A DNA stretch of 53,665 nt from Bacteroidales bacterium (GTDB lineage Bacteria > Bacteroidota > Bacteroidia > Bacteroidales > ML635J-15), in assembly GCA_027858835.1 (NCBI GenBank), contig JAQIBY010000012.1:1-53665 (forward strand). Reading direction: 5' to 3'. Of this stretch, positions 1-53,665 are shown piece after piece (within the stretch, counting starts at the first letter, position 1; each line of letters starts with the position of its first letter). A program made the translations under genes and the position numbers. A model generated the notes under the pieces. The model ran no database searches, was not told where the DNA came from, and worked only from the letters and a program-made list of their open reading frames with translations.

Positions 1-2823
1 CCTTATGCAATTACCGCAACACTGACACCAAATACTACTTATTATTTCTATGTACAGGCTACTTGTGGTGCAGTTTGGTCAGCTGAAGGAATGTTTACTA
101 CAGCTTGTGAAACAGTTACATCATTCCCATATTTCGAAGGTTTCGAAAATGCTTGGGCTCCTGATTGCTGGTCTAATTCACTATGGACTCTTTCAACCTA
201 TGGTAGTCCATTCGAAGGCGATGAATTTGCTTATACTAACGAAGCAGGATCACAATTAACTACTGTTGGTTTTGAATTACCAGCCGTTGCTGATAATATG
301 ATTCTTGAGTTTTTCTATCGCGTTGAGTCTGCTTCAAATCCACAAGATTTGAATGTAAACCTTAGTACTGACGGTACAAACTTTACAGAATCTGTAGCAT
401 CATTTGTTGGTATTACAAATACTGATTACATGAATGTACAATATGATTTAAGTTCATATGCCGGACAAACAATTTGGGTTCGTTTTGAAGGTGAATCTGG
501 AACCGGTGGCTGGTCATATGGAGCACTCATAGATAATGTTACAATTCGTGAAATTAACACTGAAACCGACTTCTTAACTTACAGTTTCCCGGAACAAACC
601 GGCGCTGCAGATATTAATTATACTGCATACACAATTGATGTTGAGGTTGGAAACGCTACAGACCTTACAGGATTAGTAGCTGACTTTACACTTTCTACTG
701 GTGCAACTGCTGATATAGCAGGTACTCCACAAGTTTCTGGTGTTACTGCAAATGATTTCAGCTCACCTGTTACTTATTCAGTAACTGCTGAAGATGGTAC
801 AACAACTCAACCATGGGTTGTAACTGTTACAGAAGCGGTAATTTATACTGAAACTGATATTGTTTCGTACACATTCCCTGAAGCAACATCTGCTGCGACA
901 ATTGACGCTACTGAAAAAACAGTGGATATTGAAGTTGCATGGAATGCTGATCTTACTGCATTAGTTGCTGAATATGAATTGTCATACGGCGCTACTGCTG
1001 CAATTGCTGGAACAGACCAAGAATCTGGCGTAACTGCTAATGATTTCACTGATCCTGTAATTTACACAGTTACTGCTGAAGACGGAACAACTAATACTGA
1101 GTGGACTGTTACTGTTTCAGTACAGGATATTCCTCTAGGTGCAACCTGTGCAGATCCTTATACTTATGGAACAATTAACGACCCAGAAGTCATAAACAAT
1201 ATCGATGCAGCTTCACGTGAGCTTTGGTACACTTTTACAATTGACCAAGCATACATGGATATTCAAGTAAGTACATGTGCATCTGTTTATGATACGAAAG
1301 TATATGTTTATGATGCATGTGGAGGTAATGAATTAGCATACGATGATGACGCACCGACAGGTTTCTGTGATGCTGATAATAATCAATCACTTGCTGAAAT
1401 CGACTTCCTAGAAGCTGGAACATATTATGTGTTAATTACTACCTACTCTGGAAGCATAGATATTAGTGATCCAACTACTGGCTTATATATTTCAGGAACA
1501 ACTGATTTTATCACACCTTATATTGACAACACCACACTCACACTCACACCTGGAACACAAAACGTTGCAACAGGTAATGATGCAAACGCAGTAATGGATG
1601 TTGTTTATCCAGCAACTGTTTCTGATGATATGCCGGTTGATATGATGACAGATGCAATGATTGATCTTTCAGAATTAACTGCTGGTGCTGTTGTTGAGTT
1701 ATTAGATGGTGGTACATCACTAGGAACTTACACTGTAACAGGTGGTGAGACTGTTTGGGCTAGCGATGCATTTGCAAGTGTAAGCCGTGTAGCTGCTGAT
1801 ATGACAGGAGGACAAAGCTTAAGTTGGGATATTGTTATCTCAGGACTTGCTGATGGAACCTACAATGTTAGCGCAACACTTTATCTTGGTTTAGATGCTG
1901 ATTTAACTGCTGAAACTAACATGACTGAAGCAGCAACTGACGCAATGGAAATCAATGTTGCAGCTCCATTTATTGATCTTGCATTGTTAATGCCTGAAGG
2001 AAGTGCTTTTGTTTGCGACTTTACTGATCCACAAAATGTTCCTGTCGAAATTGAAAACACAGGAAACACTACTATCGCAACAGGTGCAACAATTACTTTC
2101 TACTTTGATGTAGATGTTGACGGTACATATGAAATCACAGAAGATCTCACATTGAGTGAAGATTTACTCCCGGGTGAAACTTTCTCAACAATGACAACAA
2201 ACACTGTTGATTTCTCTGCACTTGGCACATATGAGTGGGAAGCTACTATTAGCTACACAGGTGATACTGATGCTAACAACAACTTTACTACCGGTTATAC
2301 AGTACATTTCAATCAGGAAATTGAATTCATTGGCGCTGTCAATGATACAATTACCATTGCTTCTACTGACTGGCCTTACACCATCGAAACTAACCTGAAT
2401 CTTACAACTGATTCTGTTTTGGTTAGCACTTACGAATGGGAATTGGACGGTTCTACAGAAACAAACTTGACTGTAAATGCTGACGGTTGGTACACACTTC
2501 ATGTAATGACTGAATACTGTGAAACTACAGATTCTGTTTATGTGCTTGCATACAATAACATCAATGGTGTGACTGCTGATGAATTCTCAGTCTATCCAAA
2601 CCCGAACAACGGACAGTTTATGATTGAAATGAATCTCGTTGAAAAACAAGATGTAATGCTTTCAATCTTTAATAGCAACGGTCAGTTAGTTCGCGAATTC
2701 AAATTCGATGATGTTGACACATTTGCACGTCAAATTGACATGAACAATGTTGCTGAAGGACTTTATCTCATCCGCATTAATGCAGGTGGAAAAATGTTCA
2801 ACAGCCAAGTTGTTGTTCAATAA
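1..2823 (+). CDS. T9SS-exported multidomain surface protein, 5' end outside window
   Basis: The reading frame is open from base 1, so the start lies upstream and 940 residues are visible. The first residues look like the end of a fibronectin-III-type domain (YYFYVQATCG). A MAM/jelly-roll-like domain follows (residues about 40-180 of the visible part), then two similar 85-residue beta-sandwich units that each run from a TDFLTYSFPE/TDIVSYTFPE start to a TAEDGTT...WTVTV end. These resemble the DUF5018-type cadherin-like repeats of Bacteroidota. Further domains look like pre-peptidase C-terminal and CARDB-like modules. The last 80 residues (FSVYPNPNNGQF ... EGLYLIRINAG) are a type A T9SS sorting domain, so the protein should be exported through the outer membrane and anchored or released. 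No catalytic motif is visible. An adhesin or the C-terminal part of a secreted enzyme both remain possible. The gene is followed by a strong terminator. Confidence 0.9.
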   Translation, partial: PYAITATLTPNTTYYFYVQATCGAVWSAEGMFTTACETVTSFPYFEGFENAWAPDCWSNSLWTLSTYGSPFEGDEFAYTNEAGSQLTTVGFELPAVADNMILEFFYRVESASNPQDLNVNLSTDGTNFTESVASFVGITNTDYMNVQYDLSSYAGQTIWVRFEGESGTGGWSYGALIDNVTIREINTETDFLTYSFPEQTGAADINYTAYTIDVEVGNATDLTGLVADFTLSTGATADIAGTPQVSGVTANDFSSPVTYSVTAEDGTTTQPWVVTVTEAVIYTETDIVSYTFPEATSAATIDATEKTVDIEVAWNADLTALVAEYELSYGATAAIAGTDQESGVTANDFTDPVIYTVTAEDGTTNTEWTVTVSVQDIPLGATCADPYTYGTINDPEVINNIDAASRELWYTFTIDQAYMDIQVSTCASVYDTKVYVYDACGGNELAYDDDAPTGFCDADNNQSLAEIDFLEAGTYYVLITTYSGSIDISDPTTGLYISGTTDFITPYIDNTTLTLTPGTQNVATGNDANAVMDVVYPATVSDDMPVDMMTDAMIDLSELTAGAVVELLDGGTSLGTYTVTGGETVWASDAFASVSRVAADMTGGQSLSWDIVISGLADGTYNVSATLYLGLDADLTAETNMTEAATDAMEINVAAPFIDLALLMPEGSAFVCDFTDPQNVPVEIENTGNTTIATGATITFYFDVDVDGTYEITEDLTLSEDLLPGETFSTMTTNTVDFSALGTYEWEATISYTGDTDANNNFTTGYTVHFNQEIEFIGAVNDTITIASTDWPYTIETNLNLTTDSVLVSTYEWELDGSTETNLTVNADGWYTLHVMTEYCETTDSVYVLAYNNINGVTADEFSVYPNPNNGQFMIEMNLVEKQDVMLSIFNSNGQLVREFKFDDVDTFARQIDMNNVAEGLYLIRINAGGKMFNSQVVVQ

Positions 2824-2845
2824 AGATAAAACACCCTAAATAATT

Positions 2846-2880
2846 AAAGCTGTCCGCCTACTGGCGGGCAGCTTTTTTTA
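2846..2880 (+). terminator. Rho-independent terminator
   Basis: A 13-bp stem (AAAGCTGTCCGCC with GGCGGGCAGCTTT, one G-U pair) closes a 4-base loop and runs into a T tract. It lies 23 bases after the stop of the first surface-protein gene. The stem base (AAAGCTG/CAGCTTT) is shared with the terminator at 10437-10473. Confidence 0.93.
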
Positions 2881-3081
2881 TATCCCCCCGACTAATTACA
2901 CCTTTTAGAATCTATTGAAGTTTTGAGATTTTACAAGATTGATATTTTTGCTAACAATAATCCAAAACTGCACTTTCAAGTTTTTTATCTTAATTTTATA
3001 CGCATACTAGCACATTAAAGATAATTTTAACCCTCATTAAAAATTATCACAATTACAGAATATAGTATATTTCACAACAAT

Positions 3082-3110
3082 TTGACACATAAGTTTGTTT
3101 TAGGTATATT
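3082..3110 (+). promoter_or_regulatory. Candidate promoter of the 2412-residue surface protein
   Basis: TTGACA at 3082-3087 and TATATT at 3105-3110 are separated by 17 bases, close to the sigma-70 consensus. A TAAGTTTG (3090-3097), which fits the Bacteroidota -7 element TAnnTTTG, overlaps the spacer but has no TTG about 20 bases upstream. Either would give an untranslated leader of roughly 65-75 bases. The rest of 2881-3179 is AT-rich and shows no gene. Confidence 0.35.
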
Positions 3111-3179
3111 ATTCAAATTCCATATGGAAATTTAAGTTAATTTAGGGAAATATTTAATTAATAATTAATAATTGGTGCT

Positions 3180-6100
3180 ATGAGAAATTTTTACAAATTA
3201 ATGCCGATGTTAATCGGGCTTATCCTCATGTTGGGGAACCCCCTATTCTCATCCGGACAAACCTTAAAGTCCACTTTGGACGTTACTGAATTGCCATTCA
3301 GTGAGAACTGGGACACAGATCCCGATCCCGTTGACTGGACATACTACACGAACAGTACGGAAGGCTCCGTAACAGTTCAATCCTCAACCTATCATTCACC
3401 TGATAATGCGGTTGATATGGCAAACTCAACCGATGAAACCAGTGACTTTTTCTTGGTTTTACCGGGGACAACACTTAATCAGGTTGGAACAAGATTGAAG
3501 CTTTTTGCTAAGCATCAGTCAACCATACTAAATCCACAAAGTTTCAAAGTTGGGGTTATGACTGATCCCAACGATGAGGGCACTTACACAAACGTTTACA
3601 ACTCACCCAGTCTCACTTCAGATTGGCAAGAGTTTATTATTGATTTAAGTGCAATTCCACCACAAGGCGGAACTTATTACATTGCCATTAAAGGAGTTTT
3701 TGACGGAACAAACAAACACATCTATTTTGATGATGTTGTTTGGGAAGAAACTCCAACCGGCCCAATTTTTCAATCAACACCAGATGCGTATGATTACGGT
3801 CAAATCATGATTAACACAGACTCTGATGAGGTTGATTTTATCATGACTAACTATGGAATAGGAACTTTAAATGTTACTGACATTACGCTTAACGGTGTTG
3901 ATGCTGCAGACTTTACAGTTACAAATATTTCTGAAACACTTCCTTTTGATTTAACTGCAAACTCAGCAAACACAATCACTGTAACCGTACAGTTTTCACC
4001 TACTACTGAAGGTCTGAAAAATGCAAGTTTAGATGTTACGGCAAATACAGAAGTTAACTCAATCCCCTTGACCGGTGATTGCTTCGACCCGACCATCTAC
4101 ACATTACCTTGGTCTGAAAACTTTGAGGGTGTAGAAACTCCCGAGTTCCCAATGGGATGGTCAAATATTTTTAGTGCAGCAAATACATATGCATACTTTG
4201 AAACTGCAACAGGTGGTTTCTCTGACCCTAACTGTCTTAAAGCCTACAATAGTAGTGACACAGAGCCGGTTATGCTTTCTATCACACCTCCAACCTCTAT
4301 TGATATCTCAACAACCAGACTTCAATTTATGGCAAAAGGCCCGGATGGCATACTGACAATCGGAACCATGACTGATCATACCGATGAAGCGACATTTGAT
4401 AGCATTACCAGCATAACTATGACATCAAATTGGGAAGAGTATATTCTTGACCTTGATACTGTCACTCCGATTACCGGAACCTACTTTATCGCATTTAAAG
4501 CAGATTTTGATTTTACTTACGATTATGTTTACCTTGATGACATTACTTGGATGGAAATACCAACCACTCCGGTTGCTTTAGTAAATCCTGATTCATACGA
4601 ATTCCCACTCTTCCCGGTAGGACAAACAACAAACTCCGGAACCGTTTTGAATTTGAGAAATATGGGAGTTGGATCATTGACAGTAACAAATGTATCAGGT
4701 CTTGCCGGAACTGAATTTGCGTTTACCGACATTGACTTTGACACAGTAGCTATTGATGCACTCGACACAAGAAGTTTTGGCATTCAATACACACCAATAA
4801 CTGCCGGTACACATACTGCAACTTTGTCAATTGAAACCAACGGTGGTACAACTGAACTCAACCTTACCGCAAATGCGTATGAATTACCAGAAGGCATGAT
4901 AGAAATCGGTTGGGAACAGGAAACTGGTCATAATTTACCGATAGAAAACTATTTTGGCTATACATACTCACAAAGTTTATACACTCAAGCTGAAATCAAT
5001 GAGGTAAATTCTGCGATCACAAGCATCTTCTATCATAAAAATGATACTGTGGAGTGGGATAATATCGGACTCATTGATATTTACCTTGGACATACGACAC
5101 AAGATACAATTTCTGATTGGATACCACTTTCAGAACTTACACATGTTACCTTCTCTGAAACACTTCCGGTTTCTGATGCTGAAGGTTGGGTAGAGTTCGT
5201 TTTAGATGAACCCTTTATTTATAATAATGTGGACAACCTTATTGTTGCTGTTGATGAAAATTTTGATGGATATGGATCAGGAACAGATGAGTTCTATTGT
5301 CATAATACTGATAACTATATGAGTGCCCGCCATTACAGTGATTCAGAAAATGCAGACCCAACATCACCCCCTACAATCACTTCTGTTACATTAAATCCGG
5401 GATTGAAAAAATATCGTCCAAACATCAGAATGCAGTTTGAAGCGGTACCTGCTACTCCTACTGCTGTTTTAGATCCTGAAATCTGGGATGCAGGTCAACG
5501 TCCTGTTGGTTATACTGCTGTAAGTGATACTTACACATTAACTAATATGGGGTCAGATCCACTCACTGTATCAGCAATTACCGATTTAAGTGGTACACCA
5601 TTTAGCACAAGTTTTGTTGCCGGTGACGTTGTGGATCTTCCGCTTGCTATCGATTATGAATTTACATTTGAGTTTACACCGACGACAGAAGGTACCTACG
5701 AAACAGAATTTATTGTTGAAACCAATGGTGTTAACGATACAATCATGTTGTACGGAACCTGTGATTATTCATTACCTGCAAATATTGTAGAAGTTGGATG
5801 GGGGCTAGATACGATTAATCTTCCCATGGAGCCGGTTTCTGTTTACACCTATTCTCAATCTGTGTATAAGCAAACTGAAATTGACATGATGGATCAGGCG
5901 ATTTATCATATCTACTACAGACAAACATCCGCAACCCTTATGAATGAAGACATTAAGGTGTACATGGCACATTATGCTGATGGCACGCTTGATGATGATT
6001 GGGAAATTTTAGGAAATCTCACCCAGGTTTATGACGGAACCCTCGGTTCTCCAAATGCCGAAGGTTGGATTAAAATCTCATTCGACTTTCCTTTCATCTA

Positions 6101-9100
6101 TAATAACACGGACAACCTGATTGTTGCTTTTGATGAAAATGGAGCAGCTTCATTTGATGCTACGGATGGTTTTTATGGAAATTCAACCAATGAAAATCTT
6201 AGCAGAGCCCTTACAAATGACATCACAGATGTTGATCCGGCAAGTGTGTCAGGTGGCGATTTATTGGCACAAAGACCAAATATTCGGTTCGAATTCGGTC
6301 CATTACCAACAGATCCTTATTATAACTTAAATCTTGATTCATGGGATGCCGGTATGGTTGCCGGAAATCAAGCTGCAAACTCAGGTGATATTTTCAGAAT
6401 TACAAACCTTGGTGCTGGCACACTTACACTAACTGATGCTGTGTTCCTTGATGGTTCTGTATTCTCAACTTCATTGGTAGCAGGCGATGTCAGCCTTGAA
6501 GCTTCAGAAGAGTATTACTTCAACTTCACATTTTCACCACTTGCTGTTGGAACTTTCAACGATACATTAGTGATTACTCATGCTGATGGCACTGATACAG
6601 TTTTCCTTACCGGAACAACTGATTATGTACTACCGGAAAACATGGTCGAAATTGGTCAGGGAACTGAAGTCAATACAAGCTTACCAATGGAAGCATTTTA
6701 TGGATATTCATATTCACAATCCATTTTCCTGCAAGAGGAAATATATATGGATGGAATGAGAATCAGCAAACTTTATTATCAACGTAATGGACAAGATGAT
6801 TTAGAAAGTGCCGGTGAAATTAATATCTACATGGGTCACACGACACAAACTGAATTAACGGACTGGATTCCGCTTGCAGAACTCCAAGAAGTAACCTATT
6901 CAGAAGTTTTACCATTGCCCGATACTGATGGCTGGGTTGAGTTTGTCTTAACCACACCATACATTTACAACAACTCGGAAAATCTGGTTATTGCATTTGA
7001 CGAAAACGAATCTGGATATGATGGCAGTACGGATGAATTCTACAATCATGATGTATCTAACGACATGAGTATTCGCTACTATAATGATGGTACAAATCCT
7101 GATCCGGCAGCACCACCAATAGGCACGCTTGTCGCTTCAAGACCAAATGTTCGTTTGCAATTTGAGGAGTTACCGACAACACCTATTTTCACAGTTAACC
7201 CGGATTCTCACGATTACGGAACCACAATTATCGGAACAGATAAAACGAAAGCATTTACTGTTCAAAATAACGGGATTGATGTATTGACAATCAATAACAT
7301 TTATCTTGGTGGTGATGATGCAGCAGAGTTTGCATTGAATAATCTGCCAACATTCCCAATTGGAATTACGAATGATTATGCAGATGCATTTTCAATTGAC
7401 GCAGTTTACACACCAACAATTGAAGGCGATGTAACTGCTAAAATTTATTTCGAGCATAGTGAAGGTCTTGATTCTGTCATGCTATATGCTACAGGATACG
7501 ACGCGACCATCACATCACTCCCATGGAATGAGTATTTTGATGATCCGGCTACAACCTTTTATCCTGAAATGACACTTGGCTGGGACACTATTTTACAAAC
7601 AACGAACACTTATGCAAACATTAGTGTTTGGCAAAGTACCTATCTAACAGAACCACATTCAGTGCGTTTTTACAATAGTGGTGATACTGACCCAACAAGT
7701 GAATATATCTTAGTTACACCACGGACACAACTTGATCCGACCGGTACCAGATTAAGATTCTTTGCCGATGGTTATGCCGGTGACCAACTTATCATTGGTT
7801 ACATGACAGATCCTAATGATGCGACAACTTTCGTTGAAGTGGAAACTGTTGATTTGGAAACAGACTACACTCAGCATTTAGTAGATTTATCTTCTATTGC
7901 AACTGCCGGATATTATCATTTCGCGTTTAAAGCAGTAATGCCGAGCACGTATCACTACATCTATCTTGATAATGTAACATGGGAAACCACACCAACAACT
8001 CCGGTATTTGGAGCAATGCCTACAGCTATAGATTTTGGTGATGTTGAAATGTTAACATCAACAGATCTTGAAATAGTAGAAGTAAGAAATACTGGTGTTG
8101 GTGATTTGATTATTACCGATGTTCAACTTATTGGAGCGGAAGCGGATCAATTTTCAATTAACGTAATTGATGCACTTAACGATACAATTACTTCTGATTA
8201 TTCTGATTTCCTAACTGTTGAAGCAACGTTTAATCCTGCTTATGCTGGAATTATCACTGCAGATATCGAGTTTACCGATATTGATGCAAACACCTATACA
8301 GTTCCATTGATTGGTAACTCTATTGATGCAACAATGTATCCTGATACTTTAGTTGATTTTGAAGATGCTGTACCTCCACTATTCTGGACAAGATACTCTA
8401 GTTTGTTGAGTGAAACCATGACGCTCACATCAACAACATCAGGATGGAGTCAAGGTGACTTCTCTGGTGAGTCTTCATTAACTTCAGCTGCCAGAATTAA
8501 TATCTGGACTACAACTACCAATTATTGGCTTGTTACAAGTTCTATTGAACTTGGTGACGGAACTAACCCTGTAAAACTCGAGCTTGATTTGTCAACAACT
8601 GATTACGGAACAACTGCAGAAGCAGATCCTGCCGAAGATGACCGATTCGCTATTGTCATTTCAACCGACAATGGTGCAACCTGGACAGATGCAAATGCAT
8701 TACGTATTTACGACAATGATGGATCTGAATATGTTTTTGATGATATCCCGAACGGCGCAGGAGAACATGTTGAAATTTCTCTCGCTGACTATTCAGGACT
8801 TGTAAAAATTGGACTGTATGGTGAGTCAACCGTTTCTAATGGAGACAACTATCTGTATGTTGATAATTTCGAAGTCAGATATTTCACTGCGGAAGAACTT
8901 GCTTTACTGGATGCAGAAGAAAACACATCTATGACTGCATCTCCGGAACTTACTGTATATGAAGAAATCAATACAGATGAGCAAGCAATTGATTACACTG
9001 TTGATTATCCAACTCCATTTGATGCAAACTTAGATGCTCTCTTACTCCATGACTTCCAAGTTCAATTCAATACCATGATTCCTAACGGAACAACTGTTGA

Positions 9101-10418
9101 TGTTGAATTTGACGGAACAAATGTTGGACAATATACTGCCGACGGAACTGACTCAATTTTCTGGGTAGGCGATGTTATGACAGGAACAAATCCTGCATTA
9201 AATACAATGGAAGATATGGTTGTTACGCTTAAGTTTAATGGATTAAATGTTGTAAATCAATACGACATCACTCTCCATTCGTTTACTGCTTATGACGGTG
9301 AATTTGATATGACTACAGAGCGCACATTGCTAGCAAATGCGATGGCAGAAATCAATGTGACTCCAACACCTACCGCACTCCCAATTGTGGAAGACTTTGA
9401 TGGTGGAATCCCTGCCAACTGGTTAACCTATAACAATGGAACTGACGGTGCTGATTGGACATTCACAAATGATGGTGCCCTTGGAAGTACTTCCAGTGCA
9501 AATGGATATATGCGAGTTAATGATGGTGCTGTTACAGGACTTACAAATGCAGACCTCCTTAGCTATCCGATTGACATGAGTGCAGCAACTGGCACAATTC
9601 TCTTAGAATTTGAACATCGTTATGATGACATCTCGTTAACAACTGCAACTGTTTATGTTTCAACCGATAATGGTACAATCTGGACAGAAGTAGAGCAATA
9701 CACAGGTGATCAAGGTTCAATGACTGATCCTGAATTGGCATCAATTGATATTTCAGATTACGCAGGAGAGGGAAATGTGACAATTCGTTGGAATTATAAT
9801 GACAACGGACTTGATGGACTAAACTGGAACATCGATGACGTTCATATTTATGAATTCATTCCGAATACCGAAGCTGAGATTCTGACATTTGATATTGTTG
9901 ATCAAATTAGCTCAACAATTGATACAGATTTTGCAACGGTTCAAGTTGTTATGCCTAACGGAACAGACCTGTCTGCAATGACTCCAAACTTTACCCTATC
10001 AGATGGTGCAATTGCAAGTATTGGTGGAACAATCCAAGAATCAGGAACCTCAATTGTTGATTTTACAAATAGTATCACAACTCCGGTTGTTTATACTGTA
10101 ATTGCTGAGGATAACTCAACAAATAAACTTTGGGATGTTACTGTTTCAACTGAAACCAGTCTTGCGAATGACGGAGCATTTAATTTTGCTGTGTATCCGA
10201 ACCCAAGTAATGGTCAATTTGATCTGAACGTTTACTCTGAAAACGGATTTACTTACAGTATTTATGCTGTCGATGGTAAATTAATTCACAAAGCACAAAT
10301 TGATGCAACTGGTGAAGTAACAGAATCAATCAATTTAAAGGATATTGCTCCCGGAGTATATACCCTTAAAGTAAATGCTGACAATACAATTAAAGTTGAA
10401 AAACTGGTTATTGAATAA
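3180..10418 (+). CDS. Giant (2412 aa) T9SS type A surface protein
   Basis: A signal peptide (residues 1-27, cut near SSGQ) leads into a chain of beta-rich modules. Two choice-of-anchor-type jelly rolls (about 37-195 and 303-460, each ending YxYxDDxxW) alternate with choice-of-anchor D/ASPM-Hydin-like Ig domains. Three copies of a roughly 180-residue domain then begin at about 570, 865 and 1150; each contains YSQS, a YMGHT-like motif, GWVEF and YNNxDNLxxAxDEN. More jelly-roll/MAM-like domains follow, then a DUF5018-like unit (about 2225-2320) and a type A T9SS sorting domain (2330-2412, AVYPNPSNGQF ... GVYTLKV). The role is probably adhesion or matrix scaffolding at the cell surface; no enzyme motif is visible. 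It has its own terminator and is convergent with the lipase-like gene, so it is likely monocistronic. Confidence 0.93.
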   Translation: MRNFYKLMPMLIGLILMLGNPLFSSGQTLKSTLDVTELPFSENWDTDPDPVDWTYYTNSTEGSVTVQSSTYHSPDNAVDMANSTDETSDFFLVLPGTTLNQVGTRLKLFAKHQSTILNPQSFKVGVMTDPNDEGTYTNVYNSPSLTSDWQEFIIDLSAIPPQGGTYYIAIKGVFDGTNKHIYFDDVVWEETPTGPIFQSTPDAYDYGQIMINTDSDEVDFIMTNYGIGTLNVTDITLNGVDAADFTVTNISETLPFDLTANSANTITVTVQFSPTTEGLKNASLDVTANTEVNSIPLTGDCFDPTIYTLPWSENFEGVETPEFPMGWSNIFSAANTYAYFETATGGFSDPNCLKAYNSSDTEPVMLSITPPTSIDISTTRLQFMAKGPDGILTIGTMTDHTDEATFDSITSITMTSNWEEYILDLDTVTPITGTYFIAFKADFDFTYDYVYLDDITWMEIPTTPVALVNPDSYEFPLFPVGQTTNSGTVLNLRNMGVGSLTVTNVSGLAGTEFAFTDIDFDTVAIDALDTRSFGIQYTPITAGTHTATLSIETNGGTTELNLTANAYELPEGMIEIGWEQETGHNLPIENYFGYTYSQSLYTQAEINEVNSAITSIFYHKNDTVEWDNIGLIDIYLGHTTQDTISDWIPLSELTHVTFSETLPVSDAEGWVEFVLDEPFIYNNVDNLIVAVDENFDGYGSGTDEFYCHNTDNYMSARHYSDSENADPTSPPTITSVTLNPGLKKYRPNIRMQFEAVPATPTAVLDPEIWDAGQRPVGYTAVSDTYTLTNMGSDPLTVSAITDLSGTPFSTSFVAGDVVDLPLAIDYEFTFEFTPTTEGTYETEFIVETNGVNDTIMLYGTCDYSLPANIVEVGWGLDTINLPMEPVSVYTYSQSVYKQTEIDMMDQAIYHIYYRQTSATLMNEDIKVYMAHYADGTLDDDWEILGNLTQVYDGTLGSPNAEGWIKISFDFPFIYNNTDNLIVAFDENGAASFDATDGFYGNSTNENLSRALTNDITDVDPASVSGGDLLAQRPNIRFEFGPLPTDPYYNLNLDSWDAGMVAGNQAANSGDIFRITNLGAGTLTLTDAVFLDGSVFSTSLVAGDVSLEASEEYYFNFTFSPLAVGTFNDTLVITHADGTDTVFLTGTTDYVLPENMVEIGQGTEVNTSLPMEAFYGYSYSQSIFLQEEIYMDGMRISKLYYQRNGQDDLESAGEINIYMGHTTQTELTDWIPLAELQEVTYSEVLPLPDTDGWVEFVLTTPYIYNNSENLVIAFDENESGYDGSTDEFYNHDVSNDMSIRYYNDGTNPDPAAPPIGTLVASRPNVRLQFEELPTTPIFTVNPDSHDYGTTIIGTDKTKAFTVQNNGIDVLTINNIYLGGDDAAEFALNNLPTFPIGITNDYADAFSIDAVYTPTIEGDVTAKIYFEHSEGLDSVMLYATGYDATITSLPWNEYFDDPATTFYPEMTLGWDTILQTTNTYANISVWQSTYLTEPHSVRFYNSGDTDPTSEYILVTPRTQLDPTGTRLRFFADGYAGDQLIIGYMTDPNDATTFVEVETVDLETDYTQHLVDLSSIATAGYYHFAFKAVMPSTYHYIYLDNVTWETTPTTPVFGAMPTAIDFGDVEMLTSTDLEIVEVRNTGVGDLIITDVQLIGAEADQFSINVIDALNDTITSDYSDFLTVEATFNPAYAGIITADIEFTDIDANTYTVPLIGNSIDATMYPDTLVDFEDAVPPLFWTRYSSLLSETMTLTSTTSGWSQGDFSGESSLTSAARINIWTTTTNYWLVTSSIELGDGTNPVKLELDLSTTDYGTTAEADPAEDDRFAIVISTDNGATWTDANALRIYDNDGSEYVFDDIPNGAGEHVEISLADYSGLVKIGLYGESTVSNGDNYLYVDNFEVRYFTAEELALLDAEENTSMTASPELTVYEEINTDEQAIDYTVDYPTPFDANLDALLLHDFQVQFNTMIPNGTTVDVEFDGTNVGQYTADGTDSIFWVGDVMTGTNPALNTMEDMVVTLKFNGLNVVNQYDITLHSFTAYDGEFDMTTERTLLANAMAEINVTPTPTALPIVEDFDGGIPANWLTYNNGTDGADWTFTNDGALGSTSSANGYMRVNDGAVTGLTNADLLSYPIDMSAATGTILLEFEHRYDDISLTTATVYVSTDNGTIWTEVEQYTGDQGSMTDPELASIDISDYAGEGNVTIRWNYNDNGLDGLNWNIDDVHIYEFIPNTEAEILTFDIVDQISSTIDTDFATVQVVMPNGTDLSAMTPNFTLSDGAIASIGGTIQESGTSIVDFTNSITTPVVYTVIAEDNSTNKLWDVTVSTETSLANDGAFNFAVYPNPSNGQFDLNVYSENGFTYSIYAVDGKLIHKAQIDATGEVTESINLKDIAPGVYTLKVNADNTIKVEKLVIE

Positions 10419-10436
10419 GCAAACAAATCAATCTTA

Positions 10437-10473
10437 ATAAAAAAGCTGTCCTAATTTAGGGCAGCTTTTTTTT
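10437..10473. terminator. Terminator, probably bidirectional
   Basis: The stem AAAGCTGTCCTAA/TTAGGGCAGCTTT has a 3-base loop, an A tract before it and a T tract after it, so it can act on both strands. It lies between convergent genes ending at 10418 (+) and 10727 (-). The rest of this intergenic stretch (10474-10726) shows no gene. Confidence 0.88.
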
Positions 10474-10726
10474 GTTTCAAAAAATAGAAATACCCCACTC
10501 CCACTCCTCCGAAAAAGAAACAATATTACATAGACATTAAAAAGCAAGAAAAAATATAATACCAAATCATTGTTTAAAAAAACACCCACCATTTTGTCCA
10601 CATGAAAATGTATGGCCAAAAACCAACTATTTTGTCCATTACACCTAAACTATAAGATTTGGGTATGATTCAAAATGGAATTTGCTTCGAAAGAAATCGC
10701 CTCAAAAAGTATAATACAAACCCGGA

Positions 10727-12502
10727 TTATTTCAATTTTTGAAATAAAATGCTTTGAGTTTTCATGTCAGATTGTATTTTTAACACATATACTCCGGCAT
10801 CAAATTCAGCAATATTTATGCTTGCATTATGTTTAATTGTTTGTTCAAACAAACATTTTCCATCTAAACTAATCACTCTGATTTCAGCATAATGAATATC
10901 GTTTGCAAGTTGAACGTTCAGTAGGTTTTGTACCGGATTTGGAAATATTTTTGCAATCGTAGCCTCATCTTTTGATTTTATTTGTGTCCAAACCGAACTT
11001 GTTACAGCAAGCTTATACATGCTTTGCCAAGAATCCGGGCTTGCAGTTCCCTGAACACAAATATAAATGCTGTCGGTATTGTACTCAGGCAAGACAATAT
11101 GTATGCTGTCTGGAATATTTTCTGTTGCATATTGCAAAATAAGATTTTGAAATTTATCATAAATATAGATGCTGTCAACAAGCTGATTGTCTTCTAAATA
11201 AACATTAATAGCATCTTCATTACTGGCAGGAATCAGATACATATCCTTGTCTATCGTATCATAATTTTGTTGAAACGTAATATGCCCGAAAACGGTATCT
11301 CCGGGATAAAAACGATATGCTAAATCAAATTGATGTGGTTCGTCAAGACCTCTTATTACGGTGAAATAGTCATTCCCTTCACTTGAATGAAAAACATCAG
11401 TCATGCAGGTATCTGTTATGCCGGCAGGGACAGCTTGCTCGTCAACATAAAGCCATTGGCGGTTAATATCAACTGCTCCATCACCGATAAGTCCAACATC
11501 CCAACCTATCCAAATGGATGTCAACCAGGTATATCGAATGTTTTCCGGTAGTGGCATATTCGAGTTGTCCCTTGTGCTGAAATACCCTTCGTTGATTCCT
11601 GTGATATGATCATCTTCATCTCCATCGCAATTAATATCCACATTATCGAAGGTACTATTTCCAAATATGCCGTCTTCGCTTTGAATGCAATATTCGTAGC
11701 CACCAAAAAGATAAATTCCTTGCGTGATACTATCATCGCAAAATGTGTAACTGTCATATTCCCAAAGCATGTCACGGTTTGCTTCTGATTTTCCGTTTGC
11801 TGTAGGAATATCTGATTTTGTCGGATCGGGTGAGGTATTTGACCCAAGATGCGGTGTGCCAATAGTCACAACGCGTGCCACCTTATGTCCATCAGGCGAA
11901 TATGGTTCAATCCAATTCGTATGCGTACCTTGTCCATCCGTACGTTGCAAATATTCCCGAATAGCCAGTCCTCCCATTGAATGTCCGACAAGAATCACTT
12001 TTTCAGCGCCGGTATAATCCAACACTTCAGCAATCATTTTGCTTAAAGCATATCCTTGTTTAAAAATTGCAGCTTGGTTACTTTGATCAAAATAATCGTT
12101 AAATGTCCCGGAAGTCCCACGTATTCGTTCTTCTTTAAAATTAATCGCAAAAAGATTTTGGCCCGTCCATCCATCAACAAAATCATCCATTGATTCTGCA
12201 TAGTTTCGTCGCCCAACATTGATTTCATCCTCGTCATACACAAAATCTTCCCATTTAACATCTTCGCTCATGAGAGCAGACTCCGAATTGTCGTCAGCAT
12301 TTAGCACGATATCTAACACATTAATTTCTCCGAAATCCTGTTGATCTCGCAAATAAATCATGCTTTCAGAAAATGTTTTGTCGCTTCCAATTAACCCATG
12401 AACAAAAATAATGGGATAATGATATTTAACTTGAGTGTAAGCTAATGTCTGCCAAAAGACTAAAAGGCATAATGCAATGATAACTGTTTTGCTTTGCTTC
12501 AT
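10727..12502 (-). CDS. T9SS-exported alpha/beta-hydrolase (lipase/esterase-like)
   Basis: A 591-residue protein with a signal peptide (1-24). The oxyanion strand IIFVHG (31-36) and the nucleophile elbow GHSMGG (173-178, Ser175) identify an alpha/beta-hydrolase of the lipase/PGAP1-like type, and the TIGTPHLGSN stretch after it is typical of these lipases. The third triad residues cannot be assigned with confidence by eye. The middle region is a beta-rich accessory part, and the last 80 residues (IFPNPVQNLL ... AGVYVLKI) form a type A T9SS sorting domain. The enzyme therefore probably acts outside the cell or on the surface, on lipids or esters. It lies 89 bases after the OmpA-family gene on the same strand and could be the distal gene of that operon or separately transcribed. 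Confidence 0.88.
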   Translation of the reverse strand: MKQSKTVIIALCLLVFWQTLAYTQVKYHYPIIFVHGLIGSDKTFSESMIYLRDQQDFGEINVLDIVLNADDNSESALMSEDVKWEDFVYDEDEINVGRRNYAESMDDFVDGWTGQNLFAINFKEERIRGTSGTFNDYFDQSNQAAIFKQGYALSKMIAEVLDYTGAEKVILVGHSMGGLAIREYLQRTDGQGTHTNWIEPYSPDGHKVARVVTIGTPHLGSNTSPDPTKSDIPTANGKSEANRDMLWEYDSYTFCDDSITQGIYLFGGYEYCIQSEDGIFGNSTFDNVDINCDGDEDDHITGINEGYFSTRDNSNMPLPENIRYTWLTSIWIGWDVGLIGDGAVDINRQWLYVDEQAVPAGITDTCMTDVFHSSEGNDYFTVIRGLDEPHQFDLAYRFYPGDTVFGHITFQQNYDTIDKDMYLIPASNEDAINVYLEDNQLVDSIYIYDKFQNLILQYATENIPDSIHIVLPEYNTDSIYICVQGTASPDSWQSMYKLAVTSSVWTQIKSKDEATIAKIFPNPVQNLLNVQLANDIHYAEIRVISLDGKCLFEQTIKHNASINIAEFDAGVYVLKIQSDMKTQSILFQKLK

Positions 12503-12591
12503 CTATCTATAGTATCTATCTGCACGAAAATACTAAAAATATTTTTTTTGGCAAGATATGCGAAGCGAAAGTTGCAGTCACCTATATCCGC

Positions 12592-14613
12592 TTATTTTGA
12601 CGAACTGTTAATTACCGGTTGCTTTTTACTAAAACCAGTTACTTTAAATTCAGTACGGCGGTTCATTTGATGTTCAGGTTCGGTGCATTGTACACCATCA
12701 GAACAATTATTCACGAGTTCATACTCACCATATCCTTTGGCGGTAATACGGTCTTTTGAAATGCCTTTCGAGATAATGTGTTGAACAGCAGACTCTGCAC
12801 GTCTTTGAGATAAATTTTCGTTATATGCTTTCGTCCCACGTGAATCGGTGTGCGAACCTAGCTCAATAATAATTTGCGGATTTTCAGTTAGTAAAGTGAC
12901 AATTTTATTCAACTCCACTGCCGCATCAGGACGAATATTCCATTTATTGTAATCATAATAAATGTTTTCAATAACAATTGCTTTGTCTATGACAATTCGT
13001 TCAAAAATCAAATCAACAAAGACGGTATCATTCATTGTTTTACATGTTGTGGTAATTTCATGTGCTAATGCGAAAAAATCAGGATCTGTGCCGTGCACAA
13101 TGTAAGTTTCGTTACAATTTAATTGCGTATGATAAACTGCAGGTGTTATTTCGGGAATAGCAATCATAACTTCGGAATTTTGATAATGATAATGTACATT
13201 AATTCCCGGCAAAGGTTCCAGATTGCCATCTTCAAATTTTTCGTATGTTGTGACAGCAAGCGTTAACTCGGTTGGAATCGCCGGTGGTGGGGGAGGTGAA
13301 TACACAAAACTGTAAATATCATCATTGCCTTCTCCGCCATATCGGTTTGATGCAAAATATCCCATTATCCCGGGCTCGGTGAAAACAACTGTAAAATCAT
13401 CTTTCGGTGAGTTTATCGGATATTTTAGATTTTCGGGAATCGTCCACTTGGCTTTATTTCCGGTAGATTCAAACAAATCCAAACCACCCATGCCCAGATG
13501 CCCGTCACTTGAGAAATACAGTTTTCCCTCTGAGTCGAATGATGGAAAAAGCTCTTTTCCTGCTGTATTGATTTTAGACCCTAAGTTTTGTGGGTCGCTC
13601 CACTCACCTGAGGATTGCTTTTCACTGTAATAGATGTCGGTTTCTCCGTATCCACCGGGCATATCAGAAACAAAATACAAAGTGTTTCCATCCGGAGACA
13701 ATGCGGGATGTCCTACCGAATAGTTTTCAGCATTATTGTGTTCAAATTCACGAATGTTTTCCCAATTACCGTCATTCCAATCAGCAGTGTAAATTTCAAG
13801 TCGATTTGTGTAAATATCGGCTTCCTCTTTGAACCATGCGGTAGGATCCGGATTTTGAGTTTTGTAGTTTTTCTTAACGGATTTTGTGCGTGTTAAATAA
13901 AGCTTGTTCGTTTTCTCATCAAAATATCCGGGTCCATTGTGATAATCATGATTTATTTCTGGAATAAATGAGATTGTTTCAATATTACCGGAATTGTCGC
14001 TATTTACCTTGTACAGCTTTAAAAACGGATTTCCAGTCCATTCATAGGTGGAGTTTTTTCCGGCGCTTACACTTTCCGGCATACGATCAGAGGTAATCAA
14101 AAATCCATTCTCAAATTGAATTAGTCCGAAATCCGCATTTTCTGAATTAAATTGTTTTTCATTTTTCACAATGAAATCAGGTTCAGCTTCTATCCAGTCC
14201 AAAACATTACGGCAAATTTCAATGTTTTCATCTGCCATTTCTGATTTTGCAGGCGAAATTTCCTTCAATTTTTGATATTGCAGAATTGCGTCCGAATATT
14301 TTCCTTCGGACTTGAGTAAATCAGCATAAATAATGATGTCTTCGGCTATGGTAACGTCCGAAGTAATCAGTTTGGACAACCAACTTTCAGCAGATTTTGA
14401 GTCATTTATTTTCAAGTAACAAAACGTAATGTATCGTATGTCTGTAGGATTGGGAGTATTGGTTTCAAAGTGATCTTGAAAGGTTTTAATCGCTTTGACA
14501 TATTCAAATTTTTTCATGTATTGGTCCGCTTTCGGCGAACTGCTTTGTGCGAATGTAAAGCTCGACAGCGCAAAAATAATAAACAGCGTTATTATGGTAT
14601 AGATCGTTTTCAT
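12592..14613 (-). CDS. PorE-like TPR/PD40/OmpA-family protein of the T9SS/gliding locus
   Basis: A 673-residue exported protein (signal peptide ending near FAQS). The order of parts is a helical TPR-like region (about 25-190), PD40/WD40-like blades (about 300-430: SPDGNTLYFVSD, DSEGKLYFSSD, YFASNRYGGEGNDDIY), a carboxypeptidase-regulatory-like beta domain (about 440-540), and an OmpA C-terminal peptidoglycan-binding domain (about 550-660, GSHTDSRG ... RITAKGYGE). This is the architecture of PorE, which links the T9SS PorP complex to peptidoglycan in Porphyromonas. It follows the PorP/SprF gene by 38 bases, downstream of the type B adhesin, so the three are probably co-transcribed. Many Bacteroidota carry several such PorP/OmpA pairs, so this may be a dedicated partner of the adhesin and not the core PorE. 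Confidence 0.88.
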   Translation of the reverse strand: MKTIYTIITLFIIFALSSFTFAQSSSPKADQYMKKFEYVKAIKTFQDHFETNTPNPTDIRYITFCYLKINDSKSAESWLSKLITSDVTIAEDIIIYADLLKSEGKYSDAILQYQKLKEISPAKSEMADENIEICRNVLDWIEAEPDFIVKNEKQFNSENADFGLIQFENGFLITSDRMPESVSAGKNSTYEWTGNPFLKLYKVNSDNSGNIETISFIPEINHDYHNGPGYFDEKTNKLYLTRTKSVKKNYKTQNPDPTAWFKEEADIYTNRLEIYTADWNDGNWENIREFEHNNAENYSVGHPALSPDGNTLYFVSDMPGGYGETDIYYSEKQSSGEWSDPQNLGSKINTAGKELFPSFDSEGKLYFSSDGHLGMGGLDLFESTGNKAKWTIPENLKYPINSPKDDFTVVFTEPGIMGYFASNRYGGEGNDDIYSFVYSPPPPPAIPTELTLAVTTYEKFEDGNLEPLPGINVHYHYQNSEVMIAIPEITPAVYHTQLNCNETYIVHGTDPDFFALAHEITTTCKTMNDTVFVDLIFERIVIDKAIVIENIYYDYNKWNIRPDAAVELNKIVTLLTENPQIIIELGSHTDSRGTKAYNENLSQRRAESAVQHIISKGISKDRITAKGYGEYELVNNCSDGVQCTEPEHQMNRRTEFKVTGFSKKQPVINSSSK

Positions 14614-14651
14614 AAGTTCATTTTTTTAGTGTTTTTTATTTATATATAATT

Positions 14652-15605
14652 TTAGAAAAATCTCGGGGTTTTCATACGGGTATCGACTTTTCTTGGAAAT
14701 GTATAATCAAGCATAATTTCATGTCCGGCAAATGTGCTTAATGCCGTAAGCGAATGTGTATAAGCATATCCGATAACCCATGAAGGATTTACGTTCCATT
14801 GAGTCATGAAAATTAATGCATCGCGCATTCGTAAAGAATTATCTAAACTTTGGTCAGTAAAGAGATTCGCTCCAAAACGGTATGATGCACCAATCCAAAA
14901 TGTGTTTTTAAATAAAAAATGCGTCGTAACATCAATGTTCGTCATGGCTTTAAAATCTTCACGAATTAAGATACTTGGTTTTGCTTTTACTTCGTCGCCG
15001 AGGTCAAAAACATAGCCTGTGGTGAAGTAGTAATGTCGCTCTTGTTTTGCGACAAAACCATCAGGAGATTCAATCAGACTACCAAGCATGTCGGTAACAG
15101 ATAGCCCGGCATAAAAGCGCTCCGAGTAAAGAAACAGTCCCATTTTGGGGTCGAAACGCATTGAATTTACGCGGGTTAACGGAATTGAAGGATCATCAAT
15201 CGATTCGGAGATTAATTTCCGTCCGTCAAGGCTGAAATAAGATACTCCTGCAGCTAAACCCATAGATAGTTTCAGGCTTTCGTTAATGTTTAGAATATAC
15301 GAATAGTTTGCCCAAAAAGCTTGTCGTGATTCAGCACCGATATTGTCATTTATGAGTTGCAATCCCAATCCCATGTTTGATCTCGTAGCGCCTTCAATAC
15401 TAACAGATTGTGTGTTGGGGGCGCCTTCAAGTCCCGTCCATGGAGCGGAATACAGTAAGTTAACACTTGTCCATTGTTTTGTTCCGGTATATGCCGGATT
15501 AATGGTCATTGGGTTAAAAATATACTGATTTGACATAAACGTTTGCTGTGCAAATAAACTTGCTGCCAAAAACAATAATATCAATAATGTATATGTCTTT
15601 TTCAT
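14652..15605 (-). CDS. PorP/SprF family T9SS outer-membrane protein
   Basis: A 317-residue protein from the ATG at 15605. An in-frame GTG 33 bases upstream (15638) is less likely because the signal peptide MKKTYTLLILLFLAASLFAQ begins exactly at the ATG. The mature start, QTFMSNQYIFNPMTINPAYTG, is the family hallmark (a Q..FxNPAYxG-type start), followed by beta-barrel-like alternation. SprF of Flavobacterium is needed to deliver SprB, the type B sorting-domain adhesin, to the surface. Here the gene lies directly between such an adhesin and a PorE-like protein, which supports the same role. Confidence 0.92.
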   Translation of the reverse strand: MKKTYTLLILLFLAASLFAQQTFMSNQYIFNPMTINPAYTGTKQWTSVNLLYSAPWTGLEGAPNTQSVSIEGATRSNMGLGLQLINDNIGAESRQAFWANYSYILNINESLKLSMGLAAGVSYFSLDGRKLISESIDDPSIPLTRVNSMRFDPKMGLFLYSERFYAGLSVTDMLGSLIESPDGFVAKQERHYYFTTGYVFDLGDEVKAKPSILIREDFKAMTNIDVTTHFLFKNTFWIGASYRFGANLFTDQSLDNSLRMRDALIFMTQWNVNPSWVIGYAYTHSLTALSTFAGHEIMLDYTFPRKVDTRMKTPRFF

Positions 15606-15745
15606 AATAAACGGTTTTTTGATGAAAGCAAATAGCACACAGTATATCGGGCAGGAGATCCCTGCAAATTTTTCTTTTCTTTAATATTATTGTATGCTAT
15701 TGACTTCATCTTTTTCATTTGTATTTTTTATATCTATTTAATCAA

Positions 15746-18700
15746 CTAATCAAGAATTGTTATGTAACCATTGAAGGTCTGATATTCATCACAGATTTTT
15801 ACTTTTAGCACATAGAAGTATGTTCCTTCACTTAAATTACTTCCATCCCACAAATTGTTATAGGATTTTCTGCTGTAAACCTCATTACCCCAGCGATTAA
15901 GCACAACCAGTTCGTTGTCGGGATACAGCTCCAAATTAGAAATTGCGAAGAAATCATTAATTCCATCACTATTTGGTGTAAAGACATTATTTACAGTGAG
16001 TTCTACTCCGACAACATCTGATTCAATAATGACATCATAAGTCACTTCACAATTTTTCGTGTCGGTTATGGTTACTGTATGTGTTCCGGCATTAAGATCC
16101 GTTGCGATTTCGAAATTTGAGCCATTAGCCCAGTTGTATTCAAACTCACCAGAACCTCCAACTGCCTCAATTTCTGCCGTTCCGTTCTTATTACCGTTAC
16201 AATCGGCATTCGTTGTTGAAACCACGTCAATGATTATCTCATCACTACTTTCGATTGAAATTTCAGTAATAGCAGGACATCCGTTTGCATCCTGAATATT
16301 AATTACATAATCACCGGCAGAAAGACTATCAATCAGATTTGAGTAATATGTATTTTCTCCGTTGACAGTATAAACATAAGGTGCAACACCACCTTCTGTA
16401 TTTATCTGCACTGCAGCATCACTGACTCCGTAACAACTGTTCCCTGAAATTAATTCTGCACTTGCATTAAGTGTGTTCAGGCTTTCAACCGGAACTTCAA
16501 TAATTTCAGAAACACAATTGTTTTCATCAGTTACCATAAGCATTAAGCTTGTGTTGTTAACCAAATTATCAAAACGATTTGATTGAGTCCAGGTTTGTCC
16601 GGCATCAATTGAGTATTGATAGTTTCCGTTTCCACCACTTGCTGTCAGCTCAACTCCAACAATTCCTGCATCACAATAAGCAGCATAGCTTAATGTTAAT
16701 GCTTCAGGAGTGCCGATTGTCAGATTTGCAGTCTCAAAACAGCCATTCTCATCGGTAACACTTACAAGATAATCTCCGGCACTTAGATTTTCAAAAATAT
16801 ATGGTGTTGTTGACACAGAGTAATCTAATCCACTTGTCTCATTTGTGAGTTCAACAACATAATCTCCGGTACCACCGCTAACAAATACTTCAATCGTTCC
16901 GTTATCTGCTCCATAGCAAGTGACAGCATCTGTTGCATCAAAACTAACTGACAATGCTTCAGGATTTTCGATGATTATATCTGTTAAGGTAATTGAACAC
17001 ATGTTTTCATCTTCAATCAGGACAGTATATGTTCCAGTTGATAAGCCTGTGAAACTGTTTGATGATTGTGGTGTAGCACCATTCAGAGAATATGTAACAT
17101 CTCCAAATGCACCTTCCATGGAAACTGTTATTTCTCCATCGCTGGCATCAGTACAAGTCACTTGTGAAGATGCTTCTACAGTGGCTTCAATCTGCGATAC
17201 AAAAACATTTTGTTCGCAAGTTGAAATATTTCCATTAACATCAGTAACTGTCCATAATATTGTTGTCGTTCCTACGGGGAATACTTCCGGTGCATTATTA
17301 GTTATTTCAGCAATTCCACAATTATCAGACACCTCAGGTTCAACAAGTGTTATTTCGCTTGAACAAGCATTAATGTCTTCTTGACAAGTAATTGTTGGAA
17401 GTTCACCATCTGTTACCGTGACAATTTGCTCACAAGTTTCAATGTTTCCACTGCCGTCAGTAACTGTCCATGTGACTATTGTATTTCCGATTGGGAAAGT
17501 TGTTGGCGCATCGTTTGTTACAGAAGCAACCGTACAATTGTCATCAACAGTCGGAGTTCCGAGTACAACACTACTTGCTGTACATTCGTCAGCGTCAGTA
17601 TTCACTGCAACCGGAGCAGGACAAGTAATTGTTGGAAGTTGATTGTCAATAACAGTAACCAGTTGCTCACAGGTTGCAAAATTGCCTGAGTAATCAGTAA
17701 CAGTCCAGGTAATTGTTGTGATTCCGAGTGGATATGGGTCAGATAATCCCAGCATATCGCTACGGACACCCACAACACTTGCGACACCACAATTATCATT
17801 TGTTGTTGGAGGTGTAATTGTTACTCCAGTTGCCTCACAATTATCGACATCATTGTTTACGGTGATATCAGCTGGGCAGGTTATCGTCGGATCAACAAAA
17901 TCCTGAACAACCACAATTATATTTGCGTTATCACAGTTTGTTGGATTGATTGCTTCACAAATTTGATATGATAAAGAATATGAGCCAACTGCAAGTCCTG
18001 CGGGGATATTTAAATCTCCGTTTGCAGAAATACTTGCACCAGCAATACCGCCATCATCAGTAAGTGTAATAATAACATCTGCAGGATCAGCGGGAGCTGC
18101 ATCAAGCAAGTCATTATCAAGTACATTTCCGGCAATGCCACCGATTTCACAATCTATCGGACTTGCTGTAAAGTTATCATCTACAGCAGTAATTGCGGCA
18201 GCAGTAATTGTGATAAATACCGGCGCATCAGAACAATTGGTCGGGTTCAGATTTTCACAAATTTCATAAATTAAGGTATGTGTTCCTGCCGGAGTGCCTG
18301 GCATAACATCCACTGATCCGTCGGGGTTAAGCACAAGATAACCGTTTGGTTCAGGAACTGTTTCAGACAAAGATACTTCCGCAGGGTCAACAGGATTCCC
18401 ATTGAGGAGATCATTATTAAAAACATTCAGTACATTTATTTCTCCAGTATATCCGTTAACTCCTGTTTGGTTATCCTCAACTGCAATAATTTGTGGTGGA
18501 TTGACTTTTACAGTAACCGTCGCATCATCGCAATTCAAAGGATTCAAGACTTCACAGATTTCATAGCTCAGATAATAAATTCCTGCAGGAGTTCCGGCGG
18601 GCACATCAATTGAACCATCAGGGTTCATTATAATATATCCGTTAGGTTCAGCAAGTGTCTCGGTTAATATGACTTCTGCTGGAATTACCGGACTCCCGTT

Positions 18701-21700
18701 TAATGTGTCATTGTTAAGCACATTAAGGACATTAATCATTCCATCGTATCCATTAACGCTGAAATAGGTATCGTCAATTGCTATTATTGAAGTTGCAGAA
18801 ACGCTAACTGTTACGATTGCATCATCACAATTTATGGGGTTTATTATTTCACAGATTTCGTATGTCAGTGTATAAGTTCCTTCAGGAGTTCCCGGAGCAA
18901 GATCAACGGTTCCGTCAGGATTTAAAGTAAGTGCTCCAGTCGGATCTGCAACTGTTTCTGTTAAAATCACTTCGGCAGGTATTACCGGATTGCCATTTAA
19001 TAAATCATTATCATATACATTTAATATCGCTGAGCCACCGTCATAACCATTTATCCCTGAAGCAAAATCGTCATTTGCAATAATCTGTGGGGCATTAACA
19101 CTTATTGTAACAATTGCATCATCACAATTTGTCGGATTTGTTATTTCACAAATTTCATAAGTGAGTTGGTAAGTGCCTTCAGATGTTCCAGGTGCAACGG
19201 CCACAGAGCCATCAGGATTTAATGTTAGACTTCCTGTAGGATCAGGAACGGTTTCTGTCATTGTCACATCTGCAGGATCTACAGGCATGCCATTAAGTAA
19301 ATCATTATCAAAAACATTTAAGACATTAATTTGCCCGTCATAGCCATTAACGCCACCTGCAATGTCATCATTTGCGATAATTTCAGGAGCTTCAACAGTT
19401 ATTGTTACAATTGCATCATCACAATTTGTTGGATTTGCAATTTCACAAATTTGATAAGTGAGCGTATAAGTTCCTTCTGGAGTTCCCGGAGCTAAATCAA
19501 CTGAGCCATCAGGATTCAATGTGAGATTTCCAGTTGGGTCTGCAAGCGTTTCTGTAAGCAACAAATCCGCCGGATTTACCGGTGAGCCATTAAGTAAATC
19601 ATTATCAAAAACATTTAGAATGTTAACGACACCTGTGTATCCATTAATTGGACCACCGTTATCATCATTTGCAATAATAACGTTAATAGGATTTGTCGTT
19701 TCATCATCTTCATCATTACCCGGGTCAGGATCAAACTGGTCTGAACCAATAATTGTTGCAATATTTAGATAGTCAACACCTGCACTAGGCAAATTAACTG
19801 TAGCAGTGATGTTAAGACTAGCAGTTCCAGGGAAAGGAATATTTGCAATGTTCCAGAGCCCTGTAACATTATCATAGGTGCCAGTTAATGTGTTATGAGA
19901 AACATATGTGTAACCATTAGGCAACAAATCTGCAACTAAAACATTATCAGCATCAGTAGGTCCATAATTTGTGACAGTTAAAGTAAACACAACATCATCG
20001 CCTACATAAGGGTTGCTGTTATTAACGGTTTTTACGATACCGAGATCAGCTTGCGACCGAATTGGGGTAATCACTGTTGACGTATTATTTGTAAGGTCAG
20101 GATCATTTATCCCATCTGTATTTGTAATAGTTGCTGTGTTAATTATGCTGCCACTGGCATCTTCTTCAACAACACCTCTAAAAATAATCAAACATCTTCC
20201 GCCTGCAACGATTGTTCCTTGATTTGCAGACCCTGAACCTGGCCATGGAAAATAGTTTGCCTGACATCTTGATGCATCAAAGCTTGATATACCTGCAGGC
20301 AATAAATCTGTAATTTCAGAATTAGTTACATCACTGGGACCATAGTTTGTGTAAACCAATACATAATAAATTGAATCACCGGCTGTAATTTCTAATGGGT
20401 CAATCATCAACGCATAAGGATCACTAAATAATTGAGTAGAATCAATGGGTATTATCGCCGGGTCAATTTGAATTTTAATAACTTCAAGATCTGAAACAAT
20501 TTCCAAAGGAGTAAAAATTGTTGATGTATTATTTGTTTGATCGGAGTCTGGAGTGTCAGAATCTACAACAGCTGTATTAGGAATATCCGTTGTAACACTG
20601 CTAATTACCGTCCCTCTGATTAACAATTGGAATGTTGAAAGAGGTGTCATTGTGCCAATTTCGTATTCAGTTGCCCACGGATTCCAAATTGTTCCGCCAT
20701 CAATCGAAAATTCGGGATTTTCAATAATACTAAGATCAATAATATCTTGTACATGTACGCCAAGCGCATCAAACGTATTACTGTTATTGGCAATATTAAT
20801 TGTATATTCGATTGTCTCGCCAGCTACTACAGAAACAGGGCCCGTTTTAACAATAGAAATATCGGCCTCATCATTTAAAGGAGTAAAAATTGTTTCTTCA
20901 TTATTTGTTGGGTCAGGATCCGGTACATCAGATGTAACAGAAGCTGTATTAGGAATCGGGTCAGTATTTGGCATAGGGCTCATGTCTATAACAATTCCTC
21001 TTATTCTAATAGAAGAACTTGCACCATCAGCTAATGTTCCTATGTTAATACTACCTGTCCAAGGACTTAACCAAGTGCCTCCACCATCAATAGAATATTC
21101 GACTCCAGAGATTACAGTGGGGTCAATAATATCAGTAATGATGACATTTGAAGCAGCGCTAGGACCATAATTGGTTACAGATAATTGATAAACTATTTGT
21201 CCTCCAATAACAACTGGTGAGGTTAAAGCTTGTTTTGTAATATTCAAATCTGCTGATTGCACAATCGTAGTTACTACAGTCGATTCATTATTTGTTAAAT
21301 CAGGATCAAATGTATCTGCACTATAAATTGTTGCAGTATTTGTTAATGTTCCTACTGCATTCGGATCGACATCCCCTCTAATTAGAATGTGATTAACTCC
21401 AGGATAATCAAAATCCGTCAGCATTCTTGTACCACCCCATGAAAACCATGAGTTACCAAAATTTAATGAAAACTCAGGATTCGTGATGTTGGCAGGAAGC
21501 ATGTCTGTAATTAAAGCATTAACAGAACGGTCTGGTCCAAAATTATCTACTTGTAAGAAGTAATATATCTTTGTTCCTGCTGTAATAACAGAAGGAGAAA
21601 TTTCTATAAGACTAGCAGGACTTCCAACAGGAAGATTAGAAGGATCAATATGCGATTTAACAATCGAAACATCGGATGTTTTGATTACTTCTATCGTTAC

Positions 21701-24229
21701 AATTGCCTGATCACAATTTGTCGGATTCAGCAGCTCACATATTTCATAGGTCATTGTGTAGGTTCCACCGGGAGTAAACGGCGGGACATCAACCGAACCA
21801 TCAGGGTTCAAAATTATGTTAGCATTCGGGTTTACCGTAGAAAGTATGACTTCGGCAGGAATGACAGGATCTCCGTTCAGTAAATCATTGTCAAATACAT
21901 TTAAGATATTGATAGCTCCTGCTGTTCCGTCAATTCCTGCTGCAGAATCGTCATTTGCAATTATTTGTGTCGCAGAAATGTTAACCGTTACGATTGCATC
22001 ATCACAATTTGTGGGGTTTAGAATCTCACATATTTGATAAGTAAGCGTGTAAGTGCCGGCAGGAGTTCCTGCAGCCAAGTCAACAGAACCATCAGGATTT
22101 AATGTGAGATTTCCGCTAGGATCAGTAATCGTCTCGCTTAGGACTACCTCCAATGGATCAACTGCTGTACCATTTAATAAATCATTTGCAAATACATTTA
22201 AAATTCCTATTTGTCCAGTATATCCATTTATGCCTGAAGCTGAATCATCATTTGCAATAATCTCAGCAGGAACAACAGTAATACTTACGATTGCATCATC
22301 ACAATTTGTAGGATTTGCTACTTCGCAAATTTGGTATGTTAACTCATAAGTTCCTGCCGCAGTTCCGGGGGCAACATCTACCGAACCGTCTGAATTTAAA
22401 GTTAATGTAGCGGTAGGGTCTGCAATTGTTTCAGTAAGAGTAACATCAGCAGGGTTAACAGGATTACCATTTAAGGAATCATTATCGAATACATTTATAA
22501 CATCTGTTGCTCCAATGTATCCATTGATTCCACTAATTATATCATCAGTTGCAATTATTTCTAAGGCATTGTTTATTATGATGCTTTCGGTACCAACACA
22601 TCCATGGTCATCAATAACTTCAATTACATAATTACCAGAAGAAAGATTGGAAAAAACATTAGATGTTTGTGGGGTTCCACCATTGATTGCATAGGTGTAA
22701 TTTCCGGTGCCTCCGGAGACACTTACCGTAATTTCTCCATCTGTTGCATTAAATGCAGAGATTTCAGCAGTTATGGAAGGGCTTACTATTATTTCAGGAA
22801 GGACAGTAACCGTCACATCTGAACAAGCTGATGTTTCGCATTCATTTTGCCAGGCTGCATAATAAGTTGTTGTACTCAGTGGTGCAGGAATTTCAAGATT
22901 ATTGCCTGTTCCGATAAGCGTTCCCGAACATGAACCTGAATACCAGTTAAGTATTTCGCCTGAGCCACCTGTTGTAGATAAAGTAATTGTGCCGGAATGG
23001 TCAGCACATAACAAAGATAAATCTGACGAAGCTGAAACAGGTGCTTCAGGAGATTCCAATATTGTGATATCCGTATCTACGGTTCTCGGACATCCATTTG
23101 TGACAAAGGAGTAAGTTATGGTATAATCACCCGGCAAACTGTTGTCAAGGTCTATTTCACCTGTTGAAGCATTCAAAGATAATCCGGTTGGATTAACAGA
23201 AAATGTGCCGTCTTCCACACCGTTAATCACCGGGGACACTGTGCCTGTTGGGCACAAATCCATATTGTTGTTGTAGCTTACTTCGGCTGTTCCAAGACTC
23301 AGGCTTACCTGAATTGGTTCGGCGAAATCTCCAAGGTTTGCCGTCAGTGAAGTGGAAGCTTTGGTTTTTACAATAATGGTTTTTACACTTAAGCCCAAAC
23401 AAGGGTCGAGAGCTCCAAACAAATCAGAAATATTTACAGCCGCCTCTGCAAATTGATAAGGTATGTAACTTGTCGTTCCAAAAGCTCCAAAAGGAACAGA
23501 AACTATTGATGAGTTTGTTGAAGCAAATGCAACGCCTGCAGGGATTGTTTGTTCGACATAGTCGTATCCTGTACCAACTGGTTTCCACAGGTAGATTCTG
23601 ATGTTTCCGGCAGAACCGCCATTGCTGTATTCAACAGAAACAATCATGTCGTTTATGGTTCGACCGCCATGAGGTCCGGTGGAACTAAAACCAAAATCTG
23701 ATGTTCTCACCAATGTGTTTTGCAAAAACTCAAAATCAATGTAACTCGTGCCAGAAGTTGTGTACCTGTCACTGCCTAGCATAATCCACATGTTGTCGCC
23801 GGCATCTTTTGCTAGATGATACATGACATTATTGATGTCATTTTTGCTGTTGGCTTTACCGACACTCCAGCTCCATAAATTTGGGTTTTGGTTGAATTTA
23901 CTGCCCTGAAAAATGATGTCATTCCCATTATAATTATCCAAGAATAAGCCACTATTCAGCGAATCTAATGCTGTCCCGTCATTATGAAGGACATGTTCTC
24001 CGGCACCTGCAGGACCCATGACCCAATCTCCGACATCCAACACAGGAGTATTCGACTGAAGATCTCCGTCAATAGCAAATCCGCCCAAAGGCTCTAAAAC
24101 CGGAGCTGTTTGTGAAAACGTTAGAAGTGGAGATATTAAAATTGCTAAAAAAATAACATAGGCTGTTAACATTCTATAATAATTATTGCCAACAATGTTT
24201 TTCCCAATATTTTGTATGTTTGCTTTCAT
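15746..24229 (-). CDS. SprB-like giant (2827 aa) T9SS type B adhesin
   Basis: An extended signal peptide (about 1-40, ending TFSQ) precedes an N-terminal region with one SprB-type repeat (about 490-555). Three 98-residue Ig-like repeats follow (about 557-853; consensus IIANDD..NGY.G..NILNVFDNDLLNG, LTLNPDGSVD, PTNCDDAIV). Five DUF11-type repeats come next (about 853-1515, SDVSIVKS/ADLGIVKT starts, FTLTVTNYGP), then six more of the 98-residue repeats (about 1518-2107). Three HYR domains (about 2107-2345, PTITCPADI, TTITWTVTDYSGN) and about five SprB repeats (2345-2740) complete the stalk. The last 87 residues (VFTPNSDGINDFF ... LWDGSNLSEGTYFYVLKV) are a type B, gliding-motility-associated sorting domain. 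The likely role is a mobile surface adhesin for gliding or attachment, exported with the adjacent PorP/SprF protein. The repeat blocks make it prone to recombination and to misassembly. Confidence 0.94.
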   Translation of the reverse strand: MKANIQNIGKNIVGNNYYRMLTAYVIFLAILISPLLTFSQTAPVLEPLGGFAIDGDLQSNTPVLDVGDWVMGPAGAGEHVLHNDGTALDSLNSGLFLDNYNGNDIIFQGSKFNQNPNLWSWSVGKANSKNDINNVMYHLAKDAGDNMWIMLGSDRYTTSGTSYIDFEFLQNTLVRTSDFGFSSTGPHGGRTINDMIVSVEYSNGGSAGNIRIYLWKPVGTGYDYVEQTIPAGVAFASTNSSIVSVPFGAFGTTSYIPYQFAEAAVNISDLFGALDPCLGLSVKTIIVKTKASTSLTANLGDFAEPIQVSLSLGTAEVSYNNNMDLCPTGTVSPVINGVEDGTFSVNPTGLSLNASTGEIDLDNSLPGDYTITYSFVTNGCPRTVDTDITILESPEAPVSASSDLSLLCADHSGTITLSTTGGSGEILNWYSGSCSGTLIGTGNNLEIPAPLSTTTYYAAWQNECETSACSDVTVTVLPEIIVSPSITAEISAFNATDGEITVSVSGGTGNYTYAINGGTPQTSNVFSNLSSGNYVIEVIDDHGCVGTESIIINNALEIIATDDIISGINGYIGATDVINVFDNDSLNGNPVNPADVTLTETIADPTATLTLNSDGSVDVAPGTAAGTYELTYQICEVANPTNCDDAIVSITVVPAEIIANDDSASGINGYTGQIGILNVFANDLLNGTAVDPLEVVLSETITDPSGNLTLNPDGSVDLAAGTPAGTYTLTYQICEILNPTNCDDAIVTVNISATQIIANDDSAAGIDGTAGAINILNVFDNDLLNGDPVIPAEVILSTVNPNANIILNPDGSVDVPPFTPGGTYTMTYEICELLNPTNCDQAIVTIEVIKTSDVSIVKSHIDPSNLPVGSPASLIEISPSVITAGTKIYYFLQVDNFGPDRSVNALITDMLPANITNPEFSLNFGNSWFSWGGTRMLTDFDYPGVNHILIRGDVDPNAVGTLTNTATIYSADTFDPDLTNNESTVVTTIVQSADLNITKQALTSPVVIGGQIVYQLSVTNYGPSAASNVIITDIIDPTVISGVEYSIDGGGTWLSPWTGSINIGTLADGASSSIRIRGIVIDMSPMPNTDPIPNTASVTSDVPDPDPTNNEETIFTPLNDEADISIVKTGPVSVVAGETIEYTINIANNSNTFDALGVHVQDIIDLSIIENPEFSIDGGTIWNPWATEYEIGTMTPLSTFQLLIRGTVISSVTTDIPNTAVVDSDTPDSDQTNNTSTIFTPLEIVSDLEVIKIQIDPAIIPIDSTQLFSDPYALMIDPLEITAGDSIYYVLVYTNYGPSDVTNSEITDLLPAGISSFDASRCQANYFPWPGSGSANQGTIVAGGRCLIIFRGVVEEDASGSIINTATITNTDGINDPDLTNNTSTVITPIRSQADLGIVKTVNNSNPYVGDDVVFTLTVTNYGPTDADNVLVADLLPNGYTYVSHNTLTGTYDNVTGLWNIANIPFPGTASLNITATVNLPSAGVDYLNIATIIGSDQFDPDPGNDEDDETTNPINVIIANDDNGGPINGYTGVVNILNVFDNDLLNGSPVNPADLLLTETLADPTGNLTLNPDGSVDLAPGTPEGTYTLTYQICEIANPTNCDDAIVTITVEAPEIIANDDIAGGVNGYDGQINVLNVFDNDLLNGMPVDPADVTMTETVPDPTGSLTLNPDGSVAVAPGTSEGTYQLTYEICEITNPTNCDDAIVTISVNAPQIIANDDFASGINGYDGGSAILNVYDNDLLNGNPVIPAEVILTETVADPTGALTLNPDGTVDLAPGTPEGTYTLTYEICEIINPINCDDAIVTVSVSATSIIAIDDTYFSVNGYDGMINVLNVLNNDTLNGSPVIPAEVILTETLAEPNGYIIMNPDGSIDVPAGTPAGIYYLSYEICEVLNPLNCDDATVTVKVNPPQIIAVEDNQTGVNGYTGEINVLNVFNNDLLNGNPVDPAEVSLSETVPEPNGYLVLNPDGSVDVMPGTPAGTHTLIYEICENLNPTNCSDAPVFITITAAAITAVDDNFTASPIDCEIGGIAGNVLDNDLLDAAPADPADVIITLTDDGGIAGASISANGDLNIPAGLAVGSYSLSYQICEAINPTNCDNANIIVVVQDFVDPTITCPADITVNNDVDNCEATGVTITPPTTNDNCGVASVVGVRSDMLGLSDPYPLGITTITWTVTDYSGNFATCEQLVTVIDNQLPTITCPAPVAVNTDADECTASSVVLGTPTVDDNCTVASVTNDAPTTFPIGNTIVTWTVTDGSGNIETCEQIVTVTDGELPTITCQEDINACSSEITLVEPEVSDNCGIAEITNNAPEVFPVGTTTILWTVTDVNGNISTCEQNVFVSQIEATVEASSQVTCTDASDGEITVSMEGAFGDVTYSLNGATPQSSNSFTGLSTGTYTVLIEDENMCSITLTDIIIENPEALSVSFDATDAVTCYGADNGTIEVFVSGGTGDYVVELTNETSGLDYSVSTTPYIFENLSAGDYLVSVTDENGCFETANLTIGTPEALTLSYAAYCDAGIVGVELTASGGNGNYQYSIDAGQTWTQSNRFDNLVNNTSLMLMVTDENNCVSEIIEVPVESLNTLNASAELISGNSCYGVSDAAVQINTEGGVAPYVYTVNGENTYYSNLIDSLSAGDYVINIQDANGCPAITEISIESSDEIIIDVVSTTNADCNGNKNGTAEIEAVGGSGEFEYNWANGSNFEIATDLNAGTHTVTITDTKNCEVTYDVIIESDVVGVELTVNNVFTPNSDGINDFFAISNLELYPDNELVVLNRWGNEVYSRKSYNNLWDGSNLSEGTYFYVLKVKICDEYQTFNGYITILD

Positions 24230-24233
24230 AGTT

Positions 24234-24479
24234 TTATTGTTTGGTTTTAAGAAAATATAAGTGTGATAATATGTCTGAAACTGTTATTTGTTTATGAATC
24301 CGTAAACTCGATTTATTATTAGTGTAAAAATTGCTCAATTTCGTGGTCGAATTTACCTTTATTTCATTTTTTTTAATCTCCTGATTTATTGCACTAAAGC
24401 TTAAAGACAGAAAATAAATAATCAATATTAATGCTCGCGAACTAATATATTTTCCGAGTGTTTTAATAATGTTTTTCAT
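24234..24479 (-). CDS. Small exported peptide, possibly the remnant of an adhesin 5' end
   Basis: An 81-residue frame ending 4 bases before the giant adhesin start. Its N-terminus (MKNIIKTLGKYI, a short loop, then a hydrophobic core ending in NQ) has the same layout as the extended signal peptide of the adhesin (MKANIQNIGKNI ... FSQ). The rest is a basic, low-complexity stretch with no family I recognise. It may be a real small secreted protein translated just ahead of the adhesin, or the left-over 5' end of a second adhesin copy. The frame differs from that of the adhesin, so this is not a longer N-terminus of the same protein. Confidence 0.35.
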   Translation of the reverse strand: MKNIIKTLGKYISSRALILIIYFLSLSFSAINQEIKKNEIKVNSTTKLSNFYTNNKSSLRIHKQITVSDILSHLYFLKTKQ

Positions 24480-24551
24480 TGCTTTAATTTTAAATTAGAC
24501 TTGATCTAAATGGTACTGCGTGATATTTCTTTGATTTTATAGGCTTCATTT

Positions 24552-24640
24552 TAAATAATCTGGCTTTATATATCAGTTTAGATTTATAACAAAGGAAAAT
24601 AACAAATTGTTTATATTGATTCTAAATAATTTGGCTTTAT
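24552..24640. repeat. Pair of 18-bp direct repeats
   Basis: TAAATAATCTGGCTTTAT at 24552-24569 and TAAATAATTTGGCTTTAT at 24623-24640 differ at one base, and their starts are 71 bases apart. They lie upstream of the minus-strand adhesin locus and could be regulator sites, but nothing else supports a function. Confidence 0.4.
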
Positions 24641-24701
24641 TTTTAATTGCTCCTGCATATCCATTGTTATCAACACTTACAGGAAGTGAAAAAAAACATT
24701 T

Positions 24702-24824
24702 TTAAAATATATCAGTAATTTCATTTGTCTTAAGCATATTAACAAATTGATTATCTGCCGAAAAAACTGCAGTAGCATCAAATATTTCTCTGAACTCAGT
24801 GGGATGCTTTATACCTAATCGCAT
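24702..24824 (-). pseudogene. Possible fragment of a protein C-terminus
   Basis: A 40-codon frame starts MRLGIKHPTEFREIFDAT and ends NEITDIF. Its amino-acid composition looks like a real globular protein tail and not random AT-rich translation. A stop codon lies in frame a few codons upstream, so no longer gene exists on this strand. I do not recognise the family. It may be the remnant of a deleted gene or chance. Confidence 0.2.
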
Positions 24825-25265
24825 ATTCAACTTACTATAAAATAAATTTTATTCATGTCAAATCATTTTATGACTTCATATACTATTTTCAACATAACTG
24901 CTACTAATTAAACCTAAGAAATGTCGTTTTGAAATTTTTTTTGACGAATACAGAGAAAAACCTGACGGATAAATGATAATCGTGTACTAATTAACCACAA
25001 CTATTTCAAATCAATAGCTGAGTAATCCATATTGCAAACATAGGATGATTGATAAAGAAATTCTGAAACTACCAATTCTTATTCTGAATTCATTTCGTAA
25101 GGTTTATGTCGATATTACACCACTTTAAAATCAAAAATCCGGTGTAATGCCGATGTAGAATCAAAGCTGACACAAGAAATAAAATGAATTGTATCGGCTT
25201 TGATTCATAATCGGTATAAAGGGCGAATTTTCACAGAAAACGCAATGAAATATTGAATTTAGCAC

Positions 25266-25295
25266 AAAAAAAAGCCGGACATTGCCGGCTTTAAT
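25266..25295 (-). terminator. Terminator of dnaK
   Basis: On the minus strand AAAGCCGG pairs with CCGGCTTT around a 6-base loop and is followed by nine T residues. It lies 22 bases beyond the dnaK stop. Confidence 0.92.
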
Positions 25296-25313
25296 TTTTA
25301 AATATTTGAAGGA

Positions 25314-27230
25314 TTATTTCACTTCTTCAAAATCCACATCAGTAACTTCATCATCACCGGAGGATTGTTTTCCTTCATCTTCTCCACCTGCTTGTGCATT
25401 TGGATCATCACCTCCTTGTTGCTGTGCATTTTGTGCATTGTAAATGTCTTGAGACGCAGCTTGGAAAACGGTATTCAATTCTTCCATTGCTTTATCGATA
25501 CCCTCAAGATCCTGCGCTTTATGAGCCTCTTTCAATTTCCCAAGTGCATCTTCAATCTGAGTCTTTTTATCAGCAGGAAGTTTATCTTCCAAGTCTGTTA
25601 GTTGTTTCTCAGTTTGGAAAATCATCTGATCAGCCTTATTGATTTTCTCAACCCGCTCTTTTTCTTTATTATCTTGATCAGCATTTGCTTCAGCTTCATC
25701 TTTCATGCGTTTGATTTCATCTTCGCTGAGTCCGCTTGAAGCTTCAATTCGTATGCTTTGCTCTTTTCCTGTACCTTTATCTTTGGCAGATACATTCAAA
25801 ATACCGTTGGCATCAATATCAAAAGACACTTCAACTTGTGGCACACCACGTGGAGACGGTGGAATTCCATCGAGGTGGAAACGTCCAATGGTTTTGTTTT
25901 TATTTGCAACTGGACGCTCTCCTTGTAAGACATGAATCTCAACTGAAGGCTGGTTATCGACAGCCGTTGTAAAAGTTTCCGATTTGTTTGTCGGGATGGT
26001 TGTATTTGATTCAATCAATCGTGTCATCACACCACCCATGGTTTCAATACCGAGTGATAAAGGAGTGACATCAAGCAGAAGCACATCTTTTACATCGCCG
26101 GAAAGTACACCACCTTGAATTGCAGCTCCAATTGCAACAACTTCATCAGGGTTCACCCCTTTTGACGGCTCTTTTCCGAAGAATGCTTTCACTTTTTCCT
26201 GAATTGCAGGAATACGTGTTGATCCACCAACCAAAAGCACTTCATCAATATCTGAAGTTTTCAGTCCTGCATCTTTTAAAGCCAATTCACAAGGTTTGAT
26301 GGTTGCTTCAATTAATTTATCGGCAAGCTGTTCAAATTTTGAACGACTTAAACTGCGAACCAAGTGCTTGGGCACTCCGTCAACCGGCATAATATATGGT
26401 AGGTTGATTTCTGTATTCGATGAAGAAGACAATTCAACTTTTGCTTTTTCGGCAGCTTCTTTCAAACGCTGTAAAGCCATTGGGTCTTTACTTAAATCAG
26501 AACCTTGCTCATCTTTAAATTCTTTTACTAACCAGTCAATAATTACGTGGTCAAAGTCATCACCACCGAGGTGAGTATCACCATTTGTTGATTTTACTTC
26601 AAAAACGCCGTCTCCAAGATCAAGAATTGAGATGTCAAAGGTTCCGCCACCGAGGTCAAATACGGCAACGGTCATGTCTTTATCTTTTTTGTCAAGACCA
26701 TATGCCAATGATGCAGCAGTTGGTTCATTAATGATACGTTTCACAATAAGTCCGGCAATTTCACCGGCCTCTTTGGTTGCTTGGCGCTGCGAATCATCAA
26801 AATATGCAGGCACAGTAATAACAGCCTCTGTTACTTCTTGACCGAGATAATCCTCTGCAGTTTTTTTCATTTTTTGCAAAGTCATTGCAGAAATTTCTTG
26901 CGGAGTATATTTGCGATCACCAATTACAATACGTGGAGTATCATTGCCGCCATCAATAATTTTATACGACATGCGTCCGATTTCTTTTCCGAGCTTGCTA
27001 AACTTTTCTCCCATTAATCGCTTAATTGAAGCGACAGTTTTTTCGGAGTTTGTGATTGCCTGACGTTTTGCAGGATCACCAATTTTGCGTTCACCATTCT
27101 CAACAAATGCCACCATAGATGGTGTGGTTCGTTTACCTTCACTGTTAGGGATAACAACTGGTTCGTTACCTTCCATTACAGCAACACATGAGTTTGTGGT
27201 TCCTAAATCTATTCCAATAATTTTACCCAT
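25314..27230 (-). CDS. dnaK: Molecular chaperone DnaK (Hsp70)
   Basis: A 638-residue full-length cytoplasmic Hsp70. The N-terminal ATPase domain starts [18 protein letters not shown] and holds the adenosine/phosphate motifs [14 protein letters not shown] and [10 protein letters not shown]. The linker [13 protein letters not shown] leads into the substrate-binding domain, and the charged C-terminal lid ends [13 protein letters not shown], the usual tail for GrpE/DnaJ-cooperating DnaK. It binds unfolded peptides in an ATP-driven cycle with DnaJ and GrpE, neither of which is in the window. It has its own terminator and is monocistronic. No CIRCE element is seen upstream. Confidence 0.99.
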
Positions 27231-27275
27231 AATTCACTATTATTTTCAATGTTTATTTTTTTTCGCCAACAATGA

Positions 27276-27291
27276 ATCAAGTATTGTGCCA
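27276..27291 (-). promoter_or_regulatory. Sigma-54-like -24/-12 element upstream of dnaK
   Basis: On the minus strand TGGCACAATACTTGAT matches the sigma-54 consensus TGGCACGnnnnTTGCW at all fixed positions but two; the mismatch at the -12 GC (here GA) is a serious one. It would put transcription about 34 bases before the dnaK start. No TAnnTTTG element is visible in the same stretch. A chance match cannot be excluded. Confidence 0.22.
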
Positions 27292-27386
27292 GCAGAAAAA
27301 AACCGCATTTTTCAATGAATTGTGGAAAATATGTCAGGGAAATTCAACTATTAAGGAAAATATCTGTCACAAAGACTGACAAATCG

Positions 27387-28445
27387 TCATTGACTTACGT
27401 AATACCAATTATCTTTTGTGGCAAAATTCAAGTCTTTTGTGAACACACCTCTGGCCAAACTGTCTAATGTTGCAGCAGTTACCCGATTTATAATGTGAGT
27501 CTCGTATCGTGCAGCAAATAATCCAGCAGCATAACTATTATCACTTTCAATGTTTGTCCAAAATGGTTTTTCCTGGACAATTCCTGATGATGGTGCAGAA
27601 ACTTCTGAATATACTTTGTAGTTTTGATCGGCACTGTATAGAATAAATTCAACTGACTCGGGGTATCTAACCAAACGCTGCACACCCTCTTTAACAGGAA
27701 TATTATCGCCAACCAATTGGTAAAATTGTTGCACAGTAAATTCTTTTTTAATGTCCTGATTTGGTGTTGTATAAAAATCTTCAGTCATAGTAATCTGAAT
27801 CGGATCCAAATCCCACACTGTATCATTGGTTTCCAAATCAACTTCAATATAATAAAAGCGAAAAATCATTTGATACATGCTGGCATTGTCGCCGGTTCTG
27901 TATTCTGCATTTACTTTCCCATTTTCGTAATGTGTCATGGAAATTTGTCGATTCACAGTCGGCTCAATTATCTGAACATTATCTACTAAGCCTATTGGCT
28001 CAACGCTCTTACAATACAGGTTTTTAGATGCAATATCAACATGGAGCTCAAAATCATATGTTAATCCGGAGCTTGATGTCGGAGTGATTTCACCCTCCCA
28101 CACGTAAACGGTATTGCGTTCATTAGTAAAGTATCCGTCAGGTTTTGGAATGGTATCAACCGCAACAAAATCCATACGGCGAACAAATTCTCCATTTGCT
28201 GTAACATCTATCCAAACCTCAACATCATCATAAAACAAAGAATCGGCAACTTGTGCCATGCTTGCAGCAGAAGCTTCGCCAAGAAAGGCTTTATTTACTT
28301 TCACATAATGAAACGTATCATTTTGATTTAACAGACAGTAAACCACCGGTATCTCTTCATAATCGGCAAGCACGTCAATAGAATCATCACATGAAATCAT
28401 GGAAATCATTAAAGTAATTATGCCTAGCAATGCAATTTTTTTCAT
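27387..28445 (-). CDS. Surface lipoprotein of a Bacteroidota-type family
   Basis: A 352-residue protein with a lipoprotein signal peptide ending SMIS-C (Cys19), followed directly by acidic residues (CDDS) as in surface-exposed Bacteroidota lipoproteins. The start of the mature part (YEEIPVVYCLLNQNDTFHYVKVNKAFLG) reads like the DUF4249-type beta-sandwich lipoproteins, an assignment made from pattern memory only. No catalytic motif is seen. It is transcribed alone from a good Bacteroidota promoter and is divergent from panB. The role is unknown, probably at the cell envelope. Confidence 0.82.
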   Translation of the reverse strand: MKKIALLGIITLMISMISCDDSIDVLADYEEIPVVYCLLNQNDTFHYVKVNKAFLGEASAASMAQVADSLFYDDVEVWIDVTANGEFVRRMDFVAVDTIPKPDGYFTNERNTVYVWEGEITPTSSSGLTYDFELHVDIASKNLYCKSVEPIGLVDNVQIIEPTVNRQISMTHYENGKVNAEYRTGDNASMYQMIFRFYYIEVDLETNDTVWDLDPIQITMTEDFYTTPNQDIKKEFTVQQFYQLVGDNIPVKEGVQRLVRYPESVEFILYSADQNYKVYSEVSAPSSGIVQEKPFWTNIESDNSYAAGLFAARYETHIINRVTAATLDSLARGVFTKDLNFATKDNWYYVSQ

Positions 28446-28496
28446 CAGGTATGTATATTTAAAAAAAATATGTCAATTTTGTACAATCGTTAAGCG

Positions 28497-28528
28497 CAAA
28501 TTTACGCTTTATTAATGTAACGCACAAA
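28497..28528 (-). promoter_or_regulatory. Bacteroidota sigma-ABfr-type promoter for the lipoprotein gene
   Basis: On the minus strand TTTG (28528-28525), a 20-base spacer and TAAATTTG (28504-28497) fit the -33/-7 consensus of Bacteroidota exactly. The predicted leader is about 45 bases. It lies within the 93-base divergent region shared with panB. Confidence 0.68.
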
Positions 28529-28538
28529 ACGTAATTTT

Positions 28539-29354
28539 ATGTCAACATATAAAAATGTTCGTCGTGTAACCACGAAAGTTCTTCAGGCAATGAAGGAGAA
28601 TAATGAGAAAATTGTAATGCTTACTGCATACGATTATAGCATGGCACGCTTAATTGATGCTGCCAATATGGATGTCGTACTGGTTGGTGATTCGGCTTCA
28701 AATGTAATGGCCGGCTACGAATCTACTTTGCCGATAACACTGGACCATATGATATATCATGCGAGCAGTGTAGTTAGAGCAGTAAATCGCGCGTTGGTTG
28801 TAGTTGATTTGCCTTTTGGGACTTATCAGGGAAACTCGCGATTAGCATTGGAGTCGGCAATACGGATTATGAAAGAAACCGGTGCTGCGGCAATAAAGTT
28901 AGAGGGCGGTGCTGAGGTTGAAGAATCAATTCGGCGAATATTGTCAGCAGGAATCCCGATTATGGGACATCTCGGATTAACGCCACAATCTATTCATAAA
29001 TTCGGAACATACGTTGTCCGGGCAACCGAAGAGGAAGAGGCCGAAAAGTTAATTGAAGATGCGCATCTGCTTGAGGAACTTGGCTGTTTTGCCATTGTGC
29101 TCGAAAAAATTCCGGCAAAACTGGCAGCTCAGCTTGCTAAAGAAATTAAAATTCCGATTATTGGAATTGGTGCGGGCGCTGAAGTTGACGGACAAGTGCT
29201 GGTGCTTCATGACATGCTGGGGATTACCCAAGAATTTTCTCCTCGATTTTTAAGACGATATCACGATTTATCAACAGAAATAAAAAAAGCGGTAAGTGAA
29301 TACATTAATGATGTCAAGCGCTTGGATTTCCCGAATGAAAATGAACAATATTAG
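28539..29354 (+). CDS. panB: 3-methyl-2-oxobutanoate hydroxymethyltransferase
   Basis: A 271-residue cytoplasmic enzyme that makes ketopantoate from 2-oxoisovalerate and 5,10-methylene-tetrahydrofolate, the first committed step of pantothenate and CoA synthesis. The recognised motifs are [34 protein letters not shown] (metal and substrate region), [16 protein letters not shown] and the FAIVLEKIP stretch with the catalytic Glu. Length is normal for the family. The stop codon abuts the ATG of the RluA-family gene, so the two are co-transcribed although no metabolic link is obvious. Confidence 0.97.
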
Positions 29355-30056
29355 ATGATTTTAGAAAAAGATATCATTTTTGAGGATAATCACTTGCTTG
29401 TGGCCATAAAAAAAACCGGACAACTTGTACAGGGTGACAAAACTGGAGATGTCCCGATTACGGAATTACTGAAAGCCTTTCTTAAAACAAAATACAACAA
29501 ACCGGGTAAGGTTTTTTTAGGACTTGTTCATCGTTTAGACAGACCTGTCAGCGGATTAATGGTGTTTGCAAAAACCGGAAAAGCCTTGTCCAGATTAAAT
29601 CAACAGTTCAAAGAAAATCATCCGGAGAAAACCTACCTTGCAATTGTCAAAAATAAGCCGCCAAAATTAAATGACCGACTAACGCATCAGTTAGAAAAAA
29701 ACGAAAAACAAAATAAATCTTACGTTCGAAAGAAACCGACAAGTAAATCGAAACAAGCAATTTTAGATTATGAATTGATTGCTTCAATTGAGAATTACCA
29801 CTTATTGAGTGTCAAGTTACTTACCGGCAGACATCATCAAATTAGGGCGCAACTTTCACATATTGGTTGTCCAATTAAAGGGGACTTGAAATATGGTTTT
29901 GATCGGTCAAATAAAGATGGCAGTATTTCTTTGCATGCCTGGAAACTTAAAATTGAACATCCGGTTAAAAAAGAAAACATGGAATTTTCATGCACTTTAC
30001 CCGAAACCGATATATGGCCCTTGTTCAGAGATCAGGTGTCAGGTTTCAGGGTTTAG
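29355..30056 (+). CDS. RluA-family RNA pseudouridine synthase
   Basis: A 233-residue enzyme of the RluA/RluC/RluD group that isomerises uridine in rRNA or tRNA. The catalytic motif HRLDRPVSGLMVF (His59-Asp62) and the later LLTGRHHQIRAQLSHIGCPIKGD are typical. There is no N-terminal S4 domain, as in RluA-like short forms, so the target site cannot be named. The start directly follows the panB stop. The last eight residues (DQVSGFRV) are encoded by CAGGTGTCAGGTTTCAGGG-type sequence that looks like the start of the repetitive intergenic region, so the C-terminus may have been altered by repeat insertion. Confidence 0.92.
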   Translation: MILEKDIIFEDNHLLVAIKKTGQLVQGDKTGDVPITELLKAFLKTKYNKPGKVFLGLVHRLDRPVSGLMVFAKTGKALSRLNQQFKENHPEKTYLAIVKNKPPKLNDRLTHQLEKNEKQNKSYVRKKPTSKSKQAILDYELIASIENYHLLSVKLLTGRHHQIRAQLSHIGCPIKGDLKYGFDRSNKDGSISLHAWKLKIEHPVKKENMEFSCTLPETDIWPLFRDQVSGFRV

Positions 30057-30247
30057 GAAAATGTGCTAAAATGCAGGTTGTCTGCTGAAGGGAAAATAAC
30101 AAAACTTGTCCGGCGAAGACGGATAAGCTCCAAATAACAAAACCCAAATAACAAGGAAGCACCAATTCCCAAAATTCAAATTCTAAACAAAACGCACTGC
30201 TTGTCTTTTAGTGCTTGGAATTTCCCCCTTTGGAGCTTAATCTCTAA

Positions 30248-30414
30248 AGATTTCTCACCCCTTCTTTCATCGGGGTTCGAAATGACATTTTTTTTAAATT
30301 TTTTGGGAGAAAATGGGCGATGACCAAATGTCCAATTAACCAAAATGTCATCGCCCTTTTTCCCATCCCGCAAGGCAATACGGTCATTTCGAAGGAGGTA
30401 CGACTGAGAAATCT
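30248..30414. repeat. Palindromic element, copy 1
   Basis: Outer arms AGATTTCTCA ... TTCGAAATGAC and GTCATTTCGAA ... TGAGAAATCT are inverted copies of each other. Inner arms GGGAGAAAATGGGCGATGAC and GTCATCGCCCTTTTTCCCAT also pair, with three mismatches. The whole 167-base unit could fold into one long stem-loop. It resembles the dispersed TCATTTCGAA/GAGAAATCT repeats common between genes in Bacteroidota and looks like a MITE or REP-type element. No transposase is nearby. Confidence 0.82.
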
Positions 30415-30674
30415 GAAAGGAAATAACAGTCAACCCTATTCAGGCATTGACAAGCAAATAACAAAAGACAAATCACAAAACTTGTCCGGCGAAGACGGAT
30501 AAGCTCCAAATAACAAGGAAGCACCAATTCCCAAAATTCAAATTCTAAACAAAACGCACTGCTTGTCTTTTAGTGCTTCGAATTTGTTTGTTATTTATCG
30601 CTTGGAGCTTGGAATTTAATTGTTTTTTGGTGCTTGTTTTTTGGAATTTCCACTTTTTGATGCTTGATCTCTAA

Positions 30675-30865
30675 AGATTTCTCACCCCTTCTTTCATCAG
30701 GGTTCGAAATGACATTTTTTTTAAATTTTTTGGGAGAAAAAGGGCGATGACCAAATGTCAAATTAACCAAAATGTCATCGCCCTTTTTCCCATCCCGCAA
30801 GGCAATACGGTCATTTCGAAGGAGGTACGACTGAGCGATGTACAGAGCCGGTCGAAGTGAAATCT
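30675..30865. repeat. Palindromic element, copy 2
   Basis: Same outer and inner arms as the first copy, with a 23-base addition (GCGATGTACAGAGCCGGTCG core) just before the right-hand end. The near identity of the two copies suggests recent duplication. Confidence 0.82.
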
Positions 30866-31031
30866 GAAAGGAAATTCCCATCGAATGACAATCGTTTTCC
30901 CTTTTCTATTGAATGACAATTGTTTTCTATTGCTTTCTTATTCTCTGAAATTTCTTGACTCAAGGCTTCGGCTTACCAACGCATATGCCATCGCTTAGCG
31001 AAACTTTGAGAAGAAATTTTCGCGCATCGCC

Positions 31032-31122
31032 TCATCGCCCTTTTTCCCATCCCGCAAGGCAATACGGTCATTTCGAAAAAGGTACGACTGAGCGATGTAC
31101 AGAGCCGGTCGAAGTGAAATCT
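31032..31122. repeat. Palindromic element, right half only
   Basis: Begins at TCATCGCCCTTTTTCCCAT and carries the same 23-base addition as copy 2, but the left arms are missing. It is followed by part B of the array, as expected if copies arose by tandem duplication and deletion. Confidence 0.78.
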
Positions 31123-31354
31123 GAAAGGAAATCCCAATTCCCAAAATTCAAATTCTAAACAAAACGCACTGCTTGTCTTTTAGTGCTTCGAATTTGTTTG
31201 TTATTTATTGCTTGGTGCTTGGAATTTAATTGTTTTTTGGTGCTTGTCATTTGGAATTTCCCCTTTTGGTGCTTGTTATTTGGAATTTCCCCTTTTGGTG
31301 CTATCCAACAACTTTTGCTTCTCCGTCGGCTCTGCACATGGCTCAATCAACAGG

Positions 31355-32125
31355 CTAATCCAAAATGTAAATTGATTGACTTTCCGTATCGACAATTAAT
31401 CGTTTGTCTTTGAAAAAAGCATAACCAAGGATTCCACGAAATGCAGGATTTGCATCTTCAATACTTTGTGTATTTGGTGTAGCATAAGTGTTTTCTCCTA
31501 TTTTCATCTCGTTGATATTCAACTGATTGAACACCACGTACAGTGGGGAAAGCGGATTGCAAAGAAAAAACACTTCTTTCCCGTTTAAACTTACCGGGAT
31601 CAAGAGTTTATGCTCAAGATAAATTTTATAAGGAATTGCCTGTCTGTTTTCGGTATCAAACTCATCAGCGAATTCAATGCGTTGATTTTTAAAATCAAGT
31701 AGTACTTGCTTGGTTTCAAAGAAATCGAAGCCAACACATCCGATTACACTATCTGCGACGGAGTATTGACGGAAAACTAGAGGCATTTGAATGGAATCAA
31801 AGCGATATGTTCCTATTTCTCCTGAAAAGGTCAATTCCGGCTCGTTAAGTTCGGTGTTTTGAACCGGAAAACTGTCAATAAAATCTTCATAAATATAATG
31901 CTGATTTATACCGGATTGCAATTGCAAATACGTTTTTCGAGTGCAGACTTTTTCCGGCTCAACCGGTATAATAATTGCGGAATGATCAAAATAACTGTTT
32001 CCAAGACTATCCCCTTTCCATACAAAATTACTGGAGAAAACTTCTGTATCTTCACGACTACTGTCAGGTTGACAAGCGTTTAAAAACACAACTGAAATAA
32101 CTAATATGGCAATTATTGTTCTCAT
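31355..32125 (-). CDS. Lipoprotein with retropepsin-like fold, active Asp replaced
   Basis: A 256-residue protein with a lipobox (VFLNA-C, Cys18). The pattern SAIIIPV ... TYLQLQSG ... VIGCVGFDFFETKQVLLDFKNQRIEF resembles the exported aspartyl-protease-like proteins of Bacteroidota, in which the first motif reads FQFDTG or similar. Here the expected D-T/L-G is Q70-S71-G72, so the catalytic Asp is absent. A second half-like region (GYAFFKDKRLIVDTESQSIYI) closes the protein. It is therefore probably a binding or structural relative and not a protease. The start overlaps the YihY-family stop by 4 bases, so it is the last gene of a four-gene operon. Confidence 0.75.
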   Translation of the reverse strand: MRTIIAILVISVVFLNACQPDSSREDTEVFSSNFVWKGDSLGNSYFDHSAIIIPVEPEKVCTRKTYLQLQSGINQHYIYEDFIDSFPVQNTELNEPELTFSGEIGTYRFDSIQMPLVFRQYSVADSVIGCVGFDFFETKQVLLDFKNQRIEFADEFDTENRQAIPYKIYLEHKLLIPVSLNGKEVFFLCNPLSPLYVVFNQLNINEMKIGENTYATPNTQSIEDANPAFRGILGYAFFKDKRLIVDTESQSIYILD

Positions 32126-33027
32126 GATTCATCATTTTGTTTTATTCGTCCGCGTTCTATGATACTGGCATTAAGCTCAAATCCAATAATCATGGCGAAA
32201 CTCATTATATATATAAAAATCAGAACAACCATAATTGTTCCAATGGAACCGTACAGCTTGTTATATTGTCCAAAATTATTGACAAAAGAACTAAAGCCAT
32301 AAGATGCAATAACAATTAAAAAGGTTGCCAAACTTGCGCCCGGGGTGAAAAAACGAAATCGTCCTCGACGTGCCGGTGCCATGTAATACACAAAGGAAAC
32401 CGAAAAGAAAAACAATGCCAGAATGATCACAATTCGAAGGAAAACAAACACATACCAGAGCACTCTGAAATCATCAAAATACCGATTATACAATGTTTCT
32501 GTGATTGTTAACAAAGCAATTGCAATAGTAATTAGCAAAAACTGGATAAATACCAGCAGTATGGATATTAATCGCCTTGTCCACCATTTTCTGTACTCAA
32601 TTGAATGATAGGATGAGTTAAAAGCACGAATCAAAGATATGACCCCATTTGATGCGATAAATACAGCAAAGAAAAATGTCAGTGAAAGTAAGGAGCCACG
32701 CTGTTTAGTAACGATGTCTTTTATTGTATCCTCAATACTTAGATAAGCATTATGAGGTAAAAAGTTTTGGATAAGGGCCAATAGTTTTACTTGAAAATTA
32801 TCAATTGGAATATACGGTAATAAAGCAAACAAAAAGATAATTGCAGGAAATAAAGCCAAAAATGTTGAATAGGTTACACTTGCAGCGCGTTGGCCTACTT
32901 GTCCTTTTTGAATTCCACGAAAGAAGAATTTCAGGATTTCGTAAATGGGATATTTGTTAAAGCCGGGAAAAGAAACTTTCTTGGCTTTACGAACTAACCA
33001 GTTTTTTAGTTTGTCTATTTGTTTCAT
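32122..33027 (-). CDS. YihY/BrkB-family inner-membrane protein
   Basis: A 301-residue protein with about six membrane helices and the family signature GQRAASVTYSTFLALFPAIIFLF near the start, SLLSLTFFFAVFIASNGVISLIRAFNSSYH, and a final pair of helices ending in GFELNASI. Early databases called this family ribonuclease BN, which is wrong; the function is unsettled, with transport suggested. It overlaps nadC (upstream) and the lipoprotein gene (downstream) by 4 bases on each side, so translation is probably coupled. Confidence 0.93.
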   Translation of the reverse strand: MKQIDKLKNWLVRKAKKVSFPGFNKYPIYEILKFFFRGIQKGQVGQRAASVTYSTFLALFPAIIFLFALLPYIPIDNFQVKLLALIQNFLPHNAYLSIEDTIKDIVTKQRGSLLSLTFFFAVFIASNGVISLIRAFNSSYHSIEYRKWWTRRLISILLVFIQFLLITIAIALLTITETLYNRYFDDFRVLWYVFVFLRIVIILALFFFSVSFVYYMAPARRGRFRFFTPGASLATFLIVIASYGFSSFVNNFGQYNKLYGSIGTIMVVLIFIYIMSFAMIIGFELNASIIERGRIKQNDES

Positions 33028-33872
33028 TTGCGCACCAATAAGCTAATATCCAAACTTTTTATATGATGGGTTAATGCCCCAACTGAAATGAAATCCACTC
33101 CACATTCTGCATAATTCCGGATTGTCTCTAAGGTAATTCCACCTGAACTTTCCAATTCAAATTGATTATTTACGAGGTTTACAGCCGTTTTGGTATCCTG
33201 AACAGAAAAATTATCCAGCATTATGCGCTGTACTTTTCCATATTCTATTACCTGCTCAAGTTCCGCAAGGTTTCTCACTTCAATTTCTATAGGGATATCT
33301 AATTTTTCAGATTTCAGGTAATCATTTGCCATTTTTATTGCATTTACAATTCCGCCGGCAAAGTCGATATGATTGTCTTTCAGCATTATCATATCATACA
33401 GTCCAAAACGATGATTGCTTCCACCACCAATCCGCACGGCTTCTTTTTCAATCGCACGAAATCCAGGTGTTGTCTTTCGTGTATCTAAGACACTTGCATG
33501 GGTTCCTTTAATTGCATCAACATATTCGCGGGTTTTTGTGGCGATACCACTCATCCGCTGCATGAAATTCAAAACCGTACGCTCAGCGGTAAGCATATGT
33601 TGCTTGTTTCCTATGATTTTTGCAATTTCAGTTCCAGGTTTTACACTTGCGCCATCCTCAACAAGCGGAATATACTTCAGTTCATTATCAAACTCATGAA
33701 AGACATGTTTTGCCAAATCAACACCAGCAATTACGCCGGTTTCCTTGGCATATATCACAGCTTCGCCTTCACCATCATCCTGAAAACAAGCAAGCGACGA
33801 ATGATCGCCGCTGCCAATATCTTCTCGTATTGCAAGCGCAATAAGTGCCTGCAAATCTTTTGTATTTATCAT
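33024..33872 (-). CDS. nadC: Nicotinate-nucleotide pyrophosphorylase (quinolinate phosphoribosyltransferase)
   Basis: A 282-residue cytoplasmic enzyme that converts quinolinate and PRPP to nicotinate mononucleotide, CO2 and PPi in de novo NAD synthesis. The motifs ERTVLNFMQRMSGIAT, LDTRKTTPGFR, GGGSNHRFGLYD, IMLKDNH, EIEVRN and LESSGGI are all present, so it should be active. Length is normal. The ATG overlaps the stop of the DUF4783 gene (TAATG), and its own stop overlaps the YihY start. nadA and nadB are not in the window. Confidence 0.98.
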   Translation of the reverse strand: MINTKDLQALIALAIREDIGSGDHSSLACFQDDGEGEAVIYAKETGVIAGVDLAKHVFHEFDNELKYIPLVEDGASVKPGTEIAKIIGNKQHMLTAERTVLNFMQRMSGIATKTREYVDAIKGTHASVLDTRKTTPGFRAIEKEAVRIGGGSNHRFGLYDMIMLKDNHIDFAGGIVNAIKMANDYLKSEKLDIPIEIEVRNLAELEQVIEYGKVQRIMLDNFSVQDTKTAVNLVNNQFELESSGGITLETIRNYAECGVDFISVGALTHHIKSLDISLLVRK

Positions 33873-34267
33873 TATTCTTCCTGAATTCTTAATTGATGAA
33901 TCAATGGTTTTCCGTCTTTCATTTTAACCAGAAAGTGTACTCTGTACGTCCCGCTGCTAGTTACAAGCTTCCCTATGGCGTATTTGGCTTTTTCAGTACC
34001 ACCCTGATGAAGAACGGTAAATTTTGTCGGGCGATTTTTATTAAAAAAATCTTTTAATATCAAATTTGCCTGTTGGCGTGAATATATATCTTCCTGATCA
34101 AGAATAATTAGTTCAATTGACTCGCTAAAATGGACTGAGAGATTCTCAACATCACCGATTTCAATTGCTTTAAAAATTTTTACCGGGATATCAAATACCG
34201 GTGCAGCACTTGTTTGCAAGACAAATCCGACCATAAGAAAAACCAATAAACTTTTAATTCGTTTCAT
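33872..34267 (-). CDS. DUF4783 family exported protein
   Basis: A 131-residue protein with a signal peptide (cut after QTSA) and a single alpha+beta domain of NTF2-like appearance (AIEIGDVENLSVHFSESIEL, YSRQQANLILKDFF, LVTSSGTYRVHFLVKM). I recognise it as DUF4783, a Bacteroidota family often found next to nadC. The function is unknown. It is the first gene of the operon DUF4783-nadC-yihY-lipoprotein, with all junctions overlapping. Confidence 0.85.
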   Translation of the reverse strand: MKRIKSLLVFLMVGFVLQTSAAPVFDIPVKIFKAIEIGDVENLSVHFSESIELIILDQEDIYSRQQANLILKDFFNKNRPTKFTVLHQGGTEKAKYAIGKLVTSSGTYRVHFLVKMKDGKPLIHQLRIQEE

Positions 34268-34349
34268 TTCTACAATGTTTAGTTAGCTTGTTATCATCAA
34301 AAATTAAACCAAAAAAAACTTTTTGGCATTTTTGTTTCAACAGGTATCA

Positions 34350-34357
34350 CAAAGTTA
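34350..34357 (-). promoter_or_regulatory. Possible -7 element for the DUF4783-nadC operon
   Basis: On the minus strand TAACTTTG fits TAnnTTTG and would give a leader of about 75 bases. No TTG is found at the usual distance upstream, so support is limited. The divergent rlmH gene starts 77 bases away. Confidence 0.35.
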
Positions 34358-34433
34358 AAAATAATATGTAAGTTGCATGAAAAATACAGAGTTTTAATCG
34401 GCTTAATTTACAATTTACTGAAAACGAACCGAT

Positions 34434-34907
34434 ATGAAAGTGAAATTATACTTAATAGGAAAAACAGATAAATCTGAAATACAGTCATTAATTGAGCTTT
34501 TTTCAAAACGCATTGAGCGATATATTCGCTTTGAAACGCTTATCATTCCAGACATAAAAAATACGGCATCACTATCAGAATCGCAACAGAAAACAAAAGA
34601 GGGACAGGCACTTTTAGCAAAAATCAGACCTAATGAGTTTTTGGTGCTATTGGATGAAAAAGGGAAAACAATGAGCTCAAAACAATTTTCAAAATTTATT
34701 GAAAAGCATATGGTACAATCCACACAATGCCTGAGCTTTATTATTGGTGGTCCGTATGGCTTCAGCAAAGAGGTTTATGCCAAAGCTTCCGGCAAAATGT
34801 CACTTTCAGAAATGACATTTTCACATCAAATTATTCGAGTGATTTTTGCTGAGCAATTATACAGGGCTTTTACCATCATTCGCAATGAACCTTATCATCA
34901 TGAGTAA
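34434..34907 (+). CDS. rlmH: 23S rRNA (pseudouridine1915-N3)-methyltransferase
   Basis: A 157-residue SPOUT methyltransferase that methylates pseudouridine 1915 in helix 69 of 23S rRNA using S-adenosylmethionine. It is the full family length. The knot motifs LSFIIGGPYGFS and KMSLSEMTFSHQIIRVIFAEQLYRA near the C-terminus are characteristic, and so is the C-terminal YHHE. It is divergent from the DUF4783-nadC operon, an arrangement I recall from other Bacteroidota. The next gene starts 53 bases later and may be read from the same transcript. Confidence 0.97.
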   Translation: MKVKLYLIGKTDKSEIQSLIELFSKRIERYIRFETLIIPDIKNTASLSESQQKTKEGQALLAKIRPNEFLVLLDEKGKTMSSKQFSKFIEKHMVQSTQCLSFIIGGPYGFSKEVYAKASGKMSLSEMTFSHQIIRVIFAEQLYRAFTIIRNEPYHHE

Positions 34908-34960
34908 GGAGTTGTGATTTTTTATGGTGATTCACTTTGGATTTCGTATTTTTATAGCAA

Positions 34961-37900
34961 ATGAAAGTTCACATGAAACAGATTAACATAATCATATTAC
35001 TACTTTTGGCAACATTGCTTTTCGGATTTGCTGGGCATTTTACACAGAAATCCGGCAAAATCAAACAAAGCAACGTATTTAGTCAGGCTCAAATCGAATC
35101 AGCACTAGAAGCAAAATGTGCAGTTTTAACCGATTATATTAATGAAACGCTTGCTGCAGACACTCCGGATTCAATAATAAAACATTTGAACGCTCACAAA
35201 ACTGAATTGCAGAAACAGGGCTTAGGTTTATTTGTTTTTCAGAATGGGAATCTTCGGTTTTGGACGGACAGAGATTGCCCCATATCATCTAAACAGCGCA
35301 TTACAGAAACAATTGACATTCAAAAGTTGAGTAACGGATGGTATGTTTTTAAAAAGGTAAGCAATCAAAATATTGTTGTTGTCGGAAGTGTATTAATCAA
35401 AAAGGTTTATAATTATAAAAATCCATACCTGCCTGCGCATTTTGCAAAAGGGTTTAATATTCCGTCCGATTTTAATTTAAGCCTTGACACATCCGCCGGT
35501 ACACCAATCAGCTTACACGGAAAACCACTATTCAGCATTAAAACCGTTGACGCCCAAATCAATCATGCGTCAAGACTAATGACAGCTAATTTGTTTTTTG
35601 CCGTATGCATTCTGCTATTGCTCATCACTTGTTTAGTGGCATATGATTTTTTTGCAAAACGGGTAAAATTCCCGAACCTCTTACTCTTTGCTTTAGCGGC
35701 TGATTTAGTTTTGATTCGCTGGTTAATTTACACCCTGAATTTTCCCGGAATTTGGCGAGAACTTGAGTTGTTTTCCCCTCGATTATTTGCGGAAAACAGT
35801 TTTGTTAATTCGCTCGGTGATTTATTACTCAACGCGATATTTTTAATCGGTTTTGCAATCATTTTTCACAAACACTTTCAATTGAAACTGAAAGCACTTC
35901 ATAACAAATCAATACGTTTGCTTATTCATTTTGCTGCCTCAGGAATTAGCTTATTATTAATGTTTTACAGCTTAAATCGCTTTGAAAGCCTGATTAATAA
36001 TGCATCAATTCCCTATAACTTCAATAATATTCTTGAATTGAACGGCTATTCGTTTGTTGGATTGGGAATTGCCCTCTTGTTCTTTGGATCTGCATTGCTG
36101 ATTATTGACAAACTTTTTATCAGTTTAAAACACTTTAAAAATGGGATGTCGATAGCGGTTAGTACGACGGCTTTATTGATTATTATTTTTGCCGCTGATC
36201 GTATTTTCATAGAAATGCAAATCGGCCATCTCGTTTATCTCAGTATTGCTGCAATCATCTATTTACTCATTTGGCTACGGATTATAAAACAAAGTAAACT
36301 CAACTATTTTTCAGGATTGATTTTTATTCTGCTTACAAGTTTGCTGATAACCACATTTTTTAATGCACGATTACAAGATAAAGCATTGAAACAGCAAAAG
36401 GTTTTGGCGATGAATTTATCGAATGAGCGCGATGCGGGAGCAGAGTATTTCATAATGGAAATGAATGCCGATTTATGCAATGATGAAAGACTCTTCAATT
36501 TATTGTCGCAAGCTAATTATTTAGACGCAGAAACCTATTTTAAAAATGAATATATGACAGGCTATCTGGAAACTTATAACTTCCAATTGTCGCTCTGTAA
36601 TGCCTCTGATAGCCTGATAATTGCCCCTGATAACATATCGGTTGATTGTCATAACTTTTTCAATGGTATCATCAATGAAAACGGAATCATTTTACCCGGA
36701 TCTGATTTTTATTTTCTGGACAACAATAACGGACTAATCAGCTATCTCGGAAAAATTAGATTGAGTGTTTCTGACAGTTTAAAATCAAAGATTTTCGTCG
36801 AAATAAACAGTCAAATTCAAAATGAAGGACCCGGATATCCAGAGTTATTATTGGACAAATCCCTGATGCCGAAAGAGTACTCAAAACATTTGGCGTATGC
36901 AAAATACAGCAATGGTCAATTAATTACTTTTAAAGGAGATTACGAATATCCGGGAAGTTTTCAATTTAATACAACCGGAAACGAGTATTACAAAATTGAA
37001 AATGAAACTTGGCATCATTTGATTTATCAACCAAATCCTGAAACTCAAATTGTTGTCAGTCAGAGAAAGCTTGTTTTCAATGATTATCTGATTTTCTTCA
37101 CCTATATCTTTTTCATCCTGTTCATGATGCTTAATATCACTTTGTTAATTGTATTTGCGCTTCATTACAAAACGCAGATACACATTAATAAGAGTTTTAA
37201 AAATCGCATTCAACGATATTTTGTGGTATTGATTTCGGTGTCTATTGTAATCATCGGGACGATTAGCATTATCTTTTATGTGCAGCGTTATCGCGAAAAG
37301 CAAAAAGATAATATTCAGGACAAAATGCAATCCGTGCAAATCGAGTTGAACCATAAACTGGGAGATGAAAGTAGCTTGACACAAGAAATGACAGATTACA
37401 TGAATTTTCTGTTAATAAAATTTTCCAATGTGTTTTACACAGACATCAATCTTTTTAGCCTTGACGGAACATTGCTTGCATCATCCCGGCAGGAAGTTTA
37501 TGATCAAGGACTGGTTGGACGACGTATGGACCCCGATGCTTTTTTTCGGCTTTCTAAAGGAAATAACGGATATTTTGTGCAAAATGAATCCATTGGTGAA
37601 ATGAATTATTTGTCAGCCTATGTGCCCTTCAAAAACAATAACAACGAAAGGATGGCATACATTAACCTGCCGTATTTTGCTAAGCAAAATCAATTCAGTA
37701 AAGAAATATCCGGATTAACCGTCGCACTCATTAATGTATATTTGATATTATTTCTGATTACCGTATTAATTGCAATTTTCATTTCCAACCAATTAACACG
37801 CCCCTTAAAAATGATACAAAGTAGTATCAGAGAAATGGATATCACGCAACGCAGTCGGAAAATTGAATACGATGCCGATGATGAGTTAGGAAGTTTAATT

Positions 37901-38635
37901 GCAGAGTACAACCGGAAAGTTGATGAATTGCAGGAAAGTGCACAACGTTTGGCGCAATCAGAGCGAGAATCAGCCTGGCGCGAAATGGCAAAACAAATTG
38001 CGCATGAAATTAAAAATCCGTTGACTCCCATGAAACTCAGCATGCAACACCTAGAGCGTGCCTATAAAGAGAAGGATCCAGATTTGGATTTTATGTTTGA
38101 TAAAGTATCCAGAACACTGGTTGAACAAATTGACAGCCTATCACAAATTGCAACTGAGTTTAGTGATTTTGCAAAAATCAGAGTGAGTAACCAACAAGAT
38201 GTGGACCTGATTGAACGAATAAAATCGGCAACGGAATTATACAACGGATTAAGCGCTGCGGCTATTATTTTTGATTGCGAGGGGCAGGAAAAGGCGATTG
38301 TTAAAGCCGATAAAGAACAAAGCCTGCGGATTTTTAATAATCTGATTAAAAATGCCGTACAATCAATTCCGAAAGAAAGGAATGGCGAAGTTCGGATAAA
38401 ACTTGAGGAAAGACCAACGCATTATCTCATTACCATTGCAGATAACGGCAAAGGAATTCCAAAAGAAATTGAGGCGCGGATTTTCTCCCCGAATTTCACG
38501 ACAAAATCTTCCGGAATGGGCTTAGGCTTAAGCATTGTGAAAGGCATTGTCGAAAATCTGAAAGGGAAAATTTATTACACAACGGAAGCCGATAAGGGAA
38601 CGATTTTCTATCTTGAATTTCCTAAGAAAAATTAG
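34961..38635 (+). CDS. Large NtrY-like membrane sensor histidine kinase
   Basis: A 1224-residue sensor; a start four codons on (34973) is equally possible. There is an N-terminal helix and a periplasmic domain up to about 205. A block of about seven membrane helices (about 205-475) follows, then a large extracytoplasmic domain, another helix (about 705-730) and a further sensor region. After a last helix and HAMP (SNQLTRPLKMI) comes the kinase. The H-box is AHEIKNPLTPMKLS with His1015, and the ATPase motifs are NNLIKNAVQSIP (about 1126), DNGKGIP (about 1160) and GMGLGLSIV (about 1185). NPLTP is the NtrY/NtrB-type H-box. No response regulator is adjacent, so it is an orphan kinase. Its stop overlaps the convergent hydE stop. 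Confidence 0.95.
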   Translation: MKVHMKQINIIILLLLATLLFGFAGHFTQKSGKIKQSNVFSQAQIESALEAKCAVLTDYINETLAADTPDSIIKHLNAHKTELQKQGLGLFVFQNGNLRFWTDRDCPISSKQRITETIDIQKLSNGWYVFKKVSNQNIVVVGSVLIKKVYNYKNPYLPAHFAKGFNIPSDFNLSLDTSAGTPISLHGKPLFSIKTVDAQINHASRLMTANLFFAVCILLLLITCLVAYDFFAKRVKFPNLLLFALAADLVLIRWLIYTLNFPGIWRELELFSPRLFAENSFVNSLGDLLLNAIFLIGFAIIFHKHFQLKLKALHNKSIRLLIHFAASGISLLLMFYSLNRFESLINNASIPYNFNNILELNGYSFVGLGIALLFFGSALLIIDKLFISLKHFKNGMSIAVSTTALLIIIFAADRIFIEMQIGHLVYLSIAAIIYLLIWLRIIKQSKLNYFSGLIFILLTSLLITTFFNARLQDKALKQQKVLAMNLSNERDAGAEYFIMEMNADLCNDERLFNLLSQANYLDAETYFKNEYMTGYLETYNFQLSLCNASDSLIIAPDNISVDCHNFFNGIINENGIILPGSDFYFLDNNNGLISYLGKIRLSVSDSLKSKIFVEINSQIQNEGPGYPELLLDKSLMPKEYSKHLAYAKYSNGQLITFKGDYEYPGSFQFNTTGNEYYKIENETWHHLIYQPNPETQIVVSQRKLVFNDYLIFFTYIFFILFMMLNITLLIVFALHYKTQIHINKSFKNRIQRYFVVLISVSIVIIGTISIIFYVQRYREKQKDNIQDKMQSVQIELNHKLGDESSLTQEMTDYMNFLLIKFSNVFYTDINLFSLDGTLLASSRQEVYDQGLVGRRMDPDAFFRLSKGNNGYFVQNESIGEMNYLSAYVPFKNNNNERMAYINLPYFAKQNQFSKEISGLTVALINVYLILFLITVLIAIFISNQLTRPLKMIQSSIREMDITQRSRKIEYDADDELGSLIAEYNRKVDELQESAQRLAQSERESAWREMAKQIAHEIKNPLTPMKLSMQHLERAYKEKDPDLDFMFDKVSRTLVEQIDSLSQIATEFSDFAKIRVSNQQDVDLIERIKSATELYNGLSAAAIIFDCEGQEKAIVKADKEQSLRIFNNLIKNAVQSIPKERNGEVRIKLEERPTHYLITIADNGKGIPKEIEARIFSPNFTTKSSGMGLGLSIVKGIVENLKGKIYYTTEADKGTIFYLEFPKKN

Positions 38636-39729
38636 GGAATTTGATTAATTCTCCGATAATAATGCAATGAGTTTCCTTGCTCACCGTAAGCAACACGGTC
38701 ACCAGCTAGATGCACACGAGCTTCAAGACATGATTTGCACTCAGCAGCATCTTCGTCCAAGCAGGGTTTGTCTTCGTAAAGCAAATAACCCTCGCGATAT
38801 TTTACCGGTGTAATATTCGGCATCAACACATTGGCTCCCACTTTCAAGGCCTTTTCTCTTCCGAGTTTATCAAGGGTTTGCATTGCAGTCGATGCTGCAA
38901 TATTGATATCAGGCATCATGATTCTTAAAATCGCAATCATCTTCAGGCTCATATCAAAACGTGTTGATTTTGGCCAGAGTTCATTTCTATATTGAAACAA
39001 AGGCGTGTCCTCATGTTCAATATAGGGGCCCATACCAACCATATCAACATCAAAATCATGAAAAAACATCAAGTCCTCAGCCAAATCCTCAACCCGCTGA
39101 AAAGGCAAACCAATCATCACTCCGGTACCGGTTTGATAATTAAGCGCTTTCAATTCTGCAAGTGCTTGCAAGCGTTTTGAATAGTCGTGCTGTTTATCTT
39201 CAGGATGAAGTTTATAATACAAATCCCGAACAGAGGTTTCTATGCGGATAAGATAGCGATTTGCACCTACTGATTTCCACTCCTCATAGGTTTCATTTGA
39301 TTGCTCTCCAAAGGAAAGTGTAATCCCCATTTCATGATTTGTCAATTTTCCGATTTTTTTCAACAAATCTGTAATCTGAGAAACAAATTGCTTATCAGAT
39401 CGCTCTCCTCCTTGAATAACAAGTGAAGCATATTTTGCATGATACGCGTACTCTACTGCATTTAGTACCTCAGCTTCAGGAACAAAATATCGTTCTACTT
39501 TTTTATTATCCCTACGTATTCCGCAGTAAAAACAATTTTTTGCACAAATATTCGAGAACTCCAATAAACCCCGATAATATGCATTATTTCCGAGGACTTT
39601 GATTTTCACAGCATTGGCTGCAGCTAGCAAGGTTTTTCTATCATCACCTTCCGTGTTTAAAAGAAAAACGATATCATCTTTTGTAAACCTTTCCTTGGCA
39701 AGAATTTCATTAATTTTTGTCATAGCCAT
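38632..39729 (-). CDS. hydE: [FeFe]-hydrogenase H-cluster radical SAM maturase HydE
   Basis: A 365-residue radical SAM enzyme. The cluster motif is CAKNCFYC (Cys62, Cys66, Cys69; CX3CX2C), followed by QGGERSDKQF and GPYIEHEDTPLFQY, which separate HydE from the related BioB and PylB. HydE acts with HydG and HydF to build the diiron subcluster of [FeFe]-hydrogenase. Neither those genes nor a hydrogenase is in the window. The start is ATG 39729 or ATG 39723. The 3' end overlaps the convergent kinase gene by 4 bases. The upstream region contains one copy of the 60-bp repeat flanking the DUF1016 gene. Confidence 0.95.
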   Translation of the reverse strand: MAMTKINEILAKERFTKDDIVFLLNTEGDDRKTLLAAANAVKIKVLGNNAYYRGLLEFSNICAKNCFYCGIRRDNKKVERYFVPEAEVLNAVEYAYHAKYASLVIQGGERSDKQFVSQITDLLKKIGKLTNHEMGITLSFGEQSNETYEEWKSVGANRYLIRIETSVRDLYYKLHPEDKQHDYSKRLQALAELKALNYQTGTGVMIGLPFQRVEDLAEDLMFFHDFDVDMVGMGPYIEHEDTPLFQYRNELWPKSTRFDMSLKMIAILRIMMPDINIAASTAMQTLDKLGREKALKVGANVLMPNITPVKYREGYLLYEDKPCLDEDAAECKSCLEARVHLAGDRVAYGEQGNSLHYYRRINQIP

Positions 39730-39764
39730 TAAATACGTTTAACGAATAACCTTATTTTTTTAAA

Positions 39765-39824
39765 ATAGTTCTGTAAAAACATTTTTTTATTGCTTCTATA
39801 ATCTTTTTAAATTTGATGCTTGTC
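39765..39824. repeat. 60-bp direct repeat, left copy
   Basis: From ATAGTTCTGTAAAAAC to TTGATGCTTGTC. It matches 41025-41084 at 59 of 60 bases (difference at 39779, A versus C), with an offset of exactly 1260 bases. The two copies enclose the DUF1016 gene. Confidence 0.95.
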
Positions 39825-39854
39825 TTCAGGAAAAAGAAGAAACATCAATTTAAT

Positions 39855-40856
39855 CTATACATCAAGGTTTGAATCAAACAAATCATTTAATTTATTCCGT
39901 AATAAATCCTTGTTTATCAATTTAGTTTCATATTGACTAATAATGGTGGGTGAGGTACTTCTATTAAGTGAAATTTCAACAATGTTTTCTTCCTTTGTTT
40001 TGCATAAAATAATTCCGACACTTGGGTTTTCATGTGGTTTCTTAACGTTTTTATCTAATGCTCCTAAATAAAAATCCATTTTGCCCATATATTCAGGCTT
40101 AAATTCTCCAACTTTCAGTTCCAATGCGACCAAACAATTTAATTCTCTATGGTAAAACAATAAGTCAATTGCGTAATCTTTGTTTCCAACTTGCAATCTG
40201 TATTCTTCGTCAATAAATAGGAAGTCCTTACCAAACTCTAGAATGAAATCTTTTAAGTTTGTAAGAATTGCTTTCTTAAAGCTAAACTCTGAATAAGTAT
40301 CTTTTAATCCCAAAAACTCAAACGAGTAATAGTCTCTAAGATGTTCATTTATATTTGGATATATTTCTCTCGCTACTGGTGAGACATTTTCTTTTGACAA
40401 CAATGAGCGTTCATAAAGTCCACTTTCCAATTGTCGTGAAAGTTCTTTTTTTGAGTACTTTTCTCGTACCGCAAGTTTTAAATAGAATTCTTTTTCCTCT
40501 TCCGTTTTAGTTTGTGAAATAATAAGCATATTATTAGTCCAACCAATTTCTCTCACCAGTAGTGAGAGTTTTTCATTTTTATGATACGTTTCATAAAATT
40601 GCTTCATTCTCCATAAATTTTGAGAAGAAAATCCTTTTGAATTTGGTTCTGTATCTCTCAAAAAGTCAGATAAATTTTGAACTGTTCCGCTTCCCCAACC
40701 GTCTTTTTTGTTTTTATTTGAAATATATTCACCAATATTCCAATATAAGCCTATCAATTCTTTATTAACAGCCTTTTCAACTTTAATCCTTGCTTCTTTT
40801 ATCATCGCAAGAATTTCCTGGAAAGCTTTTTTATCGTGTAATTCTAATTCATTCAT
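39855..40856 (-). CDS. DUF1016 (YhcG-type) PDDEXK nuclease-domain protein
   Basis: A 333-residue protein. The N-terminal DUF1016 part has the motif LIGLYWNIGEYIS and the stretch GWGSGTVQNLSDFLR ... GFSSQNLWRMKQFYETY. The C-terminal PDDEXK-like nuclease fold has YAIDLLFYHRELNCLVALELKVGEF, with the Asp, Glu and Lys of the core motif, and ends VGIILCKTKEEN. Proteins of this family are scattered among mobile and defence-associated genes; their role is not established, with DNA processing suspected. It is a single gene in a 1260-base unit bounded by 60-bp direct repeats, which suggests transfer. A TAACTTTG element (40868-40861 on the minus strand) lies only 4 bases before the ATG, so the mRNA could be nearly leaderless. 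Confidence 0.92.
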   Translation of the reverse strand: MNELELHDKKAFQEILAMIKEARIKVEKAVNKELIGLYWNIGEYISNKNKKDGWGSGTVQNLSDFLRDTEPNSKGFSSQNLWRMKQFYETYHKNEKLSLLVREIGWTNNMLIISQTKTEEEKEFYLKLAVREKYSKKELSRQLESGLYERSLLSKENVSPVAREIYPNINEHLRDYYSFEFLGLKDTYSEFSFKKAILTNLKDFILEFGKDFLFIDEEYRLQVGNKDYAIDLLFYHRELNCLVALELKVGEFKPEYMGKMDFYLGALDKNVKKPHENPSVGIILCKTKEENIVEISLNRSTSPTIISQYETKLINKDLLRNKLNDLFDSNLDV

Positions 40857-41024
40857 ACTGCAAAGTTAATCAATATTCTATTCCGTTTTATCGATAAGTT
40901 TGAGACTAGTCAAAATTGAACACAACGAGTATCATTGTATAGCTGGCTTTGCACGGCAGCTTCCAGCCGCAAACGCACAAAATTGAGGAGGGCTAAAATT
41001 AGCACTGAAACTACAGTTAAATAT

Positions 41025-41084
41025 ATAGTTCTGTAAAACCATTTTTTTATTGCTTCTATAATCTTTTTAAATTTGATGCTTGTC
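41025..41084. repeat. 60-bp direct repeat, right copy
   Basis: Second copy of the repeat at 39765-39824. It ends 20 bases before the stop of the XRE regulator gene. Without the insert, this region would join the XRE gene tail directly to the hydE upstream region through a single copy. Confidence 0.95.
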
Positions 41085-41104
41085 CGAAAAATTATTGAGA
41101 CAAC

Positions 41105-41311
41105 TCACAACCAATCCGAATCTTCCAATTCAAAAATTGCATCCACTGTGCTATTAAAAACCGATGCAATTTTCAATGCCAAAGTAATTGACAAATTATA
41201 ATTCCCTTTTTCAATGGCATTAATGGTTTGTCGGCTGACATTTACACGTTCTGCCAGTTGGGCTTGTGTCATATCAAGCTTTGCACGTTCAACTTTAATA
41301 CTATGCTTCAT
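41105..41311 (-). CDS. XRE-family transcriptional regulator, small form
   Basis: A 68-residue helix-turn-helix protein of the short YozG-like type. The HTH reads MTQAQLAERVNVSRQTINAIEKG (about residues 14-36), followed by the dimer-forming tail LSITLALKIASVFNSTVDAIFELE. Its start overlaps the end of the preceding membrane-protein gene by 11 bases, so the two are translationally coupled. Such regulator/membrane pairs are common and usually autoregulated; a possible operator lies at the promoter of the pair. Confidence 0.95.
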   Translation of the reverse strand: MKHSIKVERAKLDMTQAQLAERVNVSRQTINAIEKGNYNLSITLALKIASVFNSTVDAIFELEDSDWL

Positions 41312-41777
41312 CGGGTAAACTCCTTTTCATTTTAAATAGAATAAAATAAAAGCGAACAATAAAAATAAATAGTAAGGTAAACATATTCAATATCAGGATA
41401 TAGAAAAACGCCATGTTATACAGAAAAATAAGTGATAGAATTAATACGGCGTAATTGATATATGTTGCCCAAAGTAGAGACTCTAAACGAATTTTTGCAA
41501 TGTATTCATCTTCATGTTTTCCTCGCGAAAACGCAATAAAAAGACAAGCCAAAATGAGCAAAATTCCGGCAAGCTCGTTGGCGATATTATTCTCTACTAA
41601 GCCAAAATATACACTGTCAGAAAAAATTGACACATCAGCAAAAGCAAATACATTAAGCATTAAAAACTCCGGCTCAAAATCAAAAAAGAAAGTCAGGATA
41701 CTTAAACTGAGCGCAGGAATAAGCAAAATCAGTCCTAAAAGTTTAAACCGATGCGGAAACAAAAAACGAGATTTCAT
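41301..41777 (-). CDS. Four-helix membrane protein paired with the XRE regulator
   Basis: A 158-residue integral membrane protein with four hydrophobic segments (about 13-33, 64-84, 104-122 and 126-150) and a basic C-terminus (FKMKRSLPDEA). No enzymatic motif is seen. Proteins of similar size and layout (DUF2178-like) often precede a short XRE regulator in Bacteroidota and Firmicutes. The likely role is sensing or resisting a membrane-active agent, but this is inferred from context only. Confidence 0.8.
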   Translation of the reverse strand: MKSRFLFPHRFKLLGLILLIPALSLSILTFFFDFEPEFLMLNVFAFADVSIFSDSVYFGLVENNIANELAGILLILACLFIAFSRGKHEDEYIAKIRLESLLWATYINYAVLILSLIFLYNMAFFYILILNMFTLLFIFIVRFYFILFKMKRSLPDEA

Positions 41778-41801
41778 AAAATTTTATATTTTGGTTCAAA
41801 G

Positions 41802-41846
41802 CAAAGGTAAATCAAATTTTACATTTTGTCAAGTTTATTTTACATT
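41802..41846 (-). promoter_or_regulatory. Promoter and possible operator of the membrane protein/XRE pair
   Basis: On the minus strand TTGACA starts at 41832. A TACCTTTG -7 element (41809-41802) follows the TTG after 20 bases, a textbook Bacteroidota promoter with a leader of about 18 bases. Two TTTTACATT copies (plus strand 41817-41825 and 41838-41846) sit 21 bases apart, two helical turns, across the -33 region. They are the expected sort of site for the XRE protein. Confidence 0.68.
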
Positions 41847-41907
41847 GTTTTTGTGATTCACACATAAACCCCTCAAAATGAGAATATTTGACGTTTTCTT
41901 GCGGACA

Positions 41908-42819
41908 CTAAATAAAAAACAAGGCCACGCCTCCCACTGCCACAAAAGCGCCAATTACTTCGCGCAGTGTCACTTTTTCTTTAAAAATGATGGTTGCAGG
42001 CAGAATAATAATAACCGGCGTTAATGACATGAGCGTTTGTGCAATCCCGGCAGAGGTAAACTTAACGGCCACCAGTGAAAGGGTAACACCCAAAAACGGA
42101 CCAAAAAATGCACCTCCGGAAGTAAACAGCATGCCTTTACGATTTGTCAATGCAACAAACACTTTTTTCCATCGCTTCATAAAAGAAAAAACAATCATAA
42201 ATCCAACCGCACCTGCCATCACCCGAATATGAGTAGATGCCACCACATCATAATCTGCCATGCCTTTTTTGCTCAACACCAAACCAATGGCTTGCCCGGC
42301 TGCTCCTCCAAAAGCCAATAATAAACCCATAGGATTCGTGAACCAATCTTTAAATCGGGCTTTTTTCCCATTCACAGTTCTAACAGGTCTGTTTAAAACA
42401 ACCATCATAATTCCGCTTAATGTAATGGCCATTCCCAAGACAGCACGCATATCCATAGTTTCTCCGAGAATAATCCATCCTGCAAAGGCTGCAATGGGCG
42501 GCGATAAAGCCATAACCAGCATTGAAATTCTTGCTCCGACAAGCACAAAAGCCTGAAACAGCAACAAATCTCCTATGGTAAATCCAATAATCCCGGATAA
42601 AGCCAACCAGAGCCAGTTATGCAAGCTGGCATCCAAGGGCAAAAACAAGCCGCGAAATATCCAGTTTACCGTTCCTAGCAAAGCAAAAGCAATAAACAAC
42701 CGGATTAAATTCACAGAAAGTGAACCGATCTTTTTCCCGGCAGCTTCAAAAAACATGGAAGTCGCTGTCCAGCAAAAGGCAGTTGCAACTCCGGCTATTT
42801 CACCATAATACTGCTCCAT
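41908..42819 (-). CDS. EamA/DMT-family transporter
   Basis: A 303-residue protein from the ATG at 42819 (MEQYYGEIAGVATAFCWT). A TTG 48 bases upstream would add 16 polar residues and is unlikely. About ten membrane helices form two EamA repeats, with family features such as LVGARISMLVMALSPPIAAFAGWIILGE in the first half and IAQTLMSLTPVIIILPATIIFKEKVTLREVIGAFVAVGGV in the second. It probably exports or imports a small metabolite or amino acid; the substrate cannot be told. It is followed by 131 bases before the XRE-pair promoter region and appears monocistronic. Confidence 0.92.
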   Translation of the reverse strand: MEQYYGEIAGVATAFCWTATSMFFEAAGKKIGSLSVNLIRLFIAFALLGTVNWIFRGLFLPLDASLHNWLWLALSGIIGFTIGDLLLFQAFVLVGARISMLVMALSPPIAAFAGWIILGETMDMRAVLGMAITLSGIMMVVLNRPVRTVNGKKARFKDWFTNPMGLLLAFGGAAGQAIGLVLSKKGMADYDVVASTHIRVMAGAVGFMIVFSFMKRWKKVFVALTNRKGMLFTSGGAFFGPFLGVTLSLVAVKFTSAGIAQTLMSLTPVIIILPATIIFKEKVTLREVIGAFVAVGGVALFFI

Positions 42820-43089
42820 AAAATGATTTAATCGCCGCAAGATGGCAAAAAATGTTTGGTTTGGCAATTGGGAAAGTCAATCAAACGAATCCACAGGATG
42901 AACTTATCATAGCACTTTACCACCATTTTTAAAGCTTTCACTAACTTTAATGCTAGTATTTTGCTACAAAAAATTTAGAACAATCGCATTTTTATAGAAA
43001 TAATTTTAATTTTGAAGGAAATAACAGGATTTATAATGTCAAAAAGTTGAAGAAATAGCACTCAAAACAAATAAAACATAAAATAGACT

Positions 43090-43677
43090 ATGAAAAAAGC
43101 AGAAATAATTATTGGATCATTAGCAATCCTTTCATTAGGAATAAACTTATTAGCACCCTCAATCGGGAGAATAATGGCATTAATAACGCTCCTTACGCTT
43201 TCCTCTATCTATTTTTACCTCAGCTTTGCTCTATTCAATGGCATACGCTTGAGAAAAGTTTTAAAAAAGGGAAGTTACAAAGGAATAGGAGCGCTAAGAA
43301 TTATTGGCGCCATAGGAGCAGGTTCGGCACTTTCAATTACACTTGTTGGCATGGCATTCAAAATTGAATTACTTCCTGGAGGCAACTTTGAAATTATGAT
43401 TGGATTAATTTTGCTTTCCATAATAGGTATCATTGCAGTAATTAAACTAATTCAAACCAAATCAAGTTTTTACAAAAATATCATGCTACGGATAGTAATA
43501 TTTGGCATACTTGGATTATTGTTATTTCTAACCCCTTCCAATCAATTAATTGACATAAAATTCAGAAACCACCCAAGCTATGCTGAAGCACTAAAGAAAG
43601 CCATTGCAGACCCCCAAAACACAGCACTATGGGACATCGTAAAAGAAGAAGAACAAAAAATGAAGAAACTAAATTAA
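43090..43677 (+). CDS. Membrane protein of unknown function
   Basis: A 195-residue protein with about five hydrophobic segments in the first 155 residues and a charged cytoplasmic tail (KAIADPQNTALWDIVKEEE). No family is recognised. The next gene starts 7 bases after its stop, so they are likely one operon. A TAATTTTG element (43007-43014) fits the Bacteroidota -7 consensus but lacks a clear TTG partner. Confidence 0.7.
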   Translation: MKKAEIIIGSLAILSLGINLLAPSIGRIMALITLLTLSSIYFYLSFALFNGIRLRKVLKKGSYKGIGALRIIGAIGAGSALSITLVGMAFKIELLPGGNFEIMIGLILLSIIGIIAVIKLIQTKSSFYKNIMLRIVIFGILGLLLFLTPSNQLIDIKFRNHPSYAEALKKAIADPQNTALWDIVKEEEQKMKKLN

Positions 43678-43684
43678 AAACGGA

Positions 43685-44107
43685 ATGAAAATTCTAATCT
43701 CAATAACTCTCCCAATTTTCCTTATCTCATGTTTGCATGAGTCGAATATACGACTTGCAGGACACTATCAATGCAGAGGTTTTTACAATTCTGGACATTC
43801 AATCACACTACATTGCGACTCTAGCTTTGAATACAAACCATACATAAACACAGCGATCGTAGGTACATGGAAAAAAAAAGGTCAGTACATTATTTTGACT
43901 AGTGAAAAGAATCAGAATCGCTTAAATTATGCTATTTCCGACACCAATAAAGTTGAAAAACTCAGTACAGATTTTAAATACACACGCATTTTTACAAATG
44001 AAAAATGGGTAATCAGAAAGAAAAAAATAATTGACCCGAATCATATCAAGAGCGAATACACATCACGAAACAGATTCAAACAAACAAAACAACTTAAGTG
44101 TAATTAA
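43685..44107 (+). CDS. Small lipoprotein of unknown function
   Basis: A 140-residue protein with a lipobox (FLIS-C, Cys16). The mature part is a small beta-rich domain (AGHYQCRGFY ... SSFEYKPYINTAIVGTWKKKGQYIILTSEKNQ), similar in style to lipocalin-like or YxxT-type 'copper-binding-like' domains, but I cannot assign a family. It is the second gene of a likely three-gene operon. Confidence 0.7.
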   Translation: MKILISITLPIFLISCLHESNIRLAGHYQCRGFYNSGHSITLHCDSSFEYKPYINTAIVGTWKKKGQYIILTSEKNQNRLNYAISDTNKVEKLSTDFKYTRIFTNEKWVIRKKKIIDPNHIKSEYTSRNRFKQTKQLKCN

Positions 44108-44145
44108 TTCAAGGAGAAACAAAACTTTTCGACACATAACACATC

Positions 44146-44451
44146 ATGAACCTCCGAAATATCATAAGCAGCGAAATTGCAACATTCAGAACTTTTCTTG
44201 ACTCACTGTGGAGAATAATAGTTAAGATAATTATATTGATGAGTCTATTTTTAATCTTTATAAGTGCTGAAACAATAATCTCAATAAAACTAGGCTATGA
44301 TTTAAACAAAAATCAGGAAGGACTAATGACACTAGCCTTGGGCTTAATGTCTATTCTCATTCAATCATTTATCGTGTCAAGAATTAGATTTCTCAACAAA
44401 TACCCATCAAAAAATATGTTTGAAAAAATTTATCAGAAGAAAAAAATATAG
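44146..44451 (+). CDS. Small membrane protein
   Basis: A 101-residue protein with two hydrophobic segments (about 20-42 and 58-76) and a basic C-terminus. No family is recognised. It follows the lipoprotein gene by 38 bases. The base composition and the repeats just downstream suggest a variable region. Confidence 0.55.
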   Translation: MNLRNIISSEIATFRTFLDSLWRIIVKIIILMSLFLIFISAETIISIKLGYDLNKNQEGLMTLALGLMSILIQSFIVSRIRFLNKYPSKNMFEKIYQKKKI

Positions 44452-44490
44452 AGTAAAGATATGAAGACAAGTGAAATCCTTGGCATGGAG

Positions 44491-44560
44491 TGAAACACAG
44501 ACTAGCTTTTGGCGCATATCTTTGATGCGAAGCAAACCAAAGATTGTGACAAAAGTGTAA
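44491..44560. repeat. 70-bp direct repeat, copy 1
   Basis: Matches 44701-44770 at 67 of 70 bases, 210 bases apart. Within it ATCTTTG and CAAAGAT form an inverted repeat, nested inside TTTTG/CAAAA. The 44452-44873 stretch holds only such repeats and the WYL gene promoter region. Confidence 0.9.
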
Positions 44561-44654
44561 ATGAAAAATTGCACATCCCACAAATCTAAATTAATTCATA
44601 GCCTATCATTTTTGCTAAAAACATATGACCCCGAAGGCGGTCAAACAAAATTAA

Positions 44655-44693
44655 CCATGGGTGAATGAGCCCAAAGGCGATTGTAACCCATGG
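44655..44693. repeat. Inverted repeat between the two 70-bp repeats
   Basis: CCATGGGT (44655-44662) pairs perfectly with ACCCATGG (44686-44693) around a 23-base spacer. This type of CCATGGGT/ACCCATGG palindrome is frequent between genes in Bacteroidota. Function unknown. Confidence 0.7.
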
Positions 44694-44700
44694 CTAAAAA

Positions 44701-44770
44701 TGAATCACAGATTAGCTTTTGGCGCATATCTTTGATGCGAAGCAAAGCAAAGATTGTGACAAAAGTGTAA
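44701..44770. repeat. 70-bp direct repeat, copy 2
   Basis: Second copy, about 100 bases upstream of the WYL regulator start. Its nested palindrome lies at 44729-44765. Confidence 0.9.
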
Positions 44771-44873
44771 AAAAACAAATGTGCTTTGCCAATAATTTCT
44801 CGACAATAATCTACATTTTTCTGTGATAATTATTTATCTTTCGAGTAAATTAAGCGCTAGAACCTTAAACAAC

Positions 44874-45773
44874 ATGTCTAAACACGGAACAATACGAAGA
44901 TACACACTTGAAATCGAGAAAATCAAGCGAGGTCAATTCCCATCATTCCAACAAATAAAAGACTACTTATTTGACCATGGATTTGAAATTGGCAATCGTA
45001 CAATTCAACGTGATATTGAGCAAATACGCGATGAATTTGGCATTGAAATAAAATACAACAGAAACAAAAACGGTTATTTCATTGATTATGAAGAAAGTTT
45101 GAATGTTGAGTCCTTTTTTCGATTTCTGGAAATTGTCAATACAGCAGAACTATTGACAGAAAGTTTATCAGAAAGCAAAGATTCACTTAAACATATTGCT
45201 TTTGACACAGCCGGCGAACTCAAAGGAATAGAGCTTTTGAAACCACTATTAACAGCGATAAAAGATAGTCGGAAAGTATCATTTACGCATTTCAGTTTTC
45301 AAACGGAAAAAACCAGAAAATATACTTTAAAACCATATTTGCTCAAAGCATATCAAAATCGTTGGTATGTCATTGGATTAATTAGTGGGCTCAACGAATT
45401 CAGGACATTTGGCATTGACCGCATTGAAAACCTGGAAATAAAAACAGAAACATTCAAGCCAAATGAAAATTTGAATCCGGCAGAAATGTTCGAGCAAACC
45501 ATAGGCCTGGTTTACTCACATAGCAAACCGCAAACCATTATTTTATCCTTTACAGCATACCAGGGAAAATACATTAAGACCCTCCCACTCCATTCATCAC
45601 AACAAGTACTAATTGATGATAAAAATGAATGTCGGGTTTCGATTCATGTAGTGCCTAACTATGAACTCACCCAACAAATTCTCAAACACGGTGAAACCGT
45701 TAAAGTGCTTGAACCCCAATGGCTGGCTGATGAGATTAAAGGGATTTTAAAACGAAGTTTGGAGAAGTACTGA
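44874..45773 (+). CDS. WYL-domain transcriptional regulator
   Basis: A 299-residue protein from the ATG at 44874 (MSKHGTIRRYTLEI); an in-frame GTG at 44823 adds an unconvincing hydrophobic tail. The N-terminal winged helix-turn-helix (FPSFQQIKDYLFDHG ... NRTIQRDIEQIRDEFGIEI) binds DNA. The central WYL domain (KPYLLKAYQNRWYVIGLI) and the WCX-type C-terminal part (about 210-295) sense a ligand, possibly a nucleotide or single-stranded DNA. WYL proteins often control phage-defence or DNA-damage genes. The gene stands alone, about 3 kb from the conjugation-like operon, so a regulatory link is only a suggestion. Confidence 0.92.
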   Translation: MSKHGTIRRYTLEIEKIKRGQFPSFQQIKDYLFDHGFEIGNRTIQRDIEQIRDEFGIEIKYNRNKNGYFIDYEESLNVESFFRFLEIVNTAELLTESLSESKDSLKHIAFDTAGELKGIELLKPLLTAIKDSRKVSFTHFSFQTEKTRKYTLKPYLLKAYQNRWYVIGLISGLNEFRTFGIDRIENLEIKTETFKPNENLNPAEMFEQTIGLVYSHSKPQTIILSFTAYQGKYIKTLPLHSSQQVLIDDKNECRVSIHVVPNYELTQQILKHGETVKVLEPQWLADEIKGILKRSLEKY

Positions 45774-45986
45774 TTCAAAAATATTAATTATCCTGAAGTA
45801 ATGTGTCAAAATTTTCAATGGAATATTTAGTTAATTCCTTAATTCCTGCCTTATACCAAATACAATTTTTTCTCTTCGGCAATTAACAATTACGAACTAC
45901 TTTTTGAGCCTTTTCTAAGAGACTAAGTGCCAGTTTATGTCTAATTATAAATTAACTTTTTAGTCAAAATCTCACTCAGCTATTTT

Positions 45987-46859
45987 TTAAATTTCGGCAG
46001 CTATCTCCACTGACAACTCTTTAAGTAATGAACTCCAGTTACCCTGCCTAGAAAAACCAATAACTTTATAGTCATGTCCTTTTATTGTTTTTGATCGAGA
46101 TACTAATTTCCCCTTTGACCTACTTGTGTATGTGAAATCATGAAAGGCCTGTTTTCCTTGACAAACTATAATTCGGGGTTTTACAAGATCTATAAGTTCA
46201 TTAGTAAGTCCAATAAAAAACTTTCTTAATTCCCAATCATTAACTTTTTTATTCATCTTTTCTGGCGACTGCCAATTATGTCGAAGGCTTTTCTCTTTTG
46301 CTAAGTATCTATGAATTTTCTGTAAATCCTGAAAGTTTGTGGTTGCAATAGGATATAAGTTGGTTGCCATTATACGTTGACCAAAACCTTCGAACCAAAA
46401 AGGAATTTTACTATTACCATTCTCTATTTTGGATTGTTCGGGATATTTCAACTTTGCAATCATATCCAACAAATCAATCATTCTTGTAGTGAATGAATTA
46501 TTTACGGGTTTGTCCGTCTCATACCATTCATATCCTTCCCAATTTCCTTTCTTCCTGCGTCGTGCATTTCCTTTTTCATACCAATTGAGCTCATTGAAAC
46601 ACATTTCATTTTTACCAAGCATTCTAATGGGAGTGTCATTTTTAGTTTTGCTACGGTTGTTTAGTTCAATATAAGCCCCTTGCCCTGGATTTAATCCTAA
46701 AAATAATATTTCGGGTTTATCAATAACTGGACTTTGCATAGTGACAATGCCTTTGTAAAGTCCTTTCAGTTTTGAGGAATCTTTGTTTTTTTCGAGAAAT
46801 TCAACAAAGGGATGAATTTTCGTTTCAATTTTTCGATAATCTTCTATTAGTTTATTCAT
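45987..46859 (-). CDS. Uracil-DNA-glycosylase-fold-like protein
   Basis: A 290-residue protein whose landmarks follow the UDG superfamily order: ILFLGLNPGQGAY (motif 1-like, NPG), IMATNLYPIATT (the strand and Asn region), LVKPRIIVCQGKQAFHDF and the late VIGFSRQGNWSS in the place of the HPS-type motif. The catalytic residues of known UDG classes are not clearly present, so the activity is uncertain. It could be a divergent DNA-repair or nucleic-acid-binding protein. It is convergent with the WYL regulator and lies within the accessory region. Confidence 0.6.
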   Translation of the reverse strand: MNKLIEDYRKIETKIHPFVEFLEKNKDSSKLKGLYKGIVTMQSPVIDKPEILFLGLNPGQGAYIELNNRSKTKNDTPIRMLGKNEMCFNELNWYEKGNARRRKKGNWEGYEWYETDKPVNNSFTTRMIDLLDMIAKLKYPEQSKIENGNSKIPFWFEGFGQRIMATNLYPIATTNFQDLQKIHRYLAKEKSLRHNWQSPEKMNKKVNDWELRKFFIGLTNELIDLVKPRIIVCQGKQAFHDFTYTSRSKGKLVSRSKTIKGHDYKVIGFSRQGNWSSLLKELSVEIAAEI

Positions 46860-46944
46860 TTTCGAAAGTTTTAATTATTAAAAGCATTAGATTCATAAAG
46901 ATACATACAATATACCTCACAAGCAAATAAGCCACAAATCACCA

Positions 46945-47250
46945 TCACTCCTTCACTACCAGCCCCTTTTCCATTAATTTCAAAACAAGCGGGTCATTAC
47001 AAATAGCTTGTTGTTGCTGATAACTTGCCTCATTCATGCGTTTAATCAAATCATCAATATAGTTTTCTGTAATAATAGTGTGGCTGAATGTTAGCTCATT
47101 TTTGGGAAATACCATGAATGCTGAGGGCACATAATGAAATGGCAATGTCACAACAAATAAACCTAAAATAACTGCTATCCATACTAAACTGTTTCGAATC
47201 ATTTTAATTTGCTGATTCGGAGTCTCTTTTTGTTTTTCCTGTGTTTCCAT
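46945..47250 (-). CDS. Small single-span membrane protein
   Basis: A 101-residue protein with a polar N-terminus, one strong membrane helix (about 23-42, VWIAVILGLFVVTLPF) and a soluble C-terminal tail ending LVLKLMEKGLVVKE. No family is recognised. It is the last gene on the left side of the island bounded by the repeat at 47416. Between it and that repeat (47251-47415) no gene is seen. Confidence 0.6.
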   Translation of the reverse strand: METQEKQKETPNQQIKMIRNSLVWIAVILGLFVVTLPFHYVPSAFMVFPKNELTFSHTIITENYIDDLIKRMNEASYQQQQAICNDPLVLKLMEKGLVVKE

Positions 47251-47415
47251 AATACTATTTTTTTTTCACAGGCAAAGATGCAAAGCAAGTCCACCAAAAC
47301 GTGACGCACTAAAAAAATGAAACAACATCAACACCACGTCACCGTTTGGCGGAATGCATAAATACTTTTACCACAAAACAATAAACTCATTTATTATGGA
47401 CACAAAATTCCTACC

Positions 47416-47515
47416 CGTTTTCCTGCAATATAAAGCGCCCACTCAGTGCAATGCAAACAAAGAATCCAAAAATCTTCATAAAACCTACCGCATATTGCAT
47501 AATTTGTGCTATCTT
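47416..47515. repeat. Island-flanking direct repeat, left copy
   Basis: From CGTTTTCCTGCAA through ATGCAAACAA and TCCAAAAATCTTCA to ATTTGTGCTATCTT. It matches 52895-52992 at roughly 85% by eye, with small gaps. Both copies run on into a similar palindrome (47529-47640 and 53006-53088), so the whole repeated block is about 200 bases. Confidence 0.85.
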
Positions 47516-47528
47516 TCGCAATAAAACC

Positions 47529-47640
47529 AGCTAACTCGTTTACAAATGCTTACACTTAATTACAAATGCTTAACACACGAATATATGAGACTGTATTTCA
47601 GGCTTTTAGTGAGTGAGGTGTGTATATAAACGAGTTAGGT
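47529..47640. other. attC-like palindromic site A
   Basis: CTAACTCGTTTA (47531-47542) and TAAACGAGTTAG (47627-47638) form a perfect 12-bp inverted repeat. The ends read AGCTAAC and GTTAGGT; the latter fits the integron core GTTRRRY, the former misses RYYYAAC at one base. The length (112 bases) is in the attC range. A tandem TACAAATGCTTA pair lies in the left arm. No integrase gene is in the window. Confidence 0.5.
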
Positions 47641-47666
47641 TTCATGCTAGGAAAAGCCGACGCACA

Positions 47667-47726
47667 TTTGGCACATTTACAAGCTCCAACACACAGGCTG
47701 ATTCTTCTGCTTGTAAAAGAGCCAAA
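47667..47726 (+). promoter_or_regulatory. Hairpin ahead of the conjugation-like operon
   Basis: TTTGGCACATTTACAAG (47667-47683) pairs with CTTGTAAAAGAGCCAAA (47710-47726) at 15 of 17 positions around a 26-base loop, ending 44 bases before the operon start. A near-direct repeat CCAACACACAGnnTGATT occurs once in the loop and right arm (47686-47703) and again at 47733-47750. It could be an operator, an RNA leader structure or part of the recombination site. Confidence 0.45.
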
Positions 47727-47770
47727 TTTTTGCCAACACACAGAATGATTATGAATTTAAACTATATACC

Positions 47771-48940
47771 ATGTCAAATAATAAACTAAAGTACTACCCA
47801 GTAAACAATGGTGATATGTCATTAATCACTTTGAAAGATAGTTCAACAATACTGATAGATTGCAATATTCGTGAAGGTGATAAAGATTCGAATGACAACA
47901 ATATTTACAATGTAAAAGAAGACCTCCTTAAAAGTATCCAAAAACGGAACAATAATCCTTTCATAGACCTTTTTATTCTTTCCCACCCAGATGAAGACCA
48001 TTGTCTAGGATTTAAGAAGAACTTTTATACAGGTTCCCCGACGGAATATTCAGAATCTAACCGTAAAAACGAGGAAATTATTGTTGATGAGATTTGGGTA
48101 ACCTCATTGTTATTTACAACAGACCAATCAAATGATGCGAATGCAATTAGAAATGAGGTTAATAGAAGGAAAAAGTTAACTGGTGTAGCGAGTAACAAAA
48201 GAGGAAATAGATTAAGGTTAATAGGTTATGACGAAGATAAAAAACTTGAAAATGTAACTGCTTATGTTCCAGGTAATGAGATTAATGAAATCAACGATAA
48301 AACCTATAATAATTTCTCATTATTTATTCATGCTCCATTCAAGAAAGATTTAATAGCAAGTAGAGCAAATGCAGATAGGAACTCTTCTAGTATCGTTGTG
48401 CAGGCTAGATTTAAGGATAAAGACACTGACCAAGACCATGTTACTTTTGCTATTTTTGGAGGTGATGCTGACCACTATAAATGGGAAAAAATTATTGAAA
48501 TATCTGAAAATAATAACAATGAAAAATATTTAAAATGGGATTTATTTCTTGCTCCACATCACTGTTCATGGACATACTTCAATGATGTTTCCTATGATAA
48601 AAAAGAAAATCAAACCCCCAAAGACTATTCTCTTAAACTACTTAACGATTACAAAGAAGCTGGTGGTAAAATAGTAAGTTCTAGTAAGAAAATAGTAAAA
48701 GAAAAACCAAACCCACCTCATAAACCTGCTAAAGACGAATATATTAAGGCGTTAGATTCAAAAGATGATTTTTATGAATTAGCAATAATCCCAAAAGAGA
48801 AATCGCCTGAACCTGTTGAATTTATAATAACGAATAATGGTGTTACAAAATCAACAGAAAAGGCAAAAGTCGCAATTACTTCTGGAGGAGCAGCAGGTGC
48901 TGCCAGTACGGTTGTTAAAAATGGCGACGATGTTATATAG
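47771..48940 (+). CDS. Metallo-beta-lactamase-fold protein of the conjugation-like operon
   Basis: A 389-residue protein without signal peptide. After the strand pair YYPVNNGDMSLITLKDSSTILIDC comes the metal motif LSHPDEDHCLGF (His72, Asp74, Asp76, His77; HxDxDH). Later metal-ligand candidates are FGGDADHYKW (about 236-245) and LAPHHCSWTYF. It resembles ComEC-type and other nuclease or phosphodiesterase-like MBL domains; the substrate is unknown. The C-terminus is unusual: after VAITSGG (Gly372-Gly373) a 16-residue low-complexity tail follows, and the next gene starts inside this tail in another frame. It is the first gene of a tight three-gene operon, so it is likely a sensor, effector or conjugation target of the E2-E1-JAB protein. 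Confidence 0.88.
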   Translation: MSNNKLKYYPVNNGDMSLITLKDSSTILIDCNIREGDKDSNDNNIYNVKEDLLKSIQKRNNNPFIDLFILSHPDEDHCLGFKKNFYTGSPTEYSESNRKNEEIIVDEIWVTSLLFTTDQSNDANAIRNEVNRRKKLTGVASNKRGNRLRLIGYDEDKKLENVTAYVPGNEINEINDKTYNNFSLFIHAPFKKDLIASRANADRNSSSIVVQARFKDKDTDQDHVTFAIFGGDADHYKWEKIIEISENNNNEKYLKWDLFLAPHHCSWTYFNDVSYDKKENQTPKDYSLKLLNDYKEAGGKIVSSSKKIVKEKPNPPHKPAKDEYIKALDSKDDFYELAIIPKEKSPEPVEFIITNNGVTKSTEKAKVAITSGGAAGAASTVVKNGDDVI

Positions 48941-51212
48941 TTCAGATTTTGAAAAGTATACAGAAAAGTTGCCGAATGCAATTCAGGAGTCAATTCGCGA
49001 AATAGAGGAGTTATTTGAAGCTAGTGAAATAGCTGTTTTAAAAATTAATGACTTTTCAGTAGCTATCCCTTTTGCAATTGAAGTCAATCTGCCATCAAAA
49101 GGGACTCATGAAAATATTGATATTAGGCAATTTGAACCAATATTAATTTCATTTAGCATTAATAATTACCCTACTACTTCTCCTAGGGTGAAGTCTGATA
49201 GAAAGGATTTTCCTTCTTCAAATTTATCACATCTCTATGCAGTTACAAATGGAGAACCTCCAACACTTTGTTTGGTACGTGAAAATCTTGATGAATGGTT
49301 TGCAAATCGGCGGATAAGCGATTTAATTTCTGTTGCAAAACAATGGTTTTCAAAAGCTGCAAATGGTCTTCTATCTGAAGATGCCGACGAATTTGAGCCA
49401 GTTAGACTTGAGGGGTATATTGGCTATTCAATATATAGTCACTTAAAATTATATCGTAATATATCCGAAAACAAGCGGCATTCAGAAAAATACCCTTATA
49501 GTTACCTTCTTAAAACAACCAATCTAAAAGGCTTAGATAATCCTTCATTTAGAATATTAGATGTTGAAGTAACATCAAAGAATCTTCAGGAACTTCTTTT
49601 ATTAATAATGAAGTTAGATATTAAATTTATTAAGGAAAGAGGTGACAACGATGTTAACTTGCACTTATTTGGATTGCTTGTCTGGAATGATAATTTTGAT
49701 TCAAATAATTTATATTCCACTTCGTTACCTAAAACATATAGTGAACTGGTAACCTTTGCTGCTCAATATTCTATTTCAATTAAAGAGCCTATTGGCGAAT
49801 ATATTAAAGATGGTCTGGTTACTAGCAATCTAACCTCATATATTCCAATTATTGTTGGTGTTAGAAGACCTAAGAAATTGATTGGATTTGAATCCAATAT
49901 TGAGTTTTTTCATTTCGTTATTAAGGTCGATAAAGAATCAATAGAAGAAAACACTATTATACCAGAAGCAAAGGTGTTCTTTCAATCCCATCGAGAACCA
50001 ATAAGTAGCAACTTAGCCCAGAAAATAAGCTTAAACAATAATCAAAAGAAGACAGTTTTTATTGGTGCAGGTGCTTTAGGTTCAAAGTTACTATTCCATT
50101 ATGCTAGAGGAGGAAACTTTAATTTAAAAGCAATTGATAATAATACATTCAGTCCTCATAATATTGTCCGACATGATTTATTCATGGAGAGTTCTGGTGT
50201 AAATAAAGCTAAAGCTGTAATTGAAAAGATAAAATCTTTCCTTGATAATGGTAGTTCTCTAAAATATCACGACGGGAGTATCTTTAATTACGACAATAAA
50301 CAATTAGATGGTTATAGTTGGTTGATTGATACAAGTGCATCCTTAAATGTTCAGAATTGGTTAGTCAACAGCAAACTAAACAATGTTCCCAATCGTGCTA
50401 GAGCAGAAATTGCCTATAAAGGAATCTTAGGTTTATTATATATTGAAGGTGAAAATCAAAATCCTCGTATTGATGATTTAGTCAATTATGTATATTTTTT
50501 AGCTACAAACATTGATGTTATTTCTGAATGGCTAGTTGAAGAAAATAAGAAAAAAGAAGGTAATGACTATGATATTGTAGATATTGGCATTGGGTGTAAT
50601 TCACCTACAGTTATTATGGCAAATGATTCAATGTCCTTTCATTCATCTATCTTTTCAAAGATTTTGAATCATGAATCCAAGAGAGAAAAGATTAAGAAGA
50701 AAGGGTTTCTAAATATCTCTTTTATTTCAGAAGATGGACTTGAAATAAACTCAATTAGCTGTTTAGTTCCCCCTTTTGATATATTTAAATGTTCTAATAA
50801 TTCTGGTTGGGAAATTCGTTTGGTTCCTACTGTATTGGCTAAAATGAAACTAGAAGCTAAAAAGTACAAACGCCATGAAACAGGTGGGATTTTTATTGGA
50901 ATTTGTAACTACAAAACAAAAACAATACAAGTTTATGATACAATTACTGCTCCTCCTGACAGTAAGCATTCTCCCGTGTATTTTTATAGGGGCATTGAAA
51001 ATCTACCAGAGCAAGTAGAATACATTAAGGAAATATCAGGTGGTATGATTGGTTATATAGGAGAATGGCATACTCACCCAATGGGACTGGATTCGTTAAG
51101 TGGAGTAGATGAAGCTGCAGTTGAAGAATTAAAACCTTTAAATGATAAATACCCAATACCTACTTTTATCTCGATACTATCTAAAGAAAAATATCTACCT
51201 TTTGTATTTTAA
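48921..51212 (+). CDS. E2-E1-JAB fusion: ubiquitin-conjugation-like enzyme
   Basis: A 763-residue protein from the ATG at 48921, overlapping the MBL gene by 20 bases; the ATG at 48930 is also possible. The N-terminal E2-like domain (about 1-150) carries the candidate thioester Cys117 in PPTLCLVRENLDEWF. The ThiF/E1 adenylation domain has VFIGAGALGSKLL (Gly382-Gly387) and the Asp-containing strand IDNNTFSPHNIVRHDL, and a later GCNSPT gives the candidate E1 Cys559. The C-terminal JAB/JAMM peptidase has HETGGIFIG (Glu653), HTHP (His717, His719), Ser727 and Asp730, a complete zinc site. Type II CBASS has the same three activities in Cap2 (E2-E1) and Cap3 (JAB). Here they form one chain and no cyclase is nearby. 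Likely role: attaching and removing a protein modifier in an anti-phage response. Confidence 0.9.
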   Translation: MATMLYSSDFEKYTEKLPNAIQESIREIEELFEASEIAVLKINDFSVAIPFAIEVNLPSKGTHENIDIRQFEPILISFSINNYPTTSPRVKSDRKDFPSSNLSHLYAVTNGEPPTLCLVRENLDEWFANRRISDLISVAKQWFSKAANGLLSEDADEFEPVRLEGYIGYSIYSHLKLYRNISENKRHSEKYPYSYLLKTTNLKGLDNPSFRILDVEVTSKNLQELLLLIMKLDIKFIKERGDNDVNLHLFGLLVWNDNFDSNNLYSTSLPKTYSELVTFAAQYSISIKEPIGEYIKDGLVTSNLTSYIPIIVGVRRPKKLIGFESNIEFFHFVIKVDKESIEENTIIPEAKVFFQSHREPISSNLAQKISLNNNQKKTVFIGAGALGSKLLFHYARGGNFNLKAIDNNTFSPHNIVRHDLFMESSGVNKAKAVIEKIKSFLDNGSSLKYHDGSIFNYDNKQLDGYSWLIDTSASLNVQNWLVNSKLNNVPNRARAEIAYKGILGLLYIEGENQNPRIDDLVNYVYFLATNIDVISEWLVEENKKKEGNDYDIVDIGIGCNSPTVIMANDSMSFHSSIFSKILNHESKREKIKKKGFLNISFISEDGLEINSISCLVPPFDIFKCSNNSGWEIRLVPTVLAKMKLEAKKYKRHETGGIFIGICNYKTKTIQVYDTITAPPDSKHSPVYFYRGIENLPEQVEYIKEISGGMIGYIGEWHTHPMGLDSLSGVDEAAVEELKPLNDKYPIPTFISILSKEKYLPFVF

Positions 51213-51227
51213 TAAAGCCTAAATAAG

Positions 51228-51722
51228 ATGAAAGAACTATTAGATAAATTATCATCCTACAATATCTTTAATTACCTTTTTCCAGGTGTTGTTTTTGTAG
51301 TACTTCTAAGCAAAATTAGTGAGTATGATTTAATCCAGAAGGATATTATAACTGGTGCATTTCTATATTATTTTATTGGTTTAATTATTAGTAGAGTTGG
51401 CTCTTTATTTATCGAACCTTTTCTTAAATGGATAAACTTTCTGAAGTTTTCAGAATATAGTAAATTCGTTTCAGCTTCAAAGGTTGACGAAAAAATTGAT
51501 TTATTTTCGGAAGTAAATAACATGTACCGTACTTTATGTTCCCTTTTTCTGCTACTCGCTATTTCTAAAGTTTATGAAACGTACTTGTCAGAGTTGACTT
51601 TTTTTAAGAATTACGGTTCTGTTTTTATAATTGTACTTTTATTAATCTTGTTTGTATTTTCATACAGGAAGCAGACGAGTTATATTACTAAAAGAGTTGA
51701 ATCAAACCAGCCAACACCATAA
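51228..51722 (+). CDS. Four-helix membrane protein, putative effector or anchor
   Basis: A 164-residue protein starting 15 bases after the E2-E1-JAB stop. Hydrophobic segments lie at about 14-30, 42-62, 102-118 and 128-147; a charged loop (SKFVSASKVDEKIDLFSEVN) sits between the second and third. I recognise the pattern (SSYNIFNYLFPGVVFV) only as a widespread hypothetical family. By analogy with the membrane effectors of CBASS it could permeabilise the inner membrane when the system is triggered, but it may instead anchor or inhibit the complex. Confidence 0.8.
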   Translation: MKELLDKLSSYNIFNYLFPGVVFVVLLSKISEYDLIQKDIITGAFLYYFIGLIISRVGSLFIEPFLKWINFLKFSEYSKFVSASKVDEKIDLFSEVNNMYRTLCSLFLLLAISKVYETYLSELTFFKNYGSVFIIVLLLILFVFSYRKQTSYITKRVESNQPTP

Positions 51723-51733
51723 AGCCATGCACA

Positions 51734-51776
51734 TTAAGCAAACGCGCAAAGCTAGCACACGACCAAATTTGCTTAA
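51734..51776. repeat. Inverted repeat after the operon
   Basis: TTAAGCAAA (51734-51742) and TTTGCTTAA (51768-51776) are perfect inverted copies 25 bases apart, just after the membrane-protein stop. No T tract follows, so it is not a standard terminator. It may mark the end of the cassette body. Confidence 0.45.
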
Positions 51777-51827
51777 AGAGCATGTCTTCCCAACGCACAG
51801 ACAGACTGCGGAGAATAAAGCACGAAA

Positions 51828-51959
51828 ACCTAACACTTTGTATAAGTAATGGCAGGGAAAGTGCTAAATATCAATATTTGTAGCCCGCTCAAACTGCGTA
51901 GCGGTTTGACAGGGAATTACCACGCAATCTGCCACTACTCATACAATTTAACGTTAGGC
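51828..51959. other. attC-like palindromic site B
   Basis: The outer arms run from ACCTAAC (51828-51834, fits RYYYAAC) and to GTTAGGC (51953-51959, fits GTTRRRY). The arms pair imperfectly inward: TGTATAAGTAATGGCAG on the left, and CTGCCACTACTCATACA on the right. A second hairpin, TCAAACTGC/GCGGTTTGA, lies in the middle. The 132-base length, paired core sites and unpaired bases on one arm are all as in integron attC sites. Confidence 0.62.
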
Positions 51960-52074
51960 ATTATACTTGCGATATCATTCTTTTATGACTCAATCTAATT
52001 AAATGAATTTCGTGTAATTTAGACTAAAACCGTTTGTTAAAATAAAATAACTCAAATTAAAAAAAAGTACTTTT

Positions 52075-52776
52075 ATGATTTTAGATATTGACAAAACAGA
52101 CCTTGTAAAATTAGGTCAATTAATCAAAAATAAAACTTTAGAGAAAAGTATATCAGCAGAGACGGTATCAATTAAACTAGGGACAACCGTTTCAGATGTT
52201 ATTAGGGTATGGGCAGGGCTTAAAATATTACCTCAAGATATGTACGATGATTTATTTGAATATCTTGGAATAGTAGAAAGTGAAATTCCTTATAAATCAA
52301 TTGATAGGGATATTGTCAGATCAAAAGGGAATAAAATATTTATAAGTTATAGTCATAAGGATAAAACATTTTTAGATAGGTTATTGATCCATTTAAAACC
52401 ACTTGAAAAACAGGGATTAATTGACACTTGGGTTGACACACGTTTAATGGCTGGCGATAAATGGAAGAAAGAATTAGAAACGGCCCTTAAAAATGCAAAA
52501 GTGGGAGTATTATTAATAAGTGCTGATTTTCTTGCATCAGATTTTATAATTGATAATGAACTTCCTCCATTATTATATAATGCTGAAAAAGCAGGAACTT
52601 TAATTATTCCTGTTATTTTAAAACCTTGTAGATTCTTAAGAGATAAAAATCTTCATGAATTTCAAGCGATTAATTCACCTAGTGAGCCATTAAGTCAGAT
52701 AAATGATAATGAAAAAGAAATAATTTACGATTCAATAGCACAAAGAATTGAAGAAACATTTGAGTACAATGGCTAA
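52075..52776 (+). CDS. TIR-domain protein (putative NAD-cleaving effector)
   Basis: A 233-residue protein. Residues 1-75 form a small helical domain (LVKLGQLIKNKTL ... ISAETVSIKLGTTVSDVIR) that looks like an adaptor or HTH-like module. The TIR domain follows, with the BB-side start KIFISYSHKDKTF (about 87-99), WVDTRLMAGDKW, and LISADFLASDFIIDNELPPLL. Glu162 in the last is at the position of the catalytic Glu of TIR NADases. Such TIR proteins deplete NAD or make cyclic ADP-ribose signals in anti-phage defence. It stands alone between two attC-like palindromes, and its TAA stop lies inside the left core of site C, as is usual for integron gene cassettes. Confidence 0.92.
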   Translation: MILDIDKTDLVKLGQLIKNKTLEKSISAETVSIKLGTTVSDVIRVWAGLKILPQDMYDDLFEYLGIVESEIPYKSIDRDIVRSKGNKIFISYSHKDKTFLDRLLIHLKPLEKQGLIDTWVDTRLMAGDKWKKELETALKNAKVGVLLISADFLASDFIIDNELPPLLYNAEKAGTLIIPVILKPCRFLRDKNLHEFQAINSPSEPLSQINDNEKEIIYDSIAQRIEETFEYNG

Positions 52777-52902
52777 CTCTAAATATAAGTAATGCCTGCG
52801 TTGTGCGAGTTCAAAGCGTTAGTTTTTCAAATAAAAGTTTGTCTGTACACTGATAAGTTTTAGCTTTAAACGTCGGCACTACTCATATTATTAACGTTTC
52901 CT
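52771..52902. other. attC-like palindromic site C
   Basis: GGCTAAC ... AATATAAGTAATGCC (52771-52796) pairs with GGCACTACTCATATT ... AACGTT (52875-52898). The arms belong to the same family as site B (shared ATAAGTAATG and CACTACTCATA). The right end reads GTTTCCT, a poor core, and runs directly into the right island-flanking repeat, so this site may be a hybrid or decayed. Confidence 0.5.
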
Positions 52903-52992
52903 GCAACAGAAAGCGCTCACTCCCTGCAATGCAAACAAAAACTCCAAAAATCTTCACAAAACCTCCCGAATTTGTATAATTTGTGCTATCTT
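52895..52992. repeat. Island-flanking direct repeat, right copy
   Basis: CGTTTCCTGCAA through ATGCAAACAA and CTCCAAAAATCTTCAC to ATTTGTGCTATCTT. It matches 47416-47515 and is about 5.48 kb from it in the same orientation. Confidence 0.85.
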
Positions 52993-53005
52993 AACCAAGA
53001 TGCCA

Positions 53006-53088
53006 AGCTAACTTGTATTTAAATGCTTATCACACGGATATCGGTTTGGAGTACAGTGGGAGGAGTTGTATATGTAAATGAGTTATAG
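53006..53088. other. attC-like palindromic site D
   Basis: AGCTAAC (53006-53012) with TTGTATTTAAATGCTTA, and the right arm TATGTAAATGAGTTATAG, form an imperfect palindrome. The left arm resembles site A (GCTAACTCGTTTACAAATGC). The right core GTTATAG is degenerate. It continues the right copy of the flanking repeat. Confidence 0.4.
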
Positions 53089-53195
53089 CCAATGGAGCCC
53101 GAATTTGAATTACCAGCACATAGTTTAAGTTGAAATATATAATACTGATAGATGACAAAACTTAAACAAAAGTCGTAAATTTTAAAATATTGAAA

Positions 53196-53665
53196 ATGGA
53201 TGAGAATACGGAAAAAATAATGCAGTATGTGAATACAGGAGAAGTGAGTTCTGCTGGTATTGAAACGCCACCCTATTTGGATGAATATGTAGAAGTAGCT
53301 ATCAAAAAAACACCATACCATTTTGAAACTTACTTTGCCAAAATGGATAAACACTTTGCCGTATCAGTTGCACCATGGCAGGGAAATGGATTTGCAACCA
53401 TCTTTTCCGACATCACCGATCGAAAAAAGGCTGAAGAACATATTCAGCATAAAAATAAAGATCTGGAAAAACTCACTGCAGAAAAATATAAATTTTTCTC
53501 CATTATCGCCCACGATTTAAAAACCCCTTTTAATTCCATATTGGGCCTTAGTGAAATGCTTGTCGAAAATATGAAAGAAAAGGATTATAATGAGATTGAG
53601 AAATATGCCGAAATAATAATGTTTTCATCACAAAAGGCCTTTAGTCTGTTGATGAATTTAATGGA
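53196..53665 (+). CDS. Histidine kinase, start of gene possibly lost, 3' end outside window
   Basis: From the ATG at 53196 the frame runs off the window end (156 complete codons). The first 75 residues look like the second half of a PAS domain (ETPPYLDEYVEVAI ... HFAVSVAPWQGNGFATIFSDITDRKKAEE), with the early PAS strands and the usual upstream sensor missing. A coiled linker leads to the H-box FFSIIAHDLKTPFNSILG. A stop lies in frame 10 codons before the ATG. Either this is a naturally short kinase, or the gene lost its 5' part when the repeat and palindrome just upstream were inserted. Confidence 0.75.
   Translation, partial: MDENTEKIMQYVNTGEVSSAGIETPPYLDEYVEVAIKKTPYHFETYFAKMDKHFAVSVAPWQGNGFATIFSDITDRKKAEEHIQHKNKDLEKLTAEKYKFFSIIAHDLKTPFNSILGLSEMLVENMKEKDYNEIEKYAEIIMFSSQKAFSLLMNLM

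Follow-up and report, generated by a model that had tools for sequence, protein, structure and literature searches.

How does a lone gene come to lie between two nearly identical 60-bp sequences, and what keeps it under control there? These questions are raised by a DUF1016/YhcG nuclease gene (39855..40856, minus strand, 333 aa) in the window, i.e. in the whole stretch of 53,665 nucleotides that was analysed. The first repeat copy (39765..39824, 60 bp) is located upstream of a radical SAM (hydE-like) gene (38632..39729, minus strand), and the second copy (41025..41084, 60 bp with one difference) adjoins the end of a gene encoding an XRE-type regulator of 68 aa (41105..41311, minus strand). The 1,200 bp between the copies (39825..41024) would represent the inserted stretch. 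Recomputation confirmed two copies that are identical at 59 of 60 positions, are offset by exactly 1260 and enclose a single gene, as had been described in a sequence-only reading of this DNA. The DUF1016 gene is the sole ORF of at least 80 aa inside the insert, and the unit contains neither a recombinase nor a cognate methyltransferase.

Gene content of the locus and probable origin of the insert

In the 4.5 kb around the locus, the longest exact repeat comprises 45 bases, while first-order Markov controls (n = 100) gave at most 16, so that the 60-bp repeats cannot be put down to chance or low complexity. At E ≤ 0.001, no third copy was found in the source assembly (3.6 Mb, 184 contigs), plasmids gave no match, and a 40-base part of the 60-mer had no exact counterpart in viral contigs. 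A dispersed repeat was therefore rejected. Many dispersed copies had been named in the sequence-only reading as an observation against an integrated unit; the genome-wide search gave only two. A DNA search of 41 genomes (the source and 40 relatives) provided no usable relative for an empty site at the window locus. Also, the hydE-like loci of relatives (46 genomes searched, 29 loci) showed a protein identity of just 49–61%, and their matches to the 60-mer were short and weak. Such matches in L013, at an ORF end reading like a sigma factor, and in L014 were set aside after translation as AT-rich similarity.

The window protein carries both domains of the DUF1016/YhcG family (E. coli YhcG, PDC-S02), namely DUF1016_N and YhcG_C with E-values of 3.2e-41 and 2e-52, and these are its only Pfam domains. 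In PADLOC, the 17 best of 31 matches to the protein were PDC-S02, a phage-defence candidate. DUF1016 genes were present in 103 of the 296 genomes of the phylum searched. In viral contigs, the search yielded one DUF1016 relative for the window protein, and the patterns applied for E. coli YhcG yielded none. In one publication, DUF1016 is treated as mobile cargo (PMC4316617).

Among the best 80 of 540 loci, the closest relatives of the window gene (86–87% of residues) belong to Alkalitalea saponilacus (L031) and two MAGs (L032, L033), all of them other Bacteroidota. DNA homology to the A. saponilacus locus extends from 39854 to 40927 and ends at CACAACG. There, the gene sits between elements ending with GTTGTG; the downstream element starts with CACAAC, has palindromic ends and is absent from the window locus. 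We call these elements attC-like on the basis of sequence reading rather than of a model. Since the A. saponilacus gene lies between two of them, the window gene was probably carried as a cassette in an attC-like array. The putative cut 3′ end of such an element is located at 40920..40990 (minus strand, outer limit approximate). It contains the interleaved inverted pairs GCTGG/CCAGC and TTTGC/GCAAA, which had been reported at 40942-40973 and are indeed present; they are best read as part of this truncated cassette element and not as ends of a mobile unit. With the upstream element apparently cut and the downstream one missing, the insert would be a fragment with arbitrary ends and not a clean cassette.

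The likeness to integron cassettes with attC sites thus consists in the position of the A. saponilacus gene between such elements and in an array in the source genome, whereas the window retains just the cut end of one element and has no attC-like site downstream of the gene. The array, in contig C68 at 25.2–29.6 kb (L116), consists of small genes with repeats of ~200 nt that have AACTCGTTTATAA...TTATAAACGAGTT ends and an attC-like look. A second DUF1016 gene of the source genome is located in it. For an integron integrase, the best match in the source genome, whose assembly may be incomplete, reached 119.5 bits at a cut-off of 265, and G031 was the only one of 61 genomes searched with an integrase above the cut-off. 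In a search of five loci, no known RNA family reached its gathering score.

Long flanking repeats at related loci and an empty site

Flanking repeats were counted at two sets of DUF1016 loci. The first set comprised the best 80 of 540 loci found, of which 60 had 1 kb on both sides and 20 were dropped. The second, independent set comprised 80 loci from the 296 genomes of the phylum with 82 ORFs, of which six with less than 1 kb of flank were dropped, leaving 76. A repeat was counted if it was direct, had at least 40 bp and at least 85% identity, and lay within 1 kb on each side. The run on the first set used a limit of 30 bp; all eight positives exceeded 50 bp, and the controls gave 7/182 at 30 bp and 6/182 at 40 bp. 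With looser settings (1.5 kb, E ≤ 0.01), 21 of 80 loci had initially been marked, several of them with repeats of chance size.

In the first set, 8/60 DUF1016 genes were flanked by repeats compared to 6/182 neighbouring ORFs; in the second set, the counts were 9/76 and 1/56 (p = 0.04). For both sets pooled, such repeats flanked 17 of 136 DUF1016 genes and 7 of 238 ORFs in the neighbourhood (Fisher p = 0.0006), while clear duplications alone were not significant in the second set (6/76 vs 1/56, p = 0.24). The repeats at different DUF1016 loci are mutually unrelated and measure roughly 50–250 bp. Read singly, 9 of the 17 repeat-flanked cases have the appearance of duplicated gene ends or unique DNA. 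Repeats covered the 3′ end of a small ORF in an archaeal MAG (L058, 63 bp), a gene 3′ end (L228, 90 bp), the vicinity of a gene's 3′ end (L226, 215 bp), a gene 5′ end (L256, 88 bp), a 5′ end with upstream DNA (L254, 84 bp) and the 5′ end of a large ORF, presumably hsdR (L076, 98 bp). The repeat of L067 (115 bp) falls into the same class of duplicated gene end or unique DNA, and L249 accounts for two of the nine cases, with about 192 bp around two tandem DUF1016 genes. Six of the 17 are of other or ambiguous kinds (L057, L204, L209, L260, L091, L102), and L049 and L074 are also ambiguous. By reading, the L057 repeats contain an apparent tRNA 3′ end, the L204 repeat is attC-like, that of L209 is dispersed and that of L260 terminator-like.

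Genes of three other families were counted with 0.9 kb per side, starting from 30 loci each; 29, 26 and 25 genes of RhuM (PF13310), ORF6N (PF10543) and Fic (PF02661), respectively, were read, and sufficient flank was available for 27, 24 and 19 of them. Repeats flanked 4/27 RhuM genes, 1/24 ORF6N genes and 0/19 Fic genes; two of the RhuM cases (L263 and L264) are closely alike and not independent. Long target duplication is thus not peculiar to DUF1016. In L263 and L264, the RhuM gene is flanked by a repeat of 87–88 bp that resembles a gene end and whose translation we take to be the end of a peptidase.

E. coli yhcG, located between yhcF and nanQ in K-12, was rejected as a source of empty sites, as the five variants examined consisted of four truncated genes beside an IS/transposase ORF and one frameshift. 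For instance, in strain 13KWH46 (L147) the truncated yhcG is followed by a transposase ORF, and in strain NZRM4165 (L151) yhcG is frameshifted.

An empty site was obtained for L256 by searching 40 genomes of the same genus, that of L256 included. In genome G300, both L256 flanks are found in one contig with 98.8% and 94.9% identity, and their alignments share exactly 88 bp. The junction is a single copy of the 88-bp repeat, with identical 30-bp outer flanks on both sides, and the 1,365 bp of L256 comprising the DUF1016 gene and its surroundings are absent. The single copy equals copy 1 of L256 at positions 3 and 18 and copy 2 at positions 78–80, and differs from both at position 24. Accordingly, the L256 copies are changed on their insert-facing sides only, copy 2 at 3 and 18 and copy 1 at 78–80. 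Four other loci of the genus share with the L256 insert little beyond the ORF or a part thereof (79–87%).

By analogy with this site and with the recurrent repeats, we consider it likely that the window gene, too, was inserted with a long target duplication. The integrated unit or duplication-mediated gain proposed in the sequence-only reading is therefore supported, by analogy, as the gain of a foreign gene with target duplication; the suggested involvement of the DUF1016 protein in the movement is not. A foreign fragment of ~1.2 kb, comprising the DUF1016 gene and the cut attC-like end, would have entered between the XRE and radical SAM genes, and 60 bp of the target would have been duplicated thereby. 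The target would probably have been broken with widely staggered ends, after which the fragment was captured and both ends were filled in. Alternatively, an allele already duplicated may have been passed between strains by homologous recombination.

Restriction-modification genes are described as inserting with long and variable target duplications on the order of 100 bp in PMC3874152 and PMC3031569, which cite Nobusato et al. 2000 and Furuta et al. 2010; a further account of that work is found in PMC3154945. The DUF1016 cases resemble these insertions in that a single gene or small set is involved without a transposase, the duplication is long and variable, and one DUF1016 insertion has a true empty site. 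They differ in that the DUF1016 nuclease is alone, without a methyltransferase, and in that the empty site is known at L256 and not at the window locus. No description of target duplication for the DUF1016/YhcG family was found in the literature searched.

Transfer by homologous recombination could also stand on its own, if a circle or fragment with the gene and one or two target copies recombined, by single crossover or allelically, with a single resident copy. All differences between the two L256 copies face the insert, as expected from a diverged donor, and these inner-side changes hint at such recombination more than at simple fill-in. However, they amount to only three mutational events, for which this arrangement has a chance of 1 in 8, the origin of the first duplication would be left unexplained, and the targets differ between loci; as a full account, we regard it as unlikely. 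Still less probable is the site-specific integration of a non-autonomous element with the 60-bp repeats as attL and attR and a recombinase acting in trans. The near-exact terminal repeats, the small size of the unit without its own recombinase and the apparent tRNA 3′ end in the L057 repeats would fit such an element. It is opposed by the lack of relatedness and the length range of the repeats among DUF1016 loci, and by the searches at the window locus, which gave no third genomic copy, no plasmid match and no 40-base match in viral contigs. Insertion with a long target duplication remains the reading that we prefer.

Palindromes within the genes and their possible reader

The window gene contains two palindromic sites on the minus strand. 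Site 1 (40550..40568, CTCTCACTACTGGTGAGAG) has 8 of 9 complementary pairs and covers codons 97–103; site 2 (40367..40385, GTCTCACCAGTAGCGAGAG) has 6 of 9 pairs and lies 183 nt beyond site 1. A perfect palindrome with 9-base arms does not occur in the whole 53-kb window. Among 82 DUF1016 genes, the mean number of palindromes per gene was 1.05 compared to 0.12 after codon shuffling. In a codon alignment, for which 158 of 159 DUF1016 genes were used, site 1 had 7.74 of 9 complementary pairs vs 3.79 after synonymous shuffling, and site 2 had 4.55 vs 2.76, while the largest excess elsewhere was 0.54 with sites 1 and 2 and their neighbouring bases excluded. The synonymous shuffling rules out that the palindrome merely follows from the protein sequence. 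Site 1 had at least 6 of 9 pairs in 141 of 154 genes (13 were without), site 2 in just 62 of 153. Perfect 19-bp palindromes occurred in 70/158 DUF1016 genes vs 1/112 neighbouring ORFs.

The sequence of site 1 varies strongly. The 141 sites comprise 54 distinct 7-nt arms around a centre that usually reads CANTG, and the encoded residues change with the DNA (LSPLVR, LSTLLR, LSALLR, but also GQQPAD or VQRTVA). In 102 pairs of nearest relatives, double compensatory changes numbered 88 (nine control offsets: 7–14) and one-sided changes 124 (control offsets: 302–394). This shows that the DUF1016 palindromes are under selection and are kept by compensatory changes. Clear sites span Bacteroidota, Firmicutes, Sulfurimonas, Treponema, Kangiella and an archaeal MAG.

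In E. coli yhcG, three palindromes lie inside the gene, and a fourth follows immediately after its end. This gene is often broken: 10 of the 60 records listed match positions 1-406 only and end within the third palindrome. The source genome has five YhcG_C matches, and the window, L016 and L204 genes carry different palindromes. Agreement between palindromes of DUF1016 genes of one genome was 0/15 pairs, a count without a baseline for unrelated pairs and hence of no evidential weight. Within 5 kb outside the gene, extra copies of the own palindrome numbered 12 in 6 of 135 loci, seven of them in L040, and scrambled palindromes gave 0. Downstream of the L040 DUF1016 gene (G012 contig, 6100-6972), an ORF of repeated LSALLREI-type units is found, in which a perfect palindrome encodes each unit, with seven copies in less than 1 kb; we take the neighbouring ORFs to be a CRISPR-Cas operon.

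Conserved palindromes were also detected in two of the three other families, for which the sets came from a single phylum and included near relatives. The 29 RhuM genes have one 25-bp palindrome with 8.17 of 9 pairs vs 5.85, the outer arms of which alternate between AACT...AGTT and AGTT...AACT, and the 26 ORF6N genes have one of up to 27 bp (7.85 vs 4.22). In 25 Fic genes, no conserved palindrome was found, the best position having 3.3 of 9 pairs. Perfect palindromes occurred in 17/29 RhuM and 10/26 ORF6N genes, and there was one in one of the 25 Fic genes. The best PADLOC matches of a RhuM protein were PDC-S05 models. No description of intragenic palindromes in DUF1016/YhcG/PDC-S02, RhuM or ORF6N was found in the literature, which was covered mostly outside subscription journals and preprints and included the accessible parts of PMC4316617, PMC5704556 and PMC5771137; this silence is a weak sign of novelty.

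A candidate for the reader of the palindrome is the N-terminal domain. For the fold alignment, 53 of 75 open-frame loci were aligned to the window protein; L033, L045, L047, L058 and L075 were left out, as their matched stretch is not one open frame. Sequence searches gave no solved structural relative at E ≤ 1. The full-length model was moderate (pLDDT 75, pTM 0.44); in it, the C-terminal part resembles nucleases, for instance EndoMS (Z 9.1), and represents a PD-(D/E)XK domain. Modelled alone, the N-domain reached a pLDDT of 93 and a pTM of 0.81. Its 12 best structural matches were all ParB, Noc or Spo0J proteins (95–103 residues, 2.0–3.0 Å) with Z 8.3–10.4 and the next match at 6.6, although a Z near 10 can be generic for helical domains, from their arrangement alone. 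Foldseek placed the same ParB/Noc/Spo0J proteins first, yet with E ≥ 0.37. The N-domain is thus predicted to resemble the DNA-binding domain of ParB and Noc. The parS and NBS sites are palindromes, and parS can lie within a parB gene. According to PDB titles, these sites are bound by ParB and Noc, respectively. The likeness to ParB/Noc would comprise the predicted fold of the N-domain and a palindromic site associated with the DUF1016 gene. In contrast, DUF1016 proteins have a nuclease domain, no ParB CTPase domain in Pfam and site sequences that vary within the family; as the N-terminal CTPase domain is absent, we do not file DUF1016 as ParB.

The palindromes could instead act as hairpins in RNA or single-stranded DNA, with paired arms and the CANTG centre as loop, and not as duplex sites bound by a protein. 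The centre is conserved, the seven outer pairs are free to change as long as the partner base compensates, and the mRNA could fold accordingly. Also, G-T mismatches on the coding strand of site 1 are commoner than A-C mismatches (30 vs 20, pairs 3–9). This excess is modest, however, and at site 2 the numbers are equal (9 and 9). Furthermore, the pairing in RhuM and ORF6N extends near the centre, and the N-domain is predicted to resemble proteins that bind duplex palindromes. We therefore rate hairpins as possible but doubtful.

Proposed control of the gene and significance

That the DUF1016 protein reads the palindrome inside its own gene is an evenly balanced proposition. The ParB/Noc-like N-domain would probably bind the palindrome, and the most likely effect of such binding would be to hold down the expression of the own gene, with the PD-(D/E)XK domain as effector. 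The DUF1016 gene would be viable as a lone movable ORF because the site needed and its reader are both encoded within it.

A part of the protein in moving its own gene, as suggested in the sequence-only reading, was not borne out. Such self-mobilisation, in which the nuclease cuts the target and thereby inserts its own gene, would agree with the PD-(D/E)XK nuclease joined to a DNA-binding-like domain and with the recurrence of repeats around the family. However, RhuM genes, which encode a different protein, have a similar rate of repeats (4/27), so that a mover other than the DUF1016 protein is conceivable; relative to the cassette, the insert has arbitrary ends, and the 12 palindrome copies located outside the 135 genes tested do not lie within the listed target repeats. 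We consider self-mobilisation highly improbable.

Taken as a class, DUF1016, RhuM and ORF6N could be lone accessory genes that carry a palindrome recognised by their own protein within the ORF, a reading for which we see about an even chance. Moves of such genes would often be accompanied by a long target duplication, and in DUF1016 the reader would be the ParB/Noc-like domain fused to a PD-(D/E)XK nuclease. With site and DNA-binding domain within a few hundred bases, the specificity could change, and the gene could move alone into any operon and still be controlled.

A selected palindrome within the DUF1016 gene offers a concrete and cheap test of what the protein binds, and since RhuM and ORF6N share the feature, lone genes settling in foreign operons may follow a common design. 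Two of the three palindrome families, DUF1016 (PDC-S02) and RhuM (PDC-S05), are already listed as phage-defence candidates. The empty site of L256 in G300 shows a route of entry with a long target duplication and without a transposase. Thereby, both the movement of restriction-like genes and their taming on arrival become testable in laboratory strains.
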